Shown piece after piece: positions 1-39,757 of a stretch of DNA of 39,757 nt. The stretch spans positions 1 to 39,757 of the forward strand of contig JABBOB010000027.1 in the NCBI GenBank assembly GCA_019352055.1, written 5' to 3'. The notes beneath the pieces were generated by a model. The model searched no databases. It was not told the DNA's origin and was given only the letters and a program-made list of their open reading frames with translations. The DNA comes from Acidobacteriota bacterium. Its GTDB lineage: Bacteria > Actinomycetota > Actinomycetes > Actinomycetales > Microbacteriaceae. Both the position numbers and the translations under genes were made by a program. The stretch's first letter is position 1. Each line of letters begins with the position of its first letter.

Positions 1-40
1 GCTCAGCCCGTTCGCCTACAGCACCTATCGGGGCTCCTAG
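1..40 (+). CDS. 5-hydroxyisourate hydrolase, C-terminal end only
   Basis: Reading from base 2, the frame gives LSPFAYSTYRGS and then TAG at 38-40. The terminal YRGS tetrapeptide preceded by SP-(F/Y)-x-YST is the signature end of 5-hydroxyisourate hydrolase (transthyretin-like HIU hydrolase). That enzyme hydrolyses the product of urate oxidase to OHCU. The rest of the gene lies left of the window. It is convergent with urate oxidase, whose stop codon begins 11 bases further on, which supports a purine-degradation role. Only 12 residues are visible, so the call rests on this motif and on the neighbour. Confidence 0.85.
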   Translation, partial: LSPFAYSTYRGS

Positions 41-51
41 CTCGCGCCGCC

Positions 52-951
52 TCAGGCGAGGGGGGTGAAGGACCACCAGGCGTCCCCGGCCGCCGCGGCG
101 CCCTCCCGCACGGCGGAGGCCTGGATCAGACCGTAGGGGCGGTCGTCCGCGTGGAAGACCTCGTTCTCGTTCGCCTCATCGAACCGGGAGAAGTCGACGA
201 GGAAGTGGTGCTTGTTCGGCGCGACGAGCCGGATCTCGGCGATCTCCGGGTACGCCTCGAGCGCCGCGCGGCCCATGTGCCACAGCGTCTGCTGCAGCGC
301 GAAGGACTCGAGGGTGGCGAACTGCTCGAGCATCGCGGACCTGACCCCCGCGTACATCGCGTTCCAGTCGAGGTCCACGGCCGGATCGGTGACCCGCCAG
401 CGCGCGGTGAGCGCCGTCGCCATGATCCGATCGTCGGTCGGCTCCAGCGTCGTGTACTCGTCGACGAGGAAGTCCTTGAAGTGGCTGCCCGTGCTCTTCA
501 GCACCGTCAGGTCCTTGAAGCCCTGCACCACGTGCGTCGCAGCGGCTTCGAGCGTGACAGCCGCCGTGCGCACCTCCTGGCCGGAGCGGACGAACGTGTG
601 GTCGTGCGGTGCGCCGTCGATGACGGCCCGGGTCCACTCGAAGCGCTCGATCTCGATGCGCGCGGACTCGACCGGCTCGACGTCGTCGACGAAGTGATGC
701 GCCAGGGCGACGCCCCACGTCTCGATGGGGTCGGGGTTCAGCTTCTTCGCCCAGACGTACGCGGAGTTCTTCTGCGTGTCGGTCGGCAGCACGTCCCGCT
801 GGTCGCCGGCCAGGTACGCAGGGCCGAACGCGCCGCGCAGCGCGGTGGTGACGCTGAGGTCGGTGATCTCGTGGCGTGCGGTGTCCCGCACGATCCGCAC
901 CAGGCGCGTCTCCGCCTTGCCGTACTGGAACGGGCCGAGGACGATCGCCAT
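52..951 (-). CDS. pucL: Urate oxidase (uricase)
   Basis: Cofactor-free uricase, oxidising urate to 5-hydroxyisourate in the cytoplasm. The 299-residue length is normal for the family. Lys12 in YGKAETR and Thr57 in PTDTQKNS correspond to the catalytic Lys-Thr pair of tunnelling-fold uricases. The NKHHFLVDF block near residues 246-254 carries the conserved Asn-Lys-His segment that contacts the substrate. Two T-fold repeats of about 140 residues fit the length. The ATG at 951 starts directly at the conserved N-terminus MAIVLGPFQYGK. The gene is divergent from a GNAT gene (59 bases apart) and convergent with the hydroxyisourate hydrolase gene, so the two consecutive enzymes are not co-transcribed. 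Confidence 0.96.
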   Translation of the reverse strand: MAIVLGPFQYGKAETRLVRIVRDTARHEITDLSVTTALRGAFGPAYLAGDQRDVLPTDTQKNSAYVWAKKLNPDPIETWGVALAHHFVDDVEPVESARIEIERFEWTRAVIDGAPHDHTFVRSGQEVRTAAVTLEAAATHVVQGFKDLTVLKSTGSHFKDFLVDEYTTLEPTDDRIMATALTARWRVTDPAVDLDWNAMYAGVRSAMLEQFATLESFALQQTLWHMGRAALEAYPEIAEIRLVAPNKHHFLVDFSRFDEANENEVFHADDRPYGLIQASAVREGAAAAGDAWWSFTPLA

Positions 952-1010
952 GTCCCGACTCTCGCACCGGCATGTGTCCCGCGTGTAACACCCCGGGGCA
1001 GGATCGACGC

Positions 1011-1793
1011 ATGAGCACCGCCGCCGAGCTCCTCGCCGCCTACGACGCCCAGCTGCGCGGCGAGCAGGAGGGGGCGACCGCGCAGCGCAGCACCCGCCTC
1101 GGCCCGCTCCGGCTGTTCGTCTTCGGCGGCGGCCGCGGCTTCATCACCTACCGCGATCTCGGGGGCCTTGCAGGCCCAGCGCTCGCCTCGCTCGTGGCGG
1201 AGGCCAGGGATGCGCTCGCGGCCGACCCCGCCGTGACCGAGGTGGAGTGGAAGACGCGAGGGCACGACCGCGCCCCCGGACTGCACGCGGCGCTGCTCGC
1301 CGGCGGATTCGAGCCCCAGGAGCAGGAATCGATCATGATCGGACCCGCCGAGCTGCTCGCACTCGAGCTCCCTCTGCCGGACGGCGTGTCGCTCCGCCGG
1401 GTCACCGAGCCCGGCGACGTCCGGCGAGCCTCGCTGGCCGCCGACGAGCTCTTCGGCGACCCGCCGAACGAGGCCCGGGTGGTCGACCTGATCGAGCGGG
1501 TCCGGCGGGGCGGCGAGGTGTGGATCGCGGAGGCGGACGGCGAGATCGTGTCCACGGGGCGCATGGATCCAGTCGTCGGCACCGAGTTCGCCGGGATCTG
1601 GGGCGGCGCGACCCGCCCGGGGTGGCGCCGCCGCGGGATCTACCGGGCGCTGACGGCCGCGCGCGCGAGGTCCGCGCTCGAGCGCGGCGTCCGCTACCTC
1701 AGCAGCGATTCGACCGAGTACTCGCGGCCGATCCTGGAGCGCAGCGGGTTCGTGCGGGTGTCGACCACGACCCCCTACGAGTGGCGCCGTTGA
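1011..1793 (+). CDS. GNAT family N-acetyltransferase
   Basis: A 260-residue protein whose C-terminal half (about residues 115-260) is a GNAT fold. It has GEVWIAEADGEIVSTG as beta strands 2-4, then the acetyl-CoA loop RPGWRRRGIYRAL (Q/RxxGxG/A-like), and ends with the typical ILERSGFVRV strand. The N-terminal half carries a degenerate GNAT-like segment (HAALLAGGFEPQE), so this may be a tandem-GNAT protein. The substrate is unknown. The ATG at 1011 is chosen because a CAGGAT -10-like box ends 6 bases before it, which suggests a leaderless message, and because further upstream the frame runs into the uricase promoter region. It sits between two purine-degradation genes without obvious functional linkage. 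Confidence 0.85.
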   Translation: MSTAAELLAAYDAQLRGEQEGATAQRSTRLGPLRLFVFGGGRGFITYRDLGGLAGPALASLVAEARDALAADPAVTEVEWKTRGHDRAPGLHAALLAGGFEPQEQESIMIGPAELLALELPLPDGVSLRRVTEPGDVRRASLAADELFGDPPNEARVVDLIERVRRGGEVWIAEADGEIVSTGRMDPVVGTEFAGIWGGATRPGWRRRGIYRALTAARARSALERGVRYLSSDSTEYSRPILERSGFVRVSTTTPYEWRR

Positions 1794-1826
1794 GACCGCT
1801 CGGGTAGCAGCCCCCATGACAGGAGG

Positions 1827-3149
1827 TCAGGGACGCGCGAGCAGGCGCCCCCTCGGGGCGGCATCGACGTCGACCGGGACCCCGGCGAGCATGGTGCTGC
1901 GCACCGCGCCGGTCAGCTCGTGCCCGATGTAGGCGCTGACCCGGTTGCGGTACCGCAGCTCGTCGGCGGCGACGCGGTGCGACGCCTCCGGGGCGAACAC
2001 CACGAGGTCGGCGTCCGCGCCTGCCGCGATCCGGCCCTTCGTCGACAGCCCGGCGAACTCGGCGGTGCTGCGGGAGAACCACCCGACGACGGTCTCGAGG
2101 GGGACCCCGCGGCGCCGCGCCTCCGTCCAGACCGCGGGCAGCCCGAACTGCAGCCCCGAGATCCCGCCCCAGGCGACCTGGAAGTCGCCCGCGCCCGCGA
2201 ACTTCCGCTCGGCCGTGGAGGGGGAGTGGTCGCTGACGACGAGGTCGATCGTCCCGTCGAGCAGGCCCCCCCACAGCACGTCCTGGTTGGCGGCGTCCCG
2301 GATGGGCGGACAGCACTTGTACTGGGTCGCGCCGTCGGGGATGTGCGCCTCGTCGAACACGAGGTAGTGGGGGCAGGTCTCTGCGGTGATCCGCAGCCCC
2401 TCCGCCTTCGCGTCGCGGATCTGCTGCACGGCCGACGCGGCCGACACGTGCAGGACGTGCGCCCGCCCCCCGGTTCGCCGCAGGCCGTCGAGCACCGCCC
2501 CGATCGCGGTCGTCTCGGCCTCCTCCGGGCGCGACGCGACGAACGCCGGGTAGGCGGGGCCCCCCGCGTTCGCGGCCCGGACGAGCACGTCGGGATCCTC
2601 CGCGTGCACGATCAGCAGGCCGTCGAACCGGGCCAGCTCGTCGAGCGCGGCGTCGAGCTGCTCGCGGACGAGATGCGGGAACTCGTCGACGCCGGAGGGA
2701 GCGAGGAAGCACTTGAAGCCGAACACGCCTGCGTCCCACAGCGCTCGGAGACGACCGAGCGAGTCGGGCACCGCGCCGCCCCAGAAGCCGATGTCGACGA
2801 GGGCCGCAGGTGCGGCGGCAGCGCGCTTGACCTCGAGGGCGGCCACGTCGATCGTCGGCGGGATCGAGTTCAGGGGCATGTCGATGAGCGTCGTGACGCC
2901 GCCCGCCGCCGCGGCGGCGGTGGCGGTGCGGAACCCCTCCCACTCCGTCCGGCCGGGCTCGTTGACGTGCACATGGGTGTCGACGAGGCCCGGCAGCAGC
3001 ACCTCGTCGGACGCGAGAAGCAGCGCATCGGCCGGCGCCTCCTCCAGCAGGCCGATGCGGTCGATCCGGCCGTCGGCGACGAAGACGGTCGCCGGACGGA
3101 ATGCGCCGTCGACGAGCACGCGGTCGGCCGCGATCACGAGGTCCGTCAC
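1827..3149 (-). CDS. allB: Allantoinase
   Basis: Amidohydrolase that opens the hydantoin ring of allantoin to allantoate, the step after urate oxidation. It has 440 residues from the GTG at 3149, which is preceded by a GGGAGGGAG ribosome site. An upstream ATG at 3260 would add 37 non-conserved residues and overlap the divergent gene. The binuclear metal site is visible: HVH (His59/His61) in DTHVHVNEPGR, the carboxylated Lys146 in GFKCFL, His182 in IVHAED, His234 in LHVSAA, and Asp307 in SDHSPS. The NEPGR motif and the KC-PP-IR segment fit allantoinase better than dihydropyrimidinase or dihydroorotase. Nearby uricase, HIU hydrolase and xanthine dehydrogenase support the assignment. Confidence 0.94.
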   Translation of the reverse strand: MTDLVIAADRVLVDGAFRPATVFVADGRIDRIGLLEEAPADALLLASDEVLLPGLVDTHVHVNEPGRTEWEGFRTATAAAAAGGVTTLIDMPLNSIPPTIDVAALEVKRAAAAPAALVDIGFWGGAVPDSLGRLRALWDAGVFGFKCFLAPSGVDEFPHLVREQLDAALDELARFDGLLIVHAEDPDVLVRAANAGGPAYPAFVASRPEEAETTAIGAVLDGLRRTGGRAHVLHVSAASAVQQIRDAKAEGLRITAETCPHYLVFDEAHIPDGATQYKCCPPIRDAANQDVLWGGLLDGTIDLVVSDHSPSTAERKFAGAGDFQVAWGGISGLQFGLPAVWTEARRRGVPLETVVGWFSRSTAEFAGLSTKGRIAAGADADLVVFAPEASHRVAADELRYRNRVSAYIGHELTGAVRSTMLAGVPVDVDAAPRGRLLARP

Positions 3150-3244
3150 GGGTCTCCCTCCCTCGGAGTCCGGCGATTCAACCAGGCGCGCTTTTCGGGC
3201 AGATGACGGGCGCCCGTCCAGGGACGGCCGGTGAGAATGCGGCA

Positions 3245-4015
3245 ATGCCATACGAGTCAACGCTGCAGACCGTCCTCGACCGCGAGCCCGAGCCCACCGG
3301 GGGGACGGTGGGGACCGACGTCGACTACGAGTCGGACGGGGTGCGCTTCCGCGGCTACCTCGCCGTCCCTGCCGGAACCTCCGGCCGGGTACCCGGCGTC
3401 CTCGTCGTGCACGACTGGCTCGGCGTCACCGACGCGACGCGGATGCGCTGCGACATGCTCGCGCGCCTCGGGTACGCGGCGTTCGCGGCCGACGTCTACG
3501 GCGCCGACGTGCGCCCGTCCGACGCGGAGGCGCCCGACGTCGCCGGCCGGTTCTACGGCGACCAGGAGGCCTGGCGCGCCCGGCTCGGCGCGGCGCTCGG
3601 CCGACTCGCGGAGGAACCGGCGGTCGATCCCGACCGCCTCGCCGCCATCGGGTATTGCTTCGGCGGCTCGTCCGCGTTGCAGCTGGCTCGGACGGGCGCC
3701 GACCTGCGCGCCGTCGTCAGCTTCCACGGCGGCCTCCAGACCGGCCCTGCGGGCGAGGCGGAGCGGATCGGGGCGAAGCTGCTGGTGCTGACCGGCGGCG
3801 CGGACCCCCACGTGCCCGTCGAGTCCGTCGTGGCGCTCGAGGACGAGCTCGGCACGGTGCCGTCACTCGACTGGCAGGTCGTCACCTACTCGGGTGCGAT
3901 GCACGCGTTCACGGTCCCGACCGCGAACACCCCCGAGTACGGCGCCGCGTACGACGAGCGCGCCGACCGTCGCAGCTGGACCGCGATGAAGGACTTCTTC
4001 GCCGAAGCGCTCTGA
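3245..4015 (+). CDS. Dienelactone hydrolase family protein
   Basis: A 256-residue alpha/beta hydrolase. The nucleophile elbow is GYCFGG with Cys138, the cysteine typical of dienelactone hydrolases rather than serine. Asp follows in LTGGADPHVP and His in GAMHAF, completing a Cys-Asp-His triad. GVLVVHDWLGVTD near residue 49 is the family's first strand with its oxyanion region. Dienelactone hydrolase of the ortho-cleavage pathway is the founding member, but many actinobacterial homologues have no proven substrate and no other aromatic-degradation gene is near. The ATG at 3245 (MPYESTLQ) is the first start downstream of the divergent allantoinase gene. A MarR regulator follows 116 bases downstream. 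Confidence 0.9.
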   Translation: MPYESTLQTVLDREPEPTGGTVGTDVDYESDGVRFRGYLAVPAGTSGRVPGVLVVHDWLGVTDATRMRCDMLARLGYAAFAADVYGADVRPSDAEAPDVAGRFYGDQEAWRARLGAALGRLAEEPAVDPDRLAAIGYCFGGSSALQLARTGADLRAVVSFHGGLQTGPAGEAERIGAKLLVLTGGADPHVPVESVVALEDELGTVPSLDWQVVTYSGAMHAFTVPTANTPEYGAAYDERADRRSWTAMKDFFAEAL

Positions 4016-4068
4016 TGTCGCCGAGCGTCCCGCCTCCCGATGCCGGCGGGGCGCTCCGCGGCACGGGG

Positions 4069-4098
4069 ACCGTCCCGGTGCCGCCCGACCGGGACGGT
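4069..4098. repeat. 11-bp inverted repeat between the hydrolase and MarR genes
   Basis: ACCGTCCCGGT (4069-4079) is perfectly inverted as ACCGGGACGGT (4088-4098) around an 8-base spacer. The left arm also belongs to an imperfect 23-bp palindrome (4060-4082). The right arm runs into the predicted -35 box of the MarR gene. It could be a terminator hairpin for the hydrolase gene, although no T tract follows, or a MarR-type operator for autoregulation. The overlap with the promoter favours the operator reading. Confidence 0.6.
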
Positions 4099-4125
4099 GA
4101 CACGTCAACGACCGGATGCTATGCT
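4097..4125 (+). promoter_or_regulatory. Predicted promoter of the MarR gene (leaderless)
   Basis: GTGACA (4097-4102), a 17-base spacer and TATGCT (4120-4125) match the sigma-70-type consensus well. The expected transcription start, about 7 bases after the -10 box, coincides with the ATG at 4132, and no ribosome site precedes it. A leaderless mRNA is the natural reading. Confidence 0.65.
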
Positions 4126-4131
4126 GACCCG

Positions 4132-4614
4132 ATGTCGGAGGCGATGGGACTGGACCCCGCCGATTGGGCGATGTGGCGCGAGGTCACGGCGATGCGCTCG
4201 AACGTGGACCGTGCGCTCGAGCAGCGTCTGCAGCGCGACGCCGGCATCTCCGGTGCCGACTTCGACGTGCTGCACAGCCTGTCGGTCGCGGAGGGCAACC
4301 GGCTCCGCGCCGGTGCTCTCGCCGAGTCGCTCGGCTGGGAGAAGAGCCGGATCTCGCACCAGGTGCGCCGCATGGCGGAACGCGGGCTCGTGGAGCGCGC
4401 CGACTGCCCGACCGATCTGCGCGGCACCTGGGTCGTGCTGACCGCCGCGGGTGCCGACGCGTTCGCCACGGCCTCCTGCGGATACGTCGAGACGCTCGAG
4501 CACGTGCTGTTCTCGCGGCTCGACGCGGAGGACAAGGCCCGGCTGCATCGCGCCGCCTCGATCGTGATCGACGGCCTGCTCGCACCCGACGCACAGGCTT
4601 CGCCGACCCGCTGA
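4132..4614 (+). CDS. MarR family transcriptional regulator
   Basis: A 160-residue winged-helix regulator. The recognition region reads LAESLGWEKSRISHQVRRMAERGLVER (about residues 63-89), followed by the wing DLRGTWVVLTAAG, the classical MarR DNA-binding block. N- and C-terminal helices would form the dimer interface. It lies downstream of the dienelactone hydrolase on the same strand but has its own predicted promoter, overlapped by an inverted repeat that may be its operator. The start at 4132 is fixed by the -10 box spacing. An internal ATG at 4144 is possible but gives no better context. The ligand cannot be inferred. Confidence 0.92.
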   Translation: MSEAMGLDPADWAMWREVTAMRSNVDRALEQRLQRDAGISGADFDVLHSLSVAEGNRLRAGALAESLGWEKSRISHQVRRMAERGLVERADCPTDLRGTWVVLTAAGADAFATASCGYVETLEHVLFSRLDAEDKARLHRAASIVIDGLLAPDAQASPTR

Positions 4615-4644
4615 TGCCAGGGTGACTCCGTCGAAAGGATGCGG

Positions 4645-4860
4645 ATGAACCCCATCAAGGCATTGGTAGATGCAGGCTTCAAGAGCGAGTACGCCTACTG
4701 GGGCGGCTTCATCTCGATCGGTCTGAGCTTCGCGTCCTGGGGCCTCTCGCAGGCCAAGGACTCGAAGGACAAGGCGCAGTCGGACCGCTGGGGGATCTTC
4801 GTGGGCCACTGGGCCCCGACCTTCTTCGCGCTCGGCGTCGCGCTCAAGCTCGAGGAGTAG
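4645..4860 (+). CDS. Small conserved hypothetical membrane protein
   Basis: A 71-residue protein starting MNPIKALVDAGFKSEYAYWG. A hydrophobic segment (about residues 19-34, GGFISIGLSFASWGLS) and a second (about 49-66, FVGHWAPTFFALGVALKL) flank a charged loop rich in Lys and Asp. I recognise it as a type of short hypothetical protein common in actinobacteria, with no known function. The ATG at 4645 is preferred over the ATG at 4639 because the AAAGG ribosome site (4634-4638) lies 6 bases upstream of it and would abut the other. It is convergent with the response regulator, with a strong hairpin between them. Confidence 0.8.
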   Translation: MNPIKALVDAGFKSEYAYWGGFISIGLSFASWGLSQAKDSKDKAQSDRWGIFVGHWAPTFFALGVALKLEE

Positions 4861-4871
4861 CGAGTCGCATC

Positions 4872-4912
4872 GGGTGCAGGGGTGGGCGGGCTGACCGTCC
4901 GCCCCTCCACCC
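4872..4912. terminator. Bidirectional hairpin between convergent genes
   Basis: Arms 4872-4889 and 4895-4912 pair over 18 positions with one C-C mismatch and two G-U wobbles around a 5-base loop. The hairpin sits 12 bases after the stop of the small membrane protein gene and 9 bases from the stop of the convergent response-regulator gene. It is the likely terminator for both, without a clear T tract. Confidence 0.7.
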
Positions 4913-4921
4913 GAAGGTGGC

Positions 4922-5578
4922 TCATGGGCCGCCGAGCCAGTGATCGATCCGGTGGCGGTCGGGTGCGAAGCCGTTGGCGACTCCCCACAGCACCGCGCGT
5001 GTCCGACTGTCGGCTCCGATCTTGCGGTAGATCGAGCGGATGTAGGACTTCACCGTGTTCGGGCTGAGGTAGGCGAGCGCCGCCACCTCCGCGTTGCTCT
5101 TCCCCTGCGTGATCAGAGCGAGGATCTCGGACTCGCGATCGGTCAGCCCGCGCTCGCGCCCCGGCCAGTCGAGCCGGGGCGAACTGACCACGCGCCCCGA
5201 CACCTCGGAGACCACGATCTCGCCGGCGCGGATCCGTTCGAGCGCGGCCACCAGGTCCTCCGCGGACATCGCCTTCGACAGGTACCCGCGCGCACCCTGG
5301 CGGATCGCCGACTCGACGAGCTCCGGGTGGAAGTTCCAGGTGTAGACGACGACGCAGTCGGTCTTCGGGCTCGCCAGCAGGGCGGCCAGCTCCTCGTGGT
5401 CGGACTCCGGCTGCGCGAACGAGTCGTACAGGACGACGTCGATCGCATCGTCCAGCGCGGTGTTGGCGTCGATCTCCGCGACCACGACCCGATCGCGATG
5501 CTCGTCGAAGAGATGGGCGACCCCGATCAGCACCACGTCGTAGTCGTCGACGAGCGCCACGGTGATCGGCCTCGTCAT
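4922..5578 (-). CDS. LuxR/NarL-family response regulator
   Basis: A 218-residue protein. The receiver domain covers about residues 1-120: the acidic pair Asp11/Asp12 in VALVDDYDVV, candidate phospho-acceptor Asp52 in VVLYDSF, the Thr80 switch in VVYTWN, and Lys102 in GYLSKAM. A LuxR-type HTH covers about residues 148-205 (LTDRESEILALITQGKSNAEVA, SPNTVKSYIRSIYRKIGA). The segment after Asp52 reads SFAQPES rather than the usual xMP, so phosphorylation is plausible but not certain. No histidine kinase is adjacent. A GTG at 5590 (VSTVMTRP) is an alternative start. A perfect palindrome lies just upstream, between this gene and the divergent YeaQ-like gene. Confidence 0.88.
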   Translation of the reverse strand: MTRPITVALVDDYDVVLIGVAHLFDEHRDRVVVAEIDANTALDDAIDVVLYDSFAQPESDHEELAALLASPKTDCVVVYTWNFHPELVESAIRQGARGYLSKAMSAEDLVAALERIRAGEIVVSEVSGRVVSSPRLDWPGRERGLTDRESEILALITQGKSNAEVAALAYLSPNTVKSYIRSIYRKIGADSRTRAVLWGVANGFAPDRHRIDHWLGGP

Positions 5579-5601
5579 CACCGTGCTCACGATCGGAAAG
5601 T

Positions 5602-5617
5602 ACACCCCTAGGGGTGT
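5602..5617. promoter_or_regulatory. 16-bp perfect palindrome, candidate operator
   Basis: ACACCCCTAGGGGTGT is self-complementary. On the minus strand it is followed at once by TACTTT (5601-5596), a plausible -10 box for the response-regulator gene, so the palindrome would cover the -35/spacer region. It lies 23 bases upstream of the ATG at 5578 and 93 bases upstream of the divergent YeaQ-like gene. It is reminiscent of dyad operators with C-run/G-run arms such as those of CsoR-type metal sensors, but the binding protein is unknown. Confidence 0.6.
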
Positions 5618-5710
5618 GCTGCGCCCCTCCCCGACCTGGTCGACTGCTCTCGAGCCCGACATCCGGGCCACCAGCACGCGCCGAACAGCGCGGGGAACGA
5701 AGGAGCAGCA

Positions 5711-5995
5711 ATGGGCATCCTCGGCACCATCATCACGATCGTCATAATCGGCCTGATCGCCGGCTTCATCGCTCGGGCGATCGTCCCCGGCCGGCAGAGC
5801 ATGGGCATCGGAGCGACGATCCTGCTCGGCATCGTCGGCTCGTTCATCGGCGGGTTCCTCGGCTTCCTGATCTTCCACGCCGACCCCCAGGGGGGCCTCC
5901 TTCAGCCGTCGGGCATCATCGGATCGATCATCGGCGCGATCATCGCCCTGCTCATCTACGTCTCGGTCCGCGGGCGCACCGGGCGCCGCGCCTGA
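5711..5995 (+). CDS. GlsB/YeaQ/YmgE family stress-response membrane protein
   Basis: A 94-residue very hydrophobic protein in the transglycosylase-associated (YeaQ/GlsB) family. The pattern is a first helix IIGLIAGFIARAIVPG, then a glycine-rich GIGATILLGIVGSFIGGFLG helix, and a third helix IIGSIIGAIIALLIYV. The glycine-zipper-like spacing and the ARAIVPG turn are typical. Family members are small inner-membrane proteins linked to general stress, with no defined biochemical activity. AGGAG at 5701-5705 lies 5 bases before the ATG. It is divergent from the response regulator and shares the palindrome-containing intergenic region. Confidence 0.9.
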   Translation: MGILGTIITIVIIGLIAGFIARAIVPGRQSMGIGATILLGIVGSFIGGFLGFLIFHADPQGGLLQPSGIIGSIIGAIIALLIYVSVRGRTGRRA

Positions 5996-6004
5996 ACCCT
6001 TCGA

Positions 6005-6032
6005 CCGCCGCCGCATCGGCGGCGGCCGATGC
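6005..6032. terminator. Overlapping alternative hairpins after the YeaQ-like gene
   Basis: CCGCCGCCG (6005-6013) pairs perfectly with CGGCGGCGG (6017-6025) around a 3-base loop, 9 bases after the stop codon, as expected for a terminator hairpin. A second hairpin, GCATCGGC (6013-6020) with GCCGATGC (6025-6032), uses overlapping bases, so the two cannot form together. No T tract follows. Confidence 0.6.
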
Positions 6033-6046
6033 GGTTCGATGGGCCC

Positions 6047-6637
6047 ATGGCCTCCTTCCTCGGCGCCCCCCTCCTCGTCGGCGAGCACGTCCGGCTCGAA
6101 CCACTCGCCCCTCAGCACGCTGCGGGCCTCGCGGTCGCGGTCGAGGACGGCGAGGTGTGGCGCAAGTGGTCCACCTCCGTCGCGGCGCCCGAGGACATGG
6201 CCGCGGAGATCGACCGGCGGCTCGCCGCGCACGCCGCCGGTCGAATCGTGCCCTGGGCGATCTGCCTCCCGGACGGGACGCCGGTGGGGATGACCAGCTA
6301 CTGGCAGATCGACGAGACGAACCGCCGCGTGGAGATCGGCGCCACCTGGCTCGCCCGGTCCGCGCAGAGCACGAGGGTGAACCCCGAGGCGAAGCTGCTC
6401 CAGCTCACCCGTGCGTTCGAGGAGCTCGACTGCATCGCGGTCGAGTTCCGCACCCACTGGCACAACCGCCAGTCGCGCCGTGCCATCGCCGCGCTCGGGG
6501 CGAAGCAGGACGGGGTCCTGCGCAACCACCAGATCATGCGCGACGGCTCCCTGCGCGACACGGTCGTCTTCTCCATCGTGCGCGACGAGTGGCGTGTCGT
6601 CCGCGCCGGGCTGCTGGCGCGGCTCGGCAGCGCGTGA
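6047..6637 (+). CDS. GNAT acetyltransferase, RimJ/RimL-like
   Basis: A 196-residue protein with the RimJ/RimL-type layout. It opens with LVGEHVRLEPLAPQHAAGLAVA, then PVGMTSYWQIDETNRRVEIGATWLARSAQST (strands 4-5), the acetyl-CoA region around NPEAKLLQLTRAFEEL, the NRQSRRAIAALGAKQDGVLRNH motif, and a final strand TVVFSIVRDEW. Such enzymes N-acetylate protein termini or small amines; the substrate here is unknown. The ATG at 6047 is preferred because a TTCGAT box ends 6 bases upstream (leaderless pattern). The ATG at 6029 would add six residues and lies inside the hairpin. It is followed by galT after 52 bases. Confidence 0.88.
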   Translation: MASFLGAPLLVGEHVRLEPLAPQHAAGLAVAVEDGEVWRKWSTSVAAPEDMAAEIDRRLAAHAAGRIVPWAICLPDGTPVGMTSYWQIDETNRRVEIGATWLARSAQSTRVNPEAKLLQLTRAFEELDCIAVEFRTHWHNRQSRRAIAALGAKQDGVLRNHQIMRDGSLRDTVVFSIVRDEWRVVRAGLLARLGSA

Positions 6638-6648
6638 CCGGTCGTCGG

Positions 6649-6654
6649 TAGGCT
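6649..6654 (+). promoter_or_regulatory. Candidate -10 box of the galTK operon
   Basis: TAGGCT fits a TANNNT -10 box and gives a transcription start near 6661, hence a leader of about 29 bases carrying the GGAGAGG ribosome site of galT. No convincing -35 box is visible. Confidence 0.4.
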
Positions 6655-6689
6655 GCGTCCGGCCATCACCCCGGGCCCGGAGAGGCAGC

Positions 6690-7814
6690 ATGTCGGACAT
6701 CGTGGTTCGGCCGACGCGGTTGGCGGACGGTCGAGAGCTCATCTACTTCGACGACGCCGGGTCGTCCCTGCCGGCCGAGCGGCTCGCCGACCCCCGCCAT
6801 CTCGACCCGCGGCCGCCGACCGCGACGATGCGGCTCGACCTGCTCACCGGCGACTGGGTGTCCATCGCCGCCGCACGGCAGAACCGGGCGTTCCTCCCAC
6901 CGGCGGAGTTCGATCCGCTCGCGCCGCAGAGCGCCGCCAACCCGTCGGAGGTGCCGTCGCAGTACGACGTCGCCGTGTTCGAGAACCGGTCGCCCTCGTT
7001 CGGTCCCGCGCTCGGGGACGTCGAGAACGCCCCAGCGGGGCTCGCCGACCTCGCCCGCCTGGGCGTCGGACGCACCCGGACGTCCGTCGGGCGCACCGAG
7101 GTCGTCTGCTTCGATCCGCGCACGGCCGGCTCGTTCGCCGACCTCACGCCGAACCGGGCGCGCACCGTGGTCGAGGCCTGGGCGCAGCGGACCGCGGCCC
7201 TCTCCCAGCTCGACGGGGTGCAGCAGGTCTTCCCGTTCGAGAACCGCGGGGAGGCGATCGGCGTCACCCTGCATCACCCGCACGGGCAGATCTACGCCTA
7301 CCCCTACGTGACCCCGCGGACGCAACGGCTGCTCGACCAGGTCGACCGGTACGAGGGGGACCTGTTCGGCGACCTGCTCGCCTTCGAGCGGGCGTCCGAG
7401 CGCGTCGTCGCCGAAAGCGAAACGTTCACAGCGTTCGTGCCGTTCGCCGCGCGCTGGCCGGTCGAGCTCCATGTGCTGCCGAGCCGGCACGTGGCGGACT
7501 TCACCGAGCTGACCGATGCGGAGAAGGACGAGCTCGCATCGCTCTACCTGCGCCTCCTCCGCGCGGTCGATGCGCTGTACGACACCCCCACCCCCTACAT
7601 CGCCGCGTGGCACCAGGCGCCGGTGCACACGCACCGCGACCGGGTGCGGCTGAACCTGCAGATCACCTCGCCGCGGCGCGGCCGGGACCGGCTGAAGTAC
7701 CTCGCCGGCAGCGAGGCCGCGATGGGCGCGTGGATCGGGGACCTGGTGCCGGAGCAGACCGCGGAGCAGCTCCGCGGGGCGCTCGCGACGGCGGACGCGG
7801 AGCGCCCGCTGTGA
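6690..7814 (+). CDS. galT: Galactose-1-phosphate uridylyltransferase
   Basis: A 374-residue Leloir-pathway enzyme exchanging UMP between UDP-glucose and galactose-1-phosphate. The active-site HPH motif is in HHPHGQIYAYP (His196-Pro197-His198), where His198 is the expected uridylylated nucleophile. The second HIT-like half carries WPVELHVLPSRH and APVHTHRDRVRLNLQI, which supplies late metal or substrate histidines. The N-terminal DLLTGDWVSIAAARQNR is the family's entry motif. The ATG at 6690 follows a GGAGAGG ribosome site. Its stop overlaps the galK start by 4 bases (GTGA), so the two are translationally coupled. Confidence 0.96.
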   Translation: MSDIVVRPTRLADGRELIYFDDAGSSLPAERLADPRHLDPRPPTATMRLDLLTGDWVSIAAARQNRAFLPPAEFDPLAPQSAANPSEVPSQYDVAVFENRSPSFGPALGDVENAPAGLADLARLGVGRTRTSVGRTEVVCFDPRTAGSFADLTPNRARTVVEAWAQRTAALSQLDGVQQVFPFENRGEAIGVTLHHPHGQIYAYPYVTPRTQRLLDQVDRYEGDLFGDLLAFERASERVVAESETFTAFVPFAARWPVELHVLPSRHVADFTELTDAEKDELASLYLRLLRAVDALYDTPTPYIAAWHQAPVHTHRDRVRLNLQITSPRRGRDRLKYLAGSEAAMGAWIGDLVPEQTAEQLRGALATADAERPL

Positions 7815-8965
7815 CCGCCGGCACCGAGACCGTCGCCGCGCTGTTCGAGCGGGTGCTCGGCGGCGCTCCGGCCGGCTTCTGGCGCGCGCCGGGCCGGGTC
7901 AACCTGATCGGGGAGCACACCGACTACAACGACGGCTTCGTGCTGCCGTTCGCGATCGACCGCGCCACGACCGTCGCGCTGTCGCCGCGCCGGGACGACC
8001 GGATCCGGCTGGTGTCGACGTTCGACGAGACCCTCGTGGAGTCGGACCTCGGTGCGGTGACCTCCCGCGCGTTCTCGGGCTGGTCGGCCTACCCCCTCGG
8101 CGTCGCGTGGGCGATCGGCGAGCACGCCGAGGGAGCGCTCAGGCACGGGTTCGACGTCGCGGTCGACTCGGATGTGCCGGTCGGGGCGGGCCTCTCCTCC
8201 TCCGCGGCGATCGAGATGGCGGTCGCCGTCGCGCTGAACGACCTGTGGGGGCTCGGACTCGGCCGCACGGAACTGATCCGGATCGGCCAGCGCGCGGAGA
8301 ACATCGCCGTCGGCGCCCCGACCGGCATCATGGACCAGTCCGCCAGCGTGTTCGGTCAGCGGGACGCCGCGGTGTTCCTCGACTGCCGCAGTCTCGCGGT
8401 CGAGCAGGTGCCGCTCGGCTTCGACGCCGCCGGACTCGTGCTGCTCGTGGTCGACACGAAGGTGGAGCACGCCCACGCGACCGGCGGGTACCGGGACCGG
8501 CGCGAGGCGTGCGAGCGCGGCGCGGCGGCGATGGGCGTGCCCGCGCTGCGGGACCTCACGGTCGACGACCTGCCGCGCGCGATGGTGCTGCTCGACGACG
8601 TCACCTTCCGTCGCGTGAGGCACGTGGTCACGGAGGACGCCCGGGTGCTCGAGAGCGTCGCCGCATTGCGCGTCGGGGACCTCGCGCGGTTCGGCGAGCT
8701 GATGGCGGCGAGCCACGTCTCGATGCGCGACGACTTCGAGATCAGCGTCCCGCAGCTCGACGCCGTCGTCGCGACGGCGCAGGCGGCGGGCGCGGTCGGC
8801 GCCCGGATGACCGGCGGCGGCTTCGGCGGGTGCGCGATCGCGCTCGTCGCGGCGGACGAGGCGGAGTCCCTCGCGAACGAGGTGCTGCGCGTGTTCGCGG
8901 ATCGCGGCTGGCACGAGCCCGTGCCGTTCACGGTGCGCCCCTCCGACGGCGCCCGCGCCCTCTGA
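7811..8965 (+). CDS. galK: Galactokinase
   Basis: A 384-residue GHMP kinase phosphorylating galactose at C1. All three family motifs are present: the galactokinase signature GRVNLIGEHTDYNDGFV near the N-terminus, the ATP-binding PVGAGLSSSAAIEM, and the C-terminal RMTGGGFGGCAIAL. The GTG at 7811 overlaps the galT stop codon. No galE or transporter is adjacent, so epimerase and uptake must be elsewhere. An inverted-repeat cluster follows the stop at 8965. Confidence 0.97.
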   Translation: MTAGTETVAALFERVLGGAPAGFWRAPGRVNLIGEHTDYNDGFVLPFAIDRATTVALSPRRDDRIRLVSTFDETLVESDLGAVTSRAFSGWSAYPLGVAWAIGEHAEGALRHGFDVAVDSDVPVGAGLSSSAAIEMAVAVALNDLWGLGLGRTELIRIGQRAENIAVGAPTGIMDQSASVFGQRDAAVFLDCRSLAVEQVPLGFDAAGLVLLVVDTKVEHAHATGGYRDRREACERGAAAMGVPALRDLTVDDLPRAMVLLDDVTFRRVRHVVTEDARVLESVAALRVGDLARFGELMAASHVSMRDDFEISVPQLDAVVATAQAAGAVGARMTGGGFGGCAIALVAADEAESLANEVLRVFADRGWHEPVPFTVRPSDGARAL

Positions 8966-8969
8966 CCCT

Positions 8970-9077
8970 CGCGGATCCGGATCTCCGTCGCAGATCCGGA
9001 GACTCTCGCGACACACCGGGGCCGCGGTGGTGATCGCGGCGTGCCGCGGAGTCTCTCCGGATCCGCGATCACCGGGT
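8970..9077. repeat. Nested inverted-repeat cluster between galK and aldo/keto reductase gene
   Basis: CGCGGATCCGGA (8970-8981) recurs inverted at 9056-9067. A second copy of GATCCGGAGA with a CTC tail (8992-9005) is also inverted against 9045-9063. GGTGATCGCGG (9029-9039) is perfectly inverted as CCGCGATCACC (9063-9073). Several alternative hairpins can therefore form in about 100 bases. It may terminate galTK transcription, but the layered copies look like a REP-type dispersed element. The right end lies only about 30 bases before the next start codon. Confidence 0.65.
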
Positions 9078-9106
9078 TCACCGGAGGCGCCGCGCAGACT
9101 GAGGGC

Positions 9107-10132
9107 ATGCGATACAGGACGATGGGGAACACCGGCACGGTCGTGTCGGTGCAGGCGCTCGGGACGATGACGTTCGGTGCGGAGGCGGACGAGGCCACGT
9201 CGGGCTCGATCATCGAGGCCTACATGGCCGGTGGCGGCAACTTCCTCGACACCGCCGACGTGTACTCGCGGGGCGTGTCGGAGCAGATCATCGGCCGGTG
9301 GCTCGCCGCGCACCCCACCGAGGCGCGGCAGCTCGTCATCGCGACGAAGGGCCGCTTCCCCATGGGCCCTGGCGCGAACGACTACGGCACGTCGCGCCGC
9401 CACCTGTCGGATGCGCTCCACGCGAGCCTCACCCGGCTCGGCGTGGAGACCGTAGATCTCTACCAGATGCACGCCTGGGACGCGCTCACCCCGATCGAGG
9501 AGACCCTTCGCTTCCTCGACGACGCCGTCACGGCGGGGAAGATCCGCGCGTACGGCTTCTCCAACTACCTCGGCCATCAGCTGACGAAGGCCGCCTGGGT
9601 TGCGAGGACGCACGGTTGGGCCGCCCCCGCGACGCTGCAGCCGCAGTACAGCCTCCTGGTGCGGGGCATCGAGCACGAGATCGTGCCGGCCGCTCTCGAC
9701 GAGGGGATCGGCCTGCTGCCGTGGTCGCCCCTCGCGGGCGGCTGGTTGAGCGGCAAGTACACCCGGGGCACCGCTCCCACCGGCGCGACCCGGCTCGGCG
9801 AGAACCCGGACCGGGGCATGGAGGCGTGGGGTCCGCGCAGCGAGGACGACCACACCTGGGCCGTCATCGACGCGGTCCGCGAGGTGGCCGACGCCGCGGG
9901 GACGAGCTCCGCGGCGGTCGCCCTGGCGTGGCTCGATGCCCAGCCCGCGGTGACGAGCACGATCCTCGGCGCGCGGACCGTCGAGCAGCTGCAGCAGAAC
10001 CTCGCCGCGGCGGACCTCGACCTCGGCGGTGAGGCGCTCGCCCGCCTCACCGAGGTCAGCACGCCGCGGACCGAGGTGTATCCGTACGGCCCGCAGGCCG
10101 TGCAGCAGCGTTTCCGCGCACTCGTCCCGTGA
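9107..10132 (+). CDS. Aldo/keto reductase (long form)
   Basis: A 341-residue NADPH-dependent TIM-barrel oxidoreductase. The catalytic tetrad is visible: Asp48 and Tyr53 in FLDTADVYSRG, Lys81 in IATKGRF, His122 in YQMHAWD. KIRAYGFSNY and a C-terminal SSAAVALAWLDAQPAV/ILGARTVEQLQQNL form the cofactor-binding end. The ATG at 9107 begins the conserved MRYRTMGNTG. The substrate is unknown. Its stop overlaps the start of a PhzF-like gene by 4 bases, indicating an operon. The upstream region is occupied by an inverted-repeat cluster, so no clear promoter is seen. Confidence 0.93.
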   Translation: MRYRTMGNTGTVVSVQALGTMTFGAEADEATSGSIIEAYMAGGGNFLDTADVYSRGVSEQIIGRWLAAHPTEARQLVIATKGRFPMGPGANDYGTSRRHLSDALHASLTRLGVETVDLYQMHAWDALTPIEETLRFLDDAVTAGKIRAYGFSNYLGHQLTKAAWVARTHGWAAPATLQPQYSLLVRGIEHEIVPAALDEGIGLLPWSPLAGGWLSGKYTRGTAPTGATRLGENPDRGMEAWGPRSEDDHTWAVIDAVREVADAAGTSSAAVALAWLDAQPAVTSTILGARTVEQLQQNLAAADLDLGGEALARLTEVSTPRTEVYPYGPQAVQQRFRALVP

Positions 10133-10962
10133 GCGTCCGATCGCGACCCTTCCGCCAGGTCGACGTCTTCCCGGGCACGCAGCTCGGCGGGAACCCGGTC
10201 GCCGTCGTCCTCGACGCGGACGGCATCGACGACGACACCATGCGGGCGTTCGCCCGTTGGACGAACCTCTCCGAGACCACGTTCGTGCTGCCGCCGACGG
10301 CATCCGGCGCCGATTACCGCCTCCGGATCTTCACCCCGGCTGCGGAGCTGCCCTTCGCCGGGCACCCCACGCTCGGCTCTGCGCACGCATGGGCCGAGCA
10401 CACGGATTCGGCCGCGGAGCACCTCGTGCAGGAGTGCGGTGTCGGCCTCGTCCCCCTCCGGCGCGCGGCCGACGGCTGGGCGCTCGCGGCGCCGGCGCTG
10501 ATCCGATCCGGACCGGCGTCGGACGACGAGATCGCGACGATCGCCGAGAGCCTCGGCCTCGGCGCCTGGGACGTGGTCGCCGCGGAGTGGGTGGACAACG
10601 GACCGGGCTGGGTCGTCGCGGTGCTGCGGGACGCGGAGGCGGTGCTCGCGATCCAGCCCGACCTCGAGCGGATGCGGTTCCCGACCGGCGTGGTGGGCAG
10701 GCACTCCGTCGGCGCCCCCGCCGACTGGGAGGTCCGGGCGTTCGTCCCCGGCCTCGGCGTCGACGAGGACCCGGTGACGGGCAGTCTGAACGCCGGGATC
10801 GGGACGTGGTTCTTCGGCAGCGGCCGCGCCACCGGCCCGTACACGGTCCGCCAGGGGGTGCGGGTCGGCGCGAACGGCCTCGTGCTCGTCTCGCAGGACG
10901 CCGACGGCATCTGGGTGGCCGGGGCCACCCGATCGGTGATCGCCGGCACCGTCCACCTCTGA
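10129..10962 (+). CDS. PhzF family isomerase/epimerase-like protein
   Basis: A 277-residue protein with the diaminopimelate-epimerase-like PhzF fold. It starts FRQVDVFPGTQLGGNPVAVVLDA; the catalytic Glu49 lies in NLSETTF, and the mid-region motifs LRIFTPAAELPFAGHPTLGSAHA and the C-terminal EDPVTGSLNAGIGTWF are family hallmarks. Actinobacterial PhzF paralogues are mostly of unknown substrate, and there are no other phenazine genes, so phenazine synthesis should not be inferred. The GTG at 10129 overlaps the aldo/keto reductase stop codon. It is convergent with an MFS gene; a 15-bp inverted repeat fills the gap. Confidence 0.92.
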   Translation: MSVRSRPFRQVDVFPGTQLGGNPVAVVLDADGIDDDTMRAFARWTNLSETTFVLPPTASGADYRLRIFTPAAELPFAGHPTLGSAHAWAEHTDSAAEHLVQECGVGLVPLRRAADGWALAAPALIRSGPASDDEIATIAESLGLGAWDVVAAEWVDNGPGWVVAVLRDAEAVLAIQPDLERMRFPTGVVGRHSVGAPADWEVRAFVPGLGVDEDPVTGSLNAGIGTWFFGSGRATGPYTVRQGVRVGANGLVLVSQDADGIWVAGATRSVIAGTVHL

Positions 10963-10964
10963 CG

Positions 10965-11050
10965 TCGCACGGATCAGGCTGGATTCGCGCCGCGCCGCGT
11001 CCCGGGGGCTCCCGAACGGCGTGTCGCCCGAACGGGCCTGATCCGTGCGA
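10965..11050. terminator. Long-armed inverted repeat spanning a convergent intergenic gap
   Basis: TCGCACGGATCAGGC (10965-10979) is perfectly inverted at 11036-11050, with a 56-base interior that itself contains CCCGAACGG/CGCCCGAACGGG elements. The left arm begins 3 bases after the phzF-like stop and the right arm abuts the MFS stop. It probably terminates both convergent genes; the long loop is unusual for a simple terminator. Confidence 0.65.
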
Positions 11051-12292
11051 TCAGCGGGTGAGGCGACGCCGGCCGCGCTCCGCGATGCCGCCGGCGATCA
11101 GCGTGCCCGCCAGCAGTGCGCCCGAGCTCCAGGCGAGGGCCGGCGCAACACCGACCAGCTGACCGAACAGGCCGACCGTCAGCCCGCTGCCCATGCGCAG
11201 ACCGTTCGCCGAGACGCCGTACAGCCCTACGACCCGCCCGCGTTCGGCGGGTGGGGCGAGCAGCTGCACGACGGTCTGCGAGATCGACATCGACGCGAGG
11301 TTCGCCATACCGCCGATGAACAGCAGGATGAGCGCCAGCCAGTACCAGCCGGTGAGCGCGAAGATCAGGATCGACCCGCCGTACGCGAGCGTGCTCGTGA
11401 CCGCCGATCCGACCGTGGGCGGGATGCGGTTCGTCGCCTCGAGCAGCACGCCGCCCACCACACCGCCGGCCCCGGTCGCGAAGAGCAGCGCTCCGTAGGC
11501 GAGCCCGCTCGCGGAGCCGGCCCCCAGGCGGTCCGCGAAGGCGGGCATCGTCGTCTGCAGCGACGCGCCGATGAAGAACGAGCCGAGCCCCGCGAGGACG
11601 AGCATCGACACCAGCGTCCGGTCCGTGCGCACGAGGCGGAGCGTGCGGAACGCCTCCCGGAACCCGCTCGGTGCCCGGCGGACGCCGGCGTCGCGGGTGT
11701 GCCCCGTGAACCGCGTGACGAACAGGAAGACGATCAGCGGCGCGTAGAACAGCGCGTTCACGAGGATCCCGGCCTGCGCCCCGAGGCCGAAGAGCAGCAG
11801 CGCGCCGACGACCGGGCCGAACAGGATCCCGAGGCTGCGGAAGGTGGCGTTCAGGCGCACGGCGCTCGGCAGCTCGGATCGATCCACGAAGTCGTGCAGC
11901 ATCAGCTGCTCTGCTGGCCCCCACAGCGCGCCGGCGGTCCCGTGCAGCACCAGCAGCACGCACGCGGCTCCCACCGTGACGGTGTCCGTGGCGAACAGGA
12001 CGCCCCAGGCGATGGAGACGAGGGCGAACAGCAGCGCGCCCGCCTGGATGATGCGGCGGCAGTCGTAGCGGTCGGCGAGCTGCCCGAACGGCACCGACAG
12101 CAGCAGGAAGGGCAGCCAGTGGCTGATGACCTCGAACCCGGCGAGGGCGGGCGAGTGGAACTTCTGCCACAGCACCCAGTAGGTGATGACGTGCTCGATG
12201 TTGTCGGCCATCATCATCAGTGCCGCACCGGTCAGGTAGGTCGCGCAGCTGCGGTTGCGCAGCGCGGCGAAGCGGCGTGGGGCGTCGGACAT
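11051..12292 (-). CDS. MFS transporter (EntS/MFS_3-like)
   Basis: A 413-residue multispanning permease with about 12 hydrophobic helices. It starts with RNRSCATYLTGAALMMMADNIEHV and has the motif-A-like loop VPFGQLADRYDCRRI between helices 2 and 3, typical of the major facilitator superfamily. The overall pattern resembles the enterobactin-exporter-like group used in efflux. The ATG at 12292 has GGGA just upstream; the ATG at 12301 (adds MGT) lacks one. It lies 46 bases downstream of the xanthine dehydrogenase gene on the same strand and may be co-transcribed. It does not look like the usual purine permeases (NCS2), so a link to purines is not established. Confidence 0.87.
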   Translation of the reverse strand: MSDAPRRFAALRNRSCATYLTGAALMMMADNIEHVITYWVLWQKFHSPALAGFEVISHWLPFLLLSVPFGQLADRYDCRRIIQAGALLFALVSIAWGVLFATDTVTVGAACVLLVLHGTAGALWGPAEQLMLHDFVDRSELPSAVRLNATFRSLGILFGPVVGALLLFGLGAQAGILVNALFYAPLIVFLFVTRFTGHTRDAGVRRAPSGFREAFRTLRLVRTDRTLVSMLVLAGLGSFFIGASLQTTMPAFADRLGAGSASGLAYGALLFATGAGGVVGGVLLEATNRIPPTVGSAVTSTLAYGGSILIFALTGWYWLALILLFIGGMANLASMSISQTVVQLLAPPAERGRVVGLYGVSANGLRMGSGLTVGLFGQLVGVAPALAWSSGALLAGTLIAGGIAERGRRRLTR

Positions 12293-12338
12293 CGTTCCCA
12301 TTCTGAAGGCGGTGTGTCGTGGTCACAGACCAACCCGG

Positions 12339-15011
12339 TCACGGCCGCAGGAGCCGCCAGATCCGGTCGCGGGACATCGGGAGCTCGTGCGGGCGCACGC
12401 CCACGGCGTCGCGGATCGCGTTCGCGAGCGCAGGCGCGACGGGGTTGTAGGGCGCCTCGCTCATCGACTTCGCGCCGAAGGGCCCGAGATCGTCGTAGGT
12501 GGACGCGAACCGCACCTCCGTGAGCGGCACGTCCGCCATCTGCGGCACGTGGTAGTTGCGGAAGGTGCGGGTGATGACCTGGCCGTCCTCGACCTGTACC
12601 TCCTCGTAGAGCGCCGAGCCGATCGCCTGCGCGGTCCCGCCCTCGACCTGGCCGCGGAGCTGCTCGGGGTTCAGCACCGTCCCCGCGTCGACGCCCTGCA
12701 CCGACTTCAGGATGCGCACCTCCCCGGTACCGGTGTCCACGGCGACCCGGAAGCCGTGGACGTTGAAGGCGAGCGAGCGCGGGGTGCCGTCCGCGGAGCC
12801 GCTCGCCTCGAGCGGTGCGAACTCGGCGAGCGGCCGGAGCCCCGCCGCCGTCAGAACCCCGTCCGGTCCGATGCGGGACCCGGGTCCCGCAAGGGCGAGC
12901 ACGAGGTCCCGCAGTCGGAGGGCCGCGAGGTGCACGGCCTTCCCGGCCACCACGGTGCCCGCCGAACCGAAGGCGCCGGTGTCGTACCGCGCCCCGTCGG
13001 TGTCGGAGGAGCGGATCCGCACGGTCTCCGGCGGGATCGCGAGCAGCTCCGCCACGATCTGGGCGTGCACGGTCGTGGTGCCGTTGCCGAACTCCGCCGT
13101 GCCGACATCGAGCGAGACGCCGCCGTCCGCGTCGAGGACGAGGCGCACCTCGCTGAAGTGCCCCCGCGGTGGCATCGTCGCGATCATCCCGAGCGCCATA
13201 CCGGAGCCGACGCGCCACTGCGGGCCGGCCGGTTCGGGCTCGCCCGGCTCGGCGAGGGCCGCCTCCGTGAGGTCCAGCGCCTCCGGCAGGCCGTACCCGC
13301 CGTACTGCAGGTCGGTCTCCTCGTCCGCGTCCGTGACGACGATCGGGTCGCCCGGCCGGATCGTGTTCAGCCGCCGGATCGCGAACGGGCTGATGCCCAC
13401 CCGCCGCGCGAGCTCGTCCATCGCGGACTCGACCGCGAACATCACCTGGCCGAGCCCGTACCCACGGAACGCGCCGGAAGGCGGGTTGTTCGTGTACACG
13501 GCCTCGGCGCTCACCCGCCGGTTGGGCGCCCGGTACAGTGCGAGCGACTCGTGGCTGCCGTGGAACAGGACGCCGGGGCCGTGATTGCCGTACGCGCCGG
13601 TGTCGGCGAGCACGTCGACGTCCATCGCCGTGAGGACTCCCGCCGAGGTCGCTCCGAGGGTGACGCAGACCCGCTTGGGGTGCCGCATCGGTGCGATGGT
13701 GAATTCGTCCTCGCGGGTGAACTCGTACTGCGCGGGTCGCCCGGTCCGAAGCACGGCCATCGTCACGAGGTCCTCGGTCAGCAGCTCCTGCTTTCCGCCG
13801 AACCCGCCGCCGACGCGCGCCGCGACCACCCGCACGTGATCGGGGTGCAGCGCGAAGAGGCGGCAGATCTCGCTCCGCACGAGGTAGGGCACCTGCGAGC
13901 TGGTCCGCAGGACGAGCCGACCCTCCGCATCCAGCCAGCCGCGGGTCGCGTGGGTCTCGAGCTGGGCGTGGGCGACCCGTGCTGTCCGCCAGGTGCCGCT
14001 CACCACGACGTCCGCGCCCTCGAGCGCCGCGTCGACGTCACCGAGCTCGCCGTGGTGCTGCGCCACCACGTTGCGGAGCGGATCGCTGATCCGGCTGGCC
14101 TGCGCGTCCTTCCCGCCGTGGACGAGCGGCGCACCGGGACGGCGGGCCGCCTCCGGGTCGAAGACCGCGGGCAGCACCTCGTAGTCCACGACGACCGACC
14201 GGCAGGCCGCCTCCGCGAGCCCGATCGTCTCCGCGACCACGACCGCGACCCGCTGCCCCGCGAACCGGATCACGGGGTCGAGCACCAGGGTGTCGTCCGG
14301 GTCCTCGAGCCGGTTCTCGTGCCGACCCGTCGAGTACAGGACGTCCGGGGCGTCCTCGTACGTGAACACGGCGAGCACCCCCTCCATCGCCAGCGCGGCG
14401 GCGGTGTCGATCCGGCGGACGCGGGCGGAGGGGTGGGGGCTCTTCAGCACCGCGACGTGCGTCAGCGCGGCGGTCGTCAGATCGAGCGTGAACGGCTCCG
14501 ACCCCGCCACGATCCGCTCCGCCGCCGGTGCCCGGACCGCGCGGCCGATGCCGCCCGCCGCACCGCGCTCCTCGGTCGTGCCGTGCCCGGCGAGGGCGTC
14601 CCGGATGCTGCGGTAGCCGGTGCAGCGGCACAGGTTCCCTTTGAACAGCCGCGGGAGATCGGCCTGCTCCCCGCTCCGCACCGTCTCCGTCGACGCGGTC
14701 ACGACCATGCCCGCCGTGCAGAACCCGCACTGGAAGCCGGCCGCGTCCACGAAGTGCTGCTGCACCGGGGAGAGCCGACCCGGGGTGCCGAGGCCGCTCG
14801 CGGTGGTGACGCTGCAGCCGGCGACCCGATGGGCCGGGATGATGCAGGAGTGCACGGGCTCGCCGTCGAGCAGCACCCCGCAGGCGCCGCAGTCCCCGGC
14901 GTCGCAGCCCTTCTTCACCTCCATGCGGCCGGTCTCCCTGAGCAGGGTCCGGAGGCACTGACCCGGAAGCGGATCCGCTTCGACGCGCTCGCCGTTCACC
15001 TCGAACCTCAT
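12339..15011 (-). CDS. Xanthine dehydrogenase family protein, fused [2Fe-2S] and molybdopterin subunit
   Basis: An 890-residue fusion. Residues 1-142 are the two [2Fe-2S] domains of the family: Cys36, Cys41, Cys44 and Cys56 form the ferredoxin-like cluster, and Cys95, Cys98, Cys128 and Cys130 (CGFC...CRC) form the helical one. From about residue 150 the molybdopterin domains follow, with HATRGW, RVGGGFGGKQE, SGAFRGYGLGQ and GGTAQAIG. The C-terminal KSMSEAPYNP places Glu where family members have the catalytic base. Together with the FAD subunit it would oxidise hypoxanthine and xanthine to urate, inferred from nearby uricase and allantoinase; other aldehyde or purine substrates are possible. 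The ATG at 15011 overlaps the FAD-subunit stop (ATGA). Confidence 0.92.
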   Translation of the reverse strand: MRFEVNGERVEADPLPGQCLRTLLRETGRMEVKKGCDAGDCGACGVLLDGEPVHSCIIPAHRVAGCSVTTASGLGTPGRLSPVQQHFVDAAGFQCGFCTAGMVVTASTETVRSGEQADLPRLFKGNLCRCTGYRSIRDALAGHGTTEERGAAGGIGRAVRAPAAERIVAGSEPFTLDLTTAALTHVAVLKSPHPSARVRRIDTAAALAMEGVLAVFTYEDAPDVLYSTGRHENRLEDPDDTLVLDPVIRFAGQRVAVVVAETIGLAEAACRSVVVDYEVLPAVFDPEAARRPGAPLVHGGKDAQASRISDPLRNVVAQHHGELGDVDAALEGADVVVSGTWRTARVAHAQLETHATRGWLDAEGRLVLRTSSQVPYLVRSEICRLFALHPDHVRVVAARVGGGFGGKQELLTEDLVTMAVLRTGRPAQYEFTREDEFTIAPMRHPKRVCVTLGATSAGVLTAMDVDVLADTGAYGNHGPGVLFHGSHESLALYRAPNRRVSAEAVYTNNPPSGAFRGYGLGQVMFAVESAMDELARRVGISPFAIRRLNTIRPGDPIVVTDADEETDLQYGGYGLPEALDLTEAALAEPGEPEPAGPQWRVGSGMALGMIATMPPRGHFSEVRLVLDADGGVSLDVGTAEFGNGTTTVHAQIVAELLAIPPETVRIRSSDTDGARYDTGAFGSAGTVVAGKAVHLAALRLRDLVLALAGPGSRIGPDGVLTAAGLRPLAEFAPLEASGSADGTPRSLAFNVHGFRVAVDTGTGEVRILKSVQGVDAGTVLNPEQLRGQVEGGTAQAIGSALYEEVQVEDGQVITRTFRNYHVPQMADVPLTEVRFASTYDDLGPFGAKSMSEAPYNPVAPALANAIRDAVGVRPHELPMSRDRIWRLLRP

Positions 15012-15814
15012 CGGGCGAGCTCCTCCCGGATCTCCTCCGCGAGCAGGGCGGAGACCCCCTCGCGCCAGTCCGCGGCGCCGTGCGGGTCGCTGAACCAGGT
15101 GGGGATCCCGTCGATCGCCGCCGCCAGCTCGGCCGGGGACGGGACGTCCGGGAAGCGGATCACCTCCGGCCGGGTCGTGCCCCCCGTGACGCAGAGGACG
15201 AAGGCGCCGTCCAGGTCTCGCCGGGCGGCGAGCACCGTGCCCGCCCTGCCGAGCGGGGAGAGCGCGATCCGGCGGAACGCGGTCGTCGCGGCGAGAGCGG
15301 ACGGCTCGAACTCGATCGCGCGCACCACCTCCCCGGGGAGGAGGGACGTGGTCCGCTGCGCGAGCACGAACCGCGCGACGCGCTCGCGACGCTCGCCCCC
15401 GTCCGGCGTCCAGATCACGAGCTCCGCGTCGAGCGCGCCGCCGAGCCCGATCAGGGCGCCCGCCGCGAGCGCGGTCGCGATGTTCCCACCGATCGTCGCG
15501 GAGTGCCAGATCTTGAACGACTGCAGCAGGGACTCGGCGCAGTGCCGGAACAGCGGCAGCGCACGCCACCCCGGCTGCGACGGGATGGTGACGAGCTGCG
15601 CGACGGTGCACGTGGCGGCCAGCGAGAGGCCGCCGTCCGTGCGCCGCCGCCACGGGGTCCAGCCGAGCGCCATCAGATCGACGAGCCCCGTGAGGTGGTC
15701 CTGCGGCTCCGAGAACAGCCACGTACCGCCCGCGAGAGGGACCACCGTGTCGCTCAGCGCCAGCTCGGCGCGGGACCGGGGGATGCGCACCTCGGTCAGC
15801 GTCGGGAGATCCAT
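15008..15814 (-). CDS. Xanthine dehydrogenase family FAD-binding subunit
   Basis: A 268-residue molybdopterin-dehydrogenase FAD domain that passes electrons from the iron-sulfur clusters to NAD. The FAD pyrophosphate motif appears as VVPLAGGTWLF (family VxGGT), and ATIGGNIATALAAGAL is the second FAD motif. The CO-dehydrogenase-flavoprotein-like C-terminal part begins near FRRIALSPLGRAG. The ATG at 15814 follows a GGGGTGGGAT ribosome-site-like run; the ATG at 15832 would add MGWDGA. It is first in the leftward operon and coupled by a 4-base overlap to the fused Fe-S/Mo gene. A 24-bp inverted repeat lies about 50 bases upstream. Confidence 0.91.
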   Translation of the reverse strand: MDLPTLTEVRIPRSRAELALSDTVVPLAGGTWLFSEPQDHLTGLVDLMALGWTPWRRRTDGGLSLAATCTVAQLVTIPSQPGWRALPLFRHCAESLLQSFKIWHSATIGGNIATALAAGALIGLGGALDAELVIWTPDGGERRERVARFVLAQRTTSLLPGEVVRAIEFEPSALAATTAFRRIALSPLGRAGTVLAARRDLDGAFVLCVTGGTTRPEVIRFPDVPSPAELAAAIDGIPTWFSDPHGAADWREGVSALLAEEIREELAR

Positions 15815-15864
15815 GGCGCCATCCCACCCCATGCGCGTTGCGGCCGCGTTACGCGGAGCACGAA

Positions 15865-15924
15865 CGTGCATTTTGAAGGGGTTTCTGCCAGCCGCAGGCA
15901 GCAGAAACCCCTTCAAAATGCACG
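15865..15924. repeat. Perfect 24-bp inverted repeat between divergent genes
   Basis: Arms 15865-15888 and 15901-15924 are exact reverse complements around a 12-base spacer. The inner part of each arm is the run TTTTGAAGGGGTTTCTGC or its complement, distinctly richer in A/T than the surrounding DNA. Both flanking genes begin, rather than end, beside it (FAD subunit at 15814, membrane protein at 15953), so it is not a conventional terminator. It could be a mobile palindromic element, a regulatory dyad or a 5' hairpin in either transcript. Confidence 0.85.
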
Positions 15925-15952
15925 GGACAGCGGATGGGACGAAGATCGAGGC

Positions 15953-16294
15953 GTGCCCACCCCTCGCGCGCTCGTCGCCGCGGCCGCGGCCGCCTATCTC
16001 GCGAACGTGGCGCTCGGCACAGCCGTGCAGGCGCGGCTGGTCGACACGAGCCGGCATCGCTGGACGCACCATGCGCTGTACGTCGTGACGTCCACCCTGA
16101 CGGTGGTCGCGATCGCCGGATCGTTCGCGCGTCGCTCGCCGCGCGGCTGGCTGCTCGCCCCCGCGCTGGTGCCGCTCGCCCTGCTGCCGCGGGTCGGTCA
16201 CGACGCCCATGCGCGAACCGGGCTGGCCGCCGCCCCCTGGTACGCCGGGGCCCTGCTCGCCCCCATGCGGCTCGACGCCGCGAGGATGGACTGA
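15953..16294 (+). CDS. Small hypothetical membrane protein
   Basis: A 113-residue protein I do not recognise. It has an Ala-rich first membrane segment (about residues 6-26), a polar stretch [14 protein letters not shown] with several His residues, and hydrophobic segments at about 44-58, 66-82 and 92-107, giving four short helices. The GTG at 15953 is chosen because GATCGAGG lies just upstream and the frame before it is the inverted repeat. Its TGA overlaps the next gene's ATG by one base (16294), so it is translationally coupled to the nitroreductase-like gene. The function is unknown; a membrane partner of the reductase is only a guess. Confidence 0.65.
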
Positions 16295-17106
16295 TGGAGC
16301 TCCTCGATGCGATCCGTCGTCGCCACACGACCAACGGCGGCTTCCTCCCGGATCCCGTGTCCCAGGAGCACCAGCGGATCCTCATGGAGGTGGCGGGCCG
16401 GGCACCCAGCCAGCTGAACAGCCAGCCGTGGCGATTCGTGCTCATCGAGTCCCGCGAGACGATCGAGACGATCGCGGAGATCTCCGGGGCGAGCATGACG
16501 ACGGCCATGAGCAACGGCACCTTCTTCGAGCGGTACAAGCCGTACTTCCGGTTCTCGAAGGCGGAGATGGCACGGCAGCGGAGCGGGATGCTCTTCGACC
16601 GGCTGCCCGCACCACTGCGCCCGTTCACCTCGCAGGCGTTCACCTCGCGCGGCCAGAAGCTGATGAACTCCCTGCGCGTGCCGCAGACGCTCGGTGCGGA
16701 GAACCGGAGGCTGGTCGCGGGATCGCCGCTGCTGATCGGCGTGATGCTCGACCGCGCGGAGTACCGGGCCGGGGAGCTCTCCTCGTTCTACTCGCTGTTC
16801 AGCATGGGCGCGGCGATGGAGAACCTCTGGCTGACGACGGTCGAGCTCGGCATGGGCATCCAGTTCGTCTCCTTCCCGATGGAGGTGCCGGGGGAGTGGG
16901 ATCGCATCGTCGCCCTGCTGAACGTGCCGGACGAGCTCGAGCTGATGGCCGTCTACCGTCTCGGCTACGTGCCCGAGGAGCGGCGGAGGCCGGCCATCGA
17001 CTGGACCAGCTCCGAGCGGAAGCTGCCGTCGCAGTACGTGTTCCGTGAGCGCGCCGACGCGCCGCAGGCGGGGTGGGACGAGCTCGTGCGGGCCCCCGAG
17101 CACTGA
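16294..17106 (+). CDS. Nitroreductase family protein
   Basis: A 270-residue flavoprotein of the nitroreductase superfamily. The N-terminus has [15 protein letters not shown] and [16 protein letters not shown], the FMN-binding RxS/T and N-x-Q-PW-RF signatures. The central [24 protein letters not shown] is the hydrophobic dimer helix, and [14 protein letters not shown] ends the fold. An insertion of roughly 60 residues (about 75-135), with an aromatic-rich [11 protein letters not shown], is longer than in minimal members. FMN-dependent NAD(P)H oxidation is expected; the physiological substrate is unknown. It starts one base inside the previous stop codon. Confidence 0.9.
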
Positions 17107-17157
17107 GGCCGCCCCCGTTCGGAGGCTTCGTACCGCTGAGGAGTGCAAGGGTCCAGC

Positions 17158-17862
17158 GTGCGCATCACGACCTTGAACCTGCGCGGCTTCTTCGACTGGA
17201 CTGCGCGATCGCCGCAGATCATCGCCTATCTGAAGGGCGTCGACCCGGACGTGATCCTGTTCCAGGAGGTCGTCTACCTCCCGGAGATCTCGCCGTTCTC
17301 GCCCGTCGAGCTGCTGAACCGCGAGCTGCGGCTGCCCTATCGGAGCGAATCGATCACCCGGCTGCAGCGGGGTCGAACCCATCCCGTCTACCGGGAGGGG
17401 CTGGCGCTGCTGTCGAAGGCTCCTCTCACCGCGACGCAGACACTGGCGCTGCAGCACGAGCTGGGCGACCCGCACCAGCGCATCGTCCAGTTCGCCGACG
17501 TGACGGGGGACGAGGGCGTCTGGCCGCTCGCCAACGTCCACCTGTCCGTCCGGGACGACTTCGCCCTGCACCATCTCCGCGAGGTCCTGACCGTGCTCCA
17601 GGCGAAAGGCGAGCGTCGGATCCTCGGCGGCGACTTCAACGTGGATCACCTCGAGCAGCACGCGGACCTGTGGCACGACGCCGTGCTGACCTCGACCGTC
17701 GCGAGGTACCAGTCGCATCCCTCATCGCACGAGAACGACGACTACTTCCTCGTCCCGACCGAGTTCTCGATCGACCGGGTGCTGGTCTCCGGCGACCACC
17801 TGTCCGACCATGAGGCGATCACGGTCGACCTGTCGCGTGCCGTGGAGGAAGCGCCCCGCTGA
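17158..17862 (+). CDS. Endonuclease/exonuclease/phosphatase family protein
   Basis: A 234-residue metal-dependent phosphodiesterase fold. The order of motifs is RITTLNLRGFFDW at the N-terminus (metal Asn), VILFQEVVYLP (metal Glu), LANVHLSV, RILGGDFNVDH (catalytic Asp-x-Asn), and the C-terminal SDHEAITVDL with the general-base Asp-His pair. The family includes DNases, sphingomyelinases and inositol phosphatases; the short length and absence of a signal peptide suggest a cytoplasmic enzyme. The GTG at 17158 has AAGGG 6 bases upstream; the GTG at 17143 would overlap its own ribosome site. Confidence 0.88.
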   Translation: MRITTLNLRGFFDWTARSPQIIAYLKGVDPDVILFQEVVYLPEISPFSPVELLNRELRLPYRSESITRLQRGRTHPVYREGLALLSKAPLTATQTLALQHELGDPHQRIVQFADVTGDEGVWPLANVHLSVRDDFALHHLREVLTVLQAKGERRILGGDFNVDHLEQHADLWHDAVLTSTVARYQSHPSSHENDDYFLVPTEFSIDRVLVSGDHLSDHEAITVDLSRAVEEAPR

Positions 17863-17886
17863 CGCCCAGGAGGCTCGCAGTAGCGT
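17859..17886 (+). promoter_or_regulatory. Predicted leaderless promoter of the second aldo/keto reductase
   Basis: CTGACG (17859-17864), a 16-base spacer and TAGCGT (17881-17886) form a reasonable promoter. The ATG at 17894 lies 7 bases after the -10 box, which fits a leaderless transcript. The -35 box overlaps the stop codon of the preceding gene. Confidence 0.5.
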
Positions 17887-17893
17887 CGATGAC

Positions 17894-18736
17894 ATGACGA
17901 CGACCCCGGTCCCGACGATCACGCTCAACAACGGCGTGGAGATCCCGCAGCTGGGCTTCGGTGTGTTCCAGATCCCGCCCGCGGAGACGAAGGACGCCAC
18001 CGCCAAGGCTCTCGAGGTGGGCTACCGCCACATCGACACCGCCGAGATGTACGGCAACGAGGAGGGCGTGGGCCAGGCGGTCCGCGCCTCCGGGATCCCG
18101 CGCGAGGAGCTGTTCGTGACGAGCAAGCTCAACAACGGCTTCCACGCTCCGGAGGACGCGCTCGCCGCGTTCGAGGTGACCCTCGGCACGCTCGACATCG
18201 ACTACGTCGACCTGTTCCTCATCCACTGGCCGCTGCCGAACGTCGGCGACTTCGTCGAGACGTGGAAGGCGATGGAGCACATGTACGAGGGCGGCAAGGT
18301 CCGCGCGATCGGCGTCTCGAACTTCCAGCCGCACCACCTGAACCGGCTGATGGCGGAGACGACCGTGATCCCGGCCGTCAACCAGATCGAGATCCACCCG
18401 TACCTCACGCAGGACGCGCTGCGCGCGTTCGACCGGGAGCACGAGATCGCCACGGAGGCGTGGTCGCCGATCGCGCAGGGCAAGGTGCTGACCGACCCTG
18501 TGGTCGAGCGCATCGCGCGCCGCGTCGAGCAGTCACCCGCACAGGTCGTGCTCCGCTGGCACATCCAGCGCGGCGACATCGTGTTCCCGAAGTCGGTCAC
18601 CGCGGAGCGGGTCGAGGAGAACTTCGACCTGTTCGGCTTCGAGCTGGGCGACGCGGACATGAGCGACCTCTCCTCGCTCAACAAGGACGAGCGCACCGGG
18701 CCGGACCCCGATCACTTCAACTACATCCCCGAGTGA
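17894..18736 (+). CDS. Aldo/keto reductase, 2,5-diketo-D-gluconate reductase-like
   Basis: A 280-residue short-form aldo/keto reductase. Tetrad: Asp48 and Tyr53 in HIDTAEMYGNE, Lys78 in VTSKL, His111 in LIHWPLP. KVRAIGVSNFQPHHL and PAVNQIEIHPYLTQ are the family motifs, and FPKSVTAERVEENFDLFGFEL is the NADPH 2'-phosphate binding end. This subgroup reduces small carbonyls such as diketogluconate or methylglyoxal; the true substrate is not deducible. It is coupled by a GTGA overlap to the small protein downstream. Confidence 0.94.
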   Translation: MTTTPVPTITLNNGVEIPQLGFGVFQIPPAETKDATAKALEVGYRHIDTAEMYGNEEGVGQAVRASGIPREELFVTSKLNNGFHAPEDALAAFEVTLGTLDIDYVDLFLIHWPLPNVGDFVETWKAMEHMYEGGKVRAIGVSNFQPHHLNRLMAETTVIPAVNQIEIHPYLTQDALRAFDREHEIATEAWSPIAQGKVLTDPVVERIARRVEQSPAQVVLRWHIQRGDIVFPKSVTAERVEENFDLFGFELGDADMSDLSSLNKDERTGPDPDHFNYIPE

Positions 18737-19104
18737 GCTCCGACCCCGCTGAGGTCCGCGACCCGTTCGGCCTCGACGGTCGCGTGTTCACCATGGTGTC
18801 GTCCACCGCCAGCCGCGTGGATCCGGAGGCGCCGACGCGCTTCCGGTACCACGAGGCGAGCGGCGTGGTCTGGGGCGAGTACGCCGGTGACACCGTCTCG
18901 GAAGGACGGTTCGTCGGCGTCAGGACAGGCGACCGCCTCGTCGTCTCGTTCGTGCACGCGCTCGTCCGGGACGGCGATGTGGTGAGCGGTTCGGCCGGGT
19001 CGAGGATCGAGCTCGCGGACGCGGGGATGCGGCTCGTCGAGGACTTCGAGATCGACGGCGTGCCGCAGGTCAGCGTCTGCGCGGAGGTCGTCGCGCCGGC
19101 GTGA
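18733..19104 (+). CDS. Small conserved hypothetical protein
   Basis: A 123-residue predicted all-beta protein. Regular strands include RFRYHEASGVVWGEYAG, GRFVGVRTGDRLVVSFVHAL and GMRLVEDFEI. The layout resembles a family of short actinobacterial proteins with an FxYH...VWAxYxGG pattern that older annotations sometimes mislabel N-acetylglutamate synthase; I give no function. The GTG at 18733 overlaps the aldo/keto reductase stop codon by 4 bases, so it is in that operon. It is convergent with an ABC permease gene 6 bases away. Confidence 0.75.
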   Translation: MSSDPAEVRDPFGLDGRVFTMVSSTASRVDPEAPTRFRYHEASGVVWGEYAGDTVSEGRFVGVRTGDRLVVSFVHALVRDGDVVSGSAGSRIELADAGMRLVEDFEIDGVPQVSVCAEVVAPA

Positions 19105-19110
19105 GCCGGA

Positions 19111-19917
19111 TCAGCCGGCGAGCGCCCCGGCGAGGCCCCCGAACCGGAACGCTCGGTGCAGGAGGGCGAACACGGCCACCGGCGGGAGCATCGCAGCGAC
19201 GCCGAGCACCGCGACACGGCCGCTCACCACGCCCAGGCCGACGGTCCAGTTCGACTCGGAGGTCAGGAAGATCAGTGCGACGAGGTACTCGTTCCACGCG
19301 AACAGGAACGCGAGCACCGCGGTGCCGAGCACGCCGCCGACGGCGTTCGGCAGGACGATCCGGAGGAAGCCGCCGAGCACCGAGCAGCCGTCGAGCCACG
19401 CGGCCTCCTCGAGCGAGACCGGCACGTCGTCGATCGCGGAGGACATCGTCCACGTCGCCACCGCCGCGATCGATCCCGCGTAGATCAGGACCAGTCCCGG
19501 CAGGCTGTCGACGAGCTGGAGCGCCGCGAACAGCACGAACAGCGGGACCACCAGCAGGACGGCCGGGAGCGCCTGCAGGGCGAACACCGTGATCGCGAAC
19601 GCGCCGATCGCGCGTCCCCTGGCGCGGGACAGCACGTACCCGGCAGGTGCCCCGATCACGATCGCGACGAGCACCGTCGTCGCCGACACCGCGAGGCTGT
19701 TGCCGAACCAGCGGAGGGTGTCGGCGCCGAGCAGTGCTGCACCGATCCCGACGAGACCGCCCATCCGGGCCGTCTGCTGCACCGCGATCAGCACCGGCGA
19801 CGCGATCGGCACGAGCACGACCGCGGTGATGACGACCAGCAGAGCGAACCGCCACCAGTGCGGCCCGCGTACGGAACGTCCGCGCCGCGGCCGCGGCACC
19901 ACCATCTGCTCGGTCAC
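19111..19917 (-). CDS. Orphan ABC transporter permease (MalG-like)
   Basis: A 268-residue binding-protein-dependent inner-membrane permease with about six helices. The coupling (EAA) loop reads EEAAWLDGCSVLGGFLRIVLPNA (about residues 176-198), matching the sugar (CUT1) MalG class. FAWNEYLVALIFL near the C-terminus is another MalG trait. The N-terminal cytoplasmic tail is Arg-rich. The GTG at 19917 is a likely but not certain start; the ATG at 19905 is the alternative. No partner permease, binding protein or ATPase is adjacent, which is unusual for this class. Its upstream region abuts the rplJ promoter in the opposite direction. Confidence 0.85.
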   Translation of the reverse strand: MTEQMVVPRPRRGRSVRGPHWWRFALLVVITAVVLVPIASPVLIAVQQTARMGGLVGIGAALLGADTLRWFGNSLAVSATTVLVAIVIGAPAGYVLSRARGRAIGAFAITVFALQALPAVLLVVPLFVLFAALQLVDSLPGLVLIYAGSIAAVATWTMSSAIDDVPVSLEEAAWLDGCSVLGGFLRIVLPNAVGGVLGTAVLAFLFAWNEYLVALIFLTSESNWTVGLGVVSGRVAVLGVAAMLPPVAVFALLHRAFRFGGLAGALAG

Positions 19918-19962
19918 CGGGCGATCATCCCCGATCCGACGGCACCGCCCGCTCGACGGGGC

Positions 19963-19971
19963 TGGTATGGT
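19963..19971 (+). promoter_or_regulatory. Extended -10 promoter of rplJ-rplL
   Basis: TG (19963-19964), one base, then TATGGT (19966-19971) form an extended -10 element. The predicted start near 19978 lies right at the beginning of the L10 leader structure. No good -35 box is visible. Confidence 0.6.
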
Positions 19972-19977
19972 AGTCAC

Positions 19978-20049
19978 GAACCGAAGACCGCCGGTCGTTC
20001 CTGCCTGCAGGAACCGAAGGCCCGGGCCCAGCCCGGCGACCAGCGCAGG
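19978..20049 (+). ncRNA. Ribosomal protein L10 leader (autoregulatory mRNA structure)
   Basis: The layout matches the L10 leader. A closing helix GGTCG (19993-19997) with CGACC (20037-20041) encloses hairpin GTTCCTG/CAGGAAC (19997-20003 with 20008-20014), the conserved CCGAAGG, and hairpin CCGGGC/GCCCGG (20022-20027 with 20031-20036). It ends in the characteristic GCGCAGG (20043-20049). In other bacteria the L10-L12 complex binds this structure and represses its own operon. It is placed directly upstream of rplJ. Confidence 0.85.
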
Positions 20050-20091
20050 AACACCTGGAAGATCGACGTGCACAGCTCGTCGAAGCCTCGT

Positions 20092-20116
20092 GGCCTCTTG
20101 CGCCCGGGGCCTTTTT
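20092..20116 (+). terminator. Attenuator-like terminator in the rplJ leader
   Basis: GGCCTC (20092-20097) pairs with GGGGCC (20106-20111), including one G-U, and is followed by five T residues (20112-20116). It lies between the L10 leader and the rplJ start, so it is a plausible regulated transcription-termination point. Confidence 0.65.
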
Positions 20117-20179
20117 CATGAGCGCTGCTCGCGGTCCCTCGCGTCGGGTCCTTCGGTCTGAAGAGACGGAAGGAGACTC

Positions 20180-20689
20180 ATGGCGACGAAGGACGCGACG
20201 GTCGCCGAGCTGACGGAGGGTTTCCGCAGCTCGAACGCCGCACTGCTGACCGAGTACCGCGGTCTCACGGTCGCGCAGCTGAAGACGCTGCGCTCACAGA
20301 TCCGTGAGCACGCCACGTTCTCCGTGGTGAAGAACACGCTGACCAAGATCGCGGCGAACAACGCCGGCATCTCGTCGTTCGACGACGAGCTCGCCGGTCC
20401 GTCCGCGATCGCGTTCGTGCACGGCGACACCGTCGCCGTCGCGAAGGCCCTGCGTGACTTCAGCAAGGCGAACCCCCTCCTCGTCGTGAAGAGCGGCTAC
20501 TTCGACGGAGCGCCGCTCTCCGCTGCCGAGGTCACGCGCCTCGCCGACCTCGAGAGCCGTGAGGTCCTGCTCGCCAAGGCGGCAGGTGCCATGAAGGCCA
20601 CGCTCACGAGGGCCGCGTACGTGGTCAACGCGCCGCTGTCGAAGGCCGTTCGCACGGTCGACGCGCTGCGTGAGCAGCAGGCCGCCTAG
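20180..20689 (+). CDS. rplJ: 50S ribosomal protein L10
   Basis: A 169-residue L10 (uL10), the base of the ribosomal stalk. The N-terminal RNA-binding domain reads [29 protein letters not shown] and [10 protein letters not shown], as in other L10 proteins. The C-terminal helix (about residues 140-165) would bind L7/L12 dimers. GGAAGGAG immediately upstream supports the ATG at 20180. rplL follows after 92 bases, the usual stalk-protein operon order. Confidence 0.98.
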
Positions 20690-20781
20690 GCCTGCGCTCG
20701 ACAAGCACAGGAGAACGAGCAGGCCGCGGCATGACTGCCGTCCTGCTGAACACCGAACACCCAGAAGCAAAGGAGGCCACC

Positions 20782-21165
20782 ATGGCCAAGCTCACCACTG
20801 ACGAGCTGATCGACGGTTTCAAGGAGCTCACGCTCATCGAGCTGTCCGAGTTCGTGAAGAAGTTCGAGGAGATCTTCGAGGTCACCGCCGCCGCTCCCGT
20901 CGCGGTCGCCGCTGCCGGCGGCCCCGCCGCTCCGGTCGAGGAGGTCGAGGAGAAGGACTCCTTCGACGTCGTGCTCGAGTCGGTCGGCGACAAGAAGATC
21001 CAGGTCATCAAGGAGGTCCGTGCGCTGACCTCCCTCGGCCTCGGCGAGGCGAAGGCGCTGGTCGACGGCGCTCCGAAGCCCGTGCTCGAGGGCGCGAACA
21101 AGGAGACCGCCGAGAAGGCCAAGGCCCAGCTCGAGGCCGCCGGCGCCACGGTGACGCTCAAGTAG
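20782..21165 (+). CDS. rplL: 50S ribosomal protein L7/L12
   Basis: A 127-residue stalk protein. The N-terminal dimerisation domain ([20 protein letters not shown]) is followed by the Ala/Pro/Val hinge (about residues 37-55). The C-terminal factor-binding domain has [20 protein letters not shown] and [18 protein letters not shown], both nearly invariant. AAAGGAGG lies about 6 bases before the ATG at 20782; an in-frame upstream ATG at 20731 would add 17 non-conserved residues. Confidence 0.98.
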
Positions 21166-21182
21166 TTCCACCCGGAACCCGG

Positions 21183-21224
21183 CGAAGGGCCCCGGACTCC
21201 TCACGAGGGAGTCGGGGCCCTTCG
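21183..21224 (+). terminator. Terminator of rplJ-rplL
   Basis: CGAAGGGCCCC (21183-21193) pairs with GGGGCCCTTCG (21214-21224), and after one bulged G the inner GACTCC/GGAGTC pairs around a 7-base loop. It is a very stable 17-bp hairpin 18 bases after the rplL stop. Confidence 0.85.
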
Positions 21225-21290
21225 TCATGCCCGCCGGGGTGCCGGGCGCTCGCACCCGTCAAGATGAGCGGACGACACGAAGGAGTGGCG

Positions 21291-22922
21291 ATGAGCGATG
21301 CGTGGTGGCGCCGCGCCGTGATCTACGAGGTGTACCCGAGGAGCTTCGCGGACGGGAACGGCGACGGCGACGGCGACCTGCGGGGACTCCGCGCGCGCCT
21401 GCCCTACCTCCGCGACCTCGGAGTGGACGGGATCTGGATCGCACCCTGGTACCCGTCGCCGATGGCCGACGGCGGCTACGACGTCAGCGACTTCACCGGC
21501 ATCCATCCCCTGTTCGGCGAACTCGCGGACGCCGACGCGGTGATCGCGGAGGCGCACGCGCTCGGCCTGCGGGTCATCACGGACATGGTCGCGAACCACA
21601 CGTCCATCGAGCACCCGTGGTTCGCCGCCGCGCTCGCGGCGGGGCCCGGGTCGCCGGAGCGGGCGCGCTATCTGTTCCGCGACGGCCGCGGCGATTCGGG
21701 CGAGGAGCCGCCCACGAACTGGATCAGTGCGTTCGGGGGTTCCGCGTGGACTCGCATCACCGAAGCGAACGGCGCACCGGGGCAGTGGTACCTCCACCTG
21801 TTCGCGGAGGAGCAGCCCGACCTGAACTGGTCGGACGAGGCGGTCAGGGCCGACTTCGACCGCATCCTGCGGTTCTGGTTCGACCGCGGGGTCGACGGGA
21901 TGCGGATCGACGCGGCACCCGCGCTCGCCAAGGCGCCGGCGTTCCCCGACGCCGACTACGGCGGCGACCCGCGGTTCGTCACGATCCGGTGGGTCGGCAA
22001 CCCGCACTGGGACGTCGACGCCGTCCACGAGGTGTTCCGCCGGTTCCGGGGCGTCGCCGACGAGTACGCCGACCGCATCTTCGTCGCCGAGGCGGTGGTC
22101 TCCAGCGCCGAGCGACTCGCCGCCTACCTCGGCCCCGACGAGATGCAGACGGCGTTCAACTTCCCCTACCTCAAGAGCGCCTGGGACGCCGACGCGCTCC
22201 GGAGCGTGATCGATGACACCCTCGAGCAGTTCGTGCCCATCGGCGTGCCCCCGACGTGGGTCACCTCGAGCCACGACGAGGTGCGCCTCCGCACCCGGTT
22301 CGGGCGGCGGACGACGTCCTCCGCGCACTTCGCGGACGGGCAGGGGGAAGCGGTCGACCTGGAGCTCGGGCTTCGCCGCTCGCGCGCCTCCGCGCTGCTC
22401 ACGTTCGCGTTGCCCGGCACGGCCTACCTGTACCAGGGGGAGGAGCTGGGGCTGCCGGAGGTGGACGACCTGCCCGACGGGTCGATCACGGACCCGGTGT
22501 TCCGGCGCACGGGCGGCGAGACCCGCGGGCGTGACGGCTGCCGTGTCCCGATGCCCTGGTCCGGGGACGAGCCGCCCTACGGTTTCTCACCGGACGGCAT
22601 CACGACGTGGCTGCCGCAGCCGAGCGGGTGGGACGGCCTGACCGTCGCCGCCGAGGAGGCCGACCCGGGTTCGATGCTCCGGCTGGTGCGCGACGCGCTC
22701 GCCCTCCGCCGGTCGGTGCCCGGCCTCCTGGGCGACGAATTCCGATGGGTGGGGCGCCGGGACGGTGTGCTCGAGTTCGACCGCGGCGGCGGCTTCACCT
22801 GCGTCGTGAACCTCTCCGGCAGCGTGGTCCCGATCGATGCGACCCGGCCGGTGCTGCTTGCGAGCACCGCCCCGGTCGACGGTCTGCTGCCGAACGACGC
22901 GGCGGCGTGGCTCAGCCGATGA
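21291..22922 (+). CDS. GH13 family alpha-glucosidase (copy 1)
   Basis: A 543-residue alpha-amylase-superfamily enzyme of the oligo-1,6/alpha-1,4-glucosidase type. Barrel start is VIYEVYPRSFADGNGDGDGD; region I is DMVANHT; the nucleophile is Asp207 in GMRIDAA; the acid/base is Glu267 in FVAEAVV. The third carboxylate, Asp329, is in SSHDEVR, where Ser327 replaces the usual Asn of the NHD motif. TAYLYQGEELGLPEV is typical of alpha-glucosidases. No signal peptide, so it should act on imported oligosaccharides. AAGGAG 5 bases before the ATG at 21291 decides the start; the upstream ATG at 21264 lacks one. It faces the LacI/ABC operon and resembles the copy at 29269. Confidence 0.92.
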   Translation: MSDAWWRRAVIYEVYPRSFADGNGDGDGDLRGLRARLPYLRDLGVDGIWIAPWYPSPMADGGYDVSDFTGIHPLFGELADADAVIAEAHALGLRVITDMVANHTSIEHPWFAAALAAGPGSPERARYLFRDGRGDSGEEPPTNWISAFGGSAWTRITEANGAPGQWYLHLFAEEQPDLNWSDEAVRADFDRILRFWFDRGVDGMRIDAAPALAKAPAFPDADYGGDPRFVTIRWVGNPHWDVDAVHEVFRRFRGVADEYADRIFVAEAVVSSAERLAAYLGPDEMQTAFNFPYLKSAWDADALRSVIDDTLEQFVPIGVPPTWVTSSHDEVRLRTRFGRRTTSSAHFADGQGEAVDLELGLRRSRASALLTFALPGTAYLYQGEELGLPEVDDLPDGSITDPVFRRTGGETRGRDGCRVPMPWSGDEPPYGFSPDGITTWLPQPSGWDGLTVAAEEADPGSMLRLVRDALALRRSVPGLLGDEFRWVGRRDGVLEFDRGGGFTCVVNLSGSVVPIDATRPVLLASTAPVDGLLPNDAAAWLSR

Positions 22923-23055
22923 CCCGGCGTGCTCCGAGGAGGCCGGCGCGGGGAGGCGGTCGCTCGGTCCGATCGACCGCGGCGAGGGCGCCGTCCCGGT
23001 CCTCGACCGGGATCGGGTCGATGATCTCGAAACTGTCCGGCACCCGAAGACTCAT
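22912..23055 (-). CDS. Possible 47-residue small protein
   Basis: A short frame MSLRVPDSFEIIDPIPVEDRD... with GGAAGG 8 bases before its ATG at 23055. It overlaps the 3' end of the first GH13 gene by 11 bases in convergent orientation. The N-terminal part is acidic and the C-terminal part Arg/Pro-rich. No family is recognised. The good ribosome site is the only positive evidence, so it may be spurious. Confidence 0.3.
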   Translation of the reverse strand: MSLRVPDSFEIIDPIPVEDRDGALAAVDRTERPPPRAGLLGARRVIG

Positions 23056-23133
23056 CGAGCTGCCCTTCCGGGGATGGTGTGATCGTGGGCGGCGCCGCCT
23101 GCAGTAATGTCGGCCCGCGGTGAGGGGGATCGG

Positions 23134-23592
23134 TTGGACGAGGACATCGACGTGATCGCCCGCCCGCGTTCGGCGGACGTCGCCTTCGGCCTGACTCTGG
23201 CGGCGGCGGCGGCCGTGCTCGTGGTCTCCGCGCTGATCCCGACGCAGATCGGACCGACCATCGCGCAGGCGCGCGCCGGCGCCGTCGCGAACGGGGTCTC
23301 GGTGGCGGCGCTGCAGCACGGGCTGGTGCTGCTGTCGATCACCTTCGTCGTGATCGGTGTCGTCGTCACGGGGCTGCTCGCCCTCTTCGCGTTCCGCGTC
23401 CACCGAGGGCACCGCCGGGCGCGGATCGGCATCGTGATCATCACCGTGCTCCTCGCGGCCACGCTCGATGGGCAGCTGATCCTGGCGGCGGTCGTCCTCG
23501 CCGTCGCCGACGTCCTGATGTTCCTGCCACCCGTGGCGTCGTGGCTCCGGTCCGTCGCCCCGAAGCGGGCCCTGAAGCTCGGGCGGCGCTGA
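23134..23592 (+). CDS. Hypothetical four-helix membrane protein
   Basis: A 152-residue protein with four predicted membrane helices: about residues 18-37 (FGLTLAAAAAVLVVSALIP), 65-90 (LVLLSITFVVIGVVVTGLLALFAF), 98-112 (IGIVIITVLLAATL) and 114-132. Loops are short and the C-terminus is basic (PKRALKLGRR). I recognise no family. The TTG at 23134 is chosen because GAGGGGGA precedes it and because the ATG at 23107 lies inside a TAATGT -10-like box (23105-23110); the ATG remains an alternative. It is convergent with the LacI gene, 12 bases away. Confidence 0.65.
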   Translation: MDEDIDVIARPRSADVAFGLTLAAAAAVLVVSALIPTQIGPTIAQARAGAVANGVSVAALQHGLVLLSITFVVIGVVVTGLLALFAFRVHRGHRRARIGIVIITVLLAATLDGQLILAAVVLAVADVLMFLPPVASWLRSVAPKRALKLGRR

Positions 23593-23604
23593 CCCGACGG
23601 TCTC

Positions 23605-24657
23605 CTAGCCGGGCGGTCGCGTGCTCGTCCGCCCGTCGGGTTCGGACTGTCCGGCCGGCGGTGCGGTGCTTCGCCGCACCACGAGGGTGACCGCTGCCGT
23701 CGTCACCCGATCGGTCACCTCCTCAGCACCGGAGAGCTCGTCCACCACGCTCCGCGCCGCGACCCTGCCCTGGTCGCGCGGGTCCTGCTTCACGGTCGTG
23801 AGACCGAACGACTCGCTCCAGTCGTGGTCGTCGATCCCGATGACCGACAGATCCTCCGGCACCCGAAGACCCAGCTCGGCCGCGGCGAGCATCGCGCCGA
23901 ACGCCATCTCGTCCGAGCCGGCGAAGATGGCCGTCGGGCGCTGCTCGGAGGCCAGCATCTCGAGGGCCGCGGCCTTCGCCGGGGGCATCAGGAACCCGCC
24001 GAGCGCGTACCAGTGGGGCTCCGGTTCGATGCCGACGTTCCGCAGCGCGCTCCGCCAGGCCTGGGACCGATCCTGGCCGACGCTGTGGTCCATCCCCCAC
24101 TCGGTCTCCCCGCCGAGGTGCCCGATCCGCCGGTGACCGAGTGCGAGGAGATGGTCCATGGCCAGCTTGCCGGCGGCCAGGTCGTCGATGCCGACGCTCC
24201 GGACTCCGCGCACCGGCGATCCGACGACGATCGCGGGCATGCCCACGGTCCGCAGCTCGCGCCGCTCCTCCGCGGTGAAGTCGATGCCGAGCGCGATGAC
24301 GGCGTCGGCGCGCTTCCGGAGGAGCGCGTTGTTGAACAGCCGCTCGCGGTCGGTCGCGGTCGCAGCCAGGATGACCAGGAACGTGTCGTAGTTCTCGCGT
24401 CGCAGCACGCTGTCCACCCCCTCCACCACGGTGACGTAGAACCACCGCGCCGTGGACGGGATGACGATCGCGACGGCATGGTGCCGTCCGCCGGAGAGCC
24501 CCGACGCGGACGGGGACGGGACGTAGCCGAGCTGCGTGGCAGCGGCCCGGACCAGCTCGCGGGTTCGGGGCGAGACGTTCGGCAGTCCGCGGAGCGCGCG
24601 GGACACCGTCGCCGTCGACACCCCCGTGGCTTCCGCGACGTCGTGGATGCTCGTCAC
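23605..24657 (-). CDS. LacI family transcriptional regulator
   Basis: A 350-residue repressor. The N-terminal HTH reads SIHDVAEATGVSTATVSRALRG followed by the hinge VRAAATQLGYVPS, the LacI/GalR signature. A periplasmic-binding-protein-like sugar domain follows, with FAGSDEMAFGAMLAAAELGLRVPEDLSVIGIDD. The GTG at 24657 has AGGAG 7-8 bases upstream. It is the last gene of the leftward transporter operon, 13 bases after the 90-residue gene, so it is likely autoregulated. Two sites fitting the LacI-family consensus lie at the operon promoter (28390-28403) and before the second GH13 gene (29239-29252). The inducer is probably an alpha-glucoside. Confidence 0.93.
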   Translation of the reverse strand: MTSIHDVAEATGVSTATVSRALRGLPNVSPRTRELVRAAATQLGYVPSPSASGLSGGRHHAVAIVIPSTARWFYVTVVEGVDSVLRRENYDTFLVILAATATDRERLFNNALLRKRADAVIALGIDFTAEERRELRTVGMPAIVVGSPVRGVRSVGIDDLAAGKLAMDHLLALGHRRIGHLGGETEWGMDHSVGQDRSQAWRSALRNVGIEPEPHWYALGGFLMPPAKAAALEMLASEQRPTAIFAGSDEMAFGAMLAAAELGLRVPEDLSVIGIDDHDWSESFGLTTVKQDPRDQGRVAARSVVDELSGAEEVTDRVTTAAVTLVVRRSTAPPAGQSEPDGRTSTRPPG

Positions 24658-24670
24658 GGTCGTTCTCCTG

Positions 24671-24943
24671 TCAGCGCCGGGTGCGGTCCCGGGTCCATTC
24701 GTGCCCCGCGTTCGCCGCCGCGGCATCGGACTGGTCCATGCGGCGGAGCGCCTTGCGCTTGCCGCGCAGGAGCGAGACGACCATCGCGGCGAGCACGAGG
24801 GTGATGACCGCCCAGCCCACCGCCTGGTCGCCCCGGATCTCCGCGAACAGGGTGATGAGGAAGAAGGCGACGGCGAAGAACCCGAGGAACCCGATCCCGA
24901 GATCGAACCGCTCCGTGACCTGCCGCCGCCCTCGTCCGTCCAT
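24671..24943 (-). CDS. Small hypothetical membrane protein in the sugar-transport operon
   Basis: A 90-residue protein with two membrane helices (about residues 15-34, IGFLGFFAVAFFLITLFAEI, and 41-58, VGWAVITLVLAAMVVSLL) and a basic, hydrophilic C-terminal tail. Its ATG at 24943 shares one base with the stop of the upstream permease (TGATG), and the LacI gene starts 13 bases after its stop, so it is firmly inside the operon. No family recognised. An accessory role with the transporter is inferred from position only. Confidence 0.75.
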   Translation of the reverse strand: MDGRGRRQVTERFDLGIGFLGFFAVAFFLITLFAEIRGDQAVGWAVITLVLAAMVVSLLRGKRKALRRMDQSDAAAANAGHEWTRDRTRR

Positions 24944-25863
24944 CAGCCCTTCACGCCTCCTGCGGTCAGTCCCGCGACGATCCGGCGCTGGAAGATCAGC
25001 ACCAGGATGATCAGCGGGATCGTGACGACCACGCCCGCAGCCATGATGTTCGTGTACGGGATCTCGTGCGGCACCGTCGAGGAGAAGTTCGCGATCGCGA
25101 CCGTCACCGTCTGGGTCTGCGTCCCGGAGAGCACGCTCGCCAGCAGGTACTCGTTCCAGCTCGCGATGAAGGCGAGGATCGCGGTGGTGAAGACCGCGGG
25201 CGCCGCCAGCGGCAGGATCACGATGCGGAACGCCTGGAACGGCGTGCAGCCGTCGATCCGCGCCGCCTCCTCGAGCTCCCACGGCATCTCGCGGAAGAAC
25301 GAGTTCAGGGTGTACACGGTCAGCGGCAGCGCGCCGGCGATGTAGGGGATGATCAGCGCCTGGTACTGGCCGGACCAGCCGAGCGTCGAGAACAGCCCGA
25401 ACAGCGGGGTCAGGATCGCGACGCCCGGGAACATCGACGCGCCGAGGATGGCCCCCATCACGAGCCCCTTGCCGGGGAACTGCAGCCGCGCCAGCGCGTA
25501 CGCCGCAGAGATGCCGAGCACGAGCGCGATGACCGTGACCGCCACGTCGATGCCGAAACTGTTCGCGAGGGCGAGCCCGAGCTGGTTGCCCGCGGCCGTG
25601 TTGAACGCGTTCAGGTAGTTCGAGAACGTGATGTGCGAGAAGAACGGCGTCGTGTCGTAGGTGTACTTCGGGTCCCGGAACGAGGTGACGATCATCCAGT
25701 AGAACGGGAGGAGGCACCACACCACGATGACGACGGCCTGCACCGCGGTCCGTGCGGCCGCGCCGGCGGTTCGGCGACGCCGGGCGGCGGCCCGGGCACG
25801 GGATGCCTCGTTGACGACGGGGCGCTCGGCGATTCCGGCGGCCGGCCCTGCGACGGTGGTCAT
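24943..25863 (-). CDS. Sugar ABC transporter permease, MalG/AglG-like
   Basis: A 306-residue CUT1 permease with six membrane helices after a basic Arg/Ala-rich tail (residues 1-40). WCLLPFYWMIVTSFRDP is the typical first helix and loop of MalG proteins. The EAA coupling loop is EEAARIDGCTPFQAFRIVILPLA, followed by FIASWNEYLLASVL. The ATG at 25863 follows AGGAGG; it begins 2 bases after the end of the partner permease gene. It pairs with the MalF-like permease to form the transmembrane pore. Confidence 0.93.
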   Translation of the reverse strand: MTTVAGPAAGIAERPVVNEASRARAAARRRRTAGAAARTAVQAVVIVVWCLLPFYWMIVTSFRDPKYTYDTTPFFSHITFSNYLNAFNTAAGNQLGLALANSFGIDVAVTVIALVLGISAAYALARLQFPGKGLVMGAILGASMFPGVAILTPLFGLFSTLGWSGQYQALIIPYIAGALPLTVYTLNSFFREMPWELEEAARIDGCTPFQAFRIVILPLAAPAVFTTAILAFIASWNEYLLASVLSGTQTQTVTVAIANFSSTVPHEIPYTNIMAAGVVVTIPLIILVLIFQRRIVAGLTAGGVKG

Positions 25864-25865
25864 GA

Positions 25866-26900
25866 TCAAGCCTCCTTGGCGACGCGCTGGGACTTCTCGG
25901 GGTTCCCGGTCACGTTCGCTCCGAAGAAGCGGATGAAGAGGAAGGCCACCAGGAAGATGATGATGAAGGTGATCGTCGACAGGGCTGACGCGGAGTCGAT
26001 GTGCGAGGTCAGCTCGCGGACCACGAGGATCGACAGCGTCGTCGTCGCATCCCCGCCGCCGCCACCGCCCTGGGTGAGGATCGCGGGCAGGTCGTACATC
26101 CGCAGCGCATCGAGCGTGCGGAACAGGATCGCGACGACGAGCGCAGGACGCACCAGGGGGAGGGTGATCCGGACGAACGCCTGCGCGGTGCTCGCGCCGT
26201 CCATGCGGGCGGCCTCGTAGGTGTCCTCCGGGATCAGCTGGAGGCCGGCGAGGATCAGCAGCGCCATGAAGGGCGTCGTCTTCCAGGTGTCCGCGATGAT
26301 GATCGCCCAACGGGACGCCCAGAGGTCGGCCGTCCACAGGGTGTTGATGTGCAGCACGCTGTTCAGAACGCCGTTCGTGGCGAAGATGAAGTACCAGAGC
26401 TGAGCGGTGACGGCGGTCGGGATCGCCCACGGCACGAGCACGGCAGCGCGGAGGATGCCGCGGCCGCGGAAGTTGCGGTTCATGACGAGCGCCATCCACA
26501 TACCGATGACGGTCTCGAGTGTGACCGTCACCACCGTGAAGAAGAACGTGGCGAAGATCGCGTCGTAGAACTGGCTCTGGTTGGTGCCGGCGGGGCAGGT
26601 GATCGTCTTGCCGCCGGACTGGCACTGCTGGAGCAGCCAGTTGGTGTAGTTCTGCAGCCCGACGAACCCGCCCTTCTCGAACAGGCCGGTCTTCGGGTCG
26701 ATCGTCGCGAAGTCGGTCTGCAACGAGTTGATGATCGAGATGACGATCGGATAGACGACGACGACCGCCATGGCGATCAGCGTCGGGGCGAGCAGCGCGA
26801 ACGCGACGCGGGTGACGCGACGACGGTTCGCGTTCGCGCTCGCTCTGCCGGCGAGGTCGGGCGGTGTCCCGCCCGGACCGTTGGCGAGGGTGGTGGTCAT
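25866..26900 (-). CDS. Sugar ABC transporter permease, MalF/AglF-like
   Basis: A 344-residue CUT1 permease. The first helix is FALLAPTLIAMAVVVVYPIVISI; a roughly 50-residue extracytoplasmic loop contains two Cys residues (QQCQSGGKTITCPAG), possibly a disulfide. The coupling loop is YEAARMDGASTAQAFVRITLPLVRPA. A run of six Gly (residues ~288-293, TQGGGGGGDATT) marks the usual Gly-rich late loop. GGAGG lies 6 bases before the ATG at 26900. A strong hairpin separates it from the binding-protein gene upstream. Confidence 0.93.
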   Translation of the reverse strand: MTTTLANGPGGTPPDLAGRASANANRRRVTRVAFALLAPTLIAMAVVVVYPIVISIINSLQTDFATIDPKTGLFEKGGFVGLQNYTNWLLQQCQSGGKTITCPAGTNQSQFYDAIFATFFFTVVTVTLETVIGMWMALVMNRNFRGRGILRAAVLVPWAIPTAVTAQLWYFIFATNGVLNSVLHINTLWTADLWASRWAIIIADTWKTTPFMALLILAGLQLIPEDTYEAARMDGASTAQAFVRITLPLVRPALVVAILFRTLDALRMYDLPAILTQGGGGGGDATTTLSILVVRELTSHIDSASALSTITFIIIFLVAFLFIRFFGANVTGNPEKSQRVAKEA

Positions 26901-26944
26901 GGGTGCCTCCTTGCAGCCGACCGATGGGAATCAGGGGGGAAGTG

Positions 26945-26985
26945 GAGCGGGCCCGGTGCATCCGGTGGATGCACCGGGCCCGCTC
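26945..26985 (-). terminator. Intercistronic hairpin between binding-protein and permease genes
   Basis: Arms 26945-26963 and 26967-26985 are perfectly complementary over 19 bases with a GGT loop. It follows the binding-protein stop (27009) and precedes the permease start (26900). Such hairpins commonly give more binding protein than permease, by partial termination or by protecting the upstream mRNA. No strong T tract follows, so read-through is expected. Confidence 0.8.
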
Positions 26986-27008
26986 GGTTCTCGGTTGGTC
27001 TCCTCGGC

Positions 27009-28295
27009 TCAGCTGGTGGAGCCGGCCGCCTTGATGGCTGCGGAGATGGCGGACAGCGTCCCGGTCACATCGGGGTTCTGCCCGTTCGCGGCCTTGGTGA
27101 GGGCCGCGTAGGTGTTGTTCTCGATCGCCGTCGTGATCGCCGGGTAGTACGGGCTCAGCGGACGGGCGACGGCGTTGTCCAGCGAGGCCTTCAGCGTGGT
27201 CAGGTAGGGGAACTGCTTGACCAGCGTCGCGTTGGTGTACTCCGAGGCCAGAACCGGTGCGAGCGACGCCACCTTGATGTTCAGCTCCTGCGCCTGCGAG
27301 GACTCGAGGAACTTGATGAAGCTCAGCGCCGTCGTCTTGTGCTTCGAGAACATGCTGATCGCCAGGTTGTGGCCGCCGACCGCGCTCTTACCGGGGTAGC
27401 CGACGATGCCGAACTTGTCCTTGACCACGGAGGTGCCGTCGTTCTGGATCGCGCTGACCGCATACGGCCAGTTGGTCAGGAACAGCATCTTGCCGGTCTC
27501 GAACGCGGCGAGGCCCTGGGCCTCCTGGTAGGTCAGCGCCGCCTTCGGGATGTTCCCGTTCGCGAACGCCGTGGTCAGCCGGGTGAGCCCGGCGACCGCC
27601 TGCGGCGTGTTGAGCGTCGGAGCACCCTTCGAGTCGACGACCGTGCCGCCCGCGGAGGTGATCGCCTCGTTGAAGTTGACGGTGAGGCCCTCGTACTTCG
27701 CGAACTGGCCCGTGTAGCAGGGGATTCCTGCCTTCTTGGCGATGGGGCAGTCGGCCATCATCTCGTCCCACGTGGTGGGCGGGGTCTTCGAGCCGAGCAG
27801 GTCCTTGCGGTAGTAGAGGATCTGCGAGTCGGTGCTCGACGGCGCGGCGTACTGGATGCCGCTGTACTGACCGGTCGCCACCACGGACGGCAGGAACGGG
27901 GACGTGTCCAGCTTGTACGCGCCCGTGAGGGGCTGCAGCCAGCCCTTCGCTGCGAACTCGTCCGTCCACACGACGTCCGTCGAGACCACGTCGTAGTCGG
28001 ACAGCTTCTGCTGGAAGTGCTGCGCGAGGTCGTTGTGCTGCTGGTCGGCCTGGTCGGACTGCTGCTTGACCGTGACCTGCTGGTTCTTGTGCGCGGGGTC
28101 CTTGTTCCAGATCGCGGCGAGCTGGTTCACGACACCGCTGGTGTCCTTGCCCTGCACGTACGTGATCGGGCCCACTTCGCTCGCGCCGCTGCCGCCGCTG
28201 CTTCCGCCGCTTCCGCTGCTCGAACAGGCGACGAGGCCGAGGCCTCCGAGTGCGAGTGTCGCGGTTGCGGCCACGACACGGATCGCTGTCTTCAT
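27009..28295 (-). CDS. Sugar ABC transporter substrate-binding lipoprotein, AglE/MalE-like
   Basis: A 428-residue extracytoplasmic binding protein. A lipoprotein signal peptide precedes the lipobox LVAC with Cys24, followed by a Ser/Gly linker. The mature part has CUT1 features: YDVVSTDVVWTDEFAAKGWLQPL, YAAPSSTDSQILYYRKDLL, and EAQGLAAFETGKMLFLTNWPYA. The ATG at 28295 has GAGGAG 4-5 bases upstream; the ATG at 28307 would remove that site. First gene of the operon with two permeases, a small membrane protein and LacI. The two flanking GH13 genes suggest maltose-, trehalose- or other alpha-glucoside uptake. Confidence 0.94.
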   Translation of the reverse strand: MKTAIRVVAATATLALGGLGLVACSSSGSGGSSGGSGASEVGPITYVQGKDTSGVVNQLAAIWNKDPAHKNQQVTVKQQSDQADQQHNDLAQHFQQKLSDYDVVSTDVVWTDEFAAKGWLQPLTGAYKLDTSPFLPSVVATGQYSGIQYAAPSSTDSQILYYRKDLLGSKTPPTTWDEMMADCPIAKKAGIPCYTGQFAKYEGLTVNFNEAITSAGGTVVDSKGAPTLNTPQAVAGLTRLTTAFANGNIPKAALTYQEAQGLAAFETGKMLFLTNWPYAVSAIQNDGTSVVKDKFGIVGYPGKSAVGGHNLAISMFSKHKTTALSFIKFLESSQAQELNIKVASLAPVLASEYTNATLVKQFPYLTTLKASLDNAVARPLSPYYPAITTAIENNTYAALTKAANGQNPDVTGTLSAISAAIKAAGSTS

Positions 28296-28319
28296 TGAAC
28301 TCCTCATTGAGTCGGGTGA

Positions 28320-28354
28320 TGCACCTGGTGCAATGCGAGGTACCCGAGGTACCC
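28320..28354. repeat. Palindrome and tandem 9-mer in the binding-protein leader
   Basis: TGCACCTGGTGCA (28320-28332) is a 13-base palindrome with one central base. Next to it, GAGGTACCC is repeated twice in tandem (28337-28354), each copy containing the palindrome GGTACC. Both lie in the predicted 5' untranslated leader of the binding-protein gene. They could be binding sites or an RNA structure; no known element is recognised. Confidence 0.5.
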
Positions 28355-28364
28355 GCTTCGGGGG

Positions 28365-28403
28365 ACTGTAGATGAGTGCCCCCTGGCGATGCAAGCGTTT
28401 ACA
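28365..28403 (-). promoter_or_regulatory. Promoter and LacI-type operator of the sugar-transport operon
   Basis: On the minus strand TTGCAT (28394-28389), an 18-base spacer and TACAGT (28370-28365) form a good promoter. Overlapping its -35 box, TGTAAACGCTTGCA (28403-28390) matches the LacI/GalR-family operator pattern TGNAANCGNTTNCA at every fixed position. Repression by the LacI protein encoded in the same operon is the natural reading. Confidence 0.8.
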
Positions 28404-28445
28404 TCAGGCGTGACCGATCGGTGACCAGGCGCGGGCGTGCCGCGC

Positions 28446-29219
28446 TCAGAAGGTCACCCGACCGGTGGGCGACCACCGTGGATGGAGCTCCTGGAACAGG
28501 ACGATGCCGGTATCGCTCACCGCGTCGGCCGTCGCCGTGAACGTCAACGACAGACCCGAGTCGGCGAATCCCGCGACCGAGGCGCAGGACGCGATGACGT
28601 CACTGGCGAGGACGACCGCCAGCATGCACACCTGGCCGTCGGAGCGCTCCGCGGCGTAGACGACGGTCCCGGTCGTCGTCGAGTTGGCCAGGAAGCGGGT
28701 CGACGCGGGCAGCACACCGGTGGGGGCCGTCGCCGTCGACGGCAGCTCGTCATCGGCGTGCTGGGTGCGGTGGAACACGGCGAGCGCGGGGGGCTCCGCG
28801 GCGCTCGGGAACCGACCCGCGAGGAAGCCCGCGGCGCCCCCGACGAGCAGGGCGACGACGACCGCGCCGACGAGCACGCCGCGGGCGCGCCGCACCGGCG
28901 CAGCCGCACGGGCCGCGGTCGGCTTCTCCTGCTCGTCGGCCAGCAGGAGCGCGGCGCGGGCGGCATCGCGATCGGCGGACACGGCGGCGGCGGCGCGCTC
29001 GACGTCCTCGGCGGTGGTGTCGGCCGCGTCGCGGCGGAAGAGGGACCGCCGCGCCGCCTCCACGGTGTCGGCGGGGTCCGGGACGCCCGCCGGCGTGCGC
29101 TCACCCGGGTGCTCCGCCCACCACAGCTGGTCCAGCGGGTCGCCGGAGCCTGCGTAACTGCGGCGGAGGGCGGCGAGGAGCGAGGCGTCGGCGCCGACGC
29201 GTTCCCAGTCCGATGGCAT
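28446..29219 (-). CDS. Hypothetical single-pass membrane protein
   Basis: A 257-residue protein of unknown function. Residues 1-110 are a cytoplasmic, charged, Ala-rich and partly helical region (RRDAADTTAEDVERAAAAV). One membrane helix follows (about 113-135, GVLVGAVVVALLVGGAAGFLAG), then an exported domain with Thr/Ser-rich strands and two Cys residues (VCMLAVVLASDVIASCAS) that could form a disulfide. It reads toward the binding-protein gene but ends before that gene's promoter and operator. Its start lies 49 bases from the divergent second GH13 gene with a LacI-type site between. Confidence 0.75.
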   Translation of the reverse strand: MPSDWERVGADASLLAALRRSYAGSGDPLDQLWWAEHPGERTPAGVPDPADTVEAARRSLFRRDAADTTAEDVERAAAAVSADRDAARAALLLADEQEKPTAARAAAPVRRARGVLVGAVVVALLVGGAAGFLAGRFPSAAEPPALAVFHRTQHADDELPSTATAPTGVLPASTRFLANSTTTGTVVYAAERSDGQVCMLAVVLASDVIASCASVAGFADSGLSLTFTATADAVSDTGIVLFQELHPRWSPTGRVTF

Positions 29220-29238
29220 GCGTCATTGTGCTTCCGGC

Positions 29239-29262
29239 TGCAAGCGGTTGCGGCCATATGGT
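29239..29262 (+). promoter_or_regulatory. LacI-type operator and -10 box before the second GH13 gene
   Basis: TGCAAGCGGTTGCG (29239-29252) matches the LacI-family pattern TGNAANCGNTTNC with one deviation at the last base. TATGGT (29257-29262) ends 6 bases before the GTG start, a leaderless arrangement. The operator would cover the -35/spacer region. Together with the site at 28390 it suggests coordinated control of transport and hydrolysis. Confidence 0.7.
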
Positions 29263-29268
29263 GTCGCC

Positions 29269-30909
29269 GTGCCGCCGACGAACCGCGACCTGACCGATCC
29301 CAGCTGGTGGCGGACCGCCGTCGTCTACCAGGTCTATCCCCGCAGCTTCGCGGACGGGAACGGCGACGGCATCGGCGACCTCGCCGGCCTGATCGACCGC
29401 GTGCCCTACCTCGCGCGGCTCGGTATCGACGCGGTCTGGCTCAGCCCGTTCTACCCGTCCGCGCTCGCCGACGGCGGGTACGACGTCGACGACTACTGCG
29501 ACGTCGATCCGCGCATCGGCACGCTCGCGCAGTTCGACGAGCTGGTGGCGGCGCTGCACGACCAAGGGATCCGCGTCGTCGTCGACATCGTCCCGAACCA
29601 CTCCGGCTCCGGGCACCGCTGGTTCCAGGCCGCGCTCGCCGCGGGCCCCGGTTCGAGCGAGCGGGGGCGCTACATCTTCCGCGACGGGCTCGGAACGTCG
29701 GGGGAGCTGCCGCCGTCGGACTGGGTGAGCCACTTCGGCGGCTCCGCCTGGACGCGGGTGCCCGACGGCCAGTGGTACCTGCACCTGTTCGCGCCGGAGC
29801 AGCCCGACTTCGACTGGAGCAACCCGGAGGTGCGCGAGGAGTTCCACCGGATCCTCCGGTTCTGGGCGGACCGCGGCGTCGACGGCTTCCGGGTCGATGT
29901 CGCGCACGCGCTCGCGAAGGATCTCACCGAGCCGTTCGCGAGCTACCCGCGCATCCACCGGGACGTGCTGAAGGACGACGGCACCGACGTGCTGTTCGAC
30001 CGCGACGAGGTGCACGACATCTTCCGCGGCTGGCGGTCGGTGATGGACGAGTACGACCCGCCGCGCTCCGCCGTCGCGGAGGCCTGGGCGGCACCCGCTC
30101 GGCTTCCCCTGTACGCCCGCCCCGACGAGCTCGGCCAGACGTTCGAGTTCGACCTCGTCGTCGAGCCGTGGGACGCGGCGCGGTTCCGCGACAGCATCCG
30201 GAACGCGCTCGAGCGCGCCCGCGCGGCCGGTGCGTCGTCGACCTGGGTGCTGTCGAACCACGACCTGGTGCGGCATGCGAGCCGATTCGGCCTGCCTGCG
30301 GGGACCGACCTGGCCTCCTGGCTCATGACCCACGGCACCGATCCGGTCGAGGACCGCGAGGCGGGGCTCGCGCGCGCCCGGGCGGGTAGCCTCCTGCTGC
30401 TCGCGCTGCCCGGATCCGCCTACCTCTACCAGGGCGAGGAGCTCGGGCTGCCGGAGGTGGCGGACCTGTCCTTCGACGCGCTCGAGGACCCGATCTGGGA
30501 TCGGCACGGTCACACCGAGAAGGGGCGCGACGGCACCCGTGTGCCGCTGCCGTGGACCCCGGACGGCCCGTCGTTCGGGTTCGGCTCCGGCGGCTCCCAC
30601 CTTCCGCAGCCGGCGTGGTTCGCCGACTTCGCGGTGTCGGTGGAGGACGCGGATCCGGGATCGACGCTGAACCTCTACCGGCGTGCGATCGCGATGCGCA
30701 CCGCACTGCTCGCCGGGGACGGCGTCCGGTTCGCCGACGACCGCGAGGGCGTCATCGAGGTGCTGCGCGACGGGGCGTGGCGGTCGATCACGACGTTCGG
30801 GGTCTCGGCCGAGCTGCCCGACGGCGAGCTCCTGCTGTCGAGCGCGCCGATCGGCGCCGACCGGGTGCTCCCCCCCGACGCGACGGCCTGGATCCGCGAC
30901 GCCGGATGA
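29269..30909 (+). CDS. GH13 family alpha-glucosidase (copy 2)
   Basis: A 546-residue cytoplasmic GH13 glucosidase. Barrel start is VVYQVYPRSFADGNGDGIGD; region I is DIVPNHS; the nucleophile is Asp210 in GFRVDVAHALAK; the acid/base is Glu271 in AVAEAW; Asp332 is in LSNHDLVRH. All three carboxylates and the NHD motif are intact, unlike copy 1. GSAYLYQGEELGLPEV follows. The two copies share length, motif spacing and many blocks, indicating paralogy. The GTG at 29269 is set by the preceding TATGGT box. Its stop overlaps the next gene by 4 bases (ATGA). Hydrolysis of imported maltose/trehalose-like alpha-glucosides is inferred. Confidence 0.93.
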   Translation: MPPTNRDLTDPSWWRTAVVYQVYPRSFADGNGDGIGDLAGLIDRVPYLARLGIDAVWLSPFYPSALADGGYDVDDYCDVDPRIGTLAQFDELVAALHDQGIRVVVDIVPNHSGSGHRWFQAALAAGPGSSERGRYIFRDGLGTSGELPPSDWVSHFGGSAWTRVPDGQWYLHLFAPEQPDFDWSNPEVREEFHRILRFWADRGVDGFRVDVAHALAKDLTEPFASYPRIHRDVLKDDGTDVLFDRDEVHDIFRGWRSVMDEYDPPRSAVAEAWAAPARLPLYARPDELGQTFEFDLVVEPWDAARFRDSIRNALERARAAGASSTWVLSNHDLVRHASRFGLPAGTDLASWLMTHGTDPVEDREAGLARARAGSLLLLALPGSAYLYQGEELGLPEVADLSFDALEDPIWDRHGHTEKGRDGTRVPLPWTPDGPSFGFGSGGSHLPQPAWFADFAVSVEDADPGSTLNLYRRAIAMRTALLAGDGVRFADDREGVIEVLRDGAWRSITTFGVSAELPDGELLLSSAPIGADRVLPPDATAWIRDAG

Positions 30910-31661
30910 CCGGCGGCGGGGCACCCGAGCCGGGTGAGCGGCTCGAAGGGGGCAACAGCAACGCCCCGGTCCGCTTCGGCGACCGCGTGCACCGGGTCGC
31001 AGGGCCCTGGTCGCGGACGGTGCACGCCTACCTGCGCCACCTGCGCGCGAAGGGCGTGGACCTGGTACCCGAGCCCTTCGGGTTCGACGCCGAAGGGCGC
31101 GAGGTGCTCTCCTTCCTGCCCGGGAGCGTCCCCGCGTACCCGTTGCCCGACGTGGTGTGGACGGACGCCTTCCTGGTGCAGGCGGCGCACGCGCTGCGCC
31201 GGCTGCACGACGCGAGCATCGGGTTCGATCGGACCGGAGCCGTCTGGCAGCAGCCGGTGCGCGCGAGCGGCGAGGTCGTCTCGATCAACGACTTCGCGCC
31301 CCACAACCTCGTGCTCGACGGTGACCGGATCATCGGGGTCATCGACCTCGACCAGGCCTCGCCCGGTCCACGGGTGCGCGACCTCGCGCACCTCGCGTAC
31401 CGGCTGGTGCCGCTGACCGCGCCGTCGAATCGGGACGGCAGGCCGATCCCGATCGAGGCTCGGGGTCGTCGGCTCCGGCTGCTCGCGGACGCCTACGGGG
31501 ACATGGCCCCCGCGGCGATCCTCGTCGCGGTCGAGCCGCTGCTCGACGACATCGCGGATCATGCGGACCGTGCTGGGCGCCCGGATCATGCGGCGCTCTA
31601 CCGGACGGACGCAGCGCTGCTGCCGGAGGTCGCGCCCCGACTGCTCGGCGCTGCGGGCTGA
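30906..31661 (+). CDS. Phosphotransferase (APH-fold) family protein
   Basis: A 251-residue protein of the aminoglycoside/choline kinase fold. The catalytic-loop block is SINDFAPHNLVLD (residues 126-138) with Asp129 and Asn134, followed by the metal-binding region VIDLDQASPGPR (Asp147/Asp149), and then VRDLAHLAYRLVPL. The position occupied by His in the usual HxDxxxxN motif is Ile127. The N-terminal lobe is short. It is translationally coupled to the second GH13 gene (ATGA). A role in phosphorylating a sugar released by the glucosidase is possible, since maltokinases share this fold, but small-molecule kinases of unknown substrate are common in actinobacteria. Confidence 0.8.
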   Translation: MTGGGAPEPGERLEGGNSNAPVRFGDRVHRVAGPWSRTVHAYLRHLRAKGVDLVPEPFGFDAEGREVLSFLPGSVPAYPLPDVVWTDAFLVQAAHALRRLHDASIGFDRTGAVWQQPVRASGEVVSINDFAPHNLVLDGDRIIGVIDLDQASPGPRVRDLAHLAYRLVPLTAPSNRDGRPIPIEARGRRLRLLADAYGDMAPAAILVAVEPLLDDIADHADRAGRPDHAALYRTDAALLPEVAPRLLGAAG

Positions 31662-31694
31662 CGCATCCCCCGCAGCGGCATATGAGGGACCCGG

Positions 31695-32171
31695 TCAGTC
31701 GCCCATGACGCGCGCCTCGTCGGCGCCGCTGATGCCGGACACCTCGGTGTCCGCGAACCGCTCGAAGGCCGGGTTCTCGTCCGCCCGCTCCGCGCTGCTG
31801 AGGACGTCGCTCTCCGCTGTGCCGTCCGAGTCGCCGTCCAGCCGATCGATGACCCCGTTCGTCTGGTCGAAGACGTGGCCGACCGAGTCCTCGCCCGCGA
31901 GAGCGCCGAGTCCTCCGGAGGGTGCGATCGGCGCTTCGGGTGCGCTCGGCGCCGCCGGTACGGCGGGCTCTGACGGCGCGGCGGACGGGGTCGGAGCGTC
32001 CGCGACTGCGCGGTCGGACACGTCCCCGCGCCTCGGCACGCCTGCGACGCCACCGGTCGTGTCGTTCTCGAACAGGTCGGCGTGCATGGTGGAGCCGGAG
32101 TCCTCGCCGGTTCGGCGCGATCGGTCGACGTCGGCTCCGCTGCGCGCGGGGGTGGGGGTGCTGTCGCTCAT
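31695..32171 (-). CDS. Acidic, low-complexity hypothetical protein
   Basis: A 158-residue protein dominated by Asp, Glu, Ser, Ala and Pro, with an Ala/Pro/Ser linker in the middle (about residues 58-90). Few hydrophobic runs suggest intrinsic disorder. The C-terminal part (VFDQTNGVIDRLDGDSDGTAE and ERFADTEVSGISGADEARV) is the least repetitive. No family recognised. The ATG at 32171 (MSDSTPTPARSG) is preferred; an upstream in-frame ATG at 32282 would overlap the divergent ABC gene. It is convergent with the APH-fold gene. Confidence 0.65.
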   Translation of the reverse strand: MSDSTPTPARSGADVDRSRRTGEDSGSTMHADLFENDTTGGVAGVPRRGDVSDRAVADAPTPSAAPSEPAVPAAPSAPEAPIAPSGGLGALAGEDSVGHVFDQTNGVIDRLDGDSDGTAESDVLSSAERADENPAFERFADTEVSGISGADEARVMGD

Positions 32172-32274
32172 GCGTGCGACGGTAGGAGCGCGGTCTGCGA
32201 GCGGCCCGACCCTCCCCTGATCGCGTTCCGAGAACATGCGCAGACCCGGCTCCGGGCCCGAATACCCTTCACCG

Positions 32275-34134
32275 GTGAGCATGCGGGCGATTCGCGGATC
32301 GAGGCAGGACTCGTCGGCGCTCCGCGAGGAGAACGCGAAGGCGCCGCGGATCCCGGACTTCGGTCGGCGGATCCGGGAGCTGTTCCAGCCCTACCGGAAC
32401 CGGCTGATCCTGACCGTCGCGCTCGTGCTGGTGACGGCAGCGCTCACCGTCGTCCCCCCGCTGCTCACGCAGCAGGCGTTCGACCAGGGCCTCTTCCCCA
32501 AGGGTGGCCCGAACCTGTCGCGCCTCCTCCAGGTCGTCGGCGGCATGGTCGGCATCTATGTCGTGTCCCAGCTGCTCGGGGTGGCGCAGACCTACCTCAC
32601 CGCCACGATCGGCAACGGCGTCACCGCGTCGCTCCGCGAGCGGCTCTTCAGCCGCCTCGAGGAGATGGAGCTCGGGTTCTTCACCCGCACGCGCACCGGG
32701 GTGATCCAGTCGCGGCTCGCGAACGACGTGGGCGGTGTCGCGAACGTCCTCTCGACCACCGTCTCGTCGGTCGTCGGCAACACAGTGACGGTGATCGCGG
32801 CGTTCGTCGCGATGTTCCTGCTCAGCTGGCAGCTCGCGCTGATCGCCATCGTCCTGCTGCCTCTGCTCGCCGTGGTGCAGCGCAGCGTCGGACAGCGCCG
32901 GGCCCGCATCGCGACGAAGGTGCAGGAGTCGCTCTCCGAGCTCTCCGCGATCACGCAGGAGGCGCTGTCGGTCTCCGGGATCCTGCTCTCCAAGGCGTTC
33001 ACGCGGCAGCGTCAGGAGACGGCCCGCTACACGGCGGAGAGCACCAGGCAGCTGCAGCTGCAGGTGCGTCAGGAGATGTCGGGGCAGGGCTTCTTCGCGA
33101 CCGTGCAGATCTTCCTGCTCATCGTGCCGGCGATCGTCTACCTGGTCGCCGGCCTGCTGCTCAGCAACGGCGTCGCCATCACGGCCGGCACCATCGTCGC
33201 CTTCACCACGGTGCAGGCGCGGCTGACCTGGCCGCTGATGGGGCTGCTGCGGGTCGCGCTCGACCTGCAGACCTCCTCCGCCCTGTTCGCGCGCATCTTC
33301 GAGTACCTGGACCTGAAGCCCGCGATCGCGGACCGCGCGGACGCCGTGCCCGTGCCGCCCGGCCACGCCGTCGGCCGGGTCGAGTTCGACCGGGTCGGGT
33401 TCGCCTATCCCGGTGGTCCCGGGCAGGAGCCGGTGGAGATCCTGCGCGACGTGAGCTTCTCGGTCGAGCCGGGTGCCTCCGTCGCCCTCGTCGGGCCGTC
33501 GGGCGCCGGCAAGACCACGATCGGGTACCTGGTCCCGCGGCTGTACGACGCGACGAGCGGATCGGTGCGCTTCGGCGGCATCGACGTGAAGCGGCTGCAG
33601 CAGGAGTCCCTGCTGTCCTCGATCGGCATCGTCAGCCAGGAGACGTACCTCTTCCACGCGACCATCCGCGACAACCTGCGGTACGCGAAGCCCGACGCGA
33701 CCGACGAGGAGATCCGTGCAGCGGCGGTGGGCGCGAACCTGCACGAGACGATCGAGCGGTTTCCCGACGGCTACGAGACCGTGGTGGGGGAGCGCGGTTA
33801 CCGCCTCTCCGGCGGCGAGAAGCAGCGCATCGCGATCGCCCGCGTGCTGCTGAAGAACCCGCCGGTCGTGATCCTCGACGAGGCGACGAGCGCGCTCGAC
33901 ACGATGTCGGAGCGGGTCGTCCAGGAGGCGCTCGATGCCGCCTCCGCCGGTCGCACGACGATCGCCATCGCCCACCGGCTGTCCACCGTCGTCGACTCCG
34001 ACGAGATCCTCGTCGTCGACGGCGGCCGGATCGTCGAGCGCGGCACCCATCCCGAGCTCCTCCGCCTCGACGGCCTGTACGCCAGGCTCGCGGCCGAGCA
34101 GTCCGCCGAGGCCGAGGAGTCCCTCTCGGCCTGA
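32275..34134 (+). CDS. ABC transporter, fused membrane and ATPase domains (exporter type)
   Basis: A 619-residue half-transporter. Residues ~35-330 are an exporter-type membrane domain with six helices, including LTVALVLVTAALTVVPPLLT. From about residue 365 the nucleotide-binding domain follows: Walker A GPSGAGKTT with Lys413, Q-loop VSQETYLF, signature RLSGGEKQR, Walker B VVILDEATSALD, and H-loop AIAHRLSTV. It would act as a homodimer, or with a partner not seen here. The GTG at 32275 starts 6 bases after TACCCT (leaderless pattern); ATG 32281 and ATG 32236 are alternatives. It precedes two glycosyltransferase genes, so export of a lipid-linked or envelope compound is a reasonable but unproven idea. 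Confidence 0.92.
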   Translation: MSMRAIRGSRQDSSALREENAKAPRIPDFGRRIRELFQPYRNRLILTVALVLVTAALTVVPPLLTQQAFDQGLFPKGGPNLSRLLQVVGGMVGIYVVSQLLGVAQTYLTATIGNGVTASLRERLFSRLEEMELGFFTRTRTGVIQSRLANDVGGVANVLSTTVSSVVGNTVTVIAAFVAMFLLSWQLALIAIVLLPLLAVVQRSVGQRRARIATKVQESLSELSAITQEALSVSGILLSKAFTRQRQETARYTAESTRQLQLQVRQEMSGQGFFATVQIFLLIVPAIVYLVAGLLLSNGVAITAGTIVAFTTVQARLTWPLMGLLRVALDLQTSSALFARIFEYLDLKPAIADRADAVPVPPGHAVGRVEFDRVGFAYPGGPGQEPVEILRDVSFSVEPGASVALVGPSGAGKTTIGYLVPRLYDATSGSVRFGGIDVKRLQQESLLSSIGIVSQETYLFHATIRDNLRYAKPDATDEEIRAAAVGANLHETIERFPDGYETVVGERGYRLSGGEKQRIAIARVLLKNPPVVILDEATSALDTMSERVVQEALDAASAGRTTIAIAHRLSTVVDSDEILVVDGGRIVERGTHPELLRLDGLYARLAAEQSAEAEESLSA

Positions 34135-34202
34135 TCGGGTGCGAACGGGCTCCATCGGTCCGCCATAGGGGCGGCATAGTGTCGCCGCCCATCCTCGTCC
34201 CC

Positions 34203-35459
34203 ATGCCCGATCGCCAGCACGTGCTCGACGTCGAGATCGTCGTGCCCGTGTACAACGAGGCGCACATCCTGCAGGAGAGCATCGGGCGGCTGCACGGCTA
34301 CCTCACGGAGCACCTCCCGGTGGCCTGGACGATCACGATCGTCGACAACGCCAGCACCGACACGACGTTCGCTGCGGCACGGACCCTCGCGGGAGCGCTG
34401 CCCGCCGTGACCGCGGTGCACCTCGACCGCAAGGGCCGCGGGCACGCGCTCAAGACCGCGTGGGGCGCCTCCGACGCCCAGGTGCTCGCCTACCTCGACG
34501 TCGACCTCTCGACCGATCTCGCCGGGCTGTCCCCGCTGATCGCCCCGCTGCTGTCGGGCCACTCGGACGTCGCGATCGGCACCCGACTCAGCCGAGGCAG
34601 CCGGGTGGTGCGGGGCACGAAGCGCGAGTTCATCTCCCGCTCCTACAACGGGATCGTCCGCACGGTGCTGTCCACGTCGTTCACGGACGCCCAGTGCGGG
34701 TTCAAGGCCATCACGAGGACCGCGGCAGAGCGCCTGCTGCCCCTGGTCCGCGACGACGCCTGGTTCTTCGACACCGAGCTCCTCGTGCTCGCGGAACGGT
34801 CCGGTCTGCGGATCCACGAAGTCCCGGTGGACTGGCAGGACGACCCGGACAGCCGGGTCGACATCGCGCAGACCGCGAAGGACGACCTCCGCGGCATCCT
34901 GCGCCTGTTCGGGGACCTGTCCCGGCATCGCCTGCCGGTCGAGGCGATCGCGGAGGAGCTCGGCCGTCGCCCGCTCGCCCCGGCGACCCGGCCGGGCTTC
35001 CGGAGTCAGGTGATCCGGTTCGCCGCGGTCGGGGGCGCCTCGACGATCGCGTATGCGCTGCTCTACCTGATGCTGCGCCCGCTGTTCGGCGGCCAGGCGG
35101 CCAACTTCCTCTCCCTGCTGCTCACCGCTGTCGGCAACACCTGGGCGAACCGATGGTTCACCTTCGGCGTCATCGGCCGGCTCGGTGTCGTCCGGCACCA
35201 GCTGCAGGGACTCGTGGTCTTCGGCATCGCCTGGGGGATCACGTCCGGCTCGCTGCTCGGGCTGCACGCGGCGGAGCCGCAGGCGTCACCGGTCGCCGAG
35301 ATCCTCGTGCTGACCGCCGCCAACCTCGTGGCGACGCTCGTGCGGTTCGTCCTCCTCCGCGGCTGGGTGTTCCGCTCCCACCGCTCCGCCCCCGAGTCGT
35401 CCGAGCGCCCAGGCGCTTCGGCATCGCCGTCCGAGACCCCGATGGAGCTCATCACGTGA
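34203..35459 (+). CDS. Fused family-2 glycosyltransferase and GtrA-like protein
   Basis: A 418-residue fusion. Residues ~8-235 are a GT2 domain of the dolichol-phosphate-mannose-synthase type: EIVVPVYNEAHILQES, TIVDNASTDTT, the metal-binding DVD in LAYLDVDLSTD, and QCGFKAITR. Residues ~265-385 are a GtrA-like four-helix membrane domain (FAAVGGASTIAYALLYLML, NFLSLLLTAVGNTWANRWFTFG). Such fusions make a polyprenyl-phosphate sugar and present or flip it. The ATG at 34203 is chosen because TAGTGT (34177-34182) looks like its -10 box; the GTG at 34179 would add 8 residues. It overlaps the GT39 gene by 4 bases. Confidence 0.9.
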   Translation: MPDRQHVLDVEIVVPVYNEAHILQESIGRLHGYLTEHLPVAWTITIVDNASTDTTFAAARTLAGALPAVTAVHLDRKGRGHALKTAWGASDAQVLAYLDVDLSTDLAGLSPLIAPLLSGHSDVAIGTRLSRGSRVVRGTKREFISRSYNGIVRTVLSTSFTDAQCGFKAITRTAAERLLPLVRDDAWFFDTELLVLAERSGLRIHEVPVDWQDDPDSRVDIAQTAKDDLRGILRLFGDLSRHRLPVEAIAEELGRRPLAPATRPGFRSQVIRFAAVGGASTIAYALLYLMLRPLFGGQAANFLSLLLTAVGNTWANRWFTFGVIGRLGVVRHQLQGLVVFGIAWGITSGSLLGLHAAEPQASPVAEILVLTAANLVATLVRFVLLRGWVFRSHRSAPESSERPGASASPSETPMELIT

Positions 35460-37540
35460 CCTCGACCACCACCGATTCCCCGACCGCAGCGGGCGCCTCC
35501 GTGTCGGACGGGCTCGGCGCCCGCCTGCGGGCGCTCCCGATCGCCCTCTGGCGCGGCCGCGCGGCCGACGCCGCATGGGTACGCCCCGCGCTCCTCGGGC
35601 TCCTCGCGGCCACCGCGCTGCTGTACCTGTGGAACCTCACCGCGAGCGGGTGGGCGAATGCGTTCTACTCCGCCGCCGTGCAAGCGGGCGCCTCGAACTG
35701 GGAGGCGTTCCTCTACGGCTCCTCCGACGCGGGCAACTCGATCACGGTCGACAAGCCACCGGCATCGCTCTGGGTGATGGCGCTGTCCGTGCGGCTCTTC
35801 GGTCTCTCCTCCTTCAGCATCCTGCTGCCTGAGGCGATCATGGGCGTGCTGACGGTCGCCCTCGTGTACGCGATCGTGCGGCGGCACCTCTCGCCGCAGG
35901 CGGGACTGATCGCCGGCGGCGTCACTGCCCTGACCCCGGTCGCGGTCCTGATGTTCCGGTTCAACAACCCGGACGCGCTGCTCGTGCTGCTGCTCACCCT
36001 CGCGACCTACCTGACGATGCGCGGCATCGAGGACGGGCGCATCCGATGGGTGCTGTGGGCCGGCGTCGCGGTGGGCTTGGCGTTCCTCACCAAGCAGCTG
36101 CAGGCGTTCGTGATCCTGCCCGTGCTCGTGGGCGTCTACCTGTACGCGTCCCCGCGCCGGATCGGCACCCGGTTCGCCCACCTGTTCGCCGCGCTCGGCG
36201 CGCTGGTCGTGTCCGCCGGATGGTGGGTGGCGATCGTCACCCTGGTGCCCGCGAGCATGCGCCCGTACATCGGCGGCTCGCAGAGCAACAGCTTCCTCGA
36301 GCTCACCTTCGGCTACAACGGGTTCGGCCGCCTCACCGGCAACGAGACCGGGTCGGTGACGGGCGGCGGTGGCGCCACCACGGCAGGCGGCGTGTGGGGC
36401 TCCACCGGCATCGGCCGCATGTTCTCGAGCGAGTTCGGCACCCAGATCGCGTGGCTCCTCCCTGCTGCGCTCGCGCTGCTCGTGGTCGGGATGGTCGTGC
36501 TCCGGCGCCGCCCGCACGTCGACGGCGCGCGGGCGGTCGTGCTGCTGCTGGGGGGCACGCTGCTCGTCACCGGCGCCGCGTTCAGCTTCGGCGCGGGCAT
36601 CATCCACCCCTATTACGCGGTCGCGCTCGCTCCGGCGATCGGCGGGCTGGTCGGCGCCGGCGCCTGGTTGCTCTGGGAGCGCCGCGGCGCGCTCTGGGCC
36701 CGGATCGTCGCTGCGGTCGTGGTGCTCGGCACCGCGTGGTGGAGCGTGGCGCTGATGTCGGAGGCATCCGCCTTCCTCCCGTGGCTGAGGGTCGTGGTGG
36801 TCATGGCCGGGGTGCTCGCCGCGGTCGCGCTCGTCGCGCTGCCCTGGGTCCGGGCGTTCGGCCCGATCGCCGTGAGTGCTGCGCTCGTGGCCGCGCTCAC
36901 GGCGCCGCTGGCCTGGTCCGTGAACACGACCCTGACGGCGCACACCGGGTCGTTGCCCACTGCGGGACCGGCGGTCGCCAGCACGCGCTTCGGCGGCGGC
37001 CCGGGACAGCGTGGGGCGTTCGGCGGCCAGCGTCCGCAGGGCTTCGGCGCGCAGGGCGGGTTCGGCGGCCGAGTGAGGACACCCGGCGGCTTCGGGGGCG
37101 CTCCGCGCGGCACCGGTCAGTCGTTCGGGGGCCTGCGCCAGGGCGGCTTCGTCGGCGGCCTGCTCGGCGGAGAGGTGAATGTCGCAGCAGCGACGGTGAG
37201 CGCCCTGCAGGCGGACGCGTCGAAGTACACCTGGGCTGCTGCAGCGGTCGGCTCGCAGTCGGCGGCGACCTTCCAGCTCGCCTCCGGCGAGGCGGTGATG
37301 CCGGTCGGCGGCTTCAACGGCAGCGACCCGTCCCCGACCCTCGCACAGTTCCAGCAGTACGTCGCGGACGGCAGGATCCACTACTTCGTCGCCGGGATCG
37401 GCGGGTTCGGTCGGGCCAACGGGGGATCCAGCATCTCGTCGGAGATCACCGCGTGGGTGGAGTCGAGGTTCGCGTCGACGACGGTCGGCGGCGTGACCCT
37501 GTACGACCTCACATCCGGAACCTCCACCGCGGGAGCGTGA
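35456..37540 (+). CDS. GT39-family membrane glycosyltransferase, YkcB-like
   Basis: A 694-residue multispanning GT-C enzyme. The first extracytoplasmic loop carries the expected acidic, active-site-type segment around SSDAGNSITVDKPPASLW. About twelve helices follow to residue ~500. Residues ~511-573 are Gly/Phe/Arg-rich (FGGGPGQRGAFGG and similar), and the last ~120 residues form a soluble domain with ISSEITAWVESRF, as in YkcA/YkcB-type putative mannosyltransferases. It would use the polyprenyl-phosphate sugar made by the GT2-GtrA protein to modify an external acceptor. The GTG at 35456 overlaps the GT2-GtrA stop (GTGA), indicating a dedicated pair. Confidence 0.9.
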   Translation: MTSTTTDSPTAAGASVSDGLGARLRALPIALWRGRAADAAWVRPALLGLLAATALLYLWNLTASGWANAFYSAAVQAGASNWEAFLYGSSDAGNSITVDKPPASLWVMALSVRLFGLSSFSILLPEAIMGVLTVALVYAIVRRHLSPQAGLIAGGVTALTPVAVLMFRFNNPDALLVLLLTLATYLTMRGIEDGRIRWVLWAGVAVGLAFLTKQLQAFVILPVLVGVYLYASPRRIGTRFAHLFAALGALVVSAGWWVAIVTLVPASMRPYIGGSQSNSFLELTFGYNGFGRLTGNETGSVTGGGGATTAGGVWGSTGIGRMFSSEFGTQIAWLLPAALALLVVGMVVLRRRPHVDGARAVVLLLGGTLLVTGAAFSFGAGIIHPYYAVALAPAIGGLVGAGAWLLWERRGALWARIVAAVVVLGTAWWSVALMSEASAFLPWLRVVVVMAGVLAAVALVALPWVRAFGPIAVSAALVAALTAPLAWSVNTTLTAHTGSLPTAGPAVASTRFGGGPGQRGAFGGQRPQGFGAQGGFGGRVRTPGGFGGAPRGTGQSFGGLRQGGFVGGLLGGEVNVAAATVSALQADASKYTWAAAAVGSQSAATFQLASGEAVMPVGGFNGSDPSPTLAQFQQYVADGRIHYFVAGIGGFGRANGGSSISSEITAWVESRFASTTVGGVTLYDLTSGTSTAGA

Positions 37541-37634
37541 CCGACGGGTCCGACCGTCCGGGGTCCGAGATGCGACGGATCCAGTCGTGGGAATCCGTTC
37601 TCACGATCGCTTCCACAGTCGGTACGGTCGATGC

Positions 37635-38903
37635 ATGCGAATCCTGATCGTCGGTGCCGGGGGAGTGGGCGACGCGATCGCGAAGATCGCCGCGACCCGT
37701 TCGTTCTACGAAGCGGTGGTCGTCAGCGACTACGACGTCTCCCGGGCCGAGCGGACCGTGGGCTGGATCACCGAGCGGCACGGCGCCGAGGTCGGTGCGC
37801 GGTTCTCGACGACCCGCATCGACGCCTCGGACCCCGACGCGGTGGCCGCGGTCGCGCGGGCGAACGGTGTCACGCACGTGATGAACGCGGTGGAGCCGAA
37901 GTTCGTGCAGTCGGTCTTCGCCGGCGCGCTCGCCGCTGGCGCCGACTACCTCGACATGGCGATGAGCCTGTCCGAGCCGCACCCGACCGACCCCTTCACC
38001 ACCACGGGCGTGAAGCTCGGGGACGACCAGTTCGCCCAGGCCGCCGATTGGGAGGCTGCCGGCCGGCTCGCACTCGTCGGCATGGGGGTGGAGCCCGGGC
38101 TCAGTGACGTGTTCGCGCGGTACGCGGTCGACCACCTGTTCGACTCGGTCGACGAGCTGGGGGTGCGGGACGGCGCGAACCTGGTCGTCCGCGACGACGA
38201 GGGCAACGAGATCTTCGCACCCTCGTTCAGCATCTGGACCACGCTCGAGGAGTGCCTGAACCCTCCGGTGATCTGGGAGCGCGCGTCGGGCTGGACCACC
38301 ACCGCGCCGTTCAGCGAGCCGGAGATGTTCGAGTTCCCAGACGGGATCGGCGCGGTGGAGTGCGTCAACGTGGAGCACGAGGAGGTCCTCCTCATGCCGC
38401 GCTGGCTCGACGCGCAGCGCGTCACCTTCAAGTACGGCCTGGGCGGGGACTTCATCGGGGTCCTCAAGACCCTCCGCGACCTCGGCCTCGCCTCCACCAT
38501 CCCGATCCGGGTGCGCAGCGCGGCGGGGCCCGTGGAGGTCGCGCCCCGCGACGTCGTGGCGGCCGCGCTGCCCGACCCGGCCACCCTCGGACCGCGGATG
38601 ACCGGCAAGACCTGCGCCGGCACGTACGTCACCGGCACCGGGAAGGACGGGGAGCGGAAGGCCGTCTACCTGTACCACGTGTCGGACAACGAGATCACGA
38701 TGCGCGACTTCGAGAGCCAGTGCGTGGTGTGGCAGACCGCGCTGAACCCCGTGATCGCGCTGGAGCTGCTCGCGACCGGCCGGTGGCAGGGCGTCGGTGT
38801 GCTCGGTCCGGAGGCGTTCGACGCCGTCCCGTTCCTCGAGCTGATGGCGAAGCCGGTCACCGACCACGGGTTCGGGCAGCCGTGGGGGATGTCCGACCGC
38901 TGA
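37635..38903 (+). CDS. Saccharopine dehydrogenase-like NAD(P) oxidoreductase
   Basis: A 422-residue protein. The N-terminal Rossmann fold is ILIVGAGGVGDAIAKIA, with VVVSDYDVSRAER as the second strand carrying the acidic residue that often selects the adenosine ribose. GMGVEPGLSDVFARYAVDHLF and the mid-region FEFPDGIGAVECVNVEHEE are the saccharopine-dehydrogenase/carboxynorspermidine-dehydrogenase layout. The real substrate is unknown; amino-acid or polyamine metabolism is possible. TACGGT (37623-37628) ends 6 bases before the ATG at 37635, so the message is probably leaderless. It is convergent with a membrane-protein gene 4 bases away. Confidence 0.88.
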   Translation: MRILIVGAGGVGDAIAKIAATRSFYEAVVVSDYDVSRAERTVGWITERHGAEVGARFSTTRIDASDPDAVAAVARANGVTHVMNAVEPKFVQSVFAGALAAGADYLDMAMSLSEPHPTDPFTTTGVKLGDDQFAQAADWEAAGRLALVGMGVEPGLSDVFARYAVDHLFDSVDELGVRDGANLVVRDDEGNEIFAPSFSIWTTLEECLNPPVIWERASGWTTTAPFSEPEMFEFPDGIGAVECVNVEHEEVLLMPRWLDAQRVTFKYGLGGDFIGVLKTLRDLGLASTIPIRVRSAAGPVEVAPRDVVAAALPDPATLGPRMTGKTCAGTYVTGTGKDGERKAVYLYHVSDNEITMRDFESQCVVWQTALNPVIALELLATGRWQGVGVLGPEAFDAVPFLELMAKPVTDHGFGQPWGMSDR

Positions 38904-38907
38904 TCGC

Positions 38908-39525
38908 TCAGAGCGCGGCGGTCGCGAGCGCGGCGAACCCGAGGCAGAGCGCGAACGCGCTCACCACGAGCGAGGCGCTCGACAGGATGCGGTGCTGCTC
39001 CGCCCACGTCAGCTGCGTGTAGGCGGTGCGGCGCACCTCTGCGAGGTGCACGGGCTGGGCCTGCGTCTCGAGCGTGACGCCGATGTGATGGGCGACCGCG
39101 AGCAGCTGCTCGTCCGTCCACCATCGGTCGGACATGCGGTAAACGGCATGGTCGTGATCGTCGAGCAGGAAGAGGTGGCGGTTCGTGCTGACGCCGTCGC
39201 CGTTGTAGATGGTGCGCACGACCGCCCGGCGCACCGCGGTGCGGGCCAGGTGCACCGATCCGATGCGTGTGGTCCAGTAGGTCGTGATGCCGTCGGCGTC
39301 GAGCCGGGTTCGGATGCGCAGCGCCGGGATGATCACGAAGGCGGCGACGCCCAGTGCGACGACCGACACGATCCCGGCGATGACGGGGTGTCCCGCTTGC
39401 GCGGCGATCACCGCGGCGACGGCCGCGCCGGGCACGACGAGCGTGATGTTGCCCGCGGCGGTGGTGCGCCAGGAGAGGTGGCGCAGCGGTCGCAGGGTGT
39501 GACCCGTCGCTGCTGCCGTCGTCAT
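38908..39525 (-). CDS. Hypothetical membrane protein with a PH-like middle domain
   Basis: A 205-residue protein. Two membrane helices lie near the N-terminus (about residues 25-42 and 48-68), followed by a beta-rich, PH-like segment (TRLDADGITTYW, HLFLLDDHDHAVYRMSD). A final hydrophobic helix (about 182-203, SASLVVSAFALCLGFAALATAAL) closes the protein. No family assigned. On the minus strand TACGGT (39538-39533) stands 7 bases before the ATG at 39525, giving a leaderless pattern. Confidence 0.75.
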   Translation of the reverse strand: MTTAAATGHTLRPLRHLSWRTTAAGNITLVVPGAAVAAVIAAQAGHPVIAGIVSVVALGVAAFVIIPALRIRTRLDADGITTYWTTRIGSVHLARTAVRRAVVRTIYNGDGVSTNRHLFLLDDHDHAVYRMSDRWWTDEQLLAVAHHIGVTLETQAQPVHLAEVRRTAYTQLTWAEQHRILSSASLVVSAFALCLGFAALATAAL

Positions 39526-39600
39526 GTCGTGAACCGTATGCGCCGACTTCGCGCTGCCGCAGCCCCCAGACGGCGGGGGACGCGCCCCGCATCCAGGCGC

Positions 39601-39627
39601 TTCCGGACATTCCGGACATTCCGGGCG
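39601..39627. repeat. Three tandem 9-bp units
   Basis: TTCCGGACA occurs twice in tandem (39601-39609, 39610-39618), followed by the variant TTCCGGGCG (39619-39627). Each of the first two contains the palindrome TCCGGA. They lie between the SRP RNA 3' end and the start of the membrane-protein gene. No known element recognised. Confidence 0.7.
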
Positions 39628-39673
39628 GCGTCTCCCGGCCCGAACAGCCGAAGCCGCGCTGAAACGAGAAGGA

Positions 39674-39757
39674 CCCCCCGCGCACCCGCCAGAGCCCGGT
39701 TGCCCTTGCTGCGTTTCCGCCCTGGGGGAGTTGGCCTGGATGGCGCCACGCGGGGAG
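39674..39757 (-). ncRNA. ffs: Signal recognition particle RNA (small bacterial type), 5' end possibly beyond window
   Basis: Read on the minus strand, the end of the window contains the SRP RNA core: GGCCAACTCCCCCAGG, then GGCGGAAACGCAGCAAGGG with the GGAAA/AGCA symmetric and asymmetric loops that bind Ffh. It continues with ACCGGGCTCTGGCGGGTGCG. The outer helix pairs CTCCCCGCG (39757-39749) with CGCGGGGGG (39682-39674), so the visible part is nearly the whole molecule, about 84 bases or more. The following minus-strand TCCTTCTCGTTTC is pyrimidine-rich and may be the termination region. It guides membrane-protein targeting with Ffh and FtsY. Confidence 0.9.

Follow-up and report, generated by a model that had tools for sequence, protein, structure and literature searches.

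A palindrome between two divergent gene starts

The window, which is the whole stretch of 39,757 nucleotides analysed here, contains a palindromic element at positions 15865-15924. An inverted-repeat scan placed its left arm at 15865-15888 on the plus strand (consensus GTGCRTTTYGAAGGGGTTTCTGC) and the right arm, the reverse complement of the left one, at 15901-15924 on the minus strand. The arms are complementary at 24 of 24 nucleotides and stand 12 nt apart, with the spacer at 15889-15900 forming a loop that differs among the family copies described below. Judged from the scan and from the copies elsewhere in the genome, the family unit covers about 15866-15923. The element has a GC content of 55%, compared with 71% for the window.

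On the left, the gene for the FAD-binding subunit of a xanthine-dehydrogenase-like molybdenum hydroxylase (15008-15814, minus strand; PF00941 and gene finder) starts at 15814, 50 nt from the palindrome. Among plasmid-borne sequences, the hydroxylase has its nearest relatives in actinobacteria (Rhodococcus, 63%; Nocardia, 59%). On the right, a small ORF without a Pfam match (15953-16294, plus strand) starts at 15953, 28 nt from the palindrome, and its stop codon overlaps the start of a nitroreductase-family gene (16294-17106, plus strand; PF00881) that is present in all seven genus genomes. Gene starts, stops and spacers throughout were taken from our own codon-usage gene-finder script. The first-pass annotation had described two exact 24-base arms with a 12-base spacer, a core composition unlike the surroundings and a position between divergent gene starts, and each of these descriptions holds.

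Folded as plus-strand RNA, the inner 58 nt of the palindrome reached -44 kcal/mol (z -12), a value that none of 200 shuffles matched, and the minus strand reached -46 kcal/mol. By our own hairpin scan, the window contains two hairpins scoring at least 17, while ten first-order Markov copies of it contain none. No TTTT was found near the window copy. The search of the window against Rfam returned one match at the gathering score, the bacterial small SRP RNA (RF00169; 39666-39757, minus strand), which is cut by the window end. Two other hairpins of the window are of different kinds. A perfect 19-bp hairpin lies at 26945-26985, 23 nt behind a stop codon, and the orthologous gene ends in three congeners (G001, G002 and G006) bear other hairpins; the other, at about 21182-21227, is a gene-end hairpin of the ordinary kind, rich in GC and with GAAGGG in its arm by chance.

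A dispersed hairpin family in the host genome

The own genome (G000) was compared with those of six congeners (G001-G006); four of these seven genus genomes are draft assemblies, in 124 to 350 contigs. The genome search for further arm copies, which the first-pass annotation had suggested as a check, gave 42 BLAST rows that represent 22 places, and the strict core pattern occurs at 25 places. Its proposal of a dispersed REPIN- or MITE-like element therefore stands as to dispersal, with some 22 to 25 genomic places, and is not supported as to a REPIN, since Y1_Tnp (RAYT) was found in none of the seven genus genomes. When a covariance model built from 19 copies was run over both strands and 150 of 3311 candidates were scored, at least 78 sites matched at E <= 1. 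Of the 31 genomic occurrences of the core TTYGAAGGGGNTTC, 30 fall inside known family hairpins, and one, at C29:54726, stands outside the inspected set.

The arms have changed together. Seven of the 23 pairs are altered on both sides, giving 24 two-sided cells, and 94.8% of cells pair. None of 500 shuffles came up to the observed values for cell count, pairing or covariation score; the number of pairs was reached by two of them and that of pair types by 66. RNA folds showed a single stem per unit, not two inverted REP hairpins.

For the placement of copies in G000, the 22 pattern matches were reduced by one inside a gene and by one ordinary hairpin (window 21175), and contig-start copies and copies outside the pattern were left out of the count. 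The resulting 20 copies comprise eight between minus-minus neighbours, six convergent, four plus-plus and two divergent; for 17 of the 20, a stop codon is no more than 30 nt away. The convergent bias is non-significant in G000 alone (p 0.07). The third idea of the first-pass annotation, a 5'-UTR hairpin, may apply to the window copy, but a position between two gene starts is rare in the family, with two of 20 copies including that of the window; the neighbours of the second one resemble, by eye, aspartyl-tRNA synthetase and a phosphoglycerate-mutase-like protein. The statement that the palindrome is not a shared terminator is right for the window locus, but it does not extend to the family, which usually stands directly behind stop codons.

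Contigs C51, C101, C62 and C26 of G000 begin inside family hairpins and a copy at C59 near 320-330 adjoins a run of N, indicating that the repeats break the draft assembly. Two contig starts of this draft carry an identical 55-nt unit followed by unlike flanks. Taken together, we are confident that the palindrome is a copy from a hairpin family that is real, dispersed and lineage-specific; its site in the window is unusual for this family.

Hairpin families of the congeners

The strict G000 pattern was found in one of 398 genomes of the host's taxonomic family, namely its own. A wider genome collection, from which the own genome was possibly left out, gave four single sites in unrelated phyla, and no plasmid copy of the element was matched. 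The sole match on a viral contig was rejected as a true copy, since it sits in a stretch of local repeats.

Diverged forms were found within the genus. With 150 candidates scored per genome, the covariance model gave at least 113 matches in G002, at least 12 in G001, at least three in G003, at least two in G004 and at least one in G005, where weak single matches may be due to chance, and none among the candidates scored in G006. Counted per strand over whole genomes, core A (GAAGGRGWTY) occurs 25 times in G000, 45 times in G002 and once each in G001 and G004, with no occurrence in G003, G005 or G006. Family B (GCTCACGCTTC) has 13 matches per strand in G001 and 15 in G002 and none in the other five genus genomes, and family A' (TTCACSGATAMGGRG) has 26 in G001 and none in the other six. 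The stretches of G001 and G002 were picked for holding copies, so their hairpin densities are biased upward.

The placement behind genes is common to these families. Copies within 30 nt of a stop codon make up 31 of 33 for family A and eight of nine for family B in G002, and 16 of 17 for family B and 18 of 20 for family A' in G001; this amounts to 73 of 79 copies in the G001 and G002 family sets and to 90 of 99 across five family sets, G000 included. A 48-member cluster of G002 consists of families A and B merged by single linkage. The context test of this merged set against all spacers gave 26/19/3, and convergent spacers are enriched in it.

The gene-end hairpins of G006 form small clusters of two or three only. 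Long gene-end hairpins with arms of up to 42 bp and a repeated GTGTAGGT motif were also observed in this genome (G006:C1, about 863640 and 864649; L107). In four other genera, 100 kb each yielded 12 hairpins in all at a score of at least 16, mostly behind genes, and no repeated family was seen by eye in these stretches.

Arms, loops and the probable copying of units

The arms of family B in G001 are nearly invariant, while all 17 of 17 loops differ. The loop length is constant: gaps of 4 to 40 would have been accepted by the pattern, yet each of the 28 matches of family B, in G001 and G002 together, measures 51 nt. In family A of G002 all 33 examined cores differ from one another, and the whole-genome list holds one identical core pair (C1:447203 and C2:45713). 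The columns outside the arms show high entropy in this family. The units of family A' in G001 range from 45 to 76 nt with variable loop length. Three of its 55-nt units stand at separate places and are one loop base apart, and a pair of 46-nt units shows no difference at all. A coupled C/G exchange in both arms is all that separates one 55-nt unit from its nearest counterpart. In the flanks of such near-identical units, only 3 to 7 of 14 bases match.

By eye, no consistent direct repeat, such as the target-site duplication of a MITE would leave, accompanies the copies of A' or of G000; the flanks of A' are complementary instead. The bases directly outside the A' arms pair within copies more than between copies (p 0.001), an effect absent in the other four family sets (p 0.06 to 0.52). 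As a lead, A' units could have inserted into older palindromes. The transposase search in the genus genomes was made with PF01797 (Y1 transposase; RAYT/IS200), which matched in none of the seven, and the positive control matched in five of 14 known genomes.

Different families at the same gene ends

Hairpin possession is associated between orthologous gene ends of the same neighbour orientation (Mantel-Haenszel OR 5.5). At a score of at least 14, co-directional orthologous ends comprise 16 with a hairpin on both sides, 26 on the first only, nine on the second only and 139 on neither (p 1e-6), and the corresponding numbers for convergent ends are 11, 9, 11 and 25 (p 0.07). Where both sides bear strong hairpins (16 rows, 13 places, some of them ordinary hairpins and not family members), no common 8-mer was found at ten of the 13 places. 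Family switches are clear at one gene end, which bears GTGCATTTCGAAGGGG in G000, TTCACGGATACGGAG in G001 and TTCCGTTTTGAAGGAG in G002, and at another, which bears family B in G001 and family A in G002. An identical 13-nt loop of family B, shared by one G001 and one G002 copy, was considered as a sign of shared descent; this reading was dropped because the orthologous G002 gene end bears a family A hairpin. Many orthologous gene ends are free of any hairpin, and the element is therefore dispensable at any single place.

A possible role at transcript 3' ends

A canonical intrinsic terminator was rejected: the place behind stop codons fits, but TTTT within 12 nt was found on none of 167 hairpin sides, with distances in this test searched from -20 to +40 nt. 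The window copy itself also fails the gene-end placement of such terminators. Gene-end placement, a symmetric stem and the missing T-run together fit two-sided 3'-end hairpins that lack a U-tract.

We propose that the palindrome belongs to a REP-like, RAYT-less family of dispersed hairpins with its usual site directly behind stop codons. Each unit, being symmetric, would form a stem of about 23 bp in transcripts of either strand and may act as a two-sided 3'-end element, either as a terminator without a U-tract (I-shaped) or as an obstacle that stops 3' exonucleases. New units would arise by copying without a Y1 transposase and would take over or replace gene-end hairpins, so that species drift to families of their own. 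The window copy would be an off-site gain between two gene starts. We infer both the function and the copying mechanism; the 3'-end function appears the likeliest one, and for this reason we regard the explanation as a whole as somewhat probable. Several observations tell against it: the conservation of the arms exceeds the need of a simple terminator stem, convergent spacers alone miss significance for the ortholog association, as does the convergent bias in G000 alone, many orthologous gene ends bear no hairpin, and two of the 20 placed G000 copies, that of the window among them, stand between divergent genes.

In co-directional family hairpins, 21 G-U and 22 A-C mismatches were counted. This is no strand bias, so selection on the RNA strand is not apparent, which tells against a firm RNA claim. 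This result, together with the hairpin-free orthologous gene ends, the near-identical G001 units at separate places with unlike flanks and the identical 55-nt unit with different flanks at two G000 contig starts, would also suit a purely selfish miniature element, which contributes to neither termination nor mRNA stability and lies behind genes merely because insertion elsewhere does harm. We consider that reading unlikely, if worth serious attention, as orthologous gene ends share hairpin possession beyond expectation, the position of 90 of 99 copies within 30 nt of a stop codon is tighter than gene avoidance requires, and the PF01797 search found no candidate enzyme. A bolder form of our proposal, to which we would give similarly limited weight, is that the arms of gene-end hairpins are read by a species-specific factor. 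Copied without a Y1 transposase, new families would overwrite older hairpins, perhaps by inserting into palindromes already there, and the sets of elements would turn over between species while the positions stay.

The sequences could also be DNA sites of a specific protein at gene ends, for example a nucleoid or supercoiling factor, with the hairpin potential as a by-product. Such a site need not keep complementarity, whereas paired changes keep it through variable positions of the arms, and the loop length of A' is inconstant (units of 45 to 76 nt). These points make a protein site quite improbable, despite the nearly invariant arms around loops that vary at constant length in family B of G001 and G002 (28 of 28 matches of 51 nt), the lack of a wobble bias and the enrichment of convergent spacers in G002.

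The window locus in the congeners

The FAD-subunit gene is the other neighbour of this locus in G000, G001, G002 and G004 and was not found beside the nitroreductase-side locus in G003, G005 or G006. The block upstream of its start (15815-15853, minus strand) is alike by eye in G000, G001 and G002; the stretch common to these three on the FAD-subunit side reaches up to GTTACG, and the element starts 12 nt farther, again by eye. In the spacer upstream of the small ORF, the palindrome is absent in all six congeners, and the orthologous spacer of G002 has a weak, different inverted repeat. The simplest account from these comparisons would be an off-site gain of the window copy in the G000 lineage, although a loss elsewhere is also possible.

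The first-pass annotation had considered the palindrome as the target of a dimeric regulator of both the molybdenum-hydroxylase and the nitroreductase operons, in keeping with its location between the divergent starts. By the annotation's own test this claim fails, since none of the six congeners has the dyad in the spacer before the small ORF; copies of the element moreover adjoin many unrelated genes. A conserved operator was thus rejected, and we hold an operator function of this kind to be very improbable.

Comparison with known systems

DNA-uptake signals occur mostly as scattered single copies. In the present genome such single copies are nearly absent, with 30 of the 31 core matches inside family hairpins. 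Paired uptake signals of the type known from Neisseria and Haemophilus, with hairpins at gene ends, are therefore hardly credible here, even though such pairs make intergenic hairpin families in those groups (PMC2267715). The hairpin terminators of Neisseria and Pasteurellaceae resemble the present ones in having a species-specific motif in inverted pairs.

Our preferred reading, a REP-like family with a 3'-end function, invites comparison with three other systems. According to the available parts of the respective papers, REP sequences are repeated extragenic palindromes of 20-40 bp, some of them species-specific, with several families per genome (PMC3733652), and are frequent between convergent genes (PMC1525189). 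The present hairpins are likewise repeated extragenic palindromes, in species-specific families of which one genome can hold several, and they too are often found between convergent genes. However, their unit is longer, at about 58 nt including a stem of some 23 bp, flanks inspected by eye show no conserved unpaired GTAG or CGTC end, and a RAYT-type gene, as known from REPs and REPINs, was found in none of the seven genus genomes. Lacking both the tetranucleotide tag and a RAYT, they are not classed as GTAG or CGTC REPs. CGTC REPs have no dedicated transposase according to PMC3733652, by which some species with REPs may also lack REPtrons.

SLS families are repeated, mostly intergenic stem-loops, many of them of unknown role (PMC2267715, available in part), and the present family is similar in these respects. 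They differ in being a broad catalogue class, whose description in the available parts of that paper does not include family turnover at orthologous gene ends; the terms actinobacteria, Leifsonia and stop codon are absent from its main text. Structured transcript ends lacking U have been reported for Streptomyces in the available parts of PMC8269248 and PMC12207403. These I-shaped or U-lacking terminators of GC-rich actinobacteria share with the present hairpins the stable stem behind genes and the missing U-rich tail, but they are not described there as repeat families with a common arm sequence. A literature search of partial coverage found no prior description of the present hairpin families.

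For the window locus alone the meaning is modest, as the palindrome would be an off-site copy and not the site of a regulator. The families as a whole offer a case of REP-like spread that is small enough to be counted, and no RAYT gene was found in the genomes concerned. Different families at the same orthologous gene ends, together with near-identical units at separate places, open two old questions to testing. One is by what means palindromic repeats can spread in the absence of a known transposase, the other whether such repeats are elements of transcript 3' ends or are merely tolerated there.
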